Assembly (NCBI GenBank): GCA_030427255.1 | Contig: JAUHWY010000013.1 | Location: 1 to 64,000, forward strand | Reading direction: 5' to 3' | Source: Bacteroidia bacterium | GTDB taxonomy: Bacteria; Bacteroidota; Bacteroidia; CAIKAF01 | DNA length: 64,000 bases | Shown: positions 1 to 64,000 of the stretch, piece after piece | How the letters are laid out: every line of letters starts with the position of its first letter | How positions within the stretch are numbered: position 1 is the stretch's first letter | The notes under the pieces: model-generated | Databases searched by the model: none | Seen by the model: only the letters and a program-made list of their open reading frames with translations | What the model was told of the DNA's origin: nothing | Translations under genes and position numbers: made by a program

Positions 1-2074
1 ATCCACCGGGACCGGTAACCACGAGCGAGGTATTGTAGGTTCCGGGTTGTGGGTAATTGTAATTGGGGCTTTGTTGGTTGGAGCTTTGTCCATTGCCATA
101 ATCCCAATTGTATGCAAGGTTTCCACCGCCTTGAATAGTAGATGTATTGGTAAAAGGCACAGCATTGCCATGGCAGGTTTGCGGCGCAGAATACTGTGCG
201 TTTGGAATGGCGTACACCGTAAAGTTTTGGGTTTCGGTGTCAACACATCCATTAGCTGAGGTAGTGGTAAGAGTAATGGTGTAGGTCCCAGGGCTACCGT
301 AATTGAAGTTCGGGTTTTGTTGCCCGGAGGTTTGACCATTACCTAAGTTCCATTGGTTAGAGGTAATGGTGCCAGGAGAGGCAATGGTAGAAGTATTGGT
401 AATTTGTCCTGTTAATCCACAGGGTGGTGGAAGGGTAAAGGAGGCAACTGGGAGAGGGTTTACGCTTACTTGCTGAGTAAGGGTGTCGCTGCAATTTCCT
501 GCTCCGGTAGCAATCAGGGTTACATTGTAGGTGCCTGCTTGTTGGTAATTATGGGCAGGGCTGGGAAGCGTAGAACTATTTCCATCTCCAAAATCCCATT
601 GATAGGTCAATGGACTTCCCCCCGTAATATTACTTGTATTAAAAAACGGCAATTGATTTCCTTCACAAACCGATTGGAAAGAAAATGCTGCCGTCGGAAA
701 GGCATTCACATTGATTTGTTGCACCAAGGTATCTGTGCAGTTGGAGTTGTCTGTAGTTACCAGGGTAACATTATAACTGCCCGGAGTGGCGAAAGTATGG
801 CTTGGGTTTTGTTGGTTGCTGGTATTGCCATCCCCAAAATCCCACGACCAAGTAGTGATGGTATTGGGTGACCCAACGGTTGATGCATCTGTAAATTGCT
901 TTGACAATCCACATAAGGTATCGACCGAAAAAGCGGTTTGTATAACAGGAGGCGGAGTAACCGGAATAACAACAGTATCTGCGCAACCTGCCGGAGCTTG
1001 GGCAATAAGGGTAACGTTGTAGGTTCCCGGTTGTTGATATTGGTGTACCGGGTTTTGTACGGTGGACGTATTTCCATCTCCAAAATCCCAAGACCACTGG
1101 GATGGCCAAGAATTAGGAATGATAGTGGAGTCTGTAAATTGTACGGTTCCGTTACAAAGGTTGGAGGTGTTGAAATGAGCTACAGGAATTAAAGGCAATA
1201 CGTTGGTTGTCAACATCGCCGTACATCCGGTCTCGGAGGTAATGGTTACCGACCAAGGGATTGGGTTGATATGAGGATTGATAACGGTAACCGATGGGGT
1301 AGTAGCACCGTTGCTCCACAAGTAATTTTGAAATCCCGCAGGGGCAGTCAAGGTTGCCAAAGTATCTCCTTGACAATAAGCTACGTCAATTTGCAAGGGG
1401 CGACACCTCGCAACAATATAACCATAGCCAAAGTGGCCTCCGTAGCCACAGTCCGAAGTGGTTATTTCAATCGTTACATTTTGCCCTACCAGCTGCGTTA
1501 AATCAATACCGGATAAGGTCCAGTCTTTCCAGCGAATGCTTCCTTGATTATTCCAACCGGGTACCCCAGGCTGTGCAGAAATATTGACAAAAGTACATGG
1601 TACTATCAGTCCGTTTTGGTTCCGAACTTGAATTTGAATCCGGGGTTGCACATTTTGAGGATGGCCCGGATCCTCCAAAACAGCTGCCCATTGGTACTCG
1701 AACAGGGTATTTTGACCGGTTACCTGAAAAGTATAAGACAATCGTTCTGCTTGATATCCAGTGCCGCTATTTCCAACCCTGGCAGAATGAGCATAGCCTC
1801 CCGGAACCGTTACCAAAGCAGGTACTAAGGGGTCAATGTTGGGATTCATTATGGTGTGACGCCCAGGAACAATAACATTGTTTACGGTTATCTGAATGGG
1901 ACCTGTCCCTGGTATGATTTGCCCGGTTGCTCCTGTCCAATTGGTGAAATTGCCCATTGAAAAATCAGCATTCGGGCAACTAAAATTAATCACCTGAGCT
2001 TGTGACACAGAAATCAACAAAAACCCACCAAAAAATAACAGGATTTGTTTAAAGAACGGTAACTTTTTCCCCAT
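1..2074 (-). CDS. Secreted PKD-repeat protein, C-terminus beyond the left edge
   Basis: Only the N-terminal 691 codons are inside the window; the reading frame is open to base 1. It begins MGKKLPFFKQILLFFGG, a signal peptide ending near VSQAQ. The next domain (motif CPNADFS, then GNFTNWTG and GRHTIMNPN) is closely similar to the N-terminus of the neighbouring protein at 2633-7279. About five PKD-like beta-sandwich repeats follow at intervals of roughly 240-255 bases, each with a WDFGDG-type motif and a conserved Cys before the next repeat. By analogy with the neighbour, this is probably a T9SS-exported surface protein or adhesin with a C-terminal sorting domain outside the window. Its ligand is unknown. 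Start chosen at the only ATG in front of the signal peptide. Confidence 0.85.
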   Translation of the reverse strand, partial: MGKKLPFFKQILLFFGGFLLISVSQAQVINFSCPNADFSMGNFTNWTGATGQIIPGTGPIQITVNNVIVPGRHTIMNPNIDPLVPALVTVPGGYAHSARVGNSGTGYQAERLSYTFQVTGQNTLFEYQWAAVLEDPGHPQNVQPRIQIQVRNQNGLIVPCTFVNISAQPGVPGWNNQGSIRWKDWTLSGIDLTQLVGQNVTIEITTSDCGYGGHFGYGYIVARCRPLQIDVAYCQGDTLATLTAPAGFQNYLWSNGATTPSVTVINPHINPIPWSVTITSETGCTAMLTTNVLPLIPVAHFNTSNLCNGTVQFTDSTIIPNSWPSQWSWDFGDGNTSTVQNPVHQYQQPGTYNVTLIAQAPAGCADTVVIPVTPPPVIQTAFSVDTLCGLSKQFTDASTVGSPNTITTWSWDFGDGNTSNQQNPSHTFATPGSYNVTLVTTDNSNCTDTLVQQINVNAFPTAAFSFQSVCEGNQLPFFNTSNITGGSPLTYQWDFGDGNSSTLPSPAHNYQQAGTYNVTLIATGAGNCSDTLTQQVSVNPLPVASFTLPPPCGLTGQITNTSTIASPGTITSNQWNLGNGQTSGQQNPNFNYGSPGTYTITLTTTSANGCVDTETQNFTVYAIPNAQYSAPQTCHGNAVPFTNTSTIQGGGNLAYNWDYGNGQSSNQQSPNYNYPQPGTYNTSLVVTGPGG

Positions 2075-2410
2075 GTCTAGTACTGGTATGTAAAAAAACA
2101 CTTGTTTCTTACATGTAAAAATACTAAACTATTTTATCTAAGACAAATTGTTTTGAAAAGTAGACAATGTCTTTTTGTGCTTGTGGAAAATTTGAAACTT
2201 ATGGTAAATCTTTGATGATCACTTTTTAACTATTTCTGATACTTCTTGTTTTATTTTCAACGTGCTGCATCTGAGTCTAAACTTTGAGTCCCCAAAAGCC
2301 CCTATTCAATTAGGCATCCGTAAATGATCCCTCCGCATTTTGACTCTAATCATTGCCCATTTTATCTGCGCATTTTTGTGCAAATGATTTACCACCTAAG
2401 TTGATGGTTT

Positions 2411-2557
2411 GGGGCGCCTTTTCCGGTGCTTGGCTTTACTCCGCAGTTCAAGCCCTTGCATAAGAGCCCTTTAGGGAGCTTGCTGCGCTCCGCTCCTAAA
2501 GGCCTTCTTTTGCATAGGGCTTGCTCTTTGCGGGGTATCGCCGCGCCCCGGGGCGAA
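2411..2557. repeat. GC-rich intergenic palindrome A (loop class 3)
   Basis: This lies in the 558-base gap between two PKD genes; the rest of that gap (2075-2410) shows nothing recognisable beyond AT-rich sequence. Arms at about 2447-2480 and 2492-2525 pair imperfectly (AGCCCTTGCATAAGAG against the complement of CTTCTTTTGCATAGGGCT). The apical part reads GAGCTTGCTGCGCTCCGC. The outer flanks GGGGCGCC and CCCCGGGGCG also pair. The loop core GCTTGCTGCGC recurs, inverted, in the palindrome at 25863-26008. Noncoding; any short ORF here is incidental. Confidence 0.7.
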
Positions 2558-2632
2558 CTTTCTAAACTTTGCTGTGTGTTGCAAGGAAAACCTAAATTCC
2601 GTCCAAAATAATAAGCTTCCACCCGAAGGTCT

Positions 2633-5600
2633 TCAGCGAACCAGGTTCAATTTTCCTCTGAATTCTTGCCATTCTCCAAAGGGATCCCGAACCCGAATGA
2701 AATACACGTAAACTCCTTGCTGTACCTCCTCTCCTTTATAATAGCCATCCCACCCTGTGGTTAGGGCATTTCTATTCTTTAAAAAGACGATTTCGTCTCC
2801 CCAACGGCTGTAAATCCGTAATTCGGCATCTACGATTCCCCGGCCTTCAATTTTAAACACATCGTTTATTCCGTCATTATTGGGAGAAAAGGTATTAGGT
2901 ATAAACACGGTGAAATCTGTATTCACTTGAATGGAGTGGCTTATAGAGTCAGAACAGCCATGCTCATTAGCAACCCATAAGTATATTTGATAGTTACCGG
3001 TGTCGGCCGGATATACATGAGAAACATTCATGGAGTTATACACGCTACCGTCGCCCATGTCCCAGTAAAACTGATTGGGTCCACCTAAACTTTGATTCGT
3101 ACAAACAATGCTTCTATCTACCACCGTTAACTCAGAGGGAGTAAATGAAAACTGAGCATCCGGCAAGGCGTAGGCCTCAATCATTTGGGGCAAAAGAATT
3201 GTGCTGTCGCAGCCTTTATCTGAAACGGCATGAAGAGTCACGGTATATAGCCCCGGATTCATATACCATTGACTCGGATGTTCAACATTTGTTGTGGTAC
3301 CAAGACCTAAATCCCAAGTGTAGCTTGCGATTGTATTTCCAGCAGGTATGGTTGTTTCATTTTCAAACACAACCTGCAAGGGAGCGCAACCGGTTAGGGG
3401 CGTTGCACTAAAGCTTAGCCTAGGCCTTGGATGAATGCTTACCAAGTCGCTGATGCTGTCTGTGCAACCCTCGCTGGAACTAACAACTAAGCTTACCTGG
3501 AAACTACCGTCGTTGCTAAATTGAACCACCGGATTTTCCATAGTGGAGTTGGCCAAACCTCCCGCCCCAAAGTCCCACTCATTCCCGCTAATGGCTCCGC
3601 CGGAAATGGTAGACATATTTTGAAATGAGACAGGAACTCCTGAGCAGGCATTTTGAAAAGAAAAGTCTGCAGTAGGAACTACCCATACATTGGTTAAACC
3701 CGTAACCGTATCGCTGCACCCATTTGCAGAGCTTACAATTAGGCTTACTGGATAAGCGCCCGGACCGGCATACACATGGTTGAACGTATTGCTGTTGTAA
3801 CTTCCTCCATCCCCTGTGGTCCACTGCCATTGGGTGATTTGATCGTTTTGCACCGTAGAGTTATCTGAAAATGGGGTGGCTAAGCCATCACAAGTATTGG
3901 GGGCAGAAAAGGACGCCGAAGGCCAGTGATGATTCGTATATGGCAGTGTTGTTGTATCTGTGCAGCCCTGACTTGTTGTAACAACTAGGCTAACGTTATA
4001 GGTTCCATTGGTGGCGTAGGTGTGCGTTGGAGCATTCCCGGAACCGCTGTTCCCATCTCCAAAACTCCAATTCCATCCTGATATGTTACTTGGAGGAGCT
4101 ACTGTAGCTTGGCCGGTAAAGTTTGCTGTCATCCCACAGGAAGGAGGAAGACTAAAGTTGCTAACGGGCGTTGGACTTACCGTTAATGGAGCGGTTGCCG
4201 TATCCGCACAACCACCTAGACCCGTTACTACAAGGCTAAGATTGTATTGCCCATGAGTACCATATATATGGGAGGGGTTTTGTTGTGTGGAGCTGTTGCC
4301 ATCACCAAAGTCCCATTGCCAAGTTGCAATGCTTGAGTTTTGGATGGTGGATTGGTCGTTAAATGGCACCGAAGTTTGATCGCAGACCTGAGGGTGATTA
4401 AATGCTGCTTGGGGAATAGCCCAGGTGCTAAAGGCTTGCACCAGGGTGTCTGTACATCCCTCGTTGGAGCTTACAATTAAGGAAACATTGTATGTGCCGG
4501 GATTTGTAAATTGGTGAATGGGATCTTGTTGGCTGGAGCTCTGCCCATTGCCAAAGTTCCATTGGTGGGAAGTAATGGTCCCGGGTTGGGCAATGGAGGA
4601 AAGGTTGGAAAAGGCATTGGTTAGTCCGCAAGAATCAGGTAAAGAAAATGCTGCTATTGGAGTGGGGGAGATGTTTACCTGGTTGGTAACCGTATCGGTG
4701 CAACCGCCCACGCCGGTTACAACAAGCGTAACGTTGTATTGTCCATGTTGTGGGTAGTTGTAGACCGGATTTTGTGTGGTTCCAATTTGTCCATTACCGA
4801 AGCTCCAAGCCCATTGAGTGATTTGGGAGTTCTGAATGGTGGACTGGTCTTGGAAGGGCACAGCATTTCCATGGCAAGTTTGCGGCCCGGAGAAGGCTGC
4901 CTGAGGAATAGAAAAGACGGTAAAGTTTTGCGAAACGGTATCGGTACAACCGTCAGGGCTGGTTACGGCATGGGTAATGGTATACGTACCGGGCGTTTGG
5001 TAATTGTAGGAGGCGTTTTGGGTATTTTGTGTTTGTCCGTTGCCCAAATCCCAATGGTAGGTGTTGGGGTTTCCTGGTTGCCCCACATTGCCTGTGCTCA
5101 AAAAAGTGCCGTTGAGTCCACAGGAGTCCGGCATGGTAAAGGAAGCGGTAGGGCCGGTATGAACAACCACCACTTGATGGGCTGTGTCGGTGCATCCATT
5201 GGGTTCTGAAACCACTAAGCTAACATTGTAATTGCCAGGTTGTGGGTACGTGTAATTGGGGCTTTGTTGGTTGGAGCTTTGGCCGTTGCCGAAATCCCAA
5301 GTATAGCTAAGATTTCCCCCGCCTTGACCTACAGAAGTATTGTTAAATGCTACCGCATTCCCAAAACAAGTTTGGGGTGCAGAAAATTGGGCTTGCAAGG
5401 ATGGTGCCACCGTAAAACTTTGAGTTTCGGAATCCACGCAGCCATGCGAAGATGTGACTGTTAAGCTTAGGGTATAAGTACCCGGTGTGTTGTAATTGAA
5501 GCTGGGATTTTGCTGATTGGAGGTCTGCCCATTGCCGAGATTCCATTGATACCCTGTAATGACTCCCGGATTGGCTATGGTAGAAGTGTTGGTGATTTGT

Positions 5601-7279
5601 CCGGACAAACCACATGGCGGAGGTAAGCTAAAGGATGCTTGGGGGACGGGGTGGATGTTCACCAATTGAGTAGCTGTATCTGCACAGCCTCCGGGGCCAT
5701 TGGCAATTAAGGATACATTATATGAGCCTGATTGCTGAAAGGCATACCATGGACTGTGCTGAAACGAAGAACCTCCATTTCCAAAATCCCATTGATAACT
5801 CATGCCTCCCCAGCCCTGAATGCTGCTTTGGTTGCTAAAAGGGATATTGTTACCCGGACATGCTGTTTGAAAGGAGAATGCTGCGTTGGGAATGGCATAT
5901 ACCAGAATTTGGCGAAATATGGAATCGGAGCACCCAAACCCATCTGTAACCCTTAAGATTACGTTATAGGTTCCCGGACTAGTATACATGTGCACAGGGT
6001 TCTGAAGGGTGGAGGTATTTCCGTCTCCAAAATCCCAAAACCATTGTGCAACAGACCCAGGCCCGGAGATGCTTGTGCTGTCGGTAAATTGTTTACTCAA
6101 GCCACAAAGACTGTCTACCACAAAATCTGCCTGTATATCAGGAGCTACTGTTATAGGTAGGGTAACGGTATCTCCACAACCGGCCAAATTCTGAGCAATT
6201 AAGGTTACGTTGTAAGTCCCTGATTGCTGGTATTGATGTGTTGGGTTTTGTGCGTTTGAACTTTGGCCATCTCCAAAGTCCCATGACCAATATGAGGCAT
6301 AGGAGTTTGGTATTGCCGTTGAATCTAAAAATTGAACCGCTTTGTTGCACAAATTGGAATAACCAAAATGAGCAATCGGTACAATGGGATGAATGTTTGC
6401 CGAAAGCGTAGCAGTACAGCCTGTTTCTGAAGTAAGGGTAACCGTCCAAGGAGCCTGATTCGGTGGGGGATTTTGAAGGGTGACGCTTTGGGTGGTATCT
6501 CCATTGCTCCATAAATAGTTGGTAAACCCTGCCGGTGCAGACAAAACAGCCGTGGTGTCCCCTTGGCAATAATTTAAATCAATTTGTAGAGGGCGACACC
6601 GTGCTACAAGGTATGCATACGCAAAATGACCACCCAAGGCACAATCCGCCGTGGTTACCTCAATGGTTACGTTCTGACCAATTAAGCCACTTAAGTCTAA
6701 AGCTGAGACGGTCCAATCTTTCCAATTTTTAACATTGTTGGGACCAAATGTTATGGTGTTCCAACCTGAGTTGTTTGCTTGGGGAACATAATCCAAAAAT
6801 GTACAGGGGACTGGCTGCCCAAATTGGTCCCTAACTTGGATTTGCAGTTTGGGCCGTATGTTCGGGGGGTGACCTAGCGGTGCATCCATAACTGCCGCCC
6901 ATTGGTATTCAAAAAGTGTATTTTGAGGACTAACAACAAAAGTATAACTCAATCGGTCTACCTCCGCCCAAATACCAGAATTTCCAATCCTTGCAGAGTG
7001 CTGGTATCCAGGTGGTACCGTATTCAAACTTGGAGCTATGGGATCTGTTCCCGGATTCATAATGGTATGTCGTCCCGGGTTTATGGTGTTGAACTGCGTA
7101 ATGTTTATGGACCCTAATGGATTATGTGTGCCCATAGACCCCACCCAATTGGTGAAGCTCCCAAAAGAAAAATCTGCATTGGGACAGCCTAAGTTAACTC
7201 CCTGACCATAACTAAGGCCTACCCCGAAAAAAAACAATACACTTAGTATGTGGGCGATGGTGGGGTTGATAGAACGCAT
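2633..7279 (-). CDS. Giant secreted PKD-repeat protein with T9SS type B sorting domain
   Basis: This 1548-residue protein has a signal peptide (about residues 1-25, cleavage near SYGQ) and an N-terminal carbohydrate-binding-like domain (CPNADFS near residue 32 to DCALGGHFAYAY near 215). About 14 PKD-like repeats follow, each marked by W(D/N/S)(F/L)G(D/N)G, and then a C-terminal domain of about 85 residues starting IPNTFSPNNDGINDVF and containing YSRWGDEI. That last domain is the gliding-motility-associated (type B) T9SS sorting signal. The protein should be secreted across both membranes and displayed as a long rod; an adhesive role is inferred. Repeats are imperfect and rich in Q, N, S and T. 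The N-terminal third is paralogous to the gene at 1-2074. Confidence 0.9.
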   Translation of the reverse strand: MRSINPTIAHILSVLFFFGVGLSYGQGVNLGCPNADFSFGSFTNWVGSMGTHNPLGSINITQFNTINPGRHTIMNPGTDPIAPSLNTVPPGYQHSARIGNSGIWAEVDRLSYTFVVSPQNTLFEYQWAAVMDAPLGHPPNIRPKLQIQVRDQFGQPVPCTFLDYVPQANNSGWNTITFGPNNVKNWKDWTVSALDLSGLIGQNVTIEVTTADCALGGHFAYAYLVARCRPLQIDLNYCQGDTTAVLSAPAGFTNYLWSNGDTTQSVTLQNPPPNQAPWTVTLTSETGCTATLSANIHPIVPIAHFGYSNLCNKAVQFLDSTAIPNSYASYWSWDFGDGQSSNAQNPTHQYQQSGTYNVTLIAQNLAGCGDTVTLPITVAPDIQADFVVDSLCGLSKQFTDSTSISGPGSVAQWFWDFGDGNTSTLQNPVHMYTSPGTYNVILRVTDGFGCSDSIFRQILVYAIPNAAFSFQTACPGNNIPFSNQSSIQGWGGMSYQWDFGNGGSSFQHSPWYAFQQSGSYNVSLIANGPGGCADTATQLVNIHPVPQASFSLPPPCGLSGQITNTSTIANPGVITGYQWNLGNGQTSNQQNPSFNYNTPGTYTLSLTVTSSHGCVDSETQSFTVAPSLQAQFSAPQTCFGNAVAFNNTSVGQGGGNLSYTWDFGNGQSSNQQSPNYTYPQPGNYNVSLVVSEPNGCTDTAHQVVVVHTGPTASFTMPDSCGLNGTFLSTGNVGQPGNPNTYHWDLGNGQTQNTQNASYNYQTPGTYTITHAVTSPDGCTDTVSQNFTVFSIPQAAFSGPQTCHGNAVPFQDQSTIQNSQITQWAWSFGNGQIGTTQNPVYNYPQHGQYNVTLVVTGVGGCTDTVTNQVNISPTPIAAFSLPDSCGLTNAFSNLSSIAQPGTITSHQWNFGNGQSSSQQDPIHQFTNPGTYNVSLIVSSNEGCTDTLVQAFSTWAIPQAAFNHPQVCDQTSVPFNDQSTIQNSSIATWQWDFGDGNSSTQQNPSHIYGTHGQYNLSLVVTGLGGCADTATAPLTVSPTPVSNFSLPPSCGMTANFTGQATVAPPSNISGWNWSFGDGNSGSGNAPTHTYATNGTYNVSLVVTTSQGCTDTTTLPYTNHHWPSASFSAPNTCDGLATPFSDNSTVQNDQITQWQWTTGDGGSYNSNTFNHVYAGPGAYPVSLIVSSANGCSDTVTGLTNVWVVPTADFSFQNACSGVPVSFQNMSTISGGAISGNEWDFGAGGLANSTMENPVVQFSNDGSFQVSLVVSSSEGCTDSISDLVSIHPRPRLSFSATPLTGCAPLQVVFENETTIPAGNTIASYTWDLGLGTTTNVEHPSQWYMNPGLYTVTLHAVSDKGCDSTILLPQMIEAYALPDAQFSFTPSELTVVDRSIVCTNQSLGGPNQFYWDMGDGSVYNSMNVSHVYPADTGNYQIYLWVANEHGCSDSISHSIQVNTDFTVFIPNTFSPNNDGINDVFKIEGRGIVDAELRIYSRWGDEIVFLKNRNALTTGWDGYYKGEEVQQGVYVYFIRVRDPFGEWQEFRGKLNLVR

Positions 7280-7436
7280 AGCCTTAGCTTTGAGTGACTA
7301 TTATAGTATGAACATACAAAATTAAACCTTACAAAGTAAAGAGGCAAGAAAACTACTTCATTTTTTAAGTTTTAAGGTTTTTAGTTGTCTATTTACAAAC
7401 TCAATCAACCTTTGGTCGATTATTAAGCCATGGTTT

Positions 7437-7466
7437 GCAAAAAAAAAAGAGGCCGAAGCCTCTTTT
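7437..7466 (-). terminator. Rho-independent terminator after the PKD/reelin gene
   Basis: On the minus strand a nine-base stem (AAAAGAGGC/GCCTCTTTT) with loop TTCG is followed by a run of T. It ends transcription from 7472-10105 before the next PKD gene, so the two are separate units. Confidence 0.85.
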
Positions 7467-7471
7467 AAAAT

Positions 7472-10105
7472 TTAACGAATCAGGTGAAGTCTACCGCGGT
7501 ACTCATACCATTCTCCAAAAATATCCCGGGCACGAATTCGATAGGTATAGGTGTCCTTTTTCAACAACTCTCCATCTTTGGTTCCATCCCATCCTTTTTT
7601 CATGGGCTCTAAATTACGTTGGCTATGCAATAGTTCACCCCAGCGGTTAAAAATGTCCAGCTCAACCTCCACCACAGCAGCGCCGCGCACCAAAAAGACA
7701 TCGTTTAGACCGTCTCCATCGGGAGTAAAGGCATTGGGTATATACAAGCTGTATTCAGGCAAAACCGTAACCGGACGAGTGGTCGTATCCGCACAGCCGT
7801 ATTGGTTAAATGATATTAAGGTAACCCAGTAGGTAGCCGTGTCTGCCGGATACAAAACGGTGGGGTTATTCTCTGTGCTGGTTTCCCCATTACCGAAATC
7901 CCATTCGCTTGATTCTCCCATATCCGAAAGGTTGCCAAACTGCACCAATGGATTGTTGGTGGTAGGTGTTTCCGGGCTATATTCAAAAATAGCCGTAGGT
8001 TGAGGACGTACAGTAATGTAGGCCGTTTTGGTTATGCTTGTGTCGCAACCTTTGTCTGAACGGGCATACAAAGAAACGTCATAGGTTCCCGGTGCATTTG
8101 GATAACTATGGGTAGGACTTTGCTGGGTAGAAGTAAAGCCATCCCCAAAAGTCCACATCCAATCCACTACTTGACCCGTATTTATGGTGGTTAGGTTGTT
8201 AAACAAGGGAGCTACCGGATAACAACCATCTACAGGGTCGGCATCCCAGTCAATTTCCGGATTTGGCCAAACCGACAAACTTTTGGTTATGGAGTCAATG
8301 CATCCGTGATTGCTGGAAGCAATTAAAGTAACAGGATAGAGCCCATCTCCGGGATAATTTGCAGTTGGGTTGGTGGCATTGGAGCTGCCTTGACCTGCAC
8401 CCAAATTCCAAGTATAGTTGGGTATAGAACCGCTTGGTATGGTGGATTGGTTGGTTAACTGGGTAGTGTAACCCTCACACACTTCCGTAAAAGTAAAATC
8501 AGGAATGGGTAAGGGATAAATGTCAATGGACTGGCTAACCGTGTCGCTGCAACCTTCTGCAGAGGTAACAATGAGTTGCACGCTGTAACTTCCATGGCTG
8601 CTAAACACATGGTTTGTGGTAGCGCTGCCTTGATCGGTTGCACCATTGTCGCCAAAATCCCAATGCCAATCAGCAATGGTGCTGAATTGTACCGTACTTT
8701 GATCGGTGAATGTCATGGCTTGTAAATCACAAACCGATGGCGCAGAAAACTGTGCGGCGGGGTAGGCCCAATTGGTGTACTGTTGCGTTGAGGTACTTGT
8801 GCAGCCGTTTGCAGCAGTTACCGTTAAGGTTACGTTCCACTGGCCGGGTTGTGCATAGGTATGTGAGGGGTTTTGTTGATTGGAAGTTCCGCCGTCTCCA
8901 AAATCCCAACTCCAACCGGTTATTTGTCCCGGTCCACTCGGTGTAGTGGATGTATCAGTAAAATTGGCGGTAAGTCCACAATCGGTAGGTAATAGGAAGC
9001 CGGCAAGTGGATCAGCATCTACAACGGTTACCGGAAAAGATATGGAATCTTGACAACCTGAATTGGCGGTTATTATGAGTGTTCCCGTATAGTTCCCGTA
9101 GTTTTGATAGGTATGCGATGGATTTTGTTGGTTGGAGCTGTTTCCATCACCAAAATTCCAATTCCAAGAGGCAATTTGGTTGTTTTGTGCGTACGAAGAA
9201 GTGTCGCTGAAATTAATCAAACCGGAACAACCGGGAACTTGACTTACTGCCCCGGCCAAATCAATCACCTGAATGCACACTGTGTCTGAACAAGAGAAAC
9301 CGGAAGTATCTGCAATGGTAACAATTACGCAAGAGTCTTGGGTAAGGTTAAACAGGGTATCGGTATTGGCATTGGCACCGGAGAGGCCGGTGGACCATTG
9401 AAACGAGGCGGAAGAACCCGAATTGATTTGAATATCCTCCAAACCCCAGTTGTCGCAGCAGGTTCCGGAGGAATTGAATTGAATCCAGCGAAACATGGTA
9501 GCGGGTGTTTGAGCCGCAGGAGGAATGGGAATGTTCACCGTATTCCAAACCGTGTAAGGAGTAGGACCCATGGCTGCATTTCCAAAGGTGCCAGGATTGG
9601 CCGGTAATTGAAATCCACCGGGCGAAAAATAAGTAATGTCTACCCAAGAAACCCCATTATTGATGGAATATTGCAACGAGACACCCTCGTTCGCCTGGTC
9701 TGGTCCCTCGCAAGGTTGGCCTCCCCCTTGAACAGAATATATAAAACTGAAATCAATAGTACCTCCCCCTGTGGTATTTAAGGCCGACGTGGTAATTTGT
9801 GGAGTAGTATTGCCTGCACTGGCTGCCCAATAATAAGGCGTACCGCTAGGGCTTGGACCACAAGGTGAACTGAAGAAGGTGCTGCCTGTAGTAGTCCAGC
9901 CGGAGGGTAGTCCCCCGCTGTTAAAATTAAAATTGTATGCTCCGCCGGATTGCAAAAAACCGTTGGCTGTCAGAATTACGTCCGAACCGTTACAAACAGG
10001 GTTGTGGTTGGCGGTAACGCTTATATTACACACATTTTGTGCAAAAGACTGACTGCCAAGGATAAAGAACAGGGGTAAAAGAAAACGCGTAAAAGTGTTT
10101 CTCAT
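7472..10105 (-). CDS. Secreted reelin-like/PKD protein with T9SS type B sorting domain
   Basis: This 877-residue protein has a signal peptide (about residues 1-22, ending SQSFAQ). Residues of about 30-230 form a reelin-repeat-like domain: NEGVSLQYSINNG, VDITYFSPGG and SGTCCDNWGLEDIQI are typical strand and Cys motifs. About six PKD repeats follow (WNFGDGNSSNQQNP and similar). The C-terminal ~90 residues (IPNAFTPDGDGLNDVF, FNRWGELLHS) are the type B T9SS sorting domain. Probably an exported surface protein. Its N-terminal domain is strongly similar to that of the protein at 29470-31698, so the two are paralogues. A TATATTTG box lies about 20 bases upstream and a terminator sits directly downstream. 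Confidence 0.9.
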   Translation of the reverse strand: MRNTFTRFLLPLFFILGSQSFAQNVCNISVTANHNPVCNGSDVILTANGFLQSGGAYNFNFNSGGLPSGWTTTGSTFFSSPCGPSPSGTPYYWAASAGNTTPQITTSALNTTGGGTIDFSFIYSVQGGGQPCEGPDQANEGVSLQYSINNGVSWVDITYFSPGGFQLPANPGTFGNAAMGPTPYTVWNTVNIPIPPAAQTPATMFRWIQFNSSGTCCDNWGLEDIQINSGSSASFQWSTGLSGANANTDTLFNLTQDSCVIVTIADTSGFSCSDTVCIQVIDLAGAVSQVPGCSGLINFSDTSSYAQNNQIASWNWNFGDGNSSNQQNPSHTYQNYGNYTGTLIITANSGCQDSISFPVTVVDADPLAGFLLPTDCGLTANFTDTSTTPSGPGQITGWSWDFGDGGTSNQQNPSHTYAQPGQWNVTLTVTAANGCTSTSTQQYTNWAYPAAQFSAPSVCDLQAMTFTDQSTVQFSTIADWHWDFGDNGATDQGSATTNHVFSSHGSYSVQLIVTSAEGCSDTVSQSIDIYPLPIPDFTFTEVCEGYTTQLTNQSTIPSGSIPNYTWNLGAGQGSSNATNPTANYPGDGLYPVTLIASSNHGCIDSITKSLSVWPNPEIDWDADPVDGCYPVAPLFNNLTTINTGQVVDWMWTFGDGFTSTQQSPTHSYPNAPGTYDVSLYARSDKGCDTSITKTAYITVRPQPTAIFEYSPETPTTNNPLVQFGNLSDMGESSEWDFGNGETSTENNPTVLYPADTATYWVTLISFNQYGCADTTTRPVTVLPEYSLYIPNAFTPDGDGLNDVFLVRGAAVVEVELDIFNRWGELLHSQRNLEPMKKGWDGTKDGELLKKDTYTYRIRARDIFGEWYEYRGRLHLIR

Positions 10106-10125
10106 TGTGTTGGATATATATCTTC

Positions 10126-10133
10126 CAAATATA
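10126..10133 (-). promoter_or_regulatory. -7 promoter box (TATATTTG) of the reelin-like/PKD gene
   Basis: On the minus strand TATATTTG matches TAnnTTTG and lies 20 bases before the ATG. A T-rich stretch about 22 bases upstream could act as a weak -33 element. Confidence 0.55.
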
Positions 10134-10230
10134 AGATAATTGCCATTTCTTACCTAAAAAAATCGTGTAAGAAATCAAGGAATTAAGATTTTTTAGAGGG
10201 GGTTTTTCGGTTTTTTTCATGATTTAATTG

Positions 10231-10380
10231 GCGCAGGGGGCGAGCCGGTAGCCGGGGCGTTTGGGTGGCTATGCCAAGCCTGGCCTCAAACAGCGACCAC
10301 AGGAAGCTCGTTTGCGGCCTTGGCTTGGCAGCCAACCAAATGCCACGCTAAAGGTGAGCACCCGACCCTTGGGGCGCCCC
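10231..10380. repeat. GC-rich intergenic palindrome B (loop class 2)
   Basis: Long imperfect arms (GGGTGGCTATGCCAAGCC on the left, GGCTTGGCAGCCAACC on the right) fold around a loop containing GCGACCACAGGAAGC. The same 15-base loop occurs inverted in the palindrome at 47957-48108, although the stems there are different. The element fills most of the gap between two minus-strand genes and is noncoding. Confidence 0.75.
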
Positions 10381-10408
10381 AAATGCAATTCCTTTTCTTA
10401 CCTGAAAA

Positions 10409-11968
10409 CTACTTTTCTGAGTATAAGCTTTTTATACGATAGTGGAACTGGTCAAAAATCATGAATCGATGCAAGATGTTTCGATACCTGCCGGGTTCAA
10501 ATTCCGTGAGTTCAAAGGCTGCGGGACCGTCTTCGTTGAGAGGGCAATGCAATGCCAGGCGTCCATAGGCGTTCCATTGGTGCATTAACAGTTTTGCCAA
10601 CTCAAAGCCTTGCACTGCAAAGTAGTCAGGCTCCAACTCATATTGGTGGCGGTAGCGGTTTCTGAAGGCTTTGGTGAGGCTGTCCTGCCATGCATGCTGG
10701 TAGGGGGCGGGCAGGTGCAAGTTCATGCGGTCGTAATAGCCTACTTCCAAAATTTGAAAGTTTATCCATGCTTGTCGGCCTACCAACAGCAGATCGTCCT
10801 TTTCTTTAAGCAATCGATTGAAACCGGTCAAAAAGTTTTTTACATCCAATTCGCCTGAGCGCGTCAAAATAACGATTGATTTATGTTCAGAATGCAATTC
10901 AGCATAAACCGAAGAGGGTCTAAATGCGGGTTGCCGAACCCGAGTACTGTCGCTGCCTAAGGTTTCAAATAGTATGCGTTTAATTTTGTTGTGGCTTATG
11001 CTATCGCCTTTATTTTGGTTTTGAACCAGCACCACTTGAGCGTTGGGGTACCAAGTTCTAAAGTATCCAAACAGTTCGCGCCAATGGCTGTCCTCGGTGG
11101 GCGTGAGCTGAACGGTAGTGCCGGGTGCCTTAGAAATGTCGGGACTTTGGCTGAAGGGGGAAATCAGCGGTCGGCCTGCTGAGCTAAGTGCTTGTGCTGC
11201 AGTAAGGAATTTGTCGGTAAAAAGGGGGCCAACCACCACATCCGGAGTGTCCTTGTTTGTTATCCAATTTCCGGTATTAAGTCGGGATTCCCAAGAAGGG
11301 TTTTGGGTGTCGAAAATACTTAATTGCACATCTCCTGCCACAGGACTTAAGCTGTCTAAGCCTATTTTAAAGCCTTGGTAAAAGGATGCCGCCAAAGAAG
11401 CTCCCGGCTCAGCGCCGCCGCCAAAAGGAAGCATGAGGCAAACCCGGAGGGCTCGAGTTCTTTTTTCAACTATTTCGCAAGGGACAGCCTTGGGGAGCTC
11501 CAAGCGCGCCAGCCCGGCAGTGTCTTTTTGTCCTTTTTTGGCTTGAGCGGTATCCGGCACTGTTTTTTGGCTGCTTTGGTGCTTTTTGGAGCGAATGTGC
11601 AGCGATTGCCCGGCTTTGAGGCCTTGTCTTAGGGATGGGTTCCAAATCAACATGCTGTCGATGCTGACTTCATAGTACCGGGAAAGTCCATAAAGGGTCT
11701 CTCCTTCTTTCACCAAATGGGAAATGAATCCGGGGGGAGCATCTTGCTGTGGACTTTGGCTTGATGCGATGGAGGGGATGCGGAGCATCATTCCCGGTTG
11801 CAAGCCTTCTGCCGCCTCGGGATTCATTTGAATGAGGGTATCTACAGTGGTTTTATAGGTCTTGGAAATGCCGTACCAAGTATCTCCTGCTTGCACTTGG
11901 TGTACCTGCTGTGCACGAGCAGCAACTGCCAAGATTAAAAACAAAATGAGCCCAAAGCCTTTTTTCAT
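10409..11968 (-). CDS. Lipid- or wall-associated LysM protein with periplasmic-binding-protein fold
   Basis: Start placed at ATG 11968 (MKKGFGLILFLILAVAARAQ, a clean signal peptide with an AGGAAAAAG stretch in front); an upstream in-frame ATG at 11998 would overlap guaA and spoil the signal peptide. The 519-residue product has two LysM modules (QVQAGDTWYGISKTYK near 25 and LVKEGETLYGLSRYYE near 83), which bind peptidoglycan. From about residue 175 a type I periplasmic-binding fold follows, like ABC branched-chain amino-acid receptors (VCLMLPFGGG, SLDSLSPVAGDVQLSIFDT). No permease is nearby, so a sensory or structural wall role is more likely than transport. It lies 20 bases after guaA, so the two are probably co-transcribed. 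Function unproven. Confidence 0.85.
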   Translation of the reverse strand: MKKGFGLILFLILAVAARAQQVHQVQAGDTWYGISKTYKTTVDTLIQMNPEAAEGLQPGMMLRIPSIASSQSPQQDAPPGFISHLVKEGETLYGLSRYYEVSIDSMLIWNPSLRQGLKAGQSLHIRSKKHQSSQKTVPDTAQAKKGQKDTAGLARLELPKAVPCEIVEKRTRALRVCLMLPFGGGAEPGASLAASFYQGFKIGLDSLSPVAGDVQLSIFDTQNPSWESRLNTGNWITNKDTPDVVVGPLFTDKFLTAAQALSSAGRPLISPFSQSPDISKAPGTTVQLTPTEDSHWRELFGYFRTWYPNAQVVLVQNQNKGDSISHNKIKRILFETLGSDSTRVRQPAFRPSSVYAELHSEHKSIVILTRSGELDVKNFLTGFNRLLKEKDDLLLVGRQAWINFQILEVGYYDRMNLHLPAPYQHAWQDSLTKAFRNRYRHQYELEPDYFAVQGFELAKLLMHQWNAYGRLALHCPLNEDGPAAFELTEFEPGRYRNILHRFMIFDQFHYRIKSLYSEK

Positions 11969-11988
11969 AATTCTTTTTCCTGCAATTA

Positions 11989-13527
11989 TCATTCCCATTC
12001 AATAGTGGCGGGTGGTTTAGAGCTAATGTCGTACACTACACGATTCACCCCCGGAACTTGGTTTATGATGCGGTTCGAAATTTGCCGCAAAAATTCATAA
12101 GGCAAATCTACCCAATCGGCAGTCATGCCATCGGTGCTGCTTACGGCCCTTAGAGCCACCGCATGTTCGTAGCTGCGTTCGTCGCCCATTACTCCCACCG
12201 ATTTTACCGGTAAAAAAATGGCCCCTGCTTGCCAGATTTGATCGTATAAACCGGCAGATTTGAGTCCTTCAATAAATATATGGTCTACTTGTTTTAATGC
12301 TTCTAAGTTTTTTTCGTCGATGGCGCCCAGCATGCGAATGGCAAGTCCCGGACCGGGAAAAGGGTGCCTTTGCAAAAAGGGCGCTGGAATGCCTAAACTT
12401 TGGCCCATTCTTCGTACTTCGTCCTTAAACAAACTTCTCAAAGGTTCCAGCACCTTTAGTTTCATCTGTTCTGGTAGGCCTCCCACGTTGTGGTGGCTTT
12501 TTATGGTAACCGAAGGGCCATTTACAGAGACAGACTCAATCACATCTGGATAAATGGTGCCTTGCCCCAAAAAAGAAATGCCTGCTAATTTCGAGGATTC
12601 TTTTTCGAACAGCTCAATAAACAGCCTTCCGATGATTTTTCGTTTTTTTTCGGGGTCGCTTACTCCTTTTAATTCCTTTAGGAACATTTCTTTGGCATCA
12701 ATCCGCTTTACCGGAAGTTGGAGTTCGCGGTAGGCTTCCATTACCTGGTCGCCTTCGTTGAGTCGGAGCAAGCCGTGGTCCACAAAGAAGCAATGCAGTT
12801 TGGAGCCAATGGCTCGGTGGATTAAGGTGGCTGCCACGGTAGAGTCAACTCCGCCCGAAAGGGCCATAGCAACTTCGGCTTCGCCTACTTTTTCTTGTAT
12901 GGCAGCAATGGTTTCTTCAATAAAAGCTCCGGGTGTCCAATCGCCGGTGCAGCCACAAATATCAAACAAAAAGTTTTTGAGCAATTGGCTGCCTTGGGTG
13001 GAGTGGTAAACTTCGGGGTGGAACTGCAAGCCAAACCAAGGTTTTTCTTTGTGGGCATAAGCCGCCACAGGAATGTCCTCGGTTCGGGCGATTACTTCAA
13101 TTTCGGCTCCCGGGTCAACGATGGAATCGGCGTGAGACATCCAAACTTGACTTGGGTTTTCAAGGCCATTAAACAGTGCATTGCTTTGCTCAGCCCATAC
13201 TTTGGATCGGCCGTATTCTCGGTGTTTAGAAGCCTCTACTTGTCCTCCGCAGTGTTGTGCCATCCATTGAGCGCCATAGCAAATCCCTAAAATAGGTAGC
13301 CCGGTTTTTAGCCAGGCTGCTTGGGGTGCGGGAGGGTTTTCTTGTCGGACACTGGCCGGGCTTCCTGAAAAAATGAGTCCTTTAATCTGGGACAAATGCT
13401 CTTTTACCTCTTCCCAAGGGGTAGAAAAGGGAAGGATTTCGCAATATACCTGATGTTCACGCAACCTTCTTGCAATGAGCTGCGTGTATTGCGAACCAAA
13501 ATCTAAAATGAGCATTCGCTGGTGCAT
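11989..13527 (-). CDS. guaA: GMP synthase (glutamine-hydrolysing)
   Basis: Converts XMP, ATP and glutamine to GMP, the last step of guanine nucleotide synthesis in the cytoplasm. The class I amidotransferase domain shows LDFGSQYTQLIARR, the nucleophile in LGICYGAQW (Cys near residue 83) and FHPEVYHS. The ATP-pyrophosphatase domain shows SGGVDST, and the C-terminal dimerisation domain ends NRVVYDISSKPPATIEWE. The length (about 512 residues) is normal. Start chosen at ATG 13527 (MHQRMLILDFG) rather than 13548, because a near-consensus -7 box (AAACTTTG) ends four bases before it. The LysM gene follows 20 bases downstream. Confidence 0.97.
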   Translation of the reverse strand: MHQRMLILDFGSQYTQLIARRLREHQVYCEILPFSTPWEEVKEHLSQIKGLIFSGSPASVRQENPPAPQAAWLKTGLPILGICYGAQWMAQHCGGQVEASKHREYGRSKVWAEQSNALFNGLENPSQVWMSHADSIVDPGAEIEVIARTEDIPVAAYAHKEKPWFGLQFHPEVYHSTQGSQLLKNFLFDICGCTGDWTPGAFIEETIAAIQEKVGEAEVAMALSGGVDSTVAATLIHRAIGSKLHCFFVDHGLLRLNEGDQVMEAYRELQLPVKRIDAKEMFLKELKGVSDPEKKRKIIGRLFIELFEKESSKLAGISFLGQGTIYPDVIESVSVNGPSVTIKSHHNVGGLPEQMKLKVLEPLRSLFKDEVRRMGQSLGIPAPFLQRHPFPGPGLAIRMLGAIDEKNLEALKQVDHIFIEGLKSAGLYDQIWQAGAIFLPVKSVGVMGDERSYEHAVALRAVSSTDGMTADWVDLPYEFLRQISNRIINQVPGVNRVVYDISSKPPATIEWE

Positions 13528-13531
13528 GGTA

Positions 13532-13539
13532 CAAAGTTT
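13532..13539 (-). promoter_or_regulatory. -7 box four bases before guaA start
   Basis: Minus-strand AAACTTTG (one mismatch to TAnnTTTG), then TACC, then ATG. This is the same four-base spacing as at several other genes here and predicts a leaderless transcript. A second candidate, TATATTTG, lies about 150 bases upstream. Confidence 0.4.
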
Positions 13540-13796
13540 TGAAACCAAATGGCCGATGTAGGAATATGCTTCACCTTTTATGTTGTTTAAACCAAATTTC
13601 TAAGCCCATGCAATGGTGCTTTACTTCTGAAAAGGTTTACCGTAGGAAAAAACAATAATGCCACAAGGCCACCCTGCAAATATAGGCAGCTTGACTTTGC
13701 CTGCCTTTACATTTTTACCAACACCTATTAACACTTCAGCAGCATTCAGGTGGCTAAGAAGTATGTAAATGACTTGTAAAGGCCGCACCGCAAGCT

Positions 13797-15773
13797 TTAA
13801 TCGGCAAGAATAACAAACTCGGTTCGCCTGTTTTTGGCTCGACCTTCTTCGGTTGCATTATCAGCCACCGGCTCACTTTGGCCAAATCCTCTGCTTTCTA
13901 AGCGCTGCTCATCAATGCCCATAGACATTAAATAGGCCTTAACCGCATCAGCTCTTGCTTGTGAAAGCTCAAGGTTTTGAGCAGCTTGGCCAACGTTGTC
14001 GGTATGCCCATGAATGCCCACCCTTAGGTTTGGTTTTTTGGCTAGCCATTCACCAAAGCCTCGAATGTTTTTAATGGCGGCCTCGTTCAACTCGGAAGAA
14101 TTGGTGGCAAAAACAATGTCTTGAAGGCGGTATGCGGCTCCTTCTTTAATGGGGCCGGAGCTGAGTTTAACCCTGGTATCTGGGCTTGCTTCCTTTGGTT
14201 TGATGGTGGTAGAAGCATAGGCCAAACCTTCAGACTGGACGGTGACCCTATGTTCGGCATCTGCTGCTACAATAGCCACAAAGCTTCCGTCGGTGGAGTC
14301 GGCCTGAAGTCTGGTTACTTCTTGTGTAGTTTCGTTTTTTACTTCAATTACTCCACCCAGGGGATTGCCGTCGGAATCTTCCAGTGCGCCTTCCACCAGC
14401 ATCACCTTTTCGGGGCGTGCGGCGGGATGCAATTCAAACGAAAACAAATCCAAACCACCTTTTCCCAAGCGCGTGCCATTTGGTAGACTCAATTGATTGG
14501 TCGAAAAGAAGCCTGTTTTGCCGTCCAAGGAAACAAAAAAGCTAACCTCGTCGCCTTCGGTATTTATGGGGTACCCTATATTGACCGGTTCTTTCCAGCT
14601 GCAATCGCTGTTTCTTTTGGTATAGAAAATATCGTAGCCCCCCAAGCCTTTGTGGCCTTTAGAGGAAAAATACAAGGTTTGACTATCGCTGTGCAAAAAA
14701 GGCGTGAGCTCATTTTGGTCTGAATTAATTACCGGCCCCAGGTTTTCGGGTTTGCTCCAACGGCCTAGCTCATCGCGGGTAGATATATATAAGTCGGTGC
14801 CTCCCAGCCCTCCCCCTCGAGCAGAGGCGAAAATCATGGTATTGCCATCATAGCTTACGGTAGGTTGGGAGTCCCAGGTGCTGGAATTAACCACACCACC
14901 CAAATTTCGTAGTGGAGCCCACCGGTATTTGTCCCAATAGCTGGTCCAAATGTCGCAGGCCTCAGCAGCATTGTTGGTGCAGACCACAAAATACATGGTT
15001 TTGTTGTCGGCCGTAACCGATGCTGCGCCGTTGGTATGTTCCATATTGAATGGCCTGGGCATTTCCTCTCCTAATTCCCAAGCACCATCTGCCTTTCTTT
15101 TGCTTCGGTAAAAAATCTCTACACCTATGGGTTCAGCTGAGCTTCCGGCAATTCCACCTCTAGGTTTCCGTAGTTCTTTTCGAGTGAAATAAATGTATTT
15201 ATTGTCTGGAGCCAAAGAGGCGGAGTACTCGTCTTTTTCGGTGCAAATATCGGCTACGGCTTTAGGGTCAAAGGGCACCGGATTTTTCTTTAAATCGCCT
15301 TCCTTTTTCCAAAGGGGCAAGTTTTGCTTAACCTCCTCGTAGCTAGCGTCCGAAAAATCGTCGAAGGTCAAAAACTTTTCCCAAGCAGCCACCGCTTCAG
15401 GGATTAGTCCCAAGGTATATTTCATTTTCCCCATATAGAAATAGGTATAGGGACTGTATTCGGGACACAATTCGGCCACGGCTTCAAAGGCTTGCAAGCT
15501 TTCGTCAAAGCGTTCTGCCAACCAGGTTTTTTTTGCAAGCAAAAATTGGGCTTCAACGCAGGAAGGATCGCTTTCTACGGCCTTGCGCAAAAACATGCGT
15601 TGTTCGCCTGATATATCGGATTTCTCTACTTTTTTCAGCCATTTTTCGGCGTCTTTGGAGCAGGATTCCGGGCAGGCCTCCGGATTCACCTTCCATAGTT
15701 GGGGCAGGGCTTGTCCGCTTGTGAGCAATAGCAGTGCCAAAGCCAACCAGAAACGAGTAATCGTGTGCATCAT
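13797..15773 (-). CDS. PorE-like outer-membrane/peptidoglycan-anchored OmpA protein (TPR, PD40, CRD, OmpA)
   Basis: The 658-residue product has a signal peptide, TPR-like helices (about residues 40-150), a PD40/WD40-like beta-propeller (about 170-460; SLAPDNKYIYFTR, TPFLHSDSQTLYFSS, SFFVSLDGKTGFFST), a carboxypeptidase-regulatory-like domain (about 465-535) and a C-terminal OmpA peptidoglycan-binding domain (IHGHTDNVG, LSQARADAVKAYL, NRRTEFVI). This is the domain order described for PorE of the type IX secretion system, which ties the T9SS to peptidoglycan. Many OmpA/PD40 proteins of Bacteroidota share the layout, so assignment as the actual PorE is inferred. It is probably monocistronic. The start could be either of two adjacent ATG codons (15773 or 15770). 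Confidence 0.85.
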   Translation of the reverse strand: MMHTITRFWLALALLLLTSGQALPQLWKVNPEACPESCSKDAEKWLKKVEKSDISGEQRMFLRKAVESDPSCVEAQFLLAKKTWLAERFDESLQAFEAVAELCPEYSPYTYFYMGKMKYTLGLIPEAVAAWEKFLTFDDFSDASYEEVKQNLPLWKKEGDLKKNPVPFDPKAVADICTEKDEYSASLAPDNKYIYFTRKELRKPRGGIAGSSAEPIGVEIFYRSKRKADGAWELGEEMPRPFNMEHTNGAASVTADNKTMYFVVCTNNAAEACDIWTSYWDKYRWAPLRNLGGVVNSSTWDSQPTVSYDGNTMIFASARGGGLGGTDLYISTRDELGRWSKPENLGPVINSDQNELTPFLHSDSQTLYFSSKGHKGLGGYDIFYTKRNSDCSWKEPVNIGYPINTEGDEVSFFVSLDGKTGFFSTNQLSLPNGTRLGKGGLDLFSFELHPAARPEKVMLVEGALEDSDGNPLGGVIEVKNETTQEVTRLQADSTDGSFVAIVAADAEHRVTVQSEGLAYASTTIKPKEASPDTRVKLSSGPIKEGAAYRLQDIVFATNSSELNEAAIKNIRGFGEWLAKKPNLRVGIHGHTDNVGQAAQNLELSQARADAVKAYLMSMGIDEQRLESRGFGQSEPVADNATEEGRAKNRRTEFVILAD

Positions 15774-15893
15774 GTGGGTTATAACGTTTCAAAAACGATT
15801 TTGGTGCATAAAAATAAGGACTCTTCAAGGAGTTTGATTCTCAAGGATGCAGGACTTATCAACGATTTTTTTTCTTAATTATCTGCTATTTTG

Positions 15894-15925
15894 TTTGGCA
15901 TAATCCCGACTAGCTTTTACATTTG
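15894..15925 (+). promoter_or_regulatory. Promoter of tRNA-Lys (TTTG-N20-TACATTTG)
   Basis: TTTG at 15894-15897, a 20-base spacer and TACATTTG at 15918-15925 match the Bacteroidota housekeeping promoter. Transcription would start near 15930, about 14 bases before the mature tRNA. This is the cleanest two-box promoter in the window and serves as a reference for the others. Confidence 0.8.
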
Positions 15926-15943
15926 CACTCCCAATTCGACAAC

Positions 15944-16017
15944 GAATCCTTAGCTCAGTTGGCTAGAGCACAACACTTTTAATGTTGGGGTCCTGGGTTC
16001 GAGCCCCAGAGGATTCA
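15944..16017 (+). tRNA. tRNA-Lys (anticodon TTT)
   Basis: A full cloverleaf can be drawn: acceptor GAATCCT/AGGATTC, D stem GCTC/GAGC with AGTTGG in the loop, anticodon stem CAACA/TGTTG with loop CTTTTAA (anticodon TTT), T stem CTGGG/CCCAG with loop TTCGAGC, and discriminator A. CCA is not encoded (CTT follows). Confidence 0.96.
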
Positions 16018-16023
16018 CTTTTT

Positions 16024-16049
16024 AAAGCCCCGTTTTGGGGCTTTTTTTT
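16024..16049 (+). terminator. Terminator of tRNA-Lys
   Basis: Stem AAAGCCCC/GGGGCTTT with loop GTTTT, followed by a T run. Confidence 0.9.
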
Positions 16050-16055
16050 GTTTTT

Positions 16056-16226
16056 GGGCCCCTCCCTCTCTTTTATTTTTTGTTCCATGTCGGCCATCCC
16101 TCCAGCCCCCGGCATGGACCAAAAGGGCTGACTGGCTCGGCGGGCGTTCCGCAAAGCTCCACACCGCCAAGCCGGCATCCCTATTTTGGTCCAAAGCCGG
16201 TGGCGTCCGCTCTGTCCGGGGGCCAT
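16056..16226. repeat. GC-rich intergenic palindrome C (loop class 1)
   Basis: Arms GGACCAAAAGGG...GGCTCGGCGG and CCGCCAAGCC...CCCTATTTTGGTCC enclose the loop GTTCCGCAAAGCTCCA, which is found again in the palindrome at 37901-38066. It starts GGGCCCCTCCCTC directly after the tRNA terminator and ends CCGGGGGCC. Bases 16227-16443 hold only AT-rich leader sequence of the next gene. Confidence 0.8.
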
Positions 16227-16443
16227 CTTTTTTGGCTTTTGCTATCTATATCTTTTTTTCTAGACGCCATTTTTTTGTTTACAACTGGACGCTAGATTTT
16301 TCTTTCAATACTTGCTGTATGGTTTATTTTGACTGTATTTGGCGAAAAAATAGGGCACTTTAATAAGAAAAGACGGAACATTTCTGCAAGTATGTAATTA
16401 AAGTTTACTAATTTAAGGGTGATTTTTGAACAATACTAAGCGT

Positions 16444-19400
16444 ATGAACTGCATGGCAAACCAAATCCTAGTATTTAGTCTATTATTTTTGAGCAATCTA
16501 AGCCTTTGGGGACAATCTGCGCCTTCGGTTTCAGCCTCAAATTCTACCGTTTGTCCGGGTGAGGCGGTTACTTTAACGGCAACAGGTGCCCAAGGCCCTG
16601 TTTCTTGGTTTGCCGCACAATGCAATAGTCAGGTCATTGGCACCGGCAATTCCATTGTCGTTAATCCCACGCAAACCACCACATACTACGCAAATTATTT
16701 ATTTAACAATCAGCCTAGCCCTTGTGGAAGCATTCAAATATCGACCAGTTCAGCTCCAACAGCTCCGCAGGCTTCAGGCGCTAGTGTTTGTGGACAAGGT
16801 TCGGTTACGCTTACAGCTTCGGGTGCCCCCAATGGTTATGCCTGGTATACCTCGGCAACCGGAGGGTCTCCTATATCTACCACCAACAGCATTACCACTC
16901 CAAACTTAACCAATACCACTACGTATTATGTGGCTCAAATTGGTCAACCAAGCCAAGGTGGGAGTCAAACCTTTAACTTTACGGGTAGTGTCCAAAACTT
17001 TACCGTTCCTGCAGGAGTAAATCAAATAACGGTAGATGCGCGAGGAGCCGGCGGTGCATCCGAAAGTTCGGTTCAAGGTGGGTCAGGCGGAAGAATGGTG
17101 GCCACCCTTTCTGTAACTCCGGGAGCTTCCTATCAAGTGATCATCGGTGGAGCTGGACAACAATCCAGCTACAATCGTTCTGCGGGCGGTGGAGGCGGTT
17201 TCTCCGGATTGCTTCAAAACGGAAACCACATCGTATCCGCCGGAGGCGGTGGTGGTGCCGGGGGCTCCAACGGCGGAGGCAATGGCGGCAATGGCGGCGG
17301 AGGAAACGGCAGCAACGGAGGTTGTGGCTCCGGTGGTCAAGGGGGCGTTGGTCCCCAAGGCGGCGGGGCCGGAGGCACCGGATTTAGTAACGGCGCTTCC
17401 GGAAACTCAAACGGTGGAGGAAACGGAGGAAATGGCGGCAGCAACTGGGCCGCCGGCGGCGGTGGCGGTGGTTTTGGAACCGCTTTTGGAAATGGTGGAC
17501 AACAAGCCCAGGTTAGCGGCTCCGGCGGACGCGGCGGATTCGGCGGCGGCGGCGGCGGCGGCGGCGGTGGCTGGGGCAGCACCAACGCTAGAGTTTCTGC
17601 CGGCGGTGGCGGCGGCGGCGGCCATAAAGGCGGTGCCGGCGGCAGCATACCTTCCAATTGCGGCAGCGCAGGTGGTGGCGGGGGCGGAGGAGGCTCCAAT
17701 TATGCCATAAATGGAGCCAATGTTACCCAAAATATCACCGGAGGAGGCGCTTCTCAAAACCAAAATGGTCAAGTAACCATCACTTGGCCAGGCGCACCCG
17801 GATGTGCTAGTCTTAGAACCCCTGTACCCGTAACGGTAACCCCAATTCCCGATGCCAGTATTTTTGGTTTAGGGGGCAATTATTGCAGCAGCGACCCGGT
17901 TGCTTTACTCAGCTCTCCCAGCTCCGGAGGTGCTTGGACAGGTCCCGGTGTGAGCAACAATAATGCTCCTCAGTTTGACCCGGCAGTGGCAGGCGTTGGT
18001 ACCCACCAAATTATTCATCAAGTTTCGGTGAATAACTGCGCTTCTGCGGATACGGCCATCGTTCAGGTAACTCAAGGCCCCGATGCCATTATCCAAGGAC
18101 CGGATACCCTATGTATTGGCCAAAGCAGTGTTCAATTTTCTGTAGGTACAACCGGAGGAGTATGGTCAGGAACCAACATCAATCAAAACGGTCAAATGAA
18201 CTTGGTTGGGCTAAATCCCGGAAATTTCCAAACCACCTACTCTGTAGTTTTAAATGGTTGCTTAGGTGTAGACACCCTTCAATTGGCCCTGTTGGATACA
18301 CCCAATGTGAGTATATCGCTCCCAAATACCGTCTGTAGCAATCAAGGCAACCTTAATTTGCAAGCCAATCTTTCCGGGGGATCTTGGACCGGAGGAGCTA
18401 TAGTGGATTCAATTTTAGGTTTATTCGACCCTTCTTTAGGTGTAAATGATCCGAATGTCATCTATACCTTAAGTCAAAACGGTTGTAGTGGTCAGGCCAC
18501 GGCAACTGTTCCGGTGCAAGCTGCACCTCAGGCGGTTTTGAGCCCTATGAACCCGGGCTTGGTTTGCAAAGGCACAAATTTTCAATTTAATGCTTCGGGA
18601 GGTCAAAGCTTTCAATGGTTGTATGGTGGACAGGTAATTCCGAACCAAACAGGGGCTACTTTAAGGCCACAGAATTCAGGAAATTATGGTATAGTGGTAG
18701 TGGATGGATTTGGCTGTAGGGATACCATGAATGCAGGCTACCTAACCTTACTAGAAAGCCCCCAACTAAATGCTTTGTCGGCCAATACGGTTTGCGATGG
18801 AGAAGCAGTACAGTTTGCACACAGCCAACAGGTGAATAGTTCCCAAGGTGCAGTAATAACAGGCTTCGATTGGGATTTTGGAGATCAAAACATAGGGCAA
18901 GGAAATCAAACGCAACACCTTTACAGCCAACCTGGAAGTTACCAAGCGCAATTGGTGATTACCACCAATCAAGGATGTTCGGATAGCTCCACTGTGCAGG
19001 TTCAGGTGAATCCTAACCCACAAATTTCACCCCTGGTATTGTCGGATGTTTGTTTTGGAAATGTAGTATCCTTTAATCCCAATGTGAGTTTATCTAATGT
19101 TAATCAAGCCCAAATCACAGGCTATACTTGGGATTTTGGGGACAACAATGGAAGCAATCAATCCAACCCGCAGCACTTATATGCAGGCCCCGGTGTTTAC
19201 CAAGGTTACTTATTGGTTCAAACCAATCATGGGTGTCAAGACTCTCTAGCTATTAACCAACAGGTATTGAGTAACCCTCAACTGGATTCTTTGGTGCTTG
19301 AGTCCGGATGCGCGTTGGGTCTTTTGGACTTTCAAGCCTTTGGAAGCCCCGGAAGCACTGGAGGTCTTACCGGAACCTGGGATTTTGGTGATGGAAACAG

Positions 19401-20544
19401 TGGATTTGGGCCCAGCGTGCAACACAATTACCAACAAAGCGGTAGTTATCAAGTCAGCTACGTAGTCCAAGACCCTTCCGGCTGTGCGGATACCTTAAGC
19501 CAAACGGTTCAAGTACTTGAAAAACCCGAAATTTTAGGACTTCCTGTTGCCGGCCTATGCAGCCAAACTTCATGGAACCCTCAGCCAAACATTAATTTTT
19601 CGGGTTCAGGTGGGGCATTTTTGCAAGACTACCGATGGAACTTCGGCGATGGAACTCAAGCCAATGTTGCTAACCCTACCCATAGCTATTCATCCGCGGG
19701 AACCTACCCCGTGAGTTTGATTGTGGAGAGCAATCAAGGTTGTGGGGATACCCTTTTTGCCGCTATTACGGTGCATCCTTCACCAAGCATTAATGTTCAA
19801 GTATCCGATTTGTGTAATGGGGAGCCCATTTCTTGGGTGAACAATAGCAGCGTACCGGGTGGTGGACAAATAAATACCCATGCTTGGGATTTGGGCGATG
19901 GTTCAAACAGCAGTTTGTCTGTTCCTCAACATTCCTATGCCGGACCCGGAATGTATACTGTTAGTTATCAAGTTAGCTCAGACCAGGGGTGTACAAGTTC
20001 GGCTCAGTGGGATATTGAAGTAAGAGACTTGCCGCCAAGTACCTTTAACGTTACTCCTCAGGGTGGCTTAACGGTAGAGTTTTTGCCCGATCAAATTGAC
20101 CCATACAACGATTACTCCTGGACATTTGGAGATGGAACCTTCTCTCCTCAACTGGGTCCTTTAAAAACCTATTGGGCATCGGGAACCTACACGGTGTGTT
20201 TAACCGTAGCAGATAGCTTTTGTGTTTCTGAAACCTGTCAAATGGTGGATGTTGGAAATACGGGGATTGACCAAGCAGAAGCTGTTGGGAATCTTAAGGT
20301 CTATCCCAACCCCTTTGGGAATCAATTAAACATTGTGTGGAGTGCTTTGGAGCCCGGTAAAATGGCTTGGCATATTGTGGATTTGCAAGGACGCATGGTA
20401 GCCCGAGGGGAGGAGGCCGTTCATGGAGGCGAAACTGCAGTTGTACTTAATGAACTGCCCAATTTAGCTTCCGGACTATATACGCTTGAACTTAGCCAAG
20501 GGAAGCATAAAATCCGGGTGAAAATTAACCGCAAAAGCCCATAA
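16444..20544 (+). CDS. Giant secreted glycine-rich/PKD protein with T9SS type A sorting domain
   Basis: Start at ATG 16444 (MNCMANQILVFSLLFLSNLSLWGQ, signal peptide); an upstream TTG in frame is not needed. The ~1366-residue product carries Ig-like domains (two near residues 25-165), then a glycine-rich block of about 240 residues (roughly 170-410). It opens with FTVPAGVNQITVDARGAGG and contains many GGGG runs, as in the glycine-rich domain of ALK/LTK-type proteins. Further Ig-like modules and about six PKD repeats (WDFGDQNIG, WDFGDNNGS, WNFGDGTQA) follow. The C-terminus (VYPNPFGNQLNIVW ... GLYTLELSQGKHKIRVKI) is a type A T9SS sorting domain. Probably a surface adhesin or matrix protein. The Gly block is locally far more GC-rich than its surroundings. 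Confidence 0.9.
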   Translation: MNCMANQILVFSLLFLSNLSLWGQSAPSVSASNSTVCPGEAVTLTATGAQGPVSWFAAQCNSQVIGTGNSIVVNPTQTTTYYANYLFNNQPSPCGSIQISTSSAPTAPQASGASVCGQGSVTLTASGAPNGYAWYTSATGGSPISTTNSITTPNLTNTTTYYVAQIGQPSQGGSQTFNFTGSVQNFTVPAGVNQITVDARGAGGASESSVQGGSGGRMVATLSVTPGASYQVIIGGAGQQSSYNRSAGGGGGFSGLLQNGNHIVSAGGGGGAGGSNGGGNGGNGGGGNGSNGGCGSGGQGGVGPQGGGAGGTGFSNGASGNSNGGGNGGNGGSNWAAGGGGGGFGTAFGNGGQQAQVSGSGGRGGFGGGGGGGGGGWGSTNARVSAGGGGGGGHKGGAGGSIPSNCGSAGGGGGGGGSNYAINGANVTQNITGGGASQNQNGQVTITWPGAPGCASLRTPVPVTVTPIPDASIFGLGGNYCSSDPVALLSSPSSGGAWTGPGVSNNNAPQFDPAVAGVGTHQIIHQVSVNNCASADTAIVQVTQGPDAIIQGPDTLCIGQSSVQFSVGTTGGVWSGTNINQNGQMNLVGLNPGNFQTTYSVVLNGCLGVDTLQLALLDTPNVSISLPNTVCSNQGNLNLQANLSGGSWTGGAIVDSILGLFDPSLGVNDPNVIYTLSQNGCSGQATATVPVQAAPQAVLSPMNPGLVCKGTNFQFNASGGQSFQWLYGGQVIPNQTGATLRPQNSGNYGIVVVDGFGCRDTMNAGYLTLLESPQLNALSANTVCDGEAVQFAHSQQVNSSQGAVITGFDWDFGDQNIGQGNQTQHLYSQPGSYQAQLVITTNQGCSDSSTVQVQVNPNPQISPLVLSDVCFGNVVSFNPNVSLSNVNQAQITGYTWDFGDNNGSNQSNPQHLYAGPGVYQGYLLVQTNHGCQDSLAINQQVLSNPQLDSLVLESGCALGLLDFQAFGSPGSTGGLTGTWDFGDGNSGFGPSVQHNYQQSGSYQVSYVVQDPSGCADTLSQTVQVLEKPEILGLPVAGLCSQTSWNPQPNINFSGSGGAFLQDYRWNFGDGTQANVANPTHSYSSAGTYPVSLIVESNQGCGDTLFAAITVHPSPSINVQVSDLCNGEPISWVNNSSVPGGGQINTHAWDLGDGSNSSLSVPQHSYAGPGMYTVSYQVSSDQGCTSSAQWDIEVRDLPPSTFNVTPQGGLTVEFLPDQIDPYNDYSWTFGDGTFSPQLGPLKTYWASGTYTVCLTVADSFCVSETCQMVDVGNTGIDQAEAVGNLKVYPNPFGNQLNIVWSALEPGKMAWHIVDLQGRMVARGEEAVHGGETAVVLNELPNLASGLYTLELSQGKHKIRVKINRKSP

Positions 20545-20586
20545 CTATGCTGATTTCAGGTAATCCGATCAAAAAGGAATAGGAGA

Positions 20587-20617
20587 AATAAACCCGGTTT
20601 AAAAGGCCGGGTTTATT
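20587..20617. terminator. Bidirectional terminator between the glycine-rich gene and cmk
   Basis: A perfect 11-base inverted repeat (AATAAACCCGG/CCGGGTTTATT) with a nine-base loop sits between two convergent genes. It overlaps the cmk stop codon at 20613-20615. Confidence 0.8.
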
Positions 20618-21308
20618 GGTTTATCAAAGCATGTACTTTGTCCAAAACGAAATTCAATTGTTCTTCGGGGCTCATAAAGCTGTTGTCAAGAACAATAGCG
20701 TCCTCGGCTTGAATTAAAGGATCCTCAGCTCTTTGCACGTCGTCTTGGTCTCTCTTTCTTTGCCTTTGCTTTACTTCGTCAAGTGAGATGGGTTTCCCCC
20801 GTTCCTCCAGTTCTTTGAATCTTCTAAGGGCGCGCACTTCATGGTCTGCGGTCATGAAAATTTTAAGTTCTGCTTGGGGCATTACTACTGTTCCAATATC
20901 CCTTCCGTCCATAATTACGCCCTTTTCCTCCACAAAAACCCTTTGTAGCGCTTGTAGTTTATCGCGAACCTGCCTCAATTTACTCACTTGACTGGCAAGG
21001 TCTGCAATTTGAATGGTGCGAATTTGGTCTCCAATGGATCGCCCGTTTAGAAAAACCTTGCTTTTGTGACTTACAGGGTCTACCCTAAATTCCACCTGTA
21101 CTTTGTGGAGTTGTTCAATCAAGGCCTCGTTTAACACCTGATCCTGCTGATCTATCAATTCATTTTCAAGGGCATAAAGCCCAATGGCCCGGTACATAGC
21201 TCCGGTGTCGATGTACCTGTATTTGAGTTTTTTTGCTAAAGACTTCGCCAGGGTGCTTTTTCCACAGGAAGAAAAGCCATCTATGGCAATGTTGATTTTC
21301 CGCTCCAT
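20613..21308 (-). CDS. cmk: Cytidylate kinase
   Basis: Phosphorylates CMP and dCMP with ATP in the cytoplasm. The 231-residue product has the P-loop GFSSCGKSTLAK (residues 11-22), the YIDTGAMYRAIG substrate motif and the (I/V)MDGRDIGTVVMPQA motif of bacterial CMP kinases. The length is normal. It lies 51 bases downstream of porQ and on the same strand. The cmk-porQ neighbourhood is common in T9SS-bearing Bacteroidota (family knowledge), which supports both calls. Confidence 0.95.
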   Translation of the reverse strand: MERKINIAIDGFSSCGKSTLAKSLAKKLKYRYIDTGAMYRAIGLYALENELIDQQDQVLNEALIEQLHKVQVEFRVDPVSHKSKVFLNGRSIGDQIRTIQIADLASQVSKLRQVRDKLQALQRVFVEEKGVIMDGRDIGTVVMPQAELKIFMTADHEVRALRRFKELEERGKPISLDEVKQRQRKRDQDDVQRAEDPLIQAEDAIVLDNSFMSPEEQLNFVLDKVHALINQ

Positions 21309-21358
21309 CCTGGGGCGTGAAAGTAATAAAAGGAGCGCTTACCCGGAAGCATTAAGGA

Positions 21359-22453
21359 CTAATTGTCTATGGGTTTTTTGGTTTTGGGGCCAAAAAGTCC
21401 GCCCATGTTTACCTGTAAGCTAAAATGGTTGGGTGATCCGGCAGGGTGGTAATTGGCTCGGCTGTAAGAAAAGGTAAAATGCGAAATACGAATACCCAAA
21501 CCAAAGCTTAGACCTGTTGCCCCACCGGCTTGCTCTACCGACAGCTCACCGCCTCTTAGGAAATTATAACCTACCCTAAGGAATAAATGCTTTTTAAAGG
21601 GCATCAATTCAGCAGCAATAATAAAGTGTCGGATAAAATTTTCACCAAAGCCTATGCGGTTTTCGGTGGTGTCGTTGGTTAAAGGGTCTACGGTAAATCG
21701 GTTTTCAGGGTCAATATAACTCAGGTCCGGCCTTTGGAGGTTTGTTGCGGTTACCATAAGCCTCAAGGGTAAATGTTCTAACTCATGGGCAAAACCCAGA
21801 TTGATTTCAAAAGGAAGCGATTCGTAAGTCCCACTGGTATAGGGATCAAGCATTGAACCTATGTGGCTAAATGTAAGCGAAGTGTGGGTGCGTTTATTTT
21901 TGCTTTGATAAGTTGCGCTTAAATCTAAAGCGAGTCCGGTGCTTGCATAACTTTCGTATTGACTGAATATGGCTTTAAAGTTTCCGCCTAAATACAAAAG
22001 GCTATCAAAAAAGGGTCTTGAATATCCAAGATAAATGGCTTGGTCGCTAGCCGAAAAGGTGCCGGTTTTCTCTCCTTGTTCATTCGCTGCGGTAAAGGTT
22101 CCGTAATGGACGTATTGAATTCCGGCAAAAAAGTTGCCAATACCGGCATAGGAGCGGGCATAACCCACGGTACCGTACCCAATACCAGCAAAATAGCTGT
22201 TAAAGTCTACAGTAGCCTGATTATGCATGGCTTCATTAAGCAGCGAAGGGGCCTCAAAAACCATGGCGGGATCATTGTCGAAAACAGAAACATTGGTTCC
22301 TCCCAATGCTTCTATGCGTGCAGAAGCCGGGAGTTTTAAAAAGCTATAGGCTCCGGAGCCTCCAAGCTGGGCATTAAGCTTCATGGCAAAGCCAAGCCCT
22401 AAAAAAAGAATTGCTGTTTTTAGGAGCATGGCTCCATAACGTAAATTAGCCAT
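21359..22453 (-). CDS. porQ: Type IX secretion system protein PorQ
   Basis: A beta-barrel outer-membrane protein of about 364 residues. Start at ATG 22453 (MANLRYGAMLLKTAILFLGLGF); the longer frame to 22489 would run 44 bases into the upstream ABC gene. A signal peptide ends at KLNAQ. The mature start LGGSGAYSFLKLPASARIEALGG, with its run of paired strands rich in G, Y and F, is the FadL/PorV-like signature of PorQ. In the T9SS, PorQ works with PorU, PorV and PorZ in the attachment complex that cleaves sorting domains and couples cargo to A-LPS. It overlaps the upstream exporter gene by 8 bases, suggesting one operon. Confidence 0.85.
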   Translation of the reverse strand: MANLRYGAMLLKTAILFLGLGFAMKLNAQLGGSGAYSFLKLPASARIEALGGTNVSVFDNDPAMVFEAPSLLNEAMHNQATVDFNSYFAGIGYGTVGYARSYAGIGNFFAGIQYVHYGTFTAANEQGEKTGTFSASDQAIYLGYSRPFFDSLLYLGGNFKAIFSQYESYASTGLALDLSATYQSKNKRTHTSLTFSHIGSMLDPYTSGTYESLPFEINLGFAHELEHLPLRLMVTATNLQRPDLSYIDPENRFTVDPLTNDTTENRIGFGENFIRHFIIAAELMPFKKHLFLRVGYNFLRGGELSVEQAGGATGLSFGLGIRISHFTFSYSRANYHPAGSPNHFSLQVNMGGLFGPKTKKPIDN

Positions 22454-24281
22454 GGTTGGTATAATTTCCTGCCTTAAACTGAACATCAAAAAGTTGTCGG
22501 TATTTTCCTTCCATATTCAGAAGGCTTTGATGGCTGCCTTGTTCATGAATCATTCCGTTCTCAAGATACACAATCTCATCGGCATGCAAAATGGTACTTA
22601 GGCGGTGCGCAATTACCAAGCTTGTTCTATTCTCCATAAGTTTGTCTAATGCCTGCTGAACCAACTGCTCGCTTTCGGAATCTAAGGCAGAAGTGGCTTC
22701 ATCTAAAATAAGCAATGGGGGGTCTTTATATAAAGCCCGTGCAATGGCCAATCGTTGTTTTTGCCCACCGCTTAAGCGGTTTCCGAGATCTCCAATGGAA
22801 GTTTCATAAGCTTGCTCAAGTCCGGTAATAAAGTCGTGCGCATGCGCCATTTTTGCACAATGGATTACTCGATCCATGTCCGGGTTTGGATCTGCGTATG
22901 CAATATTATTGGCCACAGAGTCATGAAATAAAACAGGTTGCTGTGGAACCATACCGATGCACTTGCGCAAGTCCTCTAAGGCCAAGGTCTTGATATCGAT
23001 ACCATCGATTAGCACTTGCCCTTTTTGCGGGTCATAAAACCTTGGTATGAGATCTGCTAAGGTAGATTTGCCTCCACCGGAAGGGCCTACCAAGGCAATG
23101 GTTTTGCCTTTTTCAATGCTTAGATTTATGCTTTTAAGTACCTCTTTTTGGCCATAGGCAAAAGAAACTTCTTTAAATTCAATTGATTTTTTAAATCCTC
23201 GAAAAGGGGCCGGGTTCATTGGGTTTTGAATGGGATTTGGCTCATCCAAAACCCCCTCAATTCTATTTAAGCTGGCGACTCCCTTTTGCATATTGTAATA
23301 GGTAGTTGCTACTGCCTTTGCCGGAGAAATGACTTGGGAGAACATGGCAATGTAGGTGATAAAGGCTTTGGGGTCAAGTCCTCCCTCGAGTACAATATTT
23401 CCTCCAAACCACATCACAACAGCTATAACTATACTGCCAATAAACTCAGAAAGGGGTGAACTAAGGGACCTTCGCCTAAAAATTTTATTGGCCAAGGTTA
23501 AGGACCGGGCGTTTAAAGCATCGAACTTGTTTTTTTGGTGTTTTTCTGCGCGAAAGGCCTTTATGATGCGAATCCCGCCCAAAGATTCCTCAGTCAAAAC
23601 GTTTAAATCTGATAAAATGCTTTGGCCATGAAAGGAAGCCTTTTTTAGCGTTTTGGCTACTTTCCCAATAATTAAAGCCGAAACGGGAAGCATGGCCAAG
23701 GTAAATAATGTGAGTTGATAGTTCATGATAAGCATGGCTATCAAAAATGCAAGTACGGTTATGGGGTCTTTAAGCAAGGAAACCACGGAGTTCATGATGC
23801 TCCATTCCACTTCCAACACATCGCCGGAGACTCTGGTCATAATGTCTCCTTTCTTTTGTCGTCCAAAGTAGGAGAGAGGCAAGTCCATTAAATGATGAAA
23901 GGCTTGTTTTCTTAAGTCATGAATCATTCCTGAACGCAAAGGAGCAATGAGGTGCAGGGCAAAATAGTTGCTTAGATTCTTGAGTAGAAACATGCAAACC
24001 AAACCCAAACAAATGGTGGCCAAAAGCCCGGTTTTAGTCACCGTACCCAAGGATGACCCTAATTTAAAGTAAAGAATGTCTAAAAGGGTATTCATTTCCC
24101 ATGCAAATTCGGGTTGGGATTCAGGAGGCGAAACCTGATCAAAAAGTATTTGCAAAAAGGGAATGACCATAGTAAGCGAAAGCACACTGAATAAGGTTCC
24201 CAATAATGTGAGAAAGGTAAAACCCACCAAGTATGGCCAATAGGGTCGAATGTATTTAAAAAGACGCGAAAAGCCCTTCAT
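22446..24281 (-). CDS. MsbA-like ABC exporter (fused membrane and ATPase domains)
   Basis: A 611-residue half-transporter: six membrane helices in residues 1-330, then a nucleotide-binding domain with Walker A GPSGGGKST, signature LSGGQKQRLAIARAL, Walker B LLILDEATSALD and a switch His (IAHRLST). It resembles lipid A/multidrug exporters (MsbA/LmrA type), which flip lipids or drugs across the inner membrane. The substrate is not shown; a place between purB and porQ makes lipopolysaccharide core export a reasonable guess. Its start overlaps the purB stop by four bases (ATGA), so it is translationally coupled. Confidence 0.9.
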   Translation of the reverse strand: MKGFSRLFKYIRPYWPYLVGFTFLTLLGTLFSVLSLTMVIPFLQILFDQVSPPESQPEFAWEMNTLLDILYFKLGSSLGTVTKTGLLATICLGLVCMFLLKNLSNYFALHLIAPLRSGMIHDLRKQAFHHLMDLPLSYFGRQKKGDIMTRVSGDVLEVEWSIMNSVVSLLKDPITVLAFLIAMLIMNYQLTLFTLAMLPVSALIIGKVAKTLKKASFHGQSILSDLNVLTEESLGGIRIIKAFRAEKHQKNKFDALNARSLTLANKIFRRRSLSSPLSEFIGSIVIAVVMWFGGNIVLEGGLDPKAFITYIAMFSQVISPAKAVATTYYNMQKGVASLNRIEGVLDEPNPIQNPMNPAPFRGFKKSIEFKEVSFAYGQKEVLKSINLSIEKGKTIALVGPSGGGKSTLADLIPRFYDPQKGQVLIDGIDIKTLALEDLRKCIGMVPQQPVLFHDSVANNIAYADPNPDMDRVIHCAKMAHAHDFITGLEQAYETSIGDLGNRLSGGQKQRLAIARALYKDPPLLILDEATSALDSESEQLVQQALDKLMENRTSLVIAHRLSTILHADEIVYLENGMIHEQGSHQSLLNMEGKYRQLFDVQFKAGNYTNHG

Positions 24282-25642
24282 GATTCCATTAAGTTCAGGC
24301 CGGTATAGTCTTTAGGTTCGAGTGATAAGAGCCATTCCTTTGTTTCAGTGGGAAGAGGGCACTCCGCAATAAAACTCCTGAGTCTATTCAAGTCTAAACC
24401 GCTTCCTGTGCGCGTATAGGCTTTTAGTCTCTCGTATCCGTCGTATATACCCTCTCTCCTGAGGATGGTTTGAACTGCTTCTGCCAAAACTTCTGCGTGC
24501 AATGCCAGATCGGCTCCTATTTTTTCTTCGTTGGCTTTAATTTTTTTAAGCCCTTTTTGGAGGGACGAAAAGGCAATAAGCAAATGGGCGAAGGGCATGC
24601 CTAAGTTCCTAAGCACTGTGCTGTCGGTTAAATCGCGTTGGAGACGGCTAATGGGAAGCTTTTGCGGAAAAAACTCCAACATTTGAATGGCCCATAAAAG
24701 GTTCCCTTCGGCATTTTCGAAATCTATTGGGTTTACTTTGTGAGGCATGGCCGAGGAGCCTACCTCTCCTGCTACTACTTGTTGTTTAAAGTAATCCATG
24801 GAAATATATTGCCACACATCTCGCGCAAAGTCAACAAGAATTACCGCCATGCGTTTCCACGCATCACAAAAAGCTGCCAACATATCGTAATGCTCGATTT
24901 GTGTAGTGAATTGCTGCCTATTTAAACCTAAATCTTTGAGGCAGAAATGGTTCATTTCTTTATCCCAGGCAATTTCAGGATAAGCAATATGGTGGGCATT
25001 CAGATTGCCCGTGGCGCCTCCTAATTTGCACTGAAAGGGAATGGTTTTTAAGAGTTCCCATTGGTTTTGCAGCCGTTCCACAAAGACCATCCATTCTTTT
25101 CCCAAACGCGTAGGACTAGCTGCTTGGCCGTGGGTACGAGCCAACATAGGAATGTCTTTGAGCGCCTTGGCCTGGTCTTTAAGGGTCTCCAAAAGAGCCT
25201 CGAAGCGTGGACTAAGCTCTTGATGAAAAAAGTCTTTCAAAGCCAAAGGGACCGCTGTATTGTTGATGTCTTGAGAAGTAAGCCCGAAGTGTATGAAGGC
25301 CAATTGTTGCTCTTGAAAGCCCAAATCTTTTAGAACCTCCCGCATAAAATACTCCACTGCCTTTACATCGTGGTTGGTTGTTTTTTCTAAGTGCTTTACT
25401 CTTAGGCAATCCTCTTGTGAAACAGAAAGCAGACGATGGTTTATTTTCTGTATTTCGTCCGGAGAAAAGGAGGGGCCCTTGGGCAGTTGCAAGTGGTTTA
25501 AATGCAACAAATACAAAGTTTCTACCTTAATACGATACCGAATTAGCGCAGCTTCAGAAAAATAAGAGGAAGCAGCTTGGGTAGTAGATACATATCGACC
25601 ATCAACAGGCGAAATGGCTTGCAAGGCGTGTAGCTCATTCAT
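24278..25642 (-). CDS. purB: Adenylosuccinate lyase
   Basis: Cleaves SAICAR and adenylosuccinate, releasing fumarate, in purine synthesis. The 454-residue protein has the fumarase/aspartase superfamily signature GEVGSSAMPHKVNPIDFENAEGN (His/Lys loop), the catalytic region ARTHGQAASPTRLGKEW and TSQDINNTA. Length and order fit bacterial PurB of the E. coli type (N-terminus LHALQAISPVDGRY). It is the first gene of a run purB, exporter, porQ, cmk; the first two overlap by 4 bases and the next two by 8. Confidence 0.96.
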   Translation of the reverse strand: MNELHALQAISPVDGRYVSTTQAASSYFSEAALIRYRIKVETLYLLHLNHLQLPKGPSFSPDEIQKINHRLLSVSQEDCLRVKHLEKTTNHDVKAVEYFMREVLKDLGFQEQQLAFIHFGLTSQDINNTAVPLALKDFFHQELSPRFEALLETLKDQAKALKDIPMLARTHGQAASPTRLGKEWMVFVERLQNQWELLKTIPFQCKLGGATGNLNAHHIAYPEIAWDKEMNHFCLKDLGLNRQQFTTQIEHYDMLAAFCDAWKRMAVILVDFARDVWQYISMDYFKQQVVAGEVGSSAMPHKVNPIDFENAEGNLLWAIQMLEFFPQKLPISRLQRDLTDSTVLRNLGMPFAHLLIAFSSLQKGLKKIKANEEKIGADLALHAEVLAEAVQTILRREGIYDGYERLKAYTRTGSGLDLNRLRSFIAECPLPTETKEWLLSLEPKDYTGLNLMES

Positions 25643-25862
25643 GGACTTTGCGGTGTTGAGGCGAAGTTACGCAAGATTATGCAAGGTTGTTTGATATGAA
25701 CGCACAAACCCAAGGCAAATAAAGGCCGGAACTGGGTAGGCTTATACCATAGATGCCATGCTTTATTGGCGACAAACAGGTACTTAGGCTTTGGGCAAAG
25801 GCTTACTAATGAAAACACAAAGCTTAAAAAGCCTTTGTCTGATTTTCTTTGGAAGGGGATTT

Positions 25863-26008
25863 GCCGCCCGGATGGAGCAGGGTAGCCTGACGAAGCCGAA
25901 GGGATGGCATCTGCTGAGCTGAGGATGCGGCGCGCAGCAAGCACCCGGAAGCCAGCAGAGGCACCCTGAGGAGAGTCAGCTACCCGTGAGAGCCGGAAAT
26001 GCGGCCCC
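25863..26008. repeat. GC-rich intergenic palindrome G (loop class 3)
   Basis: Nested arms pair here: GGGTAGCCTGAC with GTCAGCTACCC, and GGGATGGCATCTGCTG with CAGCAGAGGCACCCT. The loop, read on the minus strand, contains GCTTGCTGCGCGCCGC, as in palindrome A. It lies between divergent purB and uvrA. The flanking part 25643-25862 shows no gene. It holds a weak resemblance to the head of the TIR element, not strong enough to call. Confidence 0.7.
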
Positions 26009-26074
26009 TTAATCCTAACTTAAAACAAAGTGCATCAAAATGAGTTTCCTTATCGTAAACACATTTAACCGAGG

Positions 26075-26082
26075 TATCTTTG
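26075..26082 (+). promoter_or_regulatory. -7 box TATCTTTG in front of uvrA
   Basis: A perfect TAnnTTTG match ends five bases before GTG 26088. It implies a near-leaderless uvrA mRNA, or a start further downstream. Confidence 0.45.
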
Positions 26083-26087
26083 CGTTT

Positions 26088-28910
26088 GTGAGCAAGCAGT
26101 TGAAAGAAGAAAATGGGTCAGTGGATTTGGAGTCCTTGGATCCTAAGTCGTTTATTTTGGTGAAAGGGGCGCGGGTGCATAACCTGAAGTCGATAGATGT
26201 AGCCATTCCGCGCGATAAGTTTGTAGTAATCACCGGTTTATCCGGGTCCGGGAAATCGAGTTTGGCGTTTGAAACCTTGTATGCCGAGGGTCAACGACGT
26301 TATGTAGAAAGTTTGTCTTCCTACGCACGACAGTTTTTGGGGCGCTTCGAAAAGCCGGATGTGGACTGGATTCAAGGAATATCGCCGGCGGTGGCGATTG
26401 AGCAAAAAGTGAATACCCGAAACCCCAGGTCAACGGTTGGCACGAGTACTGAAATCTACGACTACTTTAAGCTACTATTTGCTCGTATAGGTCGTACGTT
26501 TTCCCCGGTAAGCGGATTGGAGGTGAAGCGCCATACTGTTGAGGATGTGGTGGATTGGCTTAAACAGCAAGCCGAAGGAAAAGAATTTGTGGTTGCGGCT
26601 CCGATGGTTAAGGATGGAAAGCGAAGCTTGGAAGAGGTGTTGCAAATTAGGCAGCAACAAGGGTTTAGTCGTATTTGGGAGGATGGCGAAGCTAAGCGTA
26701 TCGAAGGCTATGAAGGAAAGTCTAAGACCCCATGGCCCGATCTTGTAATAGGTCGATTAAAGTTGGCGGGCGAGGATTGGGAAAGTGTTGCTGCAGACTA
26801 TGTGCAAACCGCCTTTTATGAGGGTGGAGGAATAGCCCATCTTTTGCCATTGGAAAAAAAGGAGGCTGCTCCTGTGGTTTTTTCAAATAGCTTCGAGGCC
26901 GATGGAATGCAATTTGAGCCACCCAGCACGGCTCTGTTTAGCTTTAATAATCCCTATGGTGCCTGCAAAACCTGCGAAGGTTTTGGAAAGGTATTGGGAA
27001 TTGATGAAGACTTGGTTATACCCAACCGCAGTTTGTCGGTGTATGAGGGCGCAGTGGCTTGCTGGAAAGGAGAAACCTTGTCGAGTTGGCAGGAAGCCTT
27101 TATGCGTGTGGCACCGGATTATGGATTTCCAATTCATACACCTTACGAAGACCTAACCGAGGTGCAAAAAAAGGTGCTTTGGGATGGCGCCAAGGAGGTA
27201 AAAGGCATTTGGGATTTTTTCGCATTCGTCGAAGAGAACATGTACAAAATCCAGTACCGAGTGTTGATGAGCAGGTACCGGGGGCAAACTACTTGTGGGG
27301 ATTGCAAAGGAACCCGACTTAGAAAGGATGCAGGCTACGTGAAGGTGGGCGGAAAGTCCATCATGGATTTGGTTTTAATGACCATAATAGACGTTGCTCA
27401 TTTCTTTGAGCAATTGGAGCTGAGGGAACATGAAGAGAAGATGGCACGGCGCTTATTGCGGGAAATTAGGGACAGGCTTCACTTTCTAAAAGAAGTGGGT
27501 TTAGGTTACCTTACCTTAAATCGGCTTTCAGGTAGCTTGTCCGGAGGAGAAAGTCAGCGGATAAATTTGGCAACCTCTTTAGGAAGCAGTTTGGTGGGGT
27601 CCATGTATATATTGGATGAGCCAAGCATTGGATTGCATCCGCGCGATACGGAGCGGCTTATAGCTGTTGTGGAGCGGCTTAGAGAAGAGGGCAATACGGT
27701 GTTGGTGGTTGAGCACGATGAAGCATTTATGCATCGAGCAGACTACTTGTTGGATTTGGGGCCGGAAGCAGGAAGCGAAGGCGGATATCTGGTGGCCTGC
27801 GGAAGTCCCAAAGAAGTAATGAAAGCAGGCAAAGGCTATACCGCCGCTTACTTGAACGGAACGATGCAATTGGCCATGCCTAGCTCAAAGCGAAAGTGGA
27901 AACAGCGGGTTGTTGTGGAGCGTGCAGCGGAGCATAACTTAAAGGATTTAACCGTTGAGTTTCCCTTGGGGGTAATGACGGTAGTGGCAGGCGTGAGTGG
28001 GTCGGGGAAAACCACATTGGTAAAACGAATATTGTACCCGGCGCTAAAGAAGTATTATGGAGGCCATGCCGGTGCTACCGGTAAGTTTGGAAAATTGAGT
28101 GGAGATTTGGATGGGCTAACCGACGTGGAGTTGGTGGATCAAAACCCAATAGGAAAGTCAAGCAGGTCAAATCCGGTTACCTACATAAAGGCTTATGATG
28201 AAATCCGAAACTTATATGCAGGGTTGAGCCTATCCAAAAGCCGGGGTTACAAACCGGCCCATTTTAGCTTTAATGTTGCCGGAGGCCGGTGTGAAATGTG
28301 CGAAGGAGAGGGGATTGTACGGGTAGAAATGCAGTTTATGGCTGATTTAGAGCTGGAATGTGAGGCGTGCAAAGGAAAACGGTTTAAAGAGGAGTTGTTG
28401 GAAGTAAGCTATGAAGGCAAGCATATTAGCGATGTTTTGGAAATGACCATTGATGAAGCCTTGGTTTTTTTCCAGAAAGAAGGCAAAGCGAGTCCATTGG
28501 ACAAGAAAATAGTGAAGAAGCTATTACCTCTTCAGGAAGTGGGCCTAGGGTATGTAAAAATGGGTCAAAGCAGCAGCACCCTTAGCGGTGGTGAAGCTCA
28601 GCGGGTAAAACTGGCGTATTTTTTGAGCAAAGGCCAACAGGAGGGAAAGAAGTTGTTTTTGTTTGATGAACCTACCACAGGACTTCATACACATGATGTT
28701 GGAAGATTATTAAAAGCCTTTGATGCTCTGGTAGACTTAGGCCATAGCGTGCTTGTAATTGAGCACAACATTTCGGTAATGAAATATGCAGATTGGTTGA
28801 TAGAGTTAGGGCCGGAAGGTGGGCCGGAGGGAGGACATTTGCTTTTTAGCGGGCCTCCTGAGGGATTAAAGGCAGCGTCAAAGGACTCTGTAACCTCAAG
28901 ATATGTATGA
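26088..28910 (+). CDS. uvrA: Excinuclease ABC subunit A
   Basis: ATP-dependent DNA damage sensor of nucleotide-excision repair. Two ABC ATPase halves are visible: GLSGSGKSSLAFETLYAEGQ and SGGESQRINLA with LDEPSIGLHPRDTERL in the first, GVSGSGKTTLV and SGGEAQRVKLA with FDEPTTGLH in the second. Zinc-finger pairs are present (CKTCEGFG, CGDCKGTR; CEMCEGEG, CEACKGKR). I prefer GTG 26088 (VSKQLKEENG) to ATG 26040, because a perfect TATCTTTG box occupies 26075-26082, inside the longer frame, and the first 16 residues of that frame do not look like UvrA. The alternative start would add 16 residues. No terminator is visible downstream. Confidence 0.95.
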   Translation: MSKQLKEENGSVDLESLDPKSFILVKGARVHNLKSIDVAIPRDKFVVITGLSGSGKSSLAFETLYAEGQRRYVESLSSYARQFLGRFEKPDVDWIQGISPAVAIEQKVNTRNPRSTVGTSTEIYDYFKLLFARIGRTFSPVSGLEVKRHTVEDVVDWLKQQAEGKEFVVAAPMVKDGKRSLEEVLQIRQQQGFSRIWEDGEAKRIEGYEGKSKTPWPDLVIGRLKLAGEDWESVAADYVQTAFYEGGGIAHLLPLEKKEAAPVVFSNSFEADGMQFEPPSTALFSFNNPYGACKTCEGFGKVLGIDEDLVIPNRSLSVYEGAVACWKGETLSSWQEAFMRVAPDYGFPIHTPYEDLTEVQKKVLWDGAKEVKGIWDFFAFVEENMYKIQYRVLMSRYRGQTTCGDCKGTRLRKDAGYVKVGGKSIMDLVLMTIIDVAHFFEQLELREHEEKMARRLLREIRDRLHFLKEVGLGYLTLNRLSGSLSGGESQRINLATSLGSSLVGSMYILDEPSIGLHPRDTERLIAVVERLREEGNTVLVVEHDEAFMHRADYLLDLGPEAGSEGGYLVACGSPKEVMKAGKGYTAAYLNGTMQLAMPSSKRKWKQRVVVERAAEHNLKDLTVEFPLGVMTVVAGVSGSGKTTLVKRILYPALKKYYGGHAGATGKFGKLSGDLDGLTDVELVDQNPIGKSSRSNPVTYIKAYDEIRNLYAGLSLSKSRGYKPAHFSFNVAGGRCEMCEGEGIVRVEMQFMADLELECEACKGKRFKEELLEVSYEGKHISDVLEMTIDEALVFFQKEGKASPLDKKIVKKLLPLQEVGLGYVKMGQSSSTLSGGEAQRVKLAYFLSKGQQEGKKLFLFDEPTTGLHTHDVGRLLKAFDALVDLGHSVLVIEHNISVMKYADWLIELGPEGGPEGGHLLFSGPPEGLKAASKDSVTSRYV

Positions 28911-28948
28911 TGTGGATTTTTTGTGAAAAGTTTAACATCGTATTATGA

Positions 28949-28979
28949 TTGGATTTCAATTAGCTTTTTAGTATTTTAG
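28949..28979 (+). promoter_or_regulatory. Promoter upstream of the small secreted protein
   Basis: TTG at 28949-28951, a 20-base spacer and TATTTTAG at 28972-28979 (one mismatch). The ATG follows 17 bases later, so the leader is about 13 bases. Confidence 0.4.
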
Positions 28980-28996
28980 CACAAAAGTAGGTTTCG

Positions 28997-29446
28997 ATGA
29001 AAAATATCTATTCAAACATGATTTCGAAAGGAGTAGCTCTCCTGTCGTTCTTTTTGATTGTTGGTGGAGCGAATGCTCAAAACAATCAATGGAATTTGGT
29101 GCAAAGCACGCCTAAAGTGGACATTTTCGAGCAGACGGATGTCGTATGCAACATTACCGCAGCGAATGTTGATATGATGTACACCTTCTTGAAAATGAAG
29201 AACAAAACGGCCAGCGATGTACAAGTTTCTTTCCTAATGGCGATTTATTACGACAACCAATGCCGTACTTGCGCTAATAGCGAATATGAATTCACTATTA
29301 ATATTCCCGCCGGACAAACCATTTCCGGAGATTGCGTATTTGATACCGCAGAAAAAGGGATGTTAAGTATATTTCAAAAGAACTTAAGCCAACCAAATTA
29401 TAGCGATTATACACGCTATGAATTGCAAAACCTTGTAATTCAATAA
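28997..29446 (+). CDS. Small secreted protein of unknown function
   Basis: This 149-residue protein has a signal peptide (residues 1-27, ending GGANAQ). The remainder looks like a compact beta-rich domain (VDIFEQTDVVCNITAANV, FTINIPAGQTISGDCVF) with four Cys, two of them as CRTC. I do not recognise a family. It lies 23 bases in front of the reelin-like/PKD gene on the same strand, so the two are probably co-transcribed; a partner or chaperone role is only a guess. The paralogous reelin-like/PKD gene at 7472-10105 has no such neighbour. Confidence 0.75.
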   Translation: MKNIYSNMISKGVALLSFFLIVGGANAQNNQWNLVQSTPKVDIFEQTDVVCNITAANVDMMYTFLKMKNKTASDVQVSFLMAIYYDNQCRTCANSEYEFTINIPAGQTISGDCVFDTAEKGMLSIFQKNLSQPNYSDYTRYELQNLVIQ

Positions 29447-29469
29447 ACGGTCTTTAATTTCTGCTCAAG

Positions 29470-31698
29470 ATGGTCAAGCACAATAATATCATCTGGGTAG
29501 TTGCTATGCTTACGGGGGCGAGCTTTCTGAATGTGAAGGCTCAAACTTGCAATATTAGTGTTACTACTGCCCAAAACCCGGTATGTAAAGGTACGGACGT
29601 AATTGTAAATGCGACTGGTGCCATACAAAACGCCGGATCCTATAACTTCGATTTCAATGGAGGTGGATTGCCGCCCGGATGGGGTACAACGGGGTCAAGT
29701 TTTTTTAATGCCCCTTGTTTGCCTAGTCCTGATGGTACTCCTTACTATTGGGCTGGGTCCGCAGGAACATTGACTCCGCAGCTTGAAACAGCTGATTTGG
29801 ATGTGTCCGGAGGGGGAACCATCGATTTTGAATTCGTAATGGAACAACAAGGAGGGGCACAACCTTGTGAGGGACCCGACTTGTCTACTGAAGGGTTTTC
29901 TGTTCAATATTCTACCAATGCCGGTGCAACTTGGGTTGATATTACCTACTTTTCTCCGGGTGGGTTTCAATTACCAGCGAACCCGGGGCCTCCTGCCACT
30001 GGTGTTGCCAATGGTCCGACCCCTTACACGGTTTGGAACACCGTTTCTATACCAATCCCCCCTGGAGCACAAACACCAAGTACTCGATTTCGTTGGATTC
30101 AAATATATTCCTCTGGATCTTGTTGCGATAACTGGGGGCTTGACAATATCGTAATTAATGCAGGGTCGCTATCTAACATGTCTTGGTCTACCGGTTTAAC
30201 CGGAACCCCGGGTCAAGCTGGTACAGATACATTATTTGCGCTACAAAACGATAGTTGTGTTATTGTAACTATTGCGGACACTTCCGGTCTTACCTGCACA
30301 GACACACTCTGTATTCAAGTGGTAGACCTTCCCACCGCTTTGGCTACTTTCCAAGACCCCAGCTGCGCCGGAGATGCAGTAACCATTCAGGGGTCGATTT
30401 CTACACCCGTTGGCAGTGTGGTGAATTGGGAATATGATTTCGATAACAACGGTACCTTCGAAACAACCAGTACAACAGGGGACGTTCCCTTCCCCAATCC
30501 CATTCCAGGAACTTATAATGTGCCCATGCGAATTACCAACAGTGGTGGATGCGAGCACGATACTGTTTTGGTACTTACTCGGAATCCAAGACCCAACATT
30601 AATCTTAATGCCAATCCTCTGAATATTTGTCAAGGACAGCCTTTGGATTTGATTACAACCACCGGAATTAATAACCCTCCCGGATTTACTACCACCGTTG
30701 ACTCCTTAATTTGGGATTTTACCAACGATGGATCTATAGATTCAAACACTTTAGTATTGGATACCCTAAATTATGCGTTTAGCATGAGTGGTTCCATTAC
30801 AGTTAAGGTTACGGCTATTTCAAGCGAAGGTTGTCGTAGGGAAGATTCCATTCAAGTTACGGTTCGACCAGGTCCCACTGCTGACTTTTCCGTGCAAGAT
30901 GTGTGTATTGGAGACCCCTTGCAACTCACCAATAACTCGGTAATTGATACCGGAGGAACCATAGCTTTGGCGCTTTGGACAGCAGATGGGCCCAGTGGCA
31001 ACCAAAGCGGCACAGGAACTAGTCCGAATTTTAGTTTTGATGCATCAGGGCAGCATACCATGTTCTTATTTTTAGAGTCTTCCACAGGTTGCTCAGATTC
31101 GGTGGAAGTTCCATTCGAAGTGTATCCTGAATTGCAAGCAGATTTTGAAAGTACTCCTATTTGCTTCAATGAAGTCCTCTTTGCCGATGCATCCTTCGGC
31201 GGCGAAGGTGAGTATAGTTATACTTGGACAATGGTTGGAAGCGACAACCAAGACACGGTTTATACAAACACAGATAGTTTTGTCCATATTTTTCCTAGCG
31301 ATAATGACACGCTAGTTACCTTGTTGGTTGAAGATGCCAATGGTTGTAGATCGGACACCACTAAATTGGTGAATGTGGTTGGTGAAATTCCATTGCCTAA
31401 TATGCCAAATGCCTTGGTATTGAACCCACAATTTGATGGAAACGACAAGTTAGACTTCACAACCTTTGCACCCGGTTTTAACCAGTGTTACGACTACGAG
31501 CTTACCATTTATAACCGTTGGGGAGTCTCTGTCTACGTGGCAGAAAATGTTGCCTCTGCTCCGGATTTAGATTGCTCAGATTGTTTTAAAGGACTTACCG
31601 AAGGTGATACGCAACTTTCCAAAGGAACGTATTACTGGACCATTACCGGAAACAGAGGTTTGGAGGCCAATGGAACAATTACAATTTTCGAGCGTTGA
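29470..31698 (+). CDS. Secreted reelin-like/PKD protein with type B-like sorting domain
   Basis: This 742-residue protein has a signal peptide (ending FLNVKAQ) and a reelin-like N-terminal domain (about 30-230; EGFSVQYSTNAG, VDITYFSPGG, SGSCCDNWGLDNIVI) nearly parallel to residues 22-230 of the protein at 7472-10105. Four or five degenerate PKD/Ig-like modules follow (WEYDFDNNG, LIWDFTNDGS, YTWTMVGSDN). The last ~95 residues (YELTIYNRWGVSVYVAENV, GTYYWTITGN) resemble the type B T9SS sorting domain but lack the usual PNxFSPNxDGxND opening (here PNALVLNPQFDGNDKLDF). It is probably exported with, or assisted by, the small protein upstream. A strong terminator follows. Confidence 0.87.
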   Translation: MVKHNNIIWVVAMLTGASFLNVKAQTCNISVTTAQNPVCKGTDVIVNATGAIQNAGSYNFDFNGGGLPPGWGTTGSSFFNAPCLPSPDGTPYYWAGSAGTLTPQLETADLDVSGGGTIDFEFVMEQQGGAQPCEGPDLSTEGFSVQYSTNAGATWVDITYFSPGGFQLPANPGPPATGVANGPTPYTVWNTVSIPIPPGAQTPSTRFRWIQIYSSGSCCDNWGLDNIVINAGSLSNMSWSTGLTGTPGQAGTDTLFALQNDSCVIVTIADTSGLTCTDTLCIQVVDLPTALATFQDPSCAGDAVTIQGSISTPVGSVVNWEYDFDNNGTFETTSTTGDVPFPNPIPGTYNVPMRITNSGGCEHDTVLVLTRNPRPNINLNANPLNICQGQPLDLITTTGINNPPGFTTTVDSLIWDFTNDGSIDSNTLVLDTLNYAFSMSGSITVKVTAISSEGCRREDSIQVTVRPGPTADFSVQDVCIGDPLQLTNNSVIDTGGTIALALWTADGPSGNQSGTGTSPNFSFDASGQHTMFLFLESSTGCSDSVEVPFEVYPELQADFESTPICFNEVLFADASFGGEGEYSYTWTMVGSDNQDTVYTNTDSFVHIFPSDNDTLVTLLVEDANGCRSDTTKLVNVVGEIPLPNMPNALVLNPQFDGNDKLDFTTFAPGFNQCYDYELTIYNRWGVSVYVAENVASAPDLDCSDCFKGLTEGDTQLSKGTYYWTITGNRGLEANGTITIFER

Positions 31699-31723
31699 TT
31701 TTTCTCGACACCAAAAATTGCTT

Positions 31724-31753
31724 AAAGCCGACCCAAGGGTCGGCTTTTTTCTT
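31724..31753 (+). terminator. Terminator of the small secreted/reelin-like unit
   Basis: Stem AAAGCCGACCC/GGGTCGGCTTT with a very short loop, followed by TTT and a T-rich tail. Confidence 0.85.
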
Positions 31754-31788
31754 TTATACCCAAGCTATTTTCTGCTTACAAGCCGGTG

Positions 31789-32191
31789 GAGCGGTCTTGC
31801 GTTTTCAAGACGAAGTTCCTGACCACAGCGTCAGGGCCGAAGTTCTTGACTCACAGATACTGACCGCAGCGTCAGTACACAGCGTCAGGGCCGAAGTTCT
31901 TGACTCACAGATACTGACCGCAGCGTCAGTACACAGCGTCAGGGCCGAAGTTCCTACCCAAAGTGTCAGGGCTTAAGTTCTTGACTAACAGATACTACCT
32001 CAGTATCAGTACGCAGCGCCAGTACGCAGCGTCAGTGCGCAGCGTCAGTGCGCAGCGTCAGTAAGAAGCGTCAGTAAGAAGCGTCAGCAGTAAGCGTCAG
32101 CAGTAAGCGTCAACACAAAGCGTCAACACAAAGCGTCAACACAAAGCGTCAAGGGAATGACTCACAGCCAGAACAGTAAGGCATCAACCGT
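31789..32191. repeat. TIR-array element, copy 4 (longest, two kinds of internal repeat)
   Basis: The head TGCGTTTTCAAGACGAAG, followed by CCTGACCACAGCGTCAGG, matches the head of the copy at 62460. The right end GCATCAACCGT (32181-32191) matches the terminal inverted repeat; the left one (about 31789-31799) is degenerate. Inside lie two full and one partial 54-base units (starting 31834, 31888, 31942) and then eleven 13-base units at 32008-32150. No long ORF fits; short frames across it are incidental. Confidence 0.7.
32008..32150. repeat. Array of eleven 13-bp units in identical runs
   Basis: Each 13-mer ends AGCGTC (one has AGCGCC) and has a seven-base variable part. Neighbours come in matching runs: AGTACGC twice, AGTGCGC twice, AGTAAGA twice, AGCAGTA twice and AACACAA three times. 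The period is not a multiple of three, so it is noncoding. Confidence 0.85.
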
Positions 32192-32327
32192 CTCAAAATG
32201 CCATGGGGCAGAACTTCACTTCCGAAAATGAAGATAGGTAGTTATACAGGGCTAATTTCCTGAAAAATTTAAGGGCCTAAAGGAGCAGAAAGGAATTCTG
32301 AAAAATGCAGTTAAGGGTTAGATTTCC

Positions 32328-32891
32328 TTAAGCATATGCATTTTTCATTAATTGGATTAGACTGCCACCGGATTGTTTATCCAGTTGAATGGTCATTCTA
32401 ATCTTTTTGTTTTGCTTTGAAATGAAGATACGCCTTCCTGAGTCCGGAATAATCTTTGGTCCGTGCAGTATAGGCTTCATTTCAGGTTTGAGGGCAATGG
32501 AAAGGTTCCCTTGAAGATTTTTACAAAAGAGCACGTACCGTTTGTTGTCTATTTGAATGGCGGCAGCATACTTCATTCTGTTTTTTTCCATGGTAATGGT
32601 TTCTACGCCATACCTGTTGGAAATGTAGCGAATAAGATTTGCAATGATGAGTACAGCCCACAGACTAAAGCCTAAAATGGCCGCCCATTGGGTATTCCAT
32701 CGGTAGGAAAGCACTAATGCAAGCACGAGAGGGAGACCAAGGCTCAACAAAAAACAAAACTGATACCATTCTCGTTTCAACTTGTTTTTGTCACCACGAT
32801 AAAAGGTTCTTATGTACACGCGAATCACGTTTCCATATTGGGTAAAATGAACTCTTTCGCCCAGTGTTTGAGTACACGTAGGTTGTGCCAT
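32328..32891 (-). CDS. Membrane protein of unknown function
   Basis: A 187-residue protein with two adjacent membrane helices (about residues 45-62 and 68-88). They separate a short cytoplasmic N-terminus from a beta-rich C-terminal domain (MKYAAAIQIDNKRYVLFC ... RRIFISKQNKKIRMTIQL). The layout resembles small PH-like membrane proteins, but I cannot assign a family. It stands alone on its strand. A TACATTTG box lies about 32 bases upstream. Downstream is the repeat at 31789-32191. No signs of transfer or truncation. Confidence 0.7.
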   Translation of the reverse strand: MAQPTCTQTLGERVHFTQYGNVIRVYIRTFYRGDKNKLKREWYQFCFLLSLGLPLVLALVLSYRWNTQWAAILGFSLWAVLIIANLIRYISNRYGVETITMEKNRMKYAAAIQIDNKRYVLFCKNLQGNLSIALKPEMKPILHGPKIIPDSGRRIFISKQNKKIRMTIQLDKQSGGSLIQLMKNAYA

Positions 32892-33275
32892 AAACTGCCT
32901 TTAGTCTTCTAACTTGGTGGTACAAATGTACTTAATATTTTGAAATTGTGGCCGATTTGTGTTCTTTTTTTGACCTTTTTGTCTATATTTTGGAATTCAA
33001 CAAGGTTTTTGGTTCTTTCGACTGTTATCTATACGGCTAGCTTATGCCTTAATTTATAGCTAATCAAGTCTTTAATTTATTCAACGGAATCAGTGAAGGA
33101 CTAAATGGTCTGTTTTTGGACTTGGTCCCAAAAGGCCTGCCGCATGCTCCATTGTTTAGTTTATTATGGGACTGTTAAGGGTACTTTTTCCGTTTTCAAT
33201 CGAAAATTTAGAGAGGGTTCACTTATTCCGTACATTTCATGGATGGCTATACCCACGCATCCACCAAGAAAAACC
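32892..33275. other. AT-rich intergenic region, nothing further recognised
   Basis: About 390 bases between the membrane protein gene and smpB, both transcribed outwards. Apart from the promoter box of the left gene (minus-strand TACATTTG at 32923-32930) and the smpB box at 33276 I see no gene, RNA, palindrome or repeat here. Confidence 0.6.
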
Positions 33276-33283
33276 TAATTTTG
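33276..33283 (+). promoter_or_regulatory. -7 box four bases before smpB start
   Basis: TAATTTTG, then TCCC, then ATG 33288; no convincing -33 element. Predicts a leaderless mRNA. Confidence 0.5.
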
Positions 33284-33287
33284 TCCC

Positions 33288-33743
33288 ATGAGTTTGGTTA
33301 AACTAGATGTACGGAATAAAAAGGCCTTCTTTAATTACGAAATTGTAGATCAGTTAACTGCAGGATTAGTGCTAAAGGGTACTGAAATTAAGGCGCTTAA
33401 AGAAGGAAAGGGTAGTCTTTCCGAAGCCTTTTGTGTGATCGACGGAGATGAGCTTTGGGTTAGAAATATGTTCGTAGGGGCCTATACATTAGGTACCGAC
33501 GCAAACCATAGCCCACGCAGGCAAAGAAAATTGCTTGTGCATAAACACGAACTCAGAAAGTGGCATCAGCGCGTAAAAGAAAAGGGCTATACCATAGTTC
33601 CTCTGAAGCTTTACTTAAACGAAAAAGGTTTAGCTAAACTGGATATTGGATTAGCTAAGGGGAAAAAGACCCACGACAAACGCGAAAGTATCAAGCAACG
33701 CGATGCCAAAAGAGAAATTGACCGCGCAAAAAAGCAATTTTAA
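33288..33743 (+). CDS. smpB: SsrA-binding protein
   Basis: Binds tmRNA and delivers it to stalled ribosomes for trans-translation. The 151-residue protein matches the family: RNKKAFFNYEI near the start, TAGLVLKGTEIKALKEGKGSL, the AYTLGTDANHSPRRQRKLLVHK segment, and the basic C-terminal tail KGKKTHDKRESIKQRDAKREIDR that folds in the decoding centre. It converges on pcm with a four-base overlap of the 3' ends and no terminator between them, so the two transcripts would be antisense to one another at their ends. Confidence 0.97.
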   Translation: MSLVKLDVRNKKAFFNYEIVDQLTAGLVLKGTEIKALKEGKGSLSEAFCVIDGDELWVRNMFVGAYTLGTDANHSPRRQRKLLVHKHELRKWHQRVKEKGYTIVPLKLYLNEKGLAKLDIGLAKGKKTHDKRESIKQRDAKREIDRAKKQF

Positions 33744-34393
33744 ATATCTGTGGCTCTTTCCGGAAGCATGGGCACAAATCGAAAGGTGCCAAAGGATTCC
33801 TTATGATAGGTTCCTTCCATTGATTTGCTAATCCGAAGCATTTCTTGGGTCTCTCCGGCACCTACCGGAATTACAAGAATTCCTCCCGGAGCCAGTTGCT
33901 CGAGTAAGCATTCCGGAACCTCGGGAGCACCACAAGTAACCAAAATCCGATCAAAAGGAGCATAGGCCTTTTTACCTGCATACCCATCCCCATAAAAGAG
34001 CCGTAGTTTGTAAGGAAACTTGCGTAAAAGGATTTTACTGCGGTCGTACAACAATCGCTGCCGCTCCACCGAGAATACCTGCATTTTTAAAGCCGCTAAC
34101 ACACAGGTTTGGTATCCGGAGCCTGTGCCGATTTCCAATACCTTAAGGCCGGGTTCGGGCTTGAGTAGGGCACTTTGAAAGGCTACCGTATAGGGTTGCG
34201 AAATGGTTTGGCCGGCTCCAATTTTAAAAGCGGTATCCTGATACGCAAATCGGTCAAATTGTGAATCCAAAAATAAATGCCTTGGAATGGATCCGATGGC
34301 TTCCAAAACTCCTTCGTGTTCGATTCCCTTTTGCCTGAGCAACTCAACCAGCTGCTTTCTTTGTCCTTGATACTTATAGGAGTCACCTTCCAT
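33740..34393 (-). CDS. pcm: Protein-L-isoaspartate O-methyltransferase
   Basis: Repairs damaged aspartyl and asparaginyl residues by SAM-dependent methylation of L-isoaspartate. The 217-residue product shows the family's pre-motif IGAGQTISQPYTVAFQSALL, the SAM-binding motif LEIGTGSGYQTCVLA, RILVTCGAPEVP, and the post-motif LAPGGILVIPVG. It is slightly shorter than some homologues but complete. A consensus -7 box lies four bases before the ATG. It is divergent from the Gfo/Idh gene, which starts 59 bases away. Confidence 0.93.
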   Translation of the reverse strand: MEGDSYKYQGQRKQLVELLRQKGIEHEGVLEAIGSIPRHLFLDSQFDRFAYQDTAFKIGAGQTISQPYTVAFQSALLKPEPGLKVLEIGTGSGYQTCVLAALKMQVFSVERQRLLYDRSKILLRKFPYKLRLFYGDGYAGKKAYAPFDRILVTCGAPEVPECLLEQLAPGGILVIPVGAGETQEMLRISKSMEGTYHKESFGTFRFVPMLPERATDI

Positions 34394-34397
34394 TCCG

Positions 34398-34405
34398 CAA
34401 AAATA
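34398..34405 (-). promoter_or_regulatory. -7 box four bases before pcm start
   Basis: On the minus strand TATTTTTG, then CGGA, then ATG (34393). Predicts leaderless transcription. Confidence 0.5.
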
Positions 34406-34430
34406 GGGAATGGTAAATATATTTTAATAG

Positions 34431-34438
34431 TACATTTG
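34431..34438 (+). promoter_or_regulatory. -7 box (TACATTTG) of the Gfo/Idh gene
   Basis: Perfect TAnnTTTG, 14 bases before ATG 34453; gives a leader of about ten bases. Confidence 0.55.
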
Positions 34439-34452
34439 CCAAAAGCCAACGG

Positions 34453-35373
34453 ATGAAGCGGATTAAGATTGGTGTGCTTGGTGCCGGACAAATGGGAAGC
34501 ATCCATGGTCGACTTATACGGCAATTGAAGGACTCTTTTGAATTGGTTGGAGTATATGATGTACTTCAAGACAGAGCAATTCAATTTTCTGAAGCATTTG
34601 ATATTCCTGTTTTTGACTCTCCCGAAAGTTTGCTTGAGGTATCCGAAGCAGTAGATATTGCCGCTTCTACTCCGGCTCATTTCCAATTGGCCATGCAGGC
34701 CCTTGATTTAGGAAAACATTGCTTTATAGAAAAGCCTTTAACGGCTACGGCCTCAGAATCCCAACAACTTATGGAGGCTGTTAAGAGGACGGGCCTTGTA
34801 CTTATGGTAGGGCATGTGGAGCGATTTAACCCGGCTTTTATTGCCGCTCGCGACCAAATGAAACGTCCTAAACTTATTGAAGCCGTCCGGCTTACAGGTC
34901 CCGGCTCACGTGGCTTAGACGTGCCCGTAGTAATGGACATGATGATTCATGACTTGGATTTAATTTTGTCTCTACACCCTAAGGAGGTTGCTCAGGTTCG
35001 GGCTTTTGGACAACAAGTGTTTACCGATTTTCACGACACCGTTTTTGCCGAATTAACATTTGAAGATGGAGTGGTAGCTCGTCTAACGGCCTCCAGAGCC
35101 CACCATAGAAAGGCAAGGTTGCTTTCATGGTACCAAGCCAAAGAAACCATTGAAATCGATATGTTGGAAAAAAAGGCCTGGAGTCAAGTTTGGTCACCCA
35201 ACGGAAGCAGCGAAACTCGACCTTTTTACGTCCACCCAAACAATGCTATCCTCGAAGAATTCCGCTGCTTTGCTCAATCTATATCGGAAAATACACCCCC
35301 GCCCATAACCGCAGCTCACGGTTTTAGAAACGTTGCACTCGCGCAGCGCATTGTGGAGGCACTGCAACACTAA
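34453..35373 (+). CDS. Gfo/Idh/MocA-family oxidoreductase
   Basis: A 306-residue NAD(P)-dependent dehydrogenase of the glucose-fructose oxidoreductase/inositol dehydrogenase group. A Rossmann fold opens the protein (IGVLGAGQMGSIHGRLI). The EKPLTATASE motif lies near residue 94, followed by VGHVERFNPA and the catalytic-region MDMMIHDLDLIL. The substrate is not evident; the usual ones are sugars or inositol derivatives, and in some Bacteroidota the gene is near lipopolysaccharide genes. The lipoprotein (leaderless start 35415) and the sugar transferase follow on the same strand, so an envelope-sugar role is possible but unproven. Confidence 0.9.
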   Translation: MKRIKIGVLGAGQMGSIHGRLIRQLKDSFELVGVYDVLQDRAIQFSEAFDIPVFDSPESLLEVSEAVDIAASTPAHFQLAMQALDLGKHCFIEKPLTATASESQQLMEAVKRTGLVLMVGHVERFNPAFIAARDQMKRPKLIEAVRLTGPGSRGLDVPVVMDMMIHDLDLILSLHPKEVAQVRAFGQQVFTDFHDTVFAELTFEDGVVARLTASRAHHRKARLLSWYQAKETIEIDMLEKKAWSQVWSPNGSSETRPFYVHPNNAILEEFRCFAQSISENTPPPITAAHGFRNVALAQRIVEALQH

Positions 35374-35402
35374 AGCCCATGCTTCGGCGGCAGGGGATTC
35401 CT

Positions 35403-35410
35403 TATCTTTG
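35403..35410 (+). promoter_or_regulatory. -7 box four bases before the lipoprotein start
   Basis: TATCTTTG, then CCTT, then ATG 35415. This spacing and the signal peptide decide the start. Confidence 0.5.
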
Positions 35411-35414
35411 CCTT

Positions 35415-36296
35415 ATGCGTTTACGAACCGTATTTTCGAAACTTGCCATCTTTTTCCCCGGCTTTTGGATTTTGTTGGCTTTGGTGCCAAGTTCTTGCGA
35501 TACTTCAGAAGCCGAGCGCCCGGCCTTTATTCGTATAGATACCATCGCCGTGGATAGTACTTCCTTCGACTCTACAGGCTCTGTTTCTCATGCCATTCGA
35601 TTTGCTTGGGTCTATGTTGACGACAACCTGATTGGCGTTCACGAACTTCCGGCAGTTATTCCTGTCTTGGCCGAAGGCGCTCAGCAAATTACTGTCTTTG
35701 CCGGAGTGTCCGAAAACGGAATCGGAACCCAAGCCTCTCGATACCCTTTTTATGCCTTTTGGCAACAAAACCTCAGCTTGGTTAAGGAGGACACATTACT
35801 TTTGGAACCTAGAGTTCGGTACCAAAAAGGACTTAAAATTCCTCTTAACGTTACTTTCGACAATTCCCAAATACCGGAAATTTCACTCGGTGTAGTCGAT
35901 GGTAACGGTTTCTATAACATTGACCTTAACCCTCAAGAGGCCTTTGAAGGAAGCGGCTCTCTTGAACTTTATTTGCCTCCGGGAGCAAGCCACATGGTGC
36001 TGGAAACCAGTTCAATTCCCGTGCCCACGGGACAAGCAGGCTATTTTATTGAGTTTAACTACCGAAACAACTGCGATTTTCTTATTGGACTCAGAGCCGG
36101 GGGAACCAATCAGACCACTTCCTTAATTGGCATTCGCCCTCGGGAGGTGTACAACAAAATTTATGTAAATATCACCCAACCTGTTGACCAACTCAGTGGC
36201 TTGAGTGAGTCCGTGCATATATACTTTAGAATAGACCAAGACACTTCTGTTCAGGACCAAATTGTGCGTATCGATAACCTGAAAGTGCTGTATTGA
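35415..36296 (+). CDS. Lipoprotein of unknown function
   Basis: Start set at ATG 35415 (MRLRTVFSKLAIFFPGFWILLALVPSSC): the basic n-region, long hydrophobic core and a Cys after SS make a lipoprotein signal, and a longer frame from 35379 would put the signal peptide inside the protein. About 293 residues. The mature part has an early acidic/Ser-rich linker (DTSEAERPAF), then beta-rich sequence including FDNSQIPEISLGVVDGNG and SSIPVPTGQAGYFIEFNYRN, and ends VRIDNLKVLY. I do not recognise a family. Its stop TGA overlaps the ATG of the next gene (TGATG), so the sugar transferase is translationally coupled to it. Confidence 0.8.
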   Translation: MRLRTVFSKLAIFFPGFWILLALVPSSCDTSEAERPAFIRIDTIAVDSTSFDSTGSVSHAIRFAWVYVDDNLIGVHELPAVIPVLAEGAQQITVFAGVSENGIGTQASRYPFYAFWQQNLSLVKEDTLLLEPRVRYQKGLKIPLNVTFDNSQIPEISLGVVDGNGFYNIDLNPQEAFEGSGSLELYLPPGASHMVLETSSIPVPTGQAGYFIEFNYRNNCDFLIGLRAGGTNQTTSLIGIRPREVYNKIYVNITQPVDQLSGLSESVHIYFRIDQDTSVQDQIVRIDNLKVLY

Positions 36297-37726
36297 TGCC
36301 CCAACCTTATTTTAGAGTTCGAAACGCTCGCCGACGGTGGAAATACATGGCCCACGATGCCCTCGCTGCTGCTTTTAGTTGGCTGCTTTTTTACGGGTAT
36401 CGAAAGCTGTTTCCGGAGCGGGTTTTTATGGGCTGGGATGCTCCAATCCATGTGGACTTAAACTTTTATATAGGCCTGTTTGCCTTGCCCCTCTTTTGGC
36501 TCTTAGCGCACAGCTTTAGTGGTTATTACCGCGATATGGAGCGCAAAAGCCGACTTGCAGAGCTTTCTACCACCTTTTTTACTACCCTCTTTGGCACTGT
36601 GGTGCTGTTCTTTGCTTTGTTTTTAGACGACGTAGTAAATAACTACAAGGACTACTACATCAATATTTTGGTCTACATCTCGTGCCAGTTTTTTCTCACT
36701 TGGCTGCCACGGCTTGTGCATACCAGCCTCATGCATCGACGCATCCGAAAAGGAAAACTTCGCTTTCCTGCTCTGTTGATTGGAGATCACGACGGAATGC
36801 AAGAACTTTTTAGAACCATGCATCCCAACAGGTACCTTTCCGGTAATCACTTGGTGGGCTATCTGGCACCTAAGCCTATTCATGGGCTTGAGGAGAATTT
36901 GCCCTATTGGGGAACGCCCAATGAAATGGCTCAGATTTTAAAGGAGAAAGAGGTCGAAGACGTAGTGATTTCTATGAAGGAAACCGATCATCAGGCCATG
37001 CAAAAGCTCATTACCGACTTGCATATTGCCGGCCTGCGCATTCGAATCCATCCAAACATGTACGATATTGTCTCCGGAACCGTACGTTTTTCCAATTTGT
37101 TCGAAACTCCGCTCATTGAGGTCCACGCCGTTAAAATGCCGGACTGGCAGCAAACCACCAAAAGGCTGTTCGATGTGCTCGTGGCCGCTACCATGCTCAT
37201 TCTGTTAGCCCCTCTTTTTATAGTGGTGGCAATGCTTATTTCTTTGGACAGCAGGGGAGGAGTGTTCTACAGCCACGAACGTATTGGGCTGCACGGCAAG
37301 CCTTTCCGGATTTTTAAATTCCGCTCCATGGTGGCCCATGCCGAGGCCAAAGGACCCGCTCTCAGCAAAGACGGCGATCAACGGATTACCCGAATGGGCA
37401 GGTGGATGCGCAAATACAGAGTCGACGAACTACCCCAGTTTTACAATGTCTTAAAAGGCGATATGTCCCTCGTAGGTCCACGACCCGAACGCCGCTACTT
37501 CATTGACCAAATTGTAGCATATGCGCCCCAGTATTTACTGCTGCACCGGGTCAGGCCCGGAATAACTTCATGGGGACAAGTAAAATACGGTTACGCAGAA
37601 AATGTTTCCGAAATGGTGGACCGCCTCACCTTCGACTTACTTTACCTGCAAAACGTAAATCTACTCTTAGACATAAAAATTCTTGCTTTTACCGTAATTA
37701 CTGTGCTAAGGGCGGAAGGCAAATGA
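36296..37726 (+). CDS. Polyprenyl-phosphate sugar-1-phosphate transferase (WbaP/WcaJ-like)
   Basis: Starts lipid-linked oligosaccharides by moving a sugar-1-phosphate onto undecaprenyl phosphate at the inner membrane. ATG 36296 is used; the frame also has a TTG one codon upstream. The ~476-residue protein has four or five N-terminal helices (to about residue 135), a CoA-binding-like domain (about 140-265), a further helix (about 290-315) and the C-terminal catalytic domain: KRLFDVLVAATMLILLAP, FRIFKFRSMV, RITRMGRWMRKYRVDELPQ, MSLVGPRPE. Its product (exopolysaccharide or the A-LPS to which T9SS cargo is attached) cannot be told here. No wza/wzc neighbours. Confidence 0.92.
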   Translation: MPQPYFRVRNARRRWKYMAHDALAAAFSWLLFYGYRKLFPERVFMGWDAPIHVDLNFYIGLFALPLFWLLAHSFSGYYRDMERKSRLAELSTTFFTTLFGTVVLFFALFLDDVVNNYKDYYINILVYISCQFFLTWLPRLVHTSLMHRRIRKGKLRFPALLIGDHDGMQELFRTMHPNRYLSGNHLVGYLAPKPIHGLEENLPYWGTPNEMAQILKEKEVEDVVISMKETDHQAMQKLITDLHIAGLRIRIHPNMYDIVSGTVRFSNLFETPLIEVHAVKMPDWQQTTKRLFDVLVAATMLILLAPLFIVVAMLISLDSRGGVFYSHERIGLHGKPFRIFKFRSMVAHAEAKGPALSKDGDQRITRMGRWMRKYRVDELPQFYNVLKGDMSLVGPRPERRYFIDQIVAYAPQYLLLHRVRPGITSWGQVKYGYAENVSEMVDRLTFDLLYLQNVNLLLDIKILAFTVITVLRAEGK

Positions 37727-37775
37727 TTATTCTCTGACCGATTTCATTTATTAATGTTAAATTTTTCATGAGAAT

Positions 37776-37806
37776 TTTGCATTTTTAAAAAGGCTTTTTA
37801 CTTTTA
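37776..37806 (+). promoter_or_regulatory. Candidate promoter of a small RNA
   Basis: TTTG at 37776-37779, a 19-base spacer and TACTTTTA at 37799-37806 (one mismatch). No CDS follows within the hairpin-terminated interval. Confidence 0.4.
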
Positions 37807-37810
37807 CATC

Positions 37811-37890
37811 ACAAAGAGAGCTGAAATGGTTTTCTTTAGTTAGGGTTGGTTTAAGGAGAGCGTCCTCGCCAGAGGGCGCTTTTCTTTTTT
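37811..37890 (+). ncRNA. Candidate small RNA with its own promoter and terminator
   Basis: A predicted start near 37811 and a terminator hairpin (AGCGTCCTC/GAGGGCGCT, loop GCCA, then a T run at 37881 onward) bound about 75 bases. They contain only a five-codon frame (ATG at 37826, MVFFS). It could also be merely the terminator of the sugar transferase gene with a chance promoter-like sequence. No Rfam match claimed. Confidence 0.35.
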
Positions 37891-37900
37891 TGTTTTTTTT

Positions 37901-38066
37901 GGGCCCCATCCGGCCCTCCCTCCAACTCCGGTGCCGGCCGGTCTTCCGCTGCCGGCCGCAAAGGGGTTCCGCAAAGCTCCACCGCTTTCCGGCGCGTGGC
38001 GGAATAGACCGCCCAACATCCGGGGTTTCCGTACCGGTCCGGGGCAGTGATTCTCCGGTAAAACCT
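37901..38066. repeat. GC-rich intergenic palindrome D (loop class 1)
   Basis: Arms CCGGTCTTCCGC...GCCGGCCGCAAAGG and CCGCTTTCCGGCGCG...GGCGGAATAGACCG enclose the loop GTTCCGCAAAGCTCCA, identical to that of palindrome C. Begins GGGCCCCATCCGGCC and ends near ACCGGTCCGGGG. Confidence 0.8.
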
Positions 38067-38092
38067 TCCCCCATTTTATCCCTCTTTCTTTC

Positions 38093-38120
38093 TTGGCTAG
38101 GCTCATCCTACGTATCTTTG
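38093..38120 (+). promoter_or_regulatory. Promoter of hbd
   Basis: TTG at 38093-38095, a 17-base spacer and TATCTTTG at 38113-38120; the leader before ATG 38141 is about 15 bases. Confidence 0.55.
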
Positions 38121-38140
38121 GCCAACACAATTTCTAATCT

Positions 38141-39028
38141 ATGGAACATATTAGCGTTATTGGTGCAGGAACCATGGGCAACGGTATTGCGCATGTCTTT
38201 GCTATGAATCAGCATAAGGTAGAATTGATTGATGTTTCCGAACCCGCTTTGGAAAAAGCAAAGGCAACCATCAGCAAAAACCTCGACCGCATGGTGGCCA
38301 AAGGCATCTTAAGCGAAGAAGGAAAAGCCCAAACCTTGGCCAATTTGAGTTTTAGAACCGACATTCCTGCCGGGGTTGCACAAGCAGAATTGGTGGTTGA
38401 AGCGGCCACCGAGCGCGAAGATTTGAAACTCGAAATTTTTAAGCAACTCGATGCACACGCCCCAAAAGACTGTATTTTAGCTTCCAACACCAGTTCCATC
38501 TCCATCACTCGCATTGCCAGTGTGACCAATCGCCCCGAAAAAGTGATTGGAATGCACTTTATGAATCCGGTGCCGGTAATGAAACTGGTAGAAATCATTA
38601 ATGGCTACGCAACCGATGCTTCCGTTACCGAGATTATTCGGAAAAAGTCGGAGGCCTTATCCAAAGTGCCTGTGGTGGTTAACGATTATCCGGGATTTGT
38701 GGCAAACCGCATTCTAATGCCCATGATTAACGAGGCCATTATCAGTCTTTTTGAAGGAGTGGCCGGAGTTCAGGAAATCGATACCGTAATGAAGCTGGGC
38801 ATGGCACATCCCATGGGCCCTCTTCAATTGGCCGATTTTATTGGTTTAGATGTTTGCCTCAGCATTTTAAGGGTATTGCATCAAGGCCTAGGTAATCCTA
38901 AGTACGCACCTTGCCCGCTGTTGGTCAATATGGTGCAGGCCGGAAGGCTTGGAGTGAAATCCGGTGAAGGATTTTATGCCTACACCCCGGGCAGCAAAGA
39001 GCTGGTAGTTTCTTCCTCTTTTAAGTAA
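38141..39028 (+). CDS. hbd: 3-hydroxybutyryl-CoA dehydrogenase
   Basis: Oxidises 3-hydroxyacyl-CoA (or reduces acetoacetyl-CoA) with NAD(P) in fatty-acid or butyrate-type metabolism. The 295-residue protein has a Rossmann motif at the start (ISVIGAGTMGNGIAHVFA), the catalytic region ASNTSSISIT and GMHFMNPVPVMKLVEII, and the C-terminal dimer domain (FVANRILMPMINEAI, GVKSGEGFYAYTP). The length fits a stand-alone enzyme rather than the FadB fusion. No thiolase or crotonase genes are adjacent. The symbol follows the clostridial gene; paaH or fadB2 would be equally acceptable names. Confidence 0.9.
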   Translation: MEHISVIGAGTMGNGIAHVFAMNQHKVELIDVSEPALEKAKATISKNLDRMVAKGILSEEGKAQTLANLSFRTDIPAGVAQAELVVEAATEREDLKLEIFKQLDAHAPKDCILASNTSSISITRIASVTNRPEKVIGMHFMNPVPVMKLVEIINGYATDASVTEIIRKKSEALSKVPVVVNDYPGFVANRILMPMINEAIISLFEGVAGVQEIDTVMKLGMAHPMGPLQLADFIGLDVCLSILRVLHQGLGNPKYAPCPLLVNMVQAGRLGVKSGEGFYAYTPGSKELVVSSSFK

Positions 39029-39030
39029 TC

Positions 39031-39131
39031 CCGCGCCCCTGATTGAAGGCGGGAGCGCCCGCAACCAAAAACCTGTAGCCACCTAGGCGAGGAGATTGAC
39101 GGCCACAGCCGGAAAGCCCCACAACCTAGGA
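39031..39131. repeat. Degenerate GC-rich palindrome H (possibly loop class 2)
   Basis: The stretch contains GGCCACAGCCGGAAAGCCC, which resembles the GACCACAGGAAGC loop of palindromes B and E, with only short pairing left (CCTAGG copies). It directly precedes TIR-array copy 1. Confidence 0.4.
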
Positions 39132-39132
39132 C

Positions 39133-39269
39133 ACCGTTGATGCTTTGTGTTTTCAAGGCAAATTAAGGCACGGACAAATCGAAAGACCGGAGTTTACTAA
39201 GGGTAAATGAGGCTCTTGCGATTTGGCCGTAACGCAAAGTTGCCGCCAGAATAGCAACGCATCAGCGGT
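39133..39269. repeat. TIR-array element, copy 1 (no internal units)
   Basis: Terminal inverted repeats ACCGTTGATGC (39133-39143) and GCATCAGCGGT (39259-39269; one mismatch). The interior lines up with copy 2 at 48159 along nearly its whole length (GGCAAATTAAGGC, GTTTACT, GTAAATGAGG, ATTTGGC, AACGCAAAGTTGCCGC, AGAATAGCA). There is no hairpin unit between head and body. Confidence 0.75.
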
Positions 39270-39374
39270 TTCCCTTGGAGGCTGCTGTTTTTGGTAAGGG
39301 CCGGAGACTGAAAGCAGGTTAAGGCGCCCAAAAAATCATCCACATTTTTTAGACTAGAGCTGCACCGAACTTGG

Positions 39375-39382
39375 TATCTTTG
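39375..39382 (+). promoter_or_regulatory. -7 box (TATCTTTG) of pyrG
   Basis: Perfect TAnnTTTG, 27 bases before ATG 39410; no convincing -33 element. Confidence 0.5.
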
Positions 39383-39391
39383 CAGGCATAG

Positions 39392-41020
<1,629 letters not shown>

Positions 41021-41021
41021 A

Positions 41022-43547
41022 TCAACGAAGCAATTCGTTGAAGCGGGTACCTAGACCCACCAATAGGGTAGGAGAAAGAACGCCCGTTTGGTTTACTTGC
41101 ATGGCCACATCGAATCTGAAATTAAACCACTCCAAACTTGGTATGGCTCCCAATAGGTTGTCAAATCCAAGATACACTTCGGTGTAGGGAGTTACACTTT
41201 GGTTGAACATCACTAAGAAGTTTACGCCTCCGTAGTAATTCCACTTTAAGTGTTTTATGCCCGGAATTCGGTTCAACAAGAAGCCGTGAAAATCGTGCTG
41301 GTAGTGTCCTTCAACGTAACTGTTTCGTGTAGAGTAGCGGTAATAGTCTAAAGCCCTGAACTGATCTAAATAGGTAGCATTGGCCGCCGAACCCAAAAAA
41401 TAGGTTTGCTCGCCCAAAAAATGCACAAAATCCAAATAGGTCATTTCGCGGGCATTGATAAAAATTCCGGTACGTAAAATAAAGGAGGTTTCTCCAACAG
41501 CTCCAAAGGAAACTCGATCTGAGGCCGAAAGCTCCAGGAGGTTATAGTCTACCTTACTGCCCAATATTCCGGGCACTCCGCTGTGCAAGAACAAAGAAAA
41601 AACCGGATAGTCTGACTCTAGGACCTCTTTATTGCCTAAGTGTCTAAGAAATTGCTGACCGGGTTTTAGAGTGAGTCCAAGCCCAAACCAAGTGCCTTGG
41701 TGGCCATACAGTCTATGATCTGCCGAAAGCGTGCTGTTTGGATTGTTGGGAGTAAAGCCATTGCCCAAGGAGAAAAAGGAAAAGTCGGCGGTATTTTCTA
41801 CGGTTGTTCGTTTGGCCCATTCCATTCCTGCCGAAAGGTAAAGTCCATTTATAACCTCTCGTTCATAATTAAACTTTACATACTCTTTTCGGTATAATTT
41901 CATGAAATTCTGCCGAAAAAAGAGGGAGTAAAAGGTGTTTATAATGGAATTGATGGGTTCCGAGTTGTTGATTTGAAACATGTAGCTGCCGCCTTCTAAA
42001 TCGAAAGACTGTAGGCTGCTTTCTGACCAAAGCCGGGTGCTTAACCTGCCTTTGAGCCTTTGGTCCGAAAACCCGTAACGTAAGATAGGTTCCACTTCCA
42101 TGTGCCAAAGGCTGGGCCAGCTTTTGGTGTATTTCACCGACTGTTTCATTACAAAACCTTCCACCGTATTGTATTCGAGCTTGTCGTTGAGTAGTCCGTC
42201 AAAATACAGGCTGCTTCGCTTTTTTCGGTTTTGAAAGGTATGGCCAATTATGGCTGCATACCAACGTATGGGCCTGTTCCTAGTCCGACTTAGACTATCG
42301 TAAACCTCCCGACTGGTGTAGGGAAGGTTCAGCAAACTGTCTTCGGCACACAAGCTTGCGTTTTCCTCAGGGCTTAGACAGGTAAAATGCTCCCAATACG
42401 CTTCGTCGTAATTCAGTGCTTGCTCCGACAGGCGATATCCTTTTCTGGCCATTCCTTTAGGAAGACTGTCCAGGGTTTTGTAGTTGTGGTAGCTGGCTTG
42501 AATGTCGTATTGCAAAACTGCCCCGTAGGCTTTTTTCCAGGCCTGAATTTCTAAGCTGGAGGGTAGCCAACCTAAGTCGGTTAAGGAGCTTTCCATTCGA
42601 AGGCTTAAGCTGTCTACACGGTATAAACCCGTCGATTTTAAGGCTTTTAATTCGGCACGGGTGATTTGCCAACTGCCTTCTTCCAAGACCAAAGTCCCGG
42701 TCCATAAGGGCTGAAATGGATTTTTGGGTTCTACCGCCAAATGCACCATTCTTCTGCCATTTCTGTAGAAATAGCCAATAAGTCTGTAAGTATAGTTTAC
42801 CATGGCTCCCCAGCCTATAGGGGATTGATAAGGAATGTCCGAAAAACCCGGGAGGGCAGAGCGGCTATCGTATAGGCTAAACTGGTGCCAAGCTCTTGCT
42901 TGCCTTGAAAAACTTTGCTCCAAACCTCGGTATCTGTAGCCTTCTATGTGTTCTAAAAACCCTCTGGGCTGGTGGCCAAAATAGAGCGAGCTTATGGATT
43001 GACTTAAATAATTTGTGCCGGTTTCGGAACTATCCGGAATAACTTCCCAAAGCCAAAAGCGCGGATAGGGTTTGGCCGAAGGAACTCCCACCCGCAAAAT
43101 GGTTTCGGCACGGCATTGGTAATTGCCGGGTGCAGTTAGGTTCCAAATTCTCCGTCGTATGGCTTCCCGAATAGCAAACAGCTCAGGCTTGTCGTTCGCT
43201 TGAATTTCCGGCCAAGAAAGTGCTTCGCTTTGCTTTTTGGTTAATTGCAGCCGAATTTCGGAGCTTAGGCTGTCGGTTTTAATTTTTGTAAGTATTCCGG
43301 AAAACCTGGGGTCTTTTAAAAAAACCAAGATTTTTTGGTCTTCCGGCAGTTTTAAGCGAAAAGCTCCCTCAAAGTCGGTAATAAGTGCATGATTGTAGCC
43401 GCGCCCCTTAAATTCTAATGCAACAAAAGCTACCGGCTGCCCCTTTGGGTCCAAAAGTTGACCCTTTATGTCTAAAGCTTGTTGCGCATGCACCAACACC
43501 TGTAAGCAAAGACATATCCCCAAAAATCCCCTAAGGAGCAACTTCAT
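41022..43547 (-). CDS. Outer-membrane protein, CarboxypepD-regulatory-like and DUF5686 domains
   Basis: Start at ATG 43547 (MKLLLRGFLGICLCLQVLVHAQ, signal peptide). About 841 residues. Residues of about 25-110 form a carboxypeptidase-regulatory-like sandwich (IKGQLLDPKGQPVAFVALEF, ITDFEGAFRLKL). The remaining ~700 residues match the DUF5686 layout, with an internal region ending in a beta-barrel (WNYYGGVNFLVMFN, near-C-terminal NFRFDVAMQVNQTG). The role of DUF5686 proteins is unknown; they are outer-membrane proteins frequent in Bacteroidota. Divergent from hutI; a TATCTTTA box ends five bases before the start. Confidence 0.85.
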   Translation of the reverse strand: MKLLLRGFLGICLCLQVLVHAQQALDIKGQLLDPKGQPVAFVALEFKGRGYNHALITDFEGAFRLKLPEDQKILVFLKDPRFSGILTKIKTDSLSSEIRLQLTKKQSEALSWPEIQANDKPELFAIREAIRRRIWNLTAPGNYQCRAETILRVGVPSAKPYPRFWLWEVIPDSSETGTNYLSQSISSLYFGHQPRGFLEHIEGYRYRGLEQSFSRQARAWHQFSLYDSRSALPGFSDIPYQSPIGWGAMVNYTYRLIGYFYRNGRRMVHLAVEPKNPFQPLWTGTLVLEEGSWQITRAELKALKSTGLYRVDSLSLRMESSLTDLGWLPSSLEIQAWKKAYGAVLQYDIQASYHNYKTLDSLPKGMARKGYRLSEQALNYDEAYWEHFTCLSPEENASLCAEDSLLNLPYTSREVYDSLSRTRNRPIRWYAAIIGHTFQNRKKRSSLYFDGLLNDKLEYNTVEGFVMKQSVKYTKSWPSLWHMEVEPILRYGFSDQRLKGRLSTRLWSESSLQSFDLEGGSYMFQINNSEPINSIINTFYSLFFRQNFMKLYRKEYVKFNYEREVINGLYLSAGMEWAKRTTVENTADFSFFSLGNGFTPNNPNSTLSADHRLYGHQGTWFGLGLTLKPGQQFLRHLGNKEVLESDYPVFSLFLHSGVPGILGSKVDYNLLELSASDRVSFGAVGETSFILRTGIFINAREMTYLDFVHFLGEQTYFLGSAANATYLDQFRALDYYRYSTRNSYVEGHYQHDFHGFLLNRIPGIKHLKWNYYGGVNFLVMFNQSVTPYTEVYLGFDNLLGAIPSLEWFNFRFDVAMQVNQTGVLSPTLLVGLGTRFNELLR

Positions 43548-43596
43548 CGTTCTAAAGATACGGCTTGAGCAGTCGGAGGCCAAGCCTTAAGATTCT

Positions 43597-43604
43597 TATT
43601 TTTG
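43597..43604 (+). promoter_or_regulatory. -7 box four bases before hutI start
   Basis: TATTTTTG, then ATGC, then ATG 43609. Confidence 0.5.
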
Positions 43605-43608
43605 ATGC

Positions 43609-44847
43609 ATGAGCAAATGGTATACCAATATTGGAAAATTATGGATGCATCAAGACGGTGCCTCGCCCTTAAAAGGAAAAGAAATGCAGGAGCCACGCTG
43701 TTTAGACGGGGCTTGGATGCAAGTAAACGAGGAGGGAAAGATTCATGCCATAGGCACTGGTGAAGCCCCGGTATTGCCCGGCGAAGATCAATTCAATATG
43801 GAGGGAAGCTGGGTTTTTCCTGCGTTTTGTGATAGCCACACCCATCTGGTGTTTCCGGAATGGAGGCCCGAAGAGTTTTTGTACAAGATTCGGGGAATGT
43901 CCTATGCCGAAATTGCCCAAAAAGGAGGTGGAATTTTAAATTCTGCCCAAAAAATGGAAATGGCCGAGGAAGGTCATCTGTTTGCCGCAGCCCTGAGGCG
44001 ATGCCATGAATGCATGGCCTTTGGTACAGGAGCTCTTGAAATTAAATCAGGCTATGGACTTAGTTTGGAATCCGAACTTAAAATGCTTCGGGTCATTGCC
44101 CGACTTAAAGAATCTTTGCCTATTCCCGTTAAGGCTACCCTGCTTGGGGCTCATGCCTTGCCTCCCAAATACAAGGAGCGCCGCGAGGATTTCATTGACA
44201 TGATTGTGCACCGGCTTATTCCTGCCGCCGCCGCAGATGGACTGGCCGACTATGTAGATGTGTTTTGCGATACCGGCTTTTTTACTCCGGAAGAAACGGA
44301 GCGCATTTTAGAAGCCGGCGCCCGCTTTGGGTTACGAGGAAAAATTCATGCCAACGAACTCGGCAACACCGGAGGTATTCAGGCCGGAGTGGCTCATCAA
44401 GCCCTAAGCGTAGACCATTTAGAACATACCGGGCCGGAGGAAATTCAAAGCCTGTTGAATTCCAATACCATTCCCACGCTCCTGCCGGGTACGGCCTTTT
44501 TCTTAAAAATGGACTATCCACCGGCCCGCACCATGGTAAATGCCGGTTTGCCCGTCTGCTTGGCCACCGATTACAACCCGGGGTCCTGCCCCTCAGGAAA
44601 TCCTTGGTTTATTTGGTCTTTGGCTTCTATATACATGGGTTTGGAACCCGAAGAGGCCCTCAGTGCCTTAAGCCTAAACGGCGCTCATGCCATGGAGCTG
44701 CAACACAGCCATGGTAGCCTCTGGCCCGGTAAAGTTGGTTCCTTTATTTCCGTAGAACCTATGGAAACCCTTGCCATGGTACCCTACCGATTTGGAAGTG
44801 GCCTAAACTATAGGGTTTTCATTCAAGGAAAGGAATACAACCCCTGA
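43609..44847 (+). CDS. hutI: Imidazolonepropionase
   Basis: Hydrolyses imidazolone-propionate to N-formimino-glutamate in histidine breakdown. The 412-residue amidohydrolase has the metal motif DSHTHLVF (HxH), GAHALPPKY, IHANELGNTGG (metal His) and ATDYNPGSCPSG. The start MSKWYTNIGKLW fits the family. No hutH, hutU or hutG gene lies nearby, so the rest of the pathway, if present, is elsewhere. It is followed 46 bases later by the TolB-like lipoprotein gene, which has its own -7 box. Confidence 0.93.
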   Translation: MSKWYTNIGKLWMHQDGASPLKGKEMQEPRCLDGAWMQVNEEGKIHAIGTGEAPVLPGEDQFNMEGSWVFPAFCDSHTHLVFPEWRPEEFLYKIRGMSYAEIAQKGGGILNSAQKMEMAEEGHLFAAALRRCHECMAFGTGALEIKSGYGLSLESELKMLRVIARLKESLPIPVKATLLGAHALPPKYKERREDFIDMIVHRLIPAAAADGLADYVDVFCDTGFFTPEETERILEAGARFGLRGKIHANELGNTGGIQAGVAHQALSVDHLEHTGPEEIQSLLNSNTIPTLLPGTAFFLKMDYPPARTMVNAGLPVCLATDYNPGSCPSGNPWFIWSLASIYMGLEPEEALSALSLNGAHAMELQHSHGSLWPGKVGSFISVEPMETLAMVPYRFGSGLNYRVFIQGKEYNP

Positions 44848-44862
44848 GCCGGGAAATCCGTC

Positions 44863-44870
44863 TATATTTG
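44863..44870 (+). promoter_or_regulatory. -7 box (TATATTTG) of the TolB-like gene
   Basis: Perfect TAnnTTTG, 23 bases before ATG 44894; no clear -33 element. Confidence 0.5.
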
Positions 44871-44893
44871 TAAGGAATAAAATATTGCTGCTT

Positions 44894-45895
44894 ATGCGCC
44901 TGTCTTTTACCCATATTGTTCTTAGCCTTGCCATTGCTGCGGGTAGCTTTTCGTGCAGCGGAGAAGACCCCATTGATGTCAATTCCTATTTCCAAGGAAA
45001 AAACCTTTTGTTTTGCGGAGATAGAGAAGGCAAGTTTCAAATTTTTCGTTGGACTCCCGACTCGCTTAAATTGGTTACCACCGATTTGGAATACCACCAC
45101 TGGTTGCCGGAACCGCATCCCGACGGAAATAAGTTCATTTGCTTTAAAGGGCCCATTATGAACGGTTTTAATACCAGTGAGCTTTGGCGCTACAATTTGG
45201 ACGGTTCTAAAGCCGAACGACTCATTAGCCTTCAAGAGAACAACTGGCTCTCTATGCACCACGCCAAGTATTCTCCCGATGGACGATGGATTATCTTAAA
45301 CGTAGAAATGCTCGATGAAGAAACCGGCGAAAATCGCTGGAAGATTTTCGTGTGCGATAGCCTAGGTAAAAATCCTCGGAATGTCTCCGAAGACGGCAGA
45401 ATGTATTACGAACCCTCCTTTAACCCCGGGGGTGGCTTTGAAATTGTTTACGCCGCTTGGCCTCAAGGTGAAACCCAGCCTTTTACCTACAATGCCCGCT
45501 GGTCTCTCGAAGTACATACCGGAAAAATCGATACCTCCAATTGGACCATTGTCGATGAAACTCGATTGACCGATGACGACTATTGGAATGCCGGACCGGC
45601 CATGACTTCCAATGGGCAGCGCATTGCCTATACCGAAGTAGAAGATCAACTTTATCCCAACCAATCCGCTAATTTGTTTTCTGTTTGGAACAATGGAGAA
45701 GAATTGGCGGAGTTATTAAGAGATGGAAGGGCAAACTATTATCCGAGGTGGACCTCCGACGATCAGCAATTGCTGTTTCACCGATTGGAGTATGAAAGGT
45801 ACGGCATTTACACAGTAAGCTCCACCGGTGGTGGTTTGGTACGTGTTGTTCCGGACGAAGATAACAACTACCTGTACCCGGTAATGGTGCCCTAA
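44894..45895 (+). CDS. TolB-like beta-propeller lipoprotein
   Basis: Start at ATG 44894 (MRLSFTHIVLSLAIAAGSFSC): a lipoprotein signal with Cys at residue 21; the frame opens at 44885 but an extra MLL would precede the n-region. The ~333-residue mature part has PD40/TolB-type blades (GKNLLFCGDREGKFQIFRW; HHAKYSPDGRWIILNVEM; GPAMTSNGQRIAYTEV; YPRWTSDDQQLLFHRL). It probably sits in the outer membrane facing the periplasm. Function unassigned; a binding or scaffold role is typical. Followed 22 bases later by the DUF5723 gene on the same strand, likely co-transcribed. Confidence 0.85.
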   Translation: MRLSFTHIVLSLAIAAGSFSCSGEDPIDVNSYFQGKNLLFCGDREGKFQIFRWTPDSLKLVTTDLEYHHWLPEPHPDGNKFICFKGPIMNGFNTSELWRYNLDGSKAERLISLQENNWLSMHHAKYSPDGRWIILNVEMLDEETGENRWKIFVCDSLGKNPRNVSEDGRMYYEPSFNPGGGFEIVYAAWPQGETQPFTYNARWSLEVHTGKIDTSNWTIVDETRLTDDDYWNAGPAMTSNGQRIAYTEVEDQLYPNQSANLFSVWNNGEELAELLRDGRANYYPRWTSDDQQLLFHRLEYERYGIYTVSSTGGGLVRVVPDEDNNYLYPVMVP

Positions 45896-45917
45896 AGCAA
45901 ACGCGAAGGGTATACCT

Positions 45918-47405
45918 ATGCATTATTTTCTTCGGTCATGTGCACCGATTTTATTGGTACTTCTATCCTGGTCCGGTCTTGTGGCTCAAGACTGGCTGGG
46001 ATACCATACGTCCAATTATGCAGGCATTCATGCCGTTGGGTACAACCCCGCTTTCCTAGCAGGCAATAACTACAAACTCGATGTAAGTCTGTTGGCCATG
46101 CACGCCAGGGTGCAAAACAATTATGTAAACCTCGATATTCAAACCCTATTTAATCCGGAGGAAACATTCAACGATCCAAATTTTGATGAACGCTACATTT
46201 ACTACAGCGACCACAAGGAGTTTTACGATGCCTATGTAAACCTTCATGTACAGGCTCCGGCCTTTATGTTCCAACTCAACGAAAGAACCTCCTTTGGTTT
46301 TGCTCCAGCCATCCGTAGCTTCACCAACGTAAACCGAGTCGACGAAAATCTTGCGCGGCTCATTGCCGAAGGCCTCGATTACCCACCTTTGTTTAACCAG
46401 GAGTTTGGAAACCGCTGGACCCAAGGCAGTACCAATTTATGGGCTCAATACAGCTTTACAGGAGCTAGAACCCTTTACGATAATGGTATGATTCGCCTTA
46501 AAGGGGGACTAAGCCTGCACTTACTCCAAGGCTTGGGCGCCGGAGTGCTCTATGGAAACGGGTATAATTACATTTTTCACAACGAGGATACCCTCACCAT
46601 GCGGCGGCTTCAAGGCGAATTGGTACTTTCTCCTGCCTTGGCCAATCAAAACTTTGGTTTTGGATTCGATGGTGGACCGGGCTTTGGTTTGGATGTAGGC
46701 TTTATCTTGGAAATTGTTCCCGGCACCTACGAACGCGATGGACTCATTCGCCCCAAACGCTACCAAGAACACTGGGGCTTGCGCACCGAAGATGAAACCA
46801 ACTACGCCGTGCGCTTGGGCTTAAGCTTTGGAGATTTAGGCTTTATCCCTTATCCGGTGCACCCTAGCTCAGCCAATTTTGAAGTAAGCCAAGATTCTAT
46901 TCCGCTTTCCATTTTTGATGGCGTAGAAGGCCCGGCAGACCTGGGCGAAATGTTGGAAAATAATTTTCAAGGAGTCAATCCTAACGATTCTACGGTGCTT
47001 ATGTGGCTGCCCGGCAGAATCGATGCCTTTGTCGATTTTAAACTCAATTACAATTTAGGACTACATTTCGGCGGACGATTTGCCCTCTGGACCGGCGAGT
47101 CGAATGCCTTCAAAAGCCATTATTTGCACCAATTTACCGTAACTCCCCGCTGGGAAATCAAATGGTTTGGGGCTTACAGTCCGCTGTCCTTCGATCATAT
47201 GGGCCTCATCAATTGGGGCCTTTCTCTCCGAGCAGGGCCCGTAGTTATTGGTTCGGGCGATTTACTTAGCAATCTGCTCAAAACCCGCTATTCCGGCATT
47301 AGTTTTCATTTTGGTCTTCGTTTGTTGTTCCCCAACATCAACACCAGTTCCAGAAACCCGGGTTGCGACAGCTTTGACCGTTCGTACCTCAAAGGAAAAC
47401 CTTAA
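45918..47405 (+). CDS. Outer-membrane beta-barrel protein (DUF5723 family)
   Basis: A 495-residue protein with a signal peptide (ending GLVAQ). The mature start DWLGYHTSNYAGIHAVGYNPAFLAG is the hallmark of the DUF5723 family, which also resembles the first part of FadL/PorV-like barrels. Many alternating strands follow, ending near LRLLFPNINTSS. Its role is unknown; a transport or adhesion barrel is expected. The gene lies between the TolB-like lipoprotein gene and the CYTH gene with gaps of 22 and 2 bases, suggesting one operon. Confidence 0.85.
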   Translation: MHYFLRSCAPILLVLLSWSGLVAQDWLGYHTSNYAGIHAVGYNPAFLAGNNYKLDVSLLAMHARVQNNYVNLDIQTLFNPEETFNDPNFDERYIYYSDHKEFYDAYVNLHVQAPAFMFQLNERTSFGFAPAIRSFTNVNRVDENLARLIAEGLDYPPLFNQEFGNRWTQGSTNLWAQYSFTGARTLYDNGMIRLKGGLSLHLLQGLGAGVLYGNGYNYIFHNEDTLTMRRLQGELVLSPALANQNFGFGFDGGPGFGLDVGFILEIVPGTYERDGLIRPKRYQEHWGLRTEDETNYAVRLGLSFGDLGFIPYPVHPSSANFEVSQDSIPLSIFDGVEGPADLGEMLENNFQGVNPNDSTVLMWLPGRIDAFVDFKLNYNLGLHFGGRFALWTGESNAFKSHYLHQFTVTPRWEIKWFGAYSPLSFDHMGLINWGLSLRAGPVVIGSGDLLSNLLKTRYSGISFHFGLRLLFPNINTSSRNPGCDSFDRSYLKGKP

Positions 47406-47407
47406 AC

Positions 47408-47938
47408 ATGGCACACCTCAACATTGAAATAAAGGCACGCACCCAAAAAAGCAATAAGCAATACCAAACCTTGCTCCATTTGGGAGCCAAAGACTTGGGG
47501 GTTGATCACCAAACCGATACCTATTTTAAGGTGCCTCAGGGGCGGCTTAAATTGCGCCAAGGAAACATCGAAAACAGCCTGATTTTTTACCAACGTCAAA
47601 ATAACGAGGGCCCAAAGGCTTCCGACGTGCACCTAAGCCGCCTTCCTGCCGACACGGATTTGCGGCCTGTTTTGTTGGCCGCTTTGGGCGAAAAAATCAC
47701 CGTCCGAAAAGCCCGCCGAATTTTATTCATAGACCACGTTAAGTTTCATATTGACCAGGTAGATGGCCTTGGCGATTTTGTCGAAATTGAGGTTATTGAC
47801 AAAGATAGGTCAATGAAAACCAGCGATTTGCAAGATTTGTGCGAACACTACATGCAGCTGTTGGAAATTGAGGAACAGGATTTGGTGGCTGAATCTTACA
47901 GCGATTTATTGGCTTTGGGAGGCCCGGCCGCCCTGTAG
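47408..47938 (+). CDS. CYTH-domain protein (class IV adenylate cyclase-like)
   Basis: A 176-residue protein with the start motif NIEIKAR and the tunnel-fold residues RLKLRQG, FYQR, DQVDGLGDFVEIEV. These define the CYTH superfamily (class IV adenylate cyclases, thiamine triphosphatases, triphosphatases), which act on triphosphate substrates with Mg2+. The first Glu of the classical ExExK motif is replaced by Asn here, as in many cyclase-type members. The physiological substrate is not known. The start lies two bases after the DUF5723 stop. Confidence 0.85.
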   Translation: MAHLNIEIKARTQKSNKQYQTLLHLGAKDLGVDHQTDTYFKVPQGRLKLRQGNIENSLIFYQRQNNEGPKASDVHLSRLPADTDLRPVLLAALGEKITVRKARRILFIDHVKFHIDQVDGLGDFVEIEVIDKDRSMKTSDLQDLCEHYMQLLEIEEQDLVAESYSDLLALGGPAAL

Positions 47939-47956
47939 TTTTTCGAACAATTAAGT

Positions 47957-48108
47957 GCCTGCTAAGGCGGCCGCCGGGCCCTTGGCTATACTCCCCCTTA
48001 GCTAGGCAGGCCAAAAAGGCAGCTGCGGGGCTTCCTGTGGTCGCCGCGCTGCTGCTCTTTTTGGCAGCTGCCTAGCTAAGGCGGGGTGCCGCCGCGGTCC
48101 CTGGCCCA
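47957..48108. repeat. GC-rich intergenic palindrome E (loop class 2, inverted)
   Basis: Arms CTTAGCTAGGCAGGCCAAAAAGG (split here as CTTAGCTAGG and CAGGCCAAAAAGG) at 47998-48019 and GCTCTTTTTGGCAGC plus TGCCTAGCTAAG at 48054-48080 pair almost perfectly. The loop read on the minus strand carries GCGACCACAGGAAGC, the same 15 bases as in palindrome B. It ends GGTCCCTGGCCC followed by T-rich sequence. Confidence 0.8.
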
Positions 48109-48158
48109 TGGTCTTTTTTTTGTTTTTCTTACCATGGATAAGCCTTTACATTATGAAG

Positions 48159-48321
48159 CAGTTGATGCAGTGCGTTTTCAAGTTTATAACCCTGACCAAG
48201 GCGTCTGGGGCAAATTAAGGCGCAGACAAATGGAAAGGCCGCAGTTTACTGGTTGTAAATGAGGACCTTGAGATTTGGCTGCAACGCAAAGTTGCCGCTA
48301 GAATAGCATCGCATCAACGCT
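48159..48321. repeat. TIR-array element, copy 2 (one internal unit)
   Basis: Left end CAGTTGATGC (48159-48168), right end GCATCAACGCT (48311-48321). After GTGCGTTTTCAAG there is one degenerate hairpin unit (CCTGACCAAGGCGTCTGG), then a body that lines up with copy 1. It ends about 30 bases before the nhaD start. Confidence 0.75.
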
Positions 48322-48352
48322 CTCATTATCTTAGCGGTCAAATTTGGCAATT

Positions 48353-49666
48353 ATGATGACCACACTAGCCATTATCATTTTTATCCTAGGGTACGCAGCC
48401 ATTACCCTGGAACACCCCTTGCGGGTAAATAAAACGGCTCCGGCTTTGCTCACTGCCGGGCTTATTTGGACGGTTTACATGCTTATGGGTCCCGGTGGCG
48501 AAGACTTTCAGCATGGCGTTATTCACCATCTTAGAGAGCATTTGGGCGAAACTGCCGAAATCCTATTCTTCCTCTTGGGAGCTATGACCATTGTGGAAAT
48601 CATTGATGCACACCAAGGGTTTAAACTCATTACCAATCGAATCAAAACCAAGAATCAAAAGAAGTTGCTTTTGATTTTGTGCGTGGTCACGTTCTTTATG
48701 TCGGCTACCTTAGATAACCTTACCACAGCTATTGTAATGGTGTCTTTGTTGCGCCGCCTTATTCACGACAAAACCCAGCGCATGTTTTTCCTGGGTATGA
48801 TTGTGATTGCTGCCAATGCCGGTGGAGCTTGGTCACCCATTGGTGACGTTACCACCACCATGCTTTGGATTAAAGGCCAAATCACCGATGTTAACATCAT
48901 CAAAACCCTTATTATCCCTAGTTTGGTTTGCATGATTGTTCCCGTAGGTGTGGCCATGATGATGCTCAAAGGCGATGTTATTCGCGCCGATTACGATTAC
49001 GACGAAGCCAGCAAAGCAGAACGGGTCAAAGGGTCGCGTTTGATGTTTTTCTTAGGAGTCGGAGGCTTACTTTTTGTGCCTGTATTTAAAGTGTATACCC
49101 ACCTTCCTCCTTATTTGGGCATGCTCATTTCGCTCTCAATTATTTGGGCGGTTTCAGAGTTGCTTCACTTGGATAAGGAAGAAGAAGAACGTAAAGAGTA
49201 TACGGCCATTCATGCCCTCACCAAAGTAGACGTTCCCTCGGTCTTGTTCTTTTTGGGCATTTTGTTGGCTATTGGTGGTTTAGGTGCCATGGGCTTGTTG
49301 AATCAGTTTGCCGCTTGGATGGATCAAGTGCTGCCCGACAAAGGTGCTGTGGCCTTGGCCATTGGTGCCGGATCCGCCATCATTGATAACGTTCCTTTGG
49401 TAGCTGCCGCCCAAGGCATGTACCCCATGGATGAAGTGGCCGGAGGCATTATGGGGCAAGACGGTTATTTCTGGGAATTTTTGGCCTACGCCGCAGGTAC
49501 GGGAGGGTCCATGTTGATTATAGGCTCTGCCGCCGGCGTTGCAGTTATGGGCATGGAAAAAATCGACTTTTTCTGGTACGTTAAAAAGATTTCTTGGTTG
49601 GCGCTTTTGGGTTATTTGGCAGGAGCGGGTACCTACATGTTGGTTCAACCTTGGTTTGCACACTAA
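48353..49666 (+). CDS. nhaD: Na+/H+ antiporter NhaD
   Basis: Exchanges cytoplasmic Na+ (and Li+) for protons at the inner membrane. Start at ATG 48353; an in-frame TTG lies nine bases earlier. The ~437-residue protein has about 12 hydrophobic segments and NhaD/IT-superfamily motifs: FMSATLDNLTTAIVM, ANAGGAWSPIGDVTTTMLW, and a second half repeat IDNVPLVAAAQGMYP. Length standard. The gap upstream (47939-48352) is filled by palindrome E and TIR-array copy 2; sequences near 48326-48346 (TATCTTAG, CAAATTTG) could be a -7 box but fit less well than elsewhere. Confidence 0.93.
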   Translation: MMTTLAIIIFILGYAAITLEHPLRVNKTAPALLTAGLIWTVYMLMGPGGEDFQHGVIHHLREHLGETAEILFFLLGAMTIVEIIDAHQGFKLITNRIKTKNQKKLLLILCVVTFFMSATLDNLTTAIVMVSLLRRLIHDKTQRMFFLGMIVIAANAGGAWSPIGDVTTTMLWIKGQITDVNIIKTLIIPSLVCMIVPVGVAMMMLKGDVIRADYDYDEASKAERVKGSRLMFFLGVGGLLFVPVFKVYTHLPPYLGMLISLSIIWAVSELLHLDKEEEERKEYTAIHALTKVDVPSVLFFLGILLAIGGLGAMGLLNQFAAWMDQVLPDKGAVALAIGAGSAIIDNVPLVAAAQGMYPMDEVAGGIMGQDGYFWEFLAYAAGTGGSMLIIGSAAGVAVMGMEKIDFFWYVKKISWLALLGYLAGAGTYMLVQPWFAH

Positions 49667-49691
49667 TTGCTTAAGCACAATTACACGATAC

Positions 49692-49719
49692 ATCCCCAAA
49701 ATATTGGGGATTTTTTTTT
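49692..49719 (+). terminator. Terminator of nhaD
   Basis: Stem ATCCCCAA/TTGGGGAT, loop AATA, then eight T. Confidence 0.92.
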
Positions 49720-49720
49720 G

Positions 49721-49886
49721 CGCTAGGGATAGAGCCCGGGAGCGGGATTGAGGTTTGGCCCGCATCGGCGTGCCTTTTGGCGGCGGCGCTTTGCAAGCCC
49801 CCAAAAGGCCGTCCGTGCGTGGCCAAACCCAATCCCCGAAGGGCGAAAGCCCGGTGCACCGGCCCTTAGGACGGTGCAAGCGCCTT
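49721..49886. repeat. GC-rich intergenic palindrome F (loop class 1-like, inverted)
   Basis: Arms GGGATTGAGGTTTGGCCCGC...GTGCCTTTTGGCGG and CCCCCAAAAGGCC...GCGTGGCCAAACCCAATCCCC pair over about 40 bases. The loop GGCGCTTTGCAAGC contains GCTTTGC, matching the minus-strand form of the class 1 loop. Confidence 0.75.
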
Positions 49887-49926
49887 AAAAAAACCAAAAA
49901 AAGGAAACTACGGCATACATTTTGCG

Positions 49927-49955
49927 TTTGCACTAATAGGAATGTCCTATTTTTA
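49927..49955 (+). promoter_or_regulatory. Promoter of the 49960 gene (TTTG-N17-TATTTTTA)
   Basis: TTTG at 49927-49930, a 17-base spacer and TATTTTTA at 49948-49955 (one mismatch), then CTAC and ATG 49960. This is the one case among the four-base-spacing genes with a good -33 element. Confidence 0.45.
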
Positions 49956-49959
49956 CTAC

Positions 49960-51258
49960 ATGTGGCGTTATGTGTTGATGGTTTGGCTTCTTGCCGGATC
50001 GGGTATGGCTTGGGCGCAAGACGATGAAATGATACCGGGCACGCTGTATCTGGCCAATGGAGATTCCATGTCCGGTTTTTTTGAGCCGTTTAAGGAGGAG
50101 CGTTTGAGCCGTTCGGTGAAGTTTACGCCCAACATGGACACCTATCCTCAGCGTTACAATGCCCGCGAAGTAAAGGCTTTTGAACTGGATGAGCGCCGTT
50201 TTGAATCGCATGTGGTAGACGAGCGCGAGCAGTTTATTAAGGTTGAGCAAGGCGGCGAGCTGGTGCTGTATAGCCTTAAGGATAGGGTTAAAAAGCGTGG
50301 AGACTATGTAACTATTGTACGTTATTTTGTGCGTAGAGAAGGCTCAGATAAAATTCACGAAATCACCGATAGGAATTTTAGAAAGGAAATACCCATTCAC
50401 ATTGCCGACCACACCGAATTGGCTGCACAAGTGCGCGATAAGTTTTATGAATTTGCAGACTTACAGGCTTTGGTGGAGGCTTACAATACATGGGTAGAGA
50501 AGGGGAGACCTGCCACTTCTTGGACCAAAGAAAACGGCAATTATACCATTGATGTGAGCCACGAACCGGAGGTAAAGGAAAGTCCTGAAAAGGACTTGCC
50601 AACCGGTAAATTGGCTGTGGAAGCTACGGCAGGGCTTTCGTTAAATATTATGGAGTTTGATGAATATGCCTACAACAATATTTTGGGCTATGCTTTTAGT
50701 ACTCCCGGGCCGGGCTACCAATTAAGTTTAGGCGTCCGTTACAGAATAAGCGAGCATTTTAGTGTGCGAGGCGGCGTTTCACATTTCAACAAGTCGTTTC
50801 GTGTGGAGTATCCTGGAACAGACATTAGTACCGGGGAGCAATTTAGAATAACAGAGACTTGGAGCAACCGCTTTTTTAGTGGCTATGCCATTGCAGAGTA
50901 TCAGTCGCAAGATTTCTTTTTTGGAGGAGGTTTTGACTTGACTTTTGCGCAAACAAGCAGTCAAAGCTTTAGAGCGGCTTCGTTGGCCAATGGAGATGAG
51001 TTTGACCTGAATGGGTCGCTTTTGATCGCTCAAGTGGAGCCCCAATTTGATTTTGTTATGAATATGGGCTTCAACTTTTCCACAGAGGATCGTAAATGGC
51101 GGTTTAGGCCACATATTGGCTACCACATTCCATTGAACCGTCTGTTTACTTTTAGAGAGGACCTTACCGGAGGCCTAGGGCAAGAATTGAACAGTGCCTA
51201 TCCGGTGTCTCAGTTCAATTTCCGGATTGGGTTAATTGTGGAGTACGGTTTGAATTAA
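49960..51258 (+). CDS. Secreted outer-membrane barrel protein of unknown function
   Basis: Start at ATG 49960 (MWRYVLMVWLLAGSGMAWAQ, signal peptide); an ATG at 49942 would put six extra residues before the signal. About 432 residues. The first half is hydrophilic (TLYLANGDSMSGFF, RVKKRGDYVTIVRYFVR). The second half, from about residue 200, looks like an outer-membrane barrel with alternating aromatic strands (GYQLSLGVRYRISEHF, FFFGGGFDLTFAQ, PQFDFVMNMGFNF) and ends on an aromatic-containing strand (LIVEYGLN). I cannot assign a family. It stands alone on its strand, between palindrome F and the gyrB terminator. Confidence 0.8.
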   Translation: MWRYVLMVWLLAGSGMAWAQDDEMIPGTLYLANGDSMSGFFEPFKEERLSRSVKFTPNMDTYPQRYNAREVKAFELDERRFESHVVDEREQFIKVEQGGELVLYSLKDRVKKRGDYVTIVRYFVRREGSDKIHEITDRNFRKEIPIHIADHTELAAQVRDKFYEFADLQALVEAYNTWVEKGRPATSWTKENGNYTIDVSHEPEVKESPEKDLPTGKLAVEATAGLSLNIMEFDEYAYNNILGYAFSTPGPGYQLSLGVRYRISEHFSVRGGVSHFNKSFRVEYPGTDISTGEQFRITETWSNRFFSGYAIAEYQSQDFFFGGGFDLTFAQTSSQSFRAASLANGDEFDLNGSLLIAQVEPQFDFVMNMGFNFSTEDRKWRFRPHIGYHIPLNRLFTFREDLTGGLGQELNSAYPVSQFNFRIGLIVEYGLN

Positions 51259-51292
51259 AAAAAGCCGGCATGTACAACATGGCCGGCTTTTT
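51259..51292. terminator. Bidirectional terminator between the barrel gene and gyrB
   Basis: Inverted repeat AAAAAGCCGGC/GCCGGCTTTTT with a 12-base loop between two convergent genes. Confidence 0.85.
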
Positions 51293-51312
51293 ACTTTTTA
51301 TGACTTTAGGGA

Positions 51313-53292
<1,980 letters not shown>

Positions 53293-53295
53293 CTA

Positions 53296-53303
53296 CAAAG
53301 ATA
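53296..53303 (-). promoter_or_regulatory. -7 box (TATCTTTG) of gyrB
   Basis: Minus-strand TATCTTTG, 21 bases before the ATG at 53274. Confidence 0.5.
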
Positions 53304-53362
53304 GGCATTTGATTCGCTTGAAAGGCTTATGCAGCAAGGCTTTGAATAGGTTTTTTCAACAT

Positions 53363-53692
53363 TTAAGGCAGCTTATTAACAATTTCTTTAAAGTGATAGG
53401 TGAGCCATGCCGCAAGGCCTCCGCCACCAAGTCCTAAACAAAAAGAAATAGCGCTCCTAAGCAGTCCTTCTTCCATCCACCAACCCAGCAAAAGCCAAGC
53501 GCAAGACATACCCAATCCAAAGCCAACCACTATGGGAAAGCTCCTAGGCTTAAGCAGCTCTCTTTCGCTGGATCTATAATCGGCCTTTTGGGCAAGATAA
53601 ACCAACAAAAGGGTTAGACTTATACTAGCTACAAAGCTGTTCCAAGCCACCACTTCCCAAAAATTCAATGAAGCAAACCAATCTAAAAACAT
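53363..53692 (-). CDS. Small membrane protein of unknown function, end of biotin operon
   Basis: A 109-residue protein with three likely membrane helices (about residues 15-35, 52-72 and 78-98) separated by short charged loops (QKADYRSSERELLKP). I recognise no family. It begins 33 bases after the ketoacyl synthase stop and on the same strand, so it may be the last gene of the biotin operon, but no shared function is evident. Confidence 0.6.
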   Translation of the reverse strand: MFLDWFASLNFWEVVAWNSFVASISLTLLLVYLAQKADYRSSERELLKPRSFPIVVGFGLGMSCAWLLLGWWMEEGLLRSAISFCLGLGGGGLAAWLTYHFKEIVNKLP

Positions 53693-53724
53693 AAGGTATT
53701 GTACGCTTTCTTTGTCCCCTTGTT

Positions 53725-54759
53725 TCAGAGTCTTTCCACCATTATTGAAATGGCTTGTCCCCCGAAGCCTTGGGCATTTATCATGGCTCTTTGTATTTGT
53801 TGGGTTGCCAAGCTGCTTTCGGGACCTTTAGGCCAAGCTTTACCTTGAACCAAAGCTTCCCACACCCAGGCTAGGCTTTGCATGCCGGAGGCGCCCAGCC
53901 CGTGACCGGTAAACCACTTGGTCCCTGTAATTTGAGGAGAGGAATTGCCCCAAATTGCTTGGCATGCTGCCCACTCCGCATCGTTTCCTTTAGGAGTCCC
54001 CGGAAAATGGCCTACCACCAAATCCGGTCCTGCTCCTGCATTTGCCATGCATTGTTCCATAGCTTTTCTTAGGGCTTTCCCCTCCGGCGAAATGCCCGTA
54101 GGACTTGGACCCTCCTCATTTCCTATGCCAAAACCAAGCACCCTTAGGGAGGCTAAACTAGCTTCTCTGCTAACCACGCAGCCAACGGCCTGTGCCGACA
54201 AAACGGTACCCTTATTGGATAGCGGCCAAGGCCCTAAGTTGGGGTCGGTGCAGAGAATTCCTGTTGCTTTGAGAAGGGCTTGGGTTTTAGGGTGGATAGG
54301 GTATTCTGAGGCAACTACCCAGGCTTGGCTGCAAAATCCGGCTTGAAGCCAGGCAAGTCCATTCAAAACAGCTTGCAAACCGGAACTACAGGTTTGGCTG
54401 CTATGCAAAGCCGGTCCTTGAAAAAATCGGCGACTCAGTTGACTGGCCAAAAAGCCTGGAGTAGTGTAGGGGCTAAACTTAGGACCATGTTGGGCTTCGA
54501 ACCAGTAAGACTCCGCACCACGAGCCGAACCGGTGAACAATGCGGCGTCCTTTTCTTGCTCCAAATCAGGAGGCCTTTGGGCATATAAATCCAAGGCCTG
54601 TTGCAGGTAATGCGGGCTGCGGTTTTCTTTTTGCCACTCCGGCCATCGATTCCACCACCCTCGGGAATCCCAAAAAAAAGGAGACTCAAGGCCAAGGCTT
54701 GGTTCGGGCATGGACTGCATGGACCTTAGGTCATTTATATAGATGTTTTCAAGGGCCAT
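53725..54759 (-). CDS. Ketoacyl synthase-like protein in the biotin operon
   Basis: A 344-residue thiolase-fold protein. It keeps the condensing-enzyme triad: nucleophile in HSSQTCSSGLQAV (Cys124), His251 in VVGHFPGTPKGNDAE, and Lys281/His286 in GTKWFTGHGLGASGM. It is shorter than FabF (about 410) and only remotely similar to it (FabF has GTGTxxGDxxE where this has GTPKGNDAEW). The position after bioA, overlapping its stop by 25 bases, suggests a step in making the pimelate moiety. BioC and BioH are not in this cluster. It might be a chain-length-specific condensing enzyme or an analogue of BioZ, which however is KASIII-like. The function is inferred only. Confidence 0.85.
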   Translation of the reverse strand: MALENIYINDLRSMQSMPEPSLGLESPFFWDSRGWWNRWPEWQKENRSPHYLQQALDLYAQRPPDLEQEKDAALFTGSARGAESYWFEAQHGPKFSPYTTPGFLASQLSRRFFQGPALHSSQTCSSGLQAVLNGLAWLQAGFCSQAWVVASEYPIHPKTQALLKATGILCTDPNLGPWPLSNKGTVLSAQAVGCVVSREASLASLRVLGFGIGNEEGPSPTGISPEGKALRKAMEQCMANAGAGPDLVVGHFPGTPKGNDAEWAACQAIWGNSSPQITGTKWFTGHGLGASGMQSLAWVWEALVQGKAWPKGPESSLATQQIQRAMINAQGFGGQAISIMVERL

Positions 54760-56024
54760 GTTTGAGCTAAGGTTTTTAACCGGTCCAACAAAAAGTCCAA
54801 CTCATCCGGTTGGATTCCATAGGGCGGAATAACATACACTACGGAGCCCAAGGGCCGCATCAACAATTCGTGGGCAATACACCAAGCATAGATTTTTTTC
54901 CGTGCCGGATTGTTGTAAAAGTAGCCCTTATAGTTGCTCGCCAGTTCAAAGGCAAAAATGTTTCCTTTTACGCGGACCTTGGGTAAGTGGTCGGATGCAT
55001 TCCATTCTTCCGCTTTTGATGCTAGGCTTGCGTACAACCATTGCATGTGAGCTTGGGTTTCCGGTTGCTCCAAAACATCTAAACTGGCATTTGCTGCAGC
55101 ACATGCCAAGGGATTGGCTGTGTAGCTGTGCCCATGATAAAATAACTTTTGGGCATTATCGGTGTGGAATTCCGCAGCAATGTGCTCCGAAATCAAGGTT
55201 GCTCCCATGGGCAAATAGCCCCCGGTTAATCCTTTGGATAAGGCCATTAGGTCCGGTGTGCCGCACTGTTCGGAGGCCAATAGTGTTCCGGTGCGGCCAA
55301 ACCCGGTGAGGACTTCATCGGCAATACACAGAATGTTTAATTCTCGACAAAGGCCCAGCAACCTTTTCAGTGGTTCGGCTTCGTACATACGCATGCCTGC
55401 TGCTCCTTGCACTAAGGGTTCGTAAATGAAGGCCGCCGGTTTCTTTTCTTCTAAAAAACGTTTTAGGGATTCCCAATCGGTTTGTGGGCCCGGTGGCTCA
55501 ATATATTCTACAGGCGCAAGCAGCGACTCAAAGGGGCGTACAAAGACATCTCGTTCTCCGGTGGCTAAGGCCCCTAGGGTGTCGCCATGATAAGCGCCTT
55601 GTAGAGCCACAAATCCTTTTTTGGAAATCCCTTGATTTACAAAATATTGCCAAGCAAGCTTGAGGGCGATTTCCACGGCTGTAGACCCATTGTCGGAATA
55701 AAACACTTTTCCCTTTGGAGCTCCTTCCAGGTGCAAAAGTCTCCCTGCCAACCGTACGGCCTGTGGATGGGTGAATCCGCTAAAAATCGCATGCTCCAAC
55801 TGTTCGAGCTGCTCTTTGATTTTTTGATTGATGTAGGGGTGGCCATGGCCATGTAAGTTTACCCACCACGAACCGGAGGCGTCTAAATAGCGCTTGCCCT
55901 CGGAATCATAAAGCCAAACCCCCTCGCCTTTTGTAAGCACAGGCAGCAAGCCTTCCTCCATTGGTCGACTGAATGGATGCATAATCCATGCTTGGTCTAA
56001 ATTGGAGAGGGATTCACCAGACAT
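54735..56024 (-). CDS. bioA: Adenosylmethionine-8-amino-7-oxononanoate aminotransferase
   Basis: PLP aminotransferase that converts KAPA to DAPA in biotin synthesis with SAM as amino donor. About 429 residues: SGSWWVNLHGHGHPYIN, GSTAVEIALKLAWQYFV, FVALQGAYHGDTLGALATG, DEVLTGFGRTGTLL, and the PLP Lys in DLMALSKGLTGGYLP. Start at ATG 56024 (MSGESLSNLDQAW), overlapping the bioD stop; the in-frame ATG at 56036 adds four residues. Part of bioB-bioF-bioD-bioA. Confidence 0.95.
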   Translation of the reverse strand: MSGESLSNLDQAWIMHPFSRPMEEGLLPVLTKGEGVWLYDSEGKRYLDASGSWWVNLHGHGHPYINQKIKEQLEQLEHAIFSGFTHPQAVRLAGRLLHLEGAPKGKVFYSDNGSTAVEIALKLAWQYFVNQGISKKGFVALQGAYHGDTLGALATGERDVFVRPFESLLAPVEYIEPPGPQTDWESLKRFLEEKKPAAFIYEPLVQGAAGMRMYEAEPLKRLLGLCRELNILCIADEVLTGFGRTGTLLASEQCGTPDLMALSKGLTGGYLPMGATLISEHIAAEFHTDNAQKLFYHGHSYTANPLACAAANASLDVLEQPETQAHMQWLYASLASKAEEWNASDHLPKVRVKGNIFAFELASNYKGYFYNNPARKKIYAWCIAHELLMRPLGSVVYVIPPYGIQPDELDFLLDRLKTLAQTWPLKTSI

Positions 56025-56661
56025 AGGGAACTGCATTAAATTGGGAAACTTCCCGGGCCCAATGCCTTAAACCCGTAGATTTGGGATCCTCCAGTTGAGG
56101 TAAATCCGGGAATACCGGTACATTTGGGTATTGAGTACAAATGATTTCCTTATTGTCTAAAAAGGGGACACCACTAAACACCAGTCCTTGAATGGGAATT
56201 CCGGCGTGCTTGCAATAGGCCAAACTCAATAGACTATGGTTTATGGCGCCCAAATAATGGTTTATAACCAGAACCACAGGAAGCTTGAGGTGTTGAATGA
56301 AATCCGCAACCGTGTCTTTTTCGTTCAAAGGAACCAACAATCCACCTGCTCCTTCTACCACCAAAGGTCTGTCTTGGGGTAGCTTAACCGAGCATGGATC
56401 TAAGCTAAGGCCTTCTTGTTTTGCGGCATGGTGCGGTGAAGAAAAGCTTTGAAGCACTTGAGCTTCGGGTAGGGTTTGCGACTCGGGAATTCCGTATTCG
56501 GAAACCAATCGAGCACGATCGGTTTCAACAGAAGCTCCGGATTGAAAGGGTTTCCAATACTTGGCATTCCATGCCAAACATAGCCCGGCGGAAACCAAAG
56601 TTTTGCCTACATCGGTTCCTATACCCGTTACAAATACTGCGGATGCGCGTCCCATATCCAT
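56014..56661 (-). CDS. bioD: Dethiobiotin synthetase
   Basis: Closes the ureido ring of dethiobiotin from DAPA, CO2 and ATP. Start at ATG 56661 ([21 protein letters not shown]): the P-loop GIGTDVGKT follows within 20 residues, as in the family, whereas the longer frame runs through bioF sequence and is not credible. About 215 residues, with VVEGAGGLLVPLN and the KPFQSG motif. It overlaps the bioF stop by 34 bases, so it is translationally coupled. Confidence 0.93.
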   Translation of the reverse strand: MDMGRASAVFVTGIGTDVGKTLVSAGLCLAWNAKYWKPFQSGASVETDRARLVSEYGIPESQTLPEAQVLQSFSSPHHAAKQEGLSLDPCSVKLPQDRPLVVEGAGGLLVPLNEKDTVADFIQHLKLPVVLVINHYLGAINHSLLSLAYCKHAGIPIQGLVFSGVPFLDNKEIICTQYPNVPVFPDLPQLEDPKSTGLRHWAREVSQFNAVPYVW

Positions 56662-57731
56662 TTTTTTAGTTCTTCGCACTCTTCCACGCTGTTGTGGGCA
56701 TGCAAAATTATTCGGTACCCGCATTTTTCTGATGGTACTGTAGGTGGCCCAAACCACTTTAGCGCCAAATTCGAAGGGGCATTGGCTTCCGTGCACCTCA
56801 AAAAACGAAGCCAAGGGCTTTCTGATGCAGGTAAAAAGTGGTCTGCTTGGATGCACAAGCGCTCCAAGGCAGTCCTTTTATTTTCTAGAATTTCCGGCTT
56901 TTCGAGCAGTTTCAATACCTGGTGTGCAGAAAAGGGCGAGGGCGCCGTAGTGTAAATGTACCCACGTCCGGTTCCTTTAAGCAGGTTAATCAGCTCAAGA
57001 TTCCCAACAATGGCTCCTCCAGAGCTGCCAAAGGCTTTTCCAAATCCAAAAACACGGGCAAAAACCTCTACATCTGAAGCATATTGGTTAAACCAACCGG
57101 ATCCATTGGGACCTAGCAGCCCACCGGCATGCACTTCGTCTACCAACAGGCGAAAGCCATATTTTTGTTGCAATTCACCAAGAATTTTTGCCTTGGCTTG
57201 GTCTCCGCTCATCGAATATACGCTCTCTAAAAGTACATACACCCCTTGGTCTTTATGCTTTTTAAGTGCTTGTTCTAAAGAGTCCCAATCTTGATGTGGG
57301 AATTTTTGGTGCTTCGCCGGACTCAATTGCAGCCCATCGCGCAAGGAGGCGTGGATTTCAGCGTCAAATAGCACTAAGTCGTTCCGTTGAGGAAGGGTTT
57401 GGAGCAACAGTAAGTTGGCCGTGTAGGCAGAAGGCATCCAAAGGGCCGCCTCAGCTTTTGTCCATTCGGCAAGGCTGGACTCCAACTCCGAATACAGGTC
57501 TAAGTTTCCGGAAACCAAACGAGATCCGGAACTTCCTAAGGGAAGCTTGCTACCCAAAAAGGAGTCGACTAGGTTTTGCTGAAGTTCCTTGTCATGCAAT
57601 ACGCCCAAATAGTCGTTGGACCAAAAATCCCCTCCTTTGCTTTCGGGCATGGGACTTTTGAAATATCCCTTACGTTGAGCAAAAAGAATGCGTTGGCTTA
57701 TATCGTCCGTTCCATTCCAAGGCTTAGGCAT
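56628..57731 (-). CDS. bioF: 8-amino-7-oxononanoate synthase
   Basis: PLP enzyme joining pimeloyl-thioester and alanine to give KAPA. The 367-residue protein shows [45 protein letters not shown] (PLP Asp/His) and the PLP-Lys region [15 protein letters not shown]. The length is at the short end of the family. It overlaps bioB by 8 bases and bioD by 34. Confidence 0.94.
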
Positions 57732-58749
57732 TGGCCATTGGCGCTTCTTGGTTTTGATCTTTAAATGCAGGACGGGGTTTCAGCCCAAACAATTGAAGCA
57801 TGGTTGCGTCCTCATTAAAGTCGGGGTTAGGAGTGGTGAGCAACTTGTCTCCGGTAAAAATGGAATTGGCACCTGCCATAAAGCACAAGGCTTGTTCTGC
57901 TGGCGACAATTCGGTTCTGCCTGCCGATAAACGAACCATACTGGCAGGCATTACGATGCGTGCCGTAGCAATGGTTTTTAGCATTTCCCAGAAGGGTAGT
58001 TTTTCTTGTTTTTCTAAAGGAGTTCCCTTTACAGCCACCAAGGCGTTTACCGGCACCGATTGAGGGTGCTCCGGAAGGGTGGCCAGGGTATGCAACAAGC
58101 CTACTCGGTCGGCATCGCTTTCGCCCATACCAACAATTCCTCCGCAACAGACGTTAAGACCGGCTTCTCTTACATGTTCAAGGGTGTCTAGGCGATCTTG
58201 ATACGTGCGGGTTTGAATGACTTTGTCGTAATATTCCGGCGAGGTATCTAAATTGTGGTTGTAGGAATGCAAACCGGCTTCTTTTAGTCGAAGGGCTTGT
58301 TCTTTATTCAACATGCCTAAAGTACAGCACACCTCCATGCCCATAGCATTTACTTGCTTTACCGCGTCAATCATGCGGTCAAAGTGCACGTTGTCTTTTA
58401 CTTCGCGCCAGGCTGCTCCCATACAAAATCTGCTGCTTCCTGCCTCTTTGGCTTTAAGTGCAGATTCTACAATCTCTTGTACATTCAACAAGGGCGTTCC
58501 TTTTACGTCGGTATGGTAGCGCGCTGCTTGAGGGCAATAAGAGCAATCTTCCGGACAGCCGCCGGTCTTTACGCTCAGTAAGGTGCTCATTTGCACCTCC
58601 GATGGGTCATGATAGGCTCGATGGGCCTGAGCCGCTTGAAATACCAAAGACAATAAAGGCTGGTTGAATATGGATTGTATCTCTTCGCGCGTCCAGTCGG
58701 TACGCACAGGAAAATGACTTTGACTTGCGTGCATGTTGTGTTGTTCCAT
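57724..58749 (-). CDS. bioB: Biotin synthase
   Basis: Radical-SAM enzyme inserting sulfur into dethiobiotin. The 341-residue protein has the radical-SAM cluster Cys65, Cys69 and Cys72 ([13 protein letters not shown]), [36 protein letters not shown], and the second-cluster region ending [14 protein letters not shown]. First gene of the biotin operon. The -7 box TAAATTTG ends four bases before the ATG. No biotin-repressor (BirA) site is recognisable. Confidence 0.96.
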
Positions 58750-58753
58750 AGGG

Positions 58754-58761
58754 CAAATTTA
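58754..58761 (-). promoter_or_regulatory. -7 box four bases before bioB start
   Basis: Minus-strand TAAATTTG, then CCCT, then ATG 58749. The -33 position is T-rich only. Confidence 0.5.
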
Positions 58762-58839
58762 AACTTTCCCTTTGAGAGAAAAAGTCTTGTACTGTAAAGC
58801 CTAGTAAAGTTCCGTTTGCTAGGGCCTTAGCTTTTTTAA

Positions 58840-59748
58840 TTACTTCTGTTTGGAATATTTTTGAAGCAAGGCTTTTTCTTTTCGGCTAAGGCCATTGATT
58901 CCTTTTTCATTGATTTTATCCAATAATTCGTCTAAGGTGGCTTCCCTTTCTGCTTTTACTTCACGGTATTCGTCATCGTTTAAGGATCGGCCATACTGTA
59001 CTTTCATCATGACCGGTGCTCGTTCTTTTTGACCCGAAATTTTTTGGTACCACCTTGCCGGTTTGGCCAACCAATCTTTGCCGTTTACATATTGCCAGGC
59101 ATAAAAAAGTCCGGCTAAGCCTCCTCCCAAGTGGGCCAGTGTGCCACCTAAATTGCTTGCGCTTCCCAGCATCAATACATTCAGCAGAAAGTAAAAAATG
59201 GCAATATACTTTAGCCGAACCGCTCCAAACAGCAGCAGCTGCACTTGCATATTGGGATACAATCTGGCTGCGGCAAACATAAAAGCCATGAGTGCTCCGG
59301 AAGCCCCCAACAAGGAGGATGCGCCAAACATAGCCTGGGTTCCCGGCGCTTGAAATATTAAAAAGGAAAAGAGGTTTCCTAAAATGCCACCCAAAAGGTA
59401 TAGCGGCCATATTTTGGATGCACCATGCAAGGTTTGCAATAAGCCCCCCAAAAAATAGAGGAAAATCATATTGAACAAAAAGTGAAAAAAGCCTTGGTGA
59501 AAAAAGGCAGCGGTAAGCAAGGTCCAAGGTCTAAAAGCAAAGGCCTCTAAATTGTAGGGCATGGCCAGCCAATCGCTAAGGATATTTCTTAAGGCCGACG
59601 CTCCCTCGGCTCCTTGAAATAAAAGCACCACAAAAAAGGCCAAATTCCCGGCCAAAAACAGCCCCAAGTTCACTACCAGCAATTGCATCACCGGCGATTT
59701 GGGCGGAACTTGCATGCCTCCCCTTCTGCTGAATCCGTATTGACTCAC
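58840..59748 (-). CDS. Rhomboid intramembrane protease with cytoplasmic C-terminal tail
   Basis: A serine protease cleaving helices inside the inner membrane. The 302-residue protein has six or more hydrophobic segments, the active-site GASGAL (Ser150) and AHLGGGLAG (His206), so both catalytic residues are kept. A charged C-terminal tail of about 75 residues (YREVKAEREATLDELLDKI; LSRKEKALLQKYSKQ) matches the extension found in many Bacteroidota rhomboids. The substrate is unknown. It overlaps the stop of the second rhomboid by four bases (ATGA). Confidence 0.9.
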   Translation of the reverse strand: MSQYGFSRRGGMQVPPKSPVMQLLVVNLGLFLAGNLAFFVVLLFQGAEGASALRNILSDWLAMPYNLEAFAFRPWTLLTAAFFHQGFFHFLFNMIFLYFLGGLLQTLHGASKIWPLYLLGGILGNLFSFLIFQAPGTQAMFGASSLLGASGALMAFMFAAARLYPNMQVQLLLFGAVRLKYIAIFYFLLNVLMLGSASNLGGTLAHLGGGLAGLFYAWQYVNGKDWLAKPARWYQKISGQKERAPVMMKVQYGRSLNDDEYREVKAEREATLDELLDKINEKGINGLSRKEKALLQKYSKQK

Positions 59749-60428
59749 CTGCGCAATCTTTTAATTCGATAATAATTAAGAAACAGAAAGGCCGATAAAA
59801 CGCCTCCCAAGTGCGCAAAATGCGCAATTCCATCGCCGCCGCCAAAACCCGATACAATACTTACCAAAATCAATAAGGCCATCATGTACTTGGCTTTAAC
59901 CGGAATAAAAAAGTACAAGTAAATGGGTTGGTTGGGAAAGTAATAGGCATAACTAAACAGCACCCCATACACCGCACCCGATGCGCCCAACACCACCGGA
60001 ATAACCGGACCTAAATAGCCCGGAACCATTAAGCTTTCCGGAAAGTATCTCAACTGAACCCAAGTGACTATTAGCTGAATTATGCCTGCACCAATGCCAC
60101 TAAACATATACAAGCTCAAAAACCGCTTGGAACCCATTACATTCTCTATCACCGAACCAAACATCCACAAACCAAACATGTTAAAGAGTATGTGAAATAT
60201 GCTGGTAGGGTCATGTAAAAACATGTAACTCACCAATTGTATGGGGTTAAACGAACCCATTTTCCCCTCCGAAATATTCGGAAAGTGCAGGGCTAAGTGC
60301 TCATACATCCACTGTCCAATCGCTTGTCCACTGCTAAAAGCAAAAAATAAATAAAATATCCCGTTGATAATCAACAGGTTCTTTATTATTGGTGGCAATA
60401 TGCGAAATCCTCCCGGCCCTCTATACAT
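59745..60428 (-). CDS. Rhomboid intramembrane protease
   Basis: A 227-residue rhomboid with six hydrophobic segments, GASGAVYG (Ser150) and FAHLGGVLSA (His206) as catalytic dyad, and NMFGLWMFG on helix 2. No extra cytoplasmic domain is present. It starts 23 bases after mutL and is directly followed by a second rhomboid, so mutL, rhomboid and rhomboid probably share a transcript. Substrate unknown. The start MYRGPGGFRILPPI is kept because a shorter start would lose the first helix. Confidence 0.9.
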   Translation of the reverse strand: MYRGPGGFRILPPIIKNLLIINGIFYLFFAFSSGQAIGQWMYEHLALHFPNISEGKMGSFNPIQLVSYMFLHDPTSIFHILFNMFGLWMFGSVIENVMGSKRFLSLYMFSGIGAGIIQLIVTWVQLRYFPESLMVPGYLGPVIPVVLGASGAVYGVLFSYAYYFPNQPIYLYFFIPVKAKYMMALLILVSIVSGFGGGDGIAHFAHLGGVLSAFLFLNYYRIKRLRR

Positions 60429-60451
60429 GATGTTTCCAAGTTAATAATTTA

Positions 60452-62251
60452 TCATTTCCCAAAACGCTCATCCAGCTCTTCGGTCTTTAAACTTACAATT
60501 ACAGGCTTTCCATGCACCGATACCCAAGGCATGCGGCAGCGCATCAAATCCTTTACCAGCTGCGCCGCCTCCTCCTCCTTCAAGGCATAGCCTGCCTTAA
60601 CAGCCATATTTGCCGCTGCTCGTTTCAACATAGAATCCAAACGGTCTTCGCGACCCAATCCCGGCTGATGCTTAAAATCCTCCATCAAACGCTCCATCAA
60701 ATCTTTGAGGGATTTATTTTGCGCTTCCGGGGGAACCCCTCTAAATACCAAGGTGCAAGGGCCAAATTCCTCCACATCAAAGCCCATGGCCTGCAAATGC
60801 GGCAGCATATCTACCACCAAAGGATATTCCTGCGGCTGAAAACTCAGGGTCTCCGTAAACATGCTCAATTGCGTGCTCCGCTTTTGCGCATGAACCCGCT
60901 TTTGCAAGCGCTCATACAAAACCCTGGCATGCGCCCTGTGCTGATCTAAAATGAGCAATTGACCGCTCATTTTTACCACCAAATAGGTCTTTTTTATTTG
61001 AAAAAACGAAAACTGTTCTTCCTCTTCCGATATACCGGGCAACTGCGGCTGATTTACACTTTCCTTGCTTTGTACAGCATAAAAATCATCCCAGTCTTTG
61101 GGCTTCTGGCTGGCTTTGGTGCTTTCAAATGGATTGTAATCGGGATTAACCCGCACTTCGGGCGGTCGAATTTGACTCAGATCTTTGGGCAACAAATGCT
61201 CAAATGCCTGTTCTTGGTCAAAATCCAACACAGGCGCTACATGAGATTTGCCTAAGGCTTGACGAACCGTGGATTTTAATAAGGTGTATATCATCCGCTC
61301 GTCTTCAAACTTCACCTCCGTTTTGGTGGGGTGTATGTTCACGTCCAAACGGTTGGGATCTACCTCAAGCCGAATAAAATAGCCGGGATGCGCCTCTGCC
61401 GACATCATGTCTTTGCAGGCATCTCTTACGGCATGGTGCAGGGCCGGACTCTTAATAAACCTGCCGTTTACAAAAAAGTATTGCTCTCCACGGGTTTTTC
61501 GAGCAAATTGAGGCTTCACCAAAAAGCCTGAAATCCGCACCACCGAGGTGTCTTCTTTAACATCCACCAACTTTTCTTGGTAGCCGGCCCCAAACAAATC
61601 CGAGATTCGCTTTTTGAACGAGCCCGCAGGTAATTTGTATACCACCTGCTTATCGTGCTGCAACACAAAAGAAATCTCAGGGTGTATCAATGCCACCCGC
61701 TGAAATTCCTCCTGTACATGTCCCATTTCGGAACGGGCACTTTTCAAAAATTTTCTTCGTGCCGGAACCGAAAAAAACAGTTGCTTCACCGTAAAGCATG
61801 ATCCGGGCAGGGGAGGGGCCGCCTCTTGAACAACCACTTTGCTGTTTTCTACCACCAAACGCGCGCCTTCTTCTGCGCCGCGGCGACAGGTAACCAATTC
61901 TACTTGGGCCACCGCAGCAATGGAGGCCAAAGCCTCGCCTCGGAATCCTTTGGTGTGCAGATTAAACAAATCTTGCGCGGTCTTAATTTTGGAGGTAGCA
62001 TGCCGCTCAAAAGCCAGCCGAGCGTCCAAATCCGACATTCCACAACCGTTATCGCGCACCTGCACCATGTGCCGTCCACCGTCGGAAACGAATACTTCAA
62101 TTTCCGTGGCTCCAGCATCTACAGCATTCTCTACCAGCTCCTTAACAATGCTTGCTGGCCGCTGCACCACTTCCCCTGCGGCAATCTGATTCGCCACATC
62201 GTCGGGCAACACCGCAATCCACTGCGTTTTTGGATCCAACTCCTCTTTCAT
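60452..62251 (-). CDS. mutL: DNA mismatch repair protein MutL
   Basis: Couples mismatch recognition by MutS to downstream repair. The 599-residue protein has the GHKL ATPase motifs (IAAGEVVQRPASIVKELVENAVDAGA, split as IAAGEVVQRP and ELVENAVDAGA; NGCGM; TKGFRGEAL; RRKFLK). A linker rich in P, Q and E follows, then the C-terminal dimerisation domain (QHRAHARVLYERL; CRMPWVSVHGKPVIVSL). I do not see the DQHA(x)2E(x)4E endonuclease motif in full (DQHRAHARVLYERL is present, with H, A and E in place), so nicking activity is likely but not certain. A -7 box ends four bases before the ATG. Confidence 0.95.
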   Translation of the reverse strand: MKEELDPKTQWIAVLPDDVANQIAAGEVVQRPASIVKELVENAVDAGATEIEVFVSDGGRHMVQVRDNGCGMSDLDARLAFERHATSKIKTAQDLFNLHTKGFRGEALASIAAVAQVELVTCRRGAEEGARLVVENSKVVVQEAAPPLPGSCFTVKQLFFSVPARRKFLKSARSEMGHVQEEFQRVALIHPEISFVLQHDKQVVYKLPAGSFKKRISDLFGAGYQEKLVDVKEDTSVVRISGFLVKPQFARKTRGEQYFFVNGRFIKSPALHHAVRDACKDMMSAEAHPGYFIRLEVDPNRLDVNIHPTKTEVKFEDERMIYTLLKSTVRQALGKSHVAPVLDFDQEQAFEHLLPKDLSQIRPPEVRVNPDYNPFESTKASQKPKDWDDFYAVQSKESVNQPQLPGISEEEEQFSFFQIKKTYLVVKMSGQLLILDQHRAHARVLYERLQKRVHAQKRSTQLSMFTETLSFQPQEYPLVVDMLPHLQAMGFDVEEFGPCTLVFRGVPPEAQNKSLKDLMERLMEDFKHQPGLGREDRLDSMLKRAAANMAVKAGYALKEEEAAQLVKDLMRCRMPWVSVHGKPVIVSLKTEELDERFGK

Positions 62252-62255
62252 GCTG

Positions 62256-62263
62256 CAAAGGTA
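62256..62263 (-). promoter_or_regulatory. -7 box four bases before mutL start
   Basis: Minus-strand TACCTTTG, then CAGC, then ATG 62251. Confidence 0.5.
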
Positions 62264-62323
62264 ACAAGCCTAGGCCTGATTTGTTAGTGGGCGGCCTTTC
62301 CGGCTTTCCCTATTAGTTGTCTT

Positions 62324-62403
62324 GCCAGCCATAAGCCAAGCTAAGCAGTACGGGGTTTCGGTCTAAGGACCGAACCTCCGCCTGCCAAGCTTGGCTAATG
62401 GCC
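62324..62403. repeat. Intergenic palindrome I (own loop type)
   Basis: Outer arms GCCAGCCATAAGCCAAGC and GCTTGGCTAATGGC pair. The apex is a second hairpin, GGTTTCGGTC-TAAG-GACCGAACC. It sits next to TIR-array copy 3 and shares only the flank CCGGCTTTCC with other palindromes. Confidence 0.65.
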
Positions 62404-62459
62404 GTCTGCACCAAGCTAATCGCTCAATCCGGGGCCGAGATCCTTAAACACATTTAGAG

Positions 62460-62812
62460 ACCGTTGATGCGTGGTGTTTTCAAGACGTAGTCCCTGACCG
62501 AAGCGTCAGGGTTTATAATCCTGACCGAAGCGTTAGGGTTTATAATCCTTACCGAAGCGTCAGGGTTTATAATCCTGACCGCAGCCTCAGGGTTTATAAT
62601 CCTGACCGAAGCGTCAGGGTTTATAATCCTGACCGAAGCGTCAGGGTTTATAATCCTGACCGAAGCGTCAGGGTTTATAATGCTGACCGAAGCGTCAGGG
62701 TTTATAATCCTGACCGAAGCGTCAGGGTTTATAATGCTGACCGCAGCGTCAGGGTTTATAATCCTGACCGAAGCGTCAGGGGAAATATGCCGCCAGAAAA
62801 GCTTCTCGTCAA
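62460..62812. repeat. TIR-array element, copy 3 (eleven hairpin units)
   Basis: Left end ACCGTTGATGC (62460-62470), head GTGTTTTCAAGACGTAG. The tail GCCGCCAGAAAAGC is a degraded form of the tail of copies 1 and 2; the right terminal repeat is lost where the element abuts the stop codon of the next gene (62814). Confidence 0.7.
62493..62780. repeat. 27-bp tandem hairpin array (about 10.7 units)
   Basis: Unit: CCTGAC, CGAAGC, GTCAGG, then GTTTATAAT. Ten units of 27 bases start at 62493, 62520, 62547 and so on to 62736; an eleventh core begins at 62763. Each core can form a six-base hairpin. Single-base variants (GTTAGG, CCTTAC, AGCCTC, TGCTGAC) scatter through the array. Confidence 0.92.
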
Positions 62813-62813
62813 A

Positions 62814-63110
62814 TTAGAACCATAACCAAAATAGCACAACCCCAAGGGCTATGCCCACAAACAATAAACGAAACAGTTTGGCCCGGCGCTCTTCTCCATA
62901 ATCTACTTCATCTTGCGGGTCTATCCCTCCGGTCATTTTTTCGTACATGGTTTCTCCGTGCACCAAAGGATCTAATCTGCGCTCCATTTTGGCCCGCAAC
63001 CTACGCTTTTCCATATAGGCCTCATCCTTCCGTGGATCGTAATACATGGGTTTGTACCGAAATTTCCTGGGTTGCGGTTGCTTGAGTCCTTTAAATCCTA
63101 ATCCGGGCAT
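62814..63110 (-). CDS. Small membrane-anchored protein beside mutL
   Basis: A 98-residue protein with a basic, Arg/Lys/Pro-rich N-terminal part (QPRKFRYKPMYYDPRKDEAYMEKRRLRAKME) and a single C-terminal membrane helix (LFRLLFVGIALGVVLFWLWF). Similar short proteins next to mutL are common in Bacteroidota and have sometimes been mislabelled riboflavin synthase subunit beta. I would not assign that function, because no catalytic domain is present. Its stop codon directly follows TIR-array copy 3, which separates it from mutL. Role unknown. Confidence 0.7.
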   Translation of the reverse strand: MPGLGFKGLKQPQPRKFRYKPMYYDPRKDEAYMEKRRLRAKMERRLDPLVHGETMYEKMTGGIDPQDEVDYGEERRAKLFRLLFVGIALGVVLFWLWF

Positions 63111-63276
63111 GTGTTTTCTTTCCTACATGGTTCATTAACCCACCGCATGTTTTGGTAGGTCTCAACGAGTATACGATCCAAAATATCTTTTGTTCCAAGG
63201 GTTTTCGATGGATCTTTCAACAAGCCACTGCTGAAAGCTCAAACCCTCCACTACAACACTGCGCCCAAGCCTACGT

Positions 63277-63284
63277 TATTTTTG
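63277..63284 (+). promoter_or_regulatory. -7 box four bases before the GH3 gene start
   Basis: TATTTTTG, then TAGT, then ATG 63289. The in-frame ATG at 63301 is a possible alternative start. Confidence 0.5.
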
Positions 63285-63288
63285 TAGT

Positions 63289-64000
63289 ATGATTCATGGT
63301 ATGCGCACCTTTTTTTCCGCTCTGTGCTTTGGGGTGGTTCTTTGCTTTTACTCCACTTCTTTTGGTCAGGACATTGCCCTTAAAGAAGCCGTGCAATGGG
63401 CCGACTCGCTCATGAAAACCATGAGCCCTGCCCAACGTACCGCTCAATTGTTTATGGTAGCGGCCTATTCAAAACATGGCACACAACCCACCGGCCAGGT
63501 AGAGCGCTTGGTGGTAGAACAGGGCGTGGGCGGTTTGATTTTTATGCAGGGCGGACCGGGACGCCAGCTTTTGCAAACCAATCGGCTGCAAGAAAAGGCC
63601 AAAGTGCCGCTTCTGCTTTCCATCGACGGAGAATGGGGCCTTGCCATGCGCTTGGATTCTACCATGGCTTTTCCTTATCAAATGACCTTAGGTGCCATTC
63701 AAGACGAAAGCCTAATCCGCGATATGGGCCGCATTATTGGCAGTCAATGCCGCCGAATTGGCCTTACCATGAACATGGCCCCTGTAATAGATGTGAACAA
63801 CAATCCCGCCAATCCGGTCATAAATGCACGCTCTTTTGGCGACCGCCCCCTGCGGGTTGGCCAATTGGGAGCTGCCTATGCTTCCGGTATGCAAGACCGT
63901 AAAGTGCTTGCCTGTGCCAAACACTTTCCCGGTCATGGAGACACCGATGCCGATTCCCACCACACCTTGCCTTCCGTAAATCAAAGCAGAGAACGCTTAG
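63289..64000 (+). CDS. Glycoside hydrolase family 3 (beta-N-acetylglucosaminidase type), cut by the right edge
   Basis: The N-terminal 237 codons are present and open to the edge. A signal peptide (MIHGMRTFFSALCFGVVLCFYSTSFGQ) precedes a GH3 barrel: VERLVVEQGVGGLIFMQGG, LLSIDGEWGLAMRL, NMAPVIDVNNNP, and the NagZ-like KHFPGHGDTDADSHHTLP loop that carries the His and Asp acid/base pair. The rest, including a possible C-terminal beta-lactamase-like domain seen in some Bacteroidota homologues, is outside. It should act on chitin or peptidoglycan fragments in the periplasm. Transcribed away from the small membrane protein gene beside mutL. Confidence 0.9.
   Translation, partial: MIHGMRTFFSALCFGVVLCFYSTSFGQDIALKEAVQWADSLMKTMSPAQRTAQLFMVAAYSKHGTQPTGQVERLVVEQGVGGLIFMQGGPGRQLLQTNRLQEKAKVPLLLSIDGEWGLAMRLDSTMAFPYQMTLGAIQDESLIRDMGRIIGSQCRRIGLTMNMAPVIDVNNNPANPVINARSFGDRPLRVGQLGAAYASGMQDRKVLACAKHFPGHGDTDADSHHTLPSVNQSRERL

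Follow-up and report, generated by a model that had tools for sequence, protein, structure and literature searches.

A 13-bp tandem array inside a worn copy of a palindromic MITE in a Bacteroidia bacterium

Introduction

ERIC, a MITE-like palindrome, contains insertions at fixed positions in its interior, and is similar in this to the element described here. BrickBuilt, a MITE of Porphyromonas gingivalis with MITE464/PgRS as a relative, carries tandem direct repeats of 23 or 41 nt whose number varies between strains, the 23-nt repeat being accompanied by a leader and a tail (PMC4596501). BrickBuilt combines GAGAC ends with an internal minisatellite and is the nearest known system to the present one. 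The BOX elements of Streptococcus pneumoniae have two end modules and, in the middle, tandem modules that vary in number (PMC3049150). In MSY1, a haploid human minisatellite, blocks of identical variants arise from small gains and losses together with boundary shifts (PMC2599865).

The DNA analyzed here (hereafter the window) comprises 64,000 nucleotides of a Bacteroidia bacterium (assembly GCA_030427255.1, contig JAUHWY010000013.1, positions 1 to 64,000 of the forward strand), and contains several copies of a dispersed element, one of which holds an array of 13-bp units. Like BrickBuilt, this element belongs to the Bacteroidota, is intergenic and non-coding, contains internal tandem repeats, and has GAGAC... 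inverted ends resembling those of the IS5-family elements ISPg1/ISPg4 (GAGACCATTGCA, GAGACTGTTGCA); beyond GAGAC.GTTG, however, the ends of the two differ. Unlike BrickBuilt, the present element is a full palindrome of 143 bp with palindromic modules of 25-28 bp at about four sites, makes a steady 5-bp target duplication, and has half-modules (13/14 bp) that amplify alone. Its units of 26-27, 54, 13, and 14 bp do not include the 23-nt unit of BrickBuilt, when compared by published repeat length. BOX is alike in being composite, in its target duplications, in its roughly one hundred copies, and in its extensive hairpin folding, but it is unrelated in sequence, belongs to another phylum, and has one central array where the present element has several module sites. 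MSY1 is an analogy for the block pattern only, since it is eukaryotic and its array is much longer. The element is thus a variant of MITEs with internal minisatellites, a design already known, in which the palindromic modules inside the element have multiplied at several sites, and also as halves; it offers a natural series for studying how a minisatellite originates from a hairpin.

Results and Discussion

The array occupies positions 32008-32150 (+ strand) and consists of eleven right-half-module units, a count and placement that the first-pass annotation of this DNA had given correctly. Read 5' to 3', the units are AGTACGC-AGCGCC, AGTACGC-AGCGTC, AGTGCGC (x2), AGTAAGA (x2), AGCAGTA (x2), and AACACAA (x3), each unit after the first having a seven-base variable part followed by AGCGTC. 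The same annotation had described identical pairs plus one triplet with a constant AGCGTC end; this holds for ten of the units and for run lengths of 2,2,2,2,3, provided that the first pair, whose members differ by one base (AGCGCC versus AGCGTC), is counted as a run.

The array is not free-standing, but makes up the inside of one worn copy of this dispersed element (31782-32194, + strand). This copy is of the 'short' type, with the internal core missing, and both of its ends align to the family ends: the left end reads CCGTTGATGCG...TTGTGTTTTCAAGACGAAGTTCCTGACC, and the right end reads GCCAGAATAGCAACGCGTCAACGGTCTC. The right end of the element (GCCAGAACAGTAAGGCATCAACCGTCTC) occupies 32151-32194 (+ strand). 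No target duplication is visible at this copy, and its outer left end is worn. Leftward of the array are a decayed palindrome center, CTACCTCAGTATCAG (about 31995-32009, + strand; family form CTGACCGCAGCGTCAG), and then repeats of 27/54 bp that belong to this family as well. The latter are 27-bp modules at 31811-31985 (+ strand), of which two have grown into exact 54-bp repeats with the nested arrangement CTGAC..CTGAC..GTCAG..GTCAG (54-bp period, 2.4 copies, 100% match). Each 13-bp unit represents the right half of such a palindromic module; elsewhere in the family, it is the left half that is repeated, in units of 14 bp. None of these leftward features appeared in the earlier description, which presented the array without its larger context of a MITE carrying palindromic modules.

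The copy lies in a convergent gap, with the gene for a type IX secretion (CHU_C) protein (29470-31698, + strand) on its left and a 187-aa ORF (32328-32891, - strand) on its right. Protein coding by the array was ruled out by its period of 13, a number not divisible by three, and by its intergenic position. The orthologous gap in the sister genome (window 31.7-32.3 kb versus L046:2386-3077) is occupied by different members of the element family, which prevents a unit-by-unit comparison of the array between the two species; for the same reason, the gap may represent a hot spot for insertion behind a terminator.

In its basic form, the element is a palindrome of 143 bp that has the ends GAGACYGTTGAYGCG and terminal inverted repeats (GAGACYGTTGAYGCGTTG) at both ends; its consensus is one long imperfect palindrome that folds into a single hairpin (-79 kcal/mol). 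Copies of this length have their ends in common. Amongst 15 sequences of exactly 143 bp, 14 match the consensus at 87-97% identity, while the remaining one (L060) is built differently and has 50% identity. The element is non-coding and short, ranging from 93 to 367 bp among 58 paired copies collected from stretches around the element copies; about 57 left and 60 right ends occur across the genome. Palindromic hairpin modules of 25-28 bp (CCTGACCGAAGCGTCAGG plus linker) are present at about four sites, which in larger copies correspond to consensus positions of about 27, 54, 85, and 109. The addition of modules at these sites results in a ladder of sizes with steps of ~26 bp (143, then near 169, 196, 221, 246, 274, 302, and 327), and in short-type elements the middle is missing, leaving modules alone between the ends. 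Besides the copy holding the array, the window contains a 143-bp basic copy (39130-39272), a 170-bp copy with one module (48155-48324; target ATTAT duplicated), and a short-type copy (62457-62820, right end approximate) with 11 modules of 27 bp at 62493-62781, all on the + strand. The last of these has only 2 modules in the same copy of the sister genome.

Exact 5-bp target duplications flank 18 of the 58 paired copies (0.19 expected), and the sister genome (Flavobacteriales bacterium M30B58, G004) has two clean empty sites, lacking the copies at 39130-39272 and 48155-48324 and retaining one copy of the target. The family therefore has the properties of MITEs, being short, non-coding, and present in many copies, with terminal inverted repeats, target duplications, and presence or absence at orthologous sites. 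The palindrome CTGACNNNAGCGTCAG (at most 1 mismatch) has 178 matches in its own genome compared with 1 for the reversed control, 147 in the sister genome, and 0-2 in the four remaining genomes from the genus. A scan for the left-end sequence with one genome per species (84,980 species, a collection that may leave out the own genome) gave a match only in M30B58. The MITE family is young and, as far as the searched genomes go, restricted to a pair of sister species within the Flavobacteriales. Two contigs of the draft, C48 at its end (L031) and C50 at its start (L035), both stop inside the same 54-bp array with matching sequences, and are therefore probably neighbors that were split by the element.

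An IS5-family transposase is encoded once in the sister genome (L143:666-1967; NF033581 (IS5), E=9e-65), and its ORF lies between GAGACCGTTGACG and GAGACTGTTGACGCG, in inverted order, which are ends like those of the MITE. In the own genome, there are no matches to DDE_Tnp_1 and none to an intact IS5-family transposase; a 27-codon IS5-type remnant is found there, and the stretch around it has the same end sequence too. Taken together, the gene with the same ends and the remnant suggest that the MITE was likely moved by an IS5-family transposase supplied in trans.

Half-modules have multiplied in some copies and in both arms, the left half as 14-bp CTGACTCGAAGATG units and the right half as 13- or 14-bp units resembling GTCAGTACGTAGC, with 32008-32150 being a right-arm array. 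In the latter, the summed distance between neighbors is 11, compared with 30.2 in shuffles (p=0.0001), and the distance between units climbs smoothly with lag (1.0, 2.2, 3.0, 3.6, 4.0; Mantel r=0.67, p=0.0006). The same clustering of neighbors or growth of distance with lag is seen in four of five other arrays (Mantel test). Run lengths in other arrays are 4,1,1,6; 3,2,1,3; 1,1,3,2,2; and 2,3,2, and step-like blocks recur in the right arm of L140 (2,3,2, with one substitution per step), in the left arm of L032, and in L033 and L030. The pair pattern that the first-pass annotation had proposed looking for in other copies thus does not recur in its strict form, whereas step-like runs do.

The array is very probably a minisatellite that grew within an old copy of an IS5-type MITE by local tandem duplication and change. 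Inside some copies, a module or half-module would have been multiplied in tandem through slippage or through misaligned repair, aided by the hairpin, after which each unit would have been duplicated locally and then altered in its spacer, a sequence of events that leaves runs of one to six similar neighbors. The earlier suggestion of repeated duplication and subsequent change fits such locally copied units and their lag-dependent distances. The accompanying argument that random slippage could not give the pattern lacks support, because ordinary single-unit duplication with mutation yields blocks of identical neighbors. The even pairs would be one outcome of local duplication, for which templated growth is unnecessary, and the puzzling array gains an ordinary origin in local copying rather than a new mechanism. 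The evenness of the runs is much weaker evidence than the similarity of neighbors, and is a pattern chosen after the fact; all runs are of at least 2 units in 2.4% of compositions (11 units into 5 runs) and in 1.1% of arrays in a simulation of single-unit duplication, frequencies that make pure chance under the duplication model uncomfortable.

Single-unit tandem duplication plus point change may also have been polar at the palindrome center. In its strong form, with units added only at the center through polymerase slippage on the hairpin and the oldest units outermost, this is unlikely, but if true each array would preserve, within a mobile element, the order in which its duplications followed one another. 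Growth from one end, also raised earlier, is hinted at by canonical units next to the center and diverged units farther out in 32008-32150, the left arms of L032 and L033, and the right arm of L140; against it, the right arm of L029 has no gradient (Mantel r=-0.20) and the left arm of L030 is canonical at both ends. The increase of unit distance with lag would be expected from polar growth, but unpolarized local duplication gives it too, and the rank correlation with distance from the innermost unit does not in itself reveal a direction because any locally copied array yields it. A simulation of end growth allowed any unit to mutate, which was unfair to a model of duplicating the newest unit and then changing it, and its result was set aside.

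It is quite improbable that the 13-bp units are maintained binding sites or half-sites in which AGCGTC(A) is selected and the spacer is free. Changes between successive units do fall in the seven-base variable part in 10 of 11 cases and in AGCGTC in 1 (binomial, about p=0.01), and GTCAG is able to pair with CTGAC of the opposite arm. However, the family is limited to two species, its copy numbers are very variable, and its copies are decayed; moreover, the folding of the 13-bp array by itself does not exceed that of shuffles (z=-0.8), compared with z=-8.9 for the full-module array and z=-4.4 and -3.2 for the two-armed arrays L140 and L030. Creation of the unit order or number by the assembler is very improbable: the genome is a 57-contig draft in which C48 and C50 break off within a 54-bp array belonging to this family, but the units differ from one another, the array at 143 bp would be about the length of one ordinary read, and the sister genome, which was assembled separately, has sibling arrays with a like composition.

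An Rfam search of the element copies in L066, L128, and L030 found no structured RNA family over the element; the only match was a tRNA gene (L030:2171-2245, - strand) close to a large element copy (L030:1754-2120). Single modules (CCTGACC..AGCGTCAGG) without element ends occur at L047, L070, L072, and L074, some of them in G+C-rich stretches, and could be solo modules or the source of the modules.
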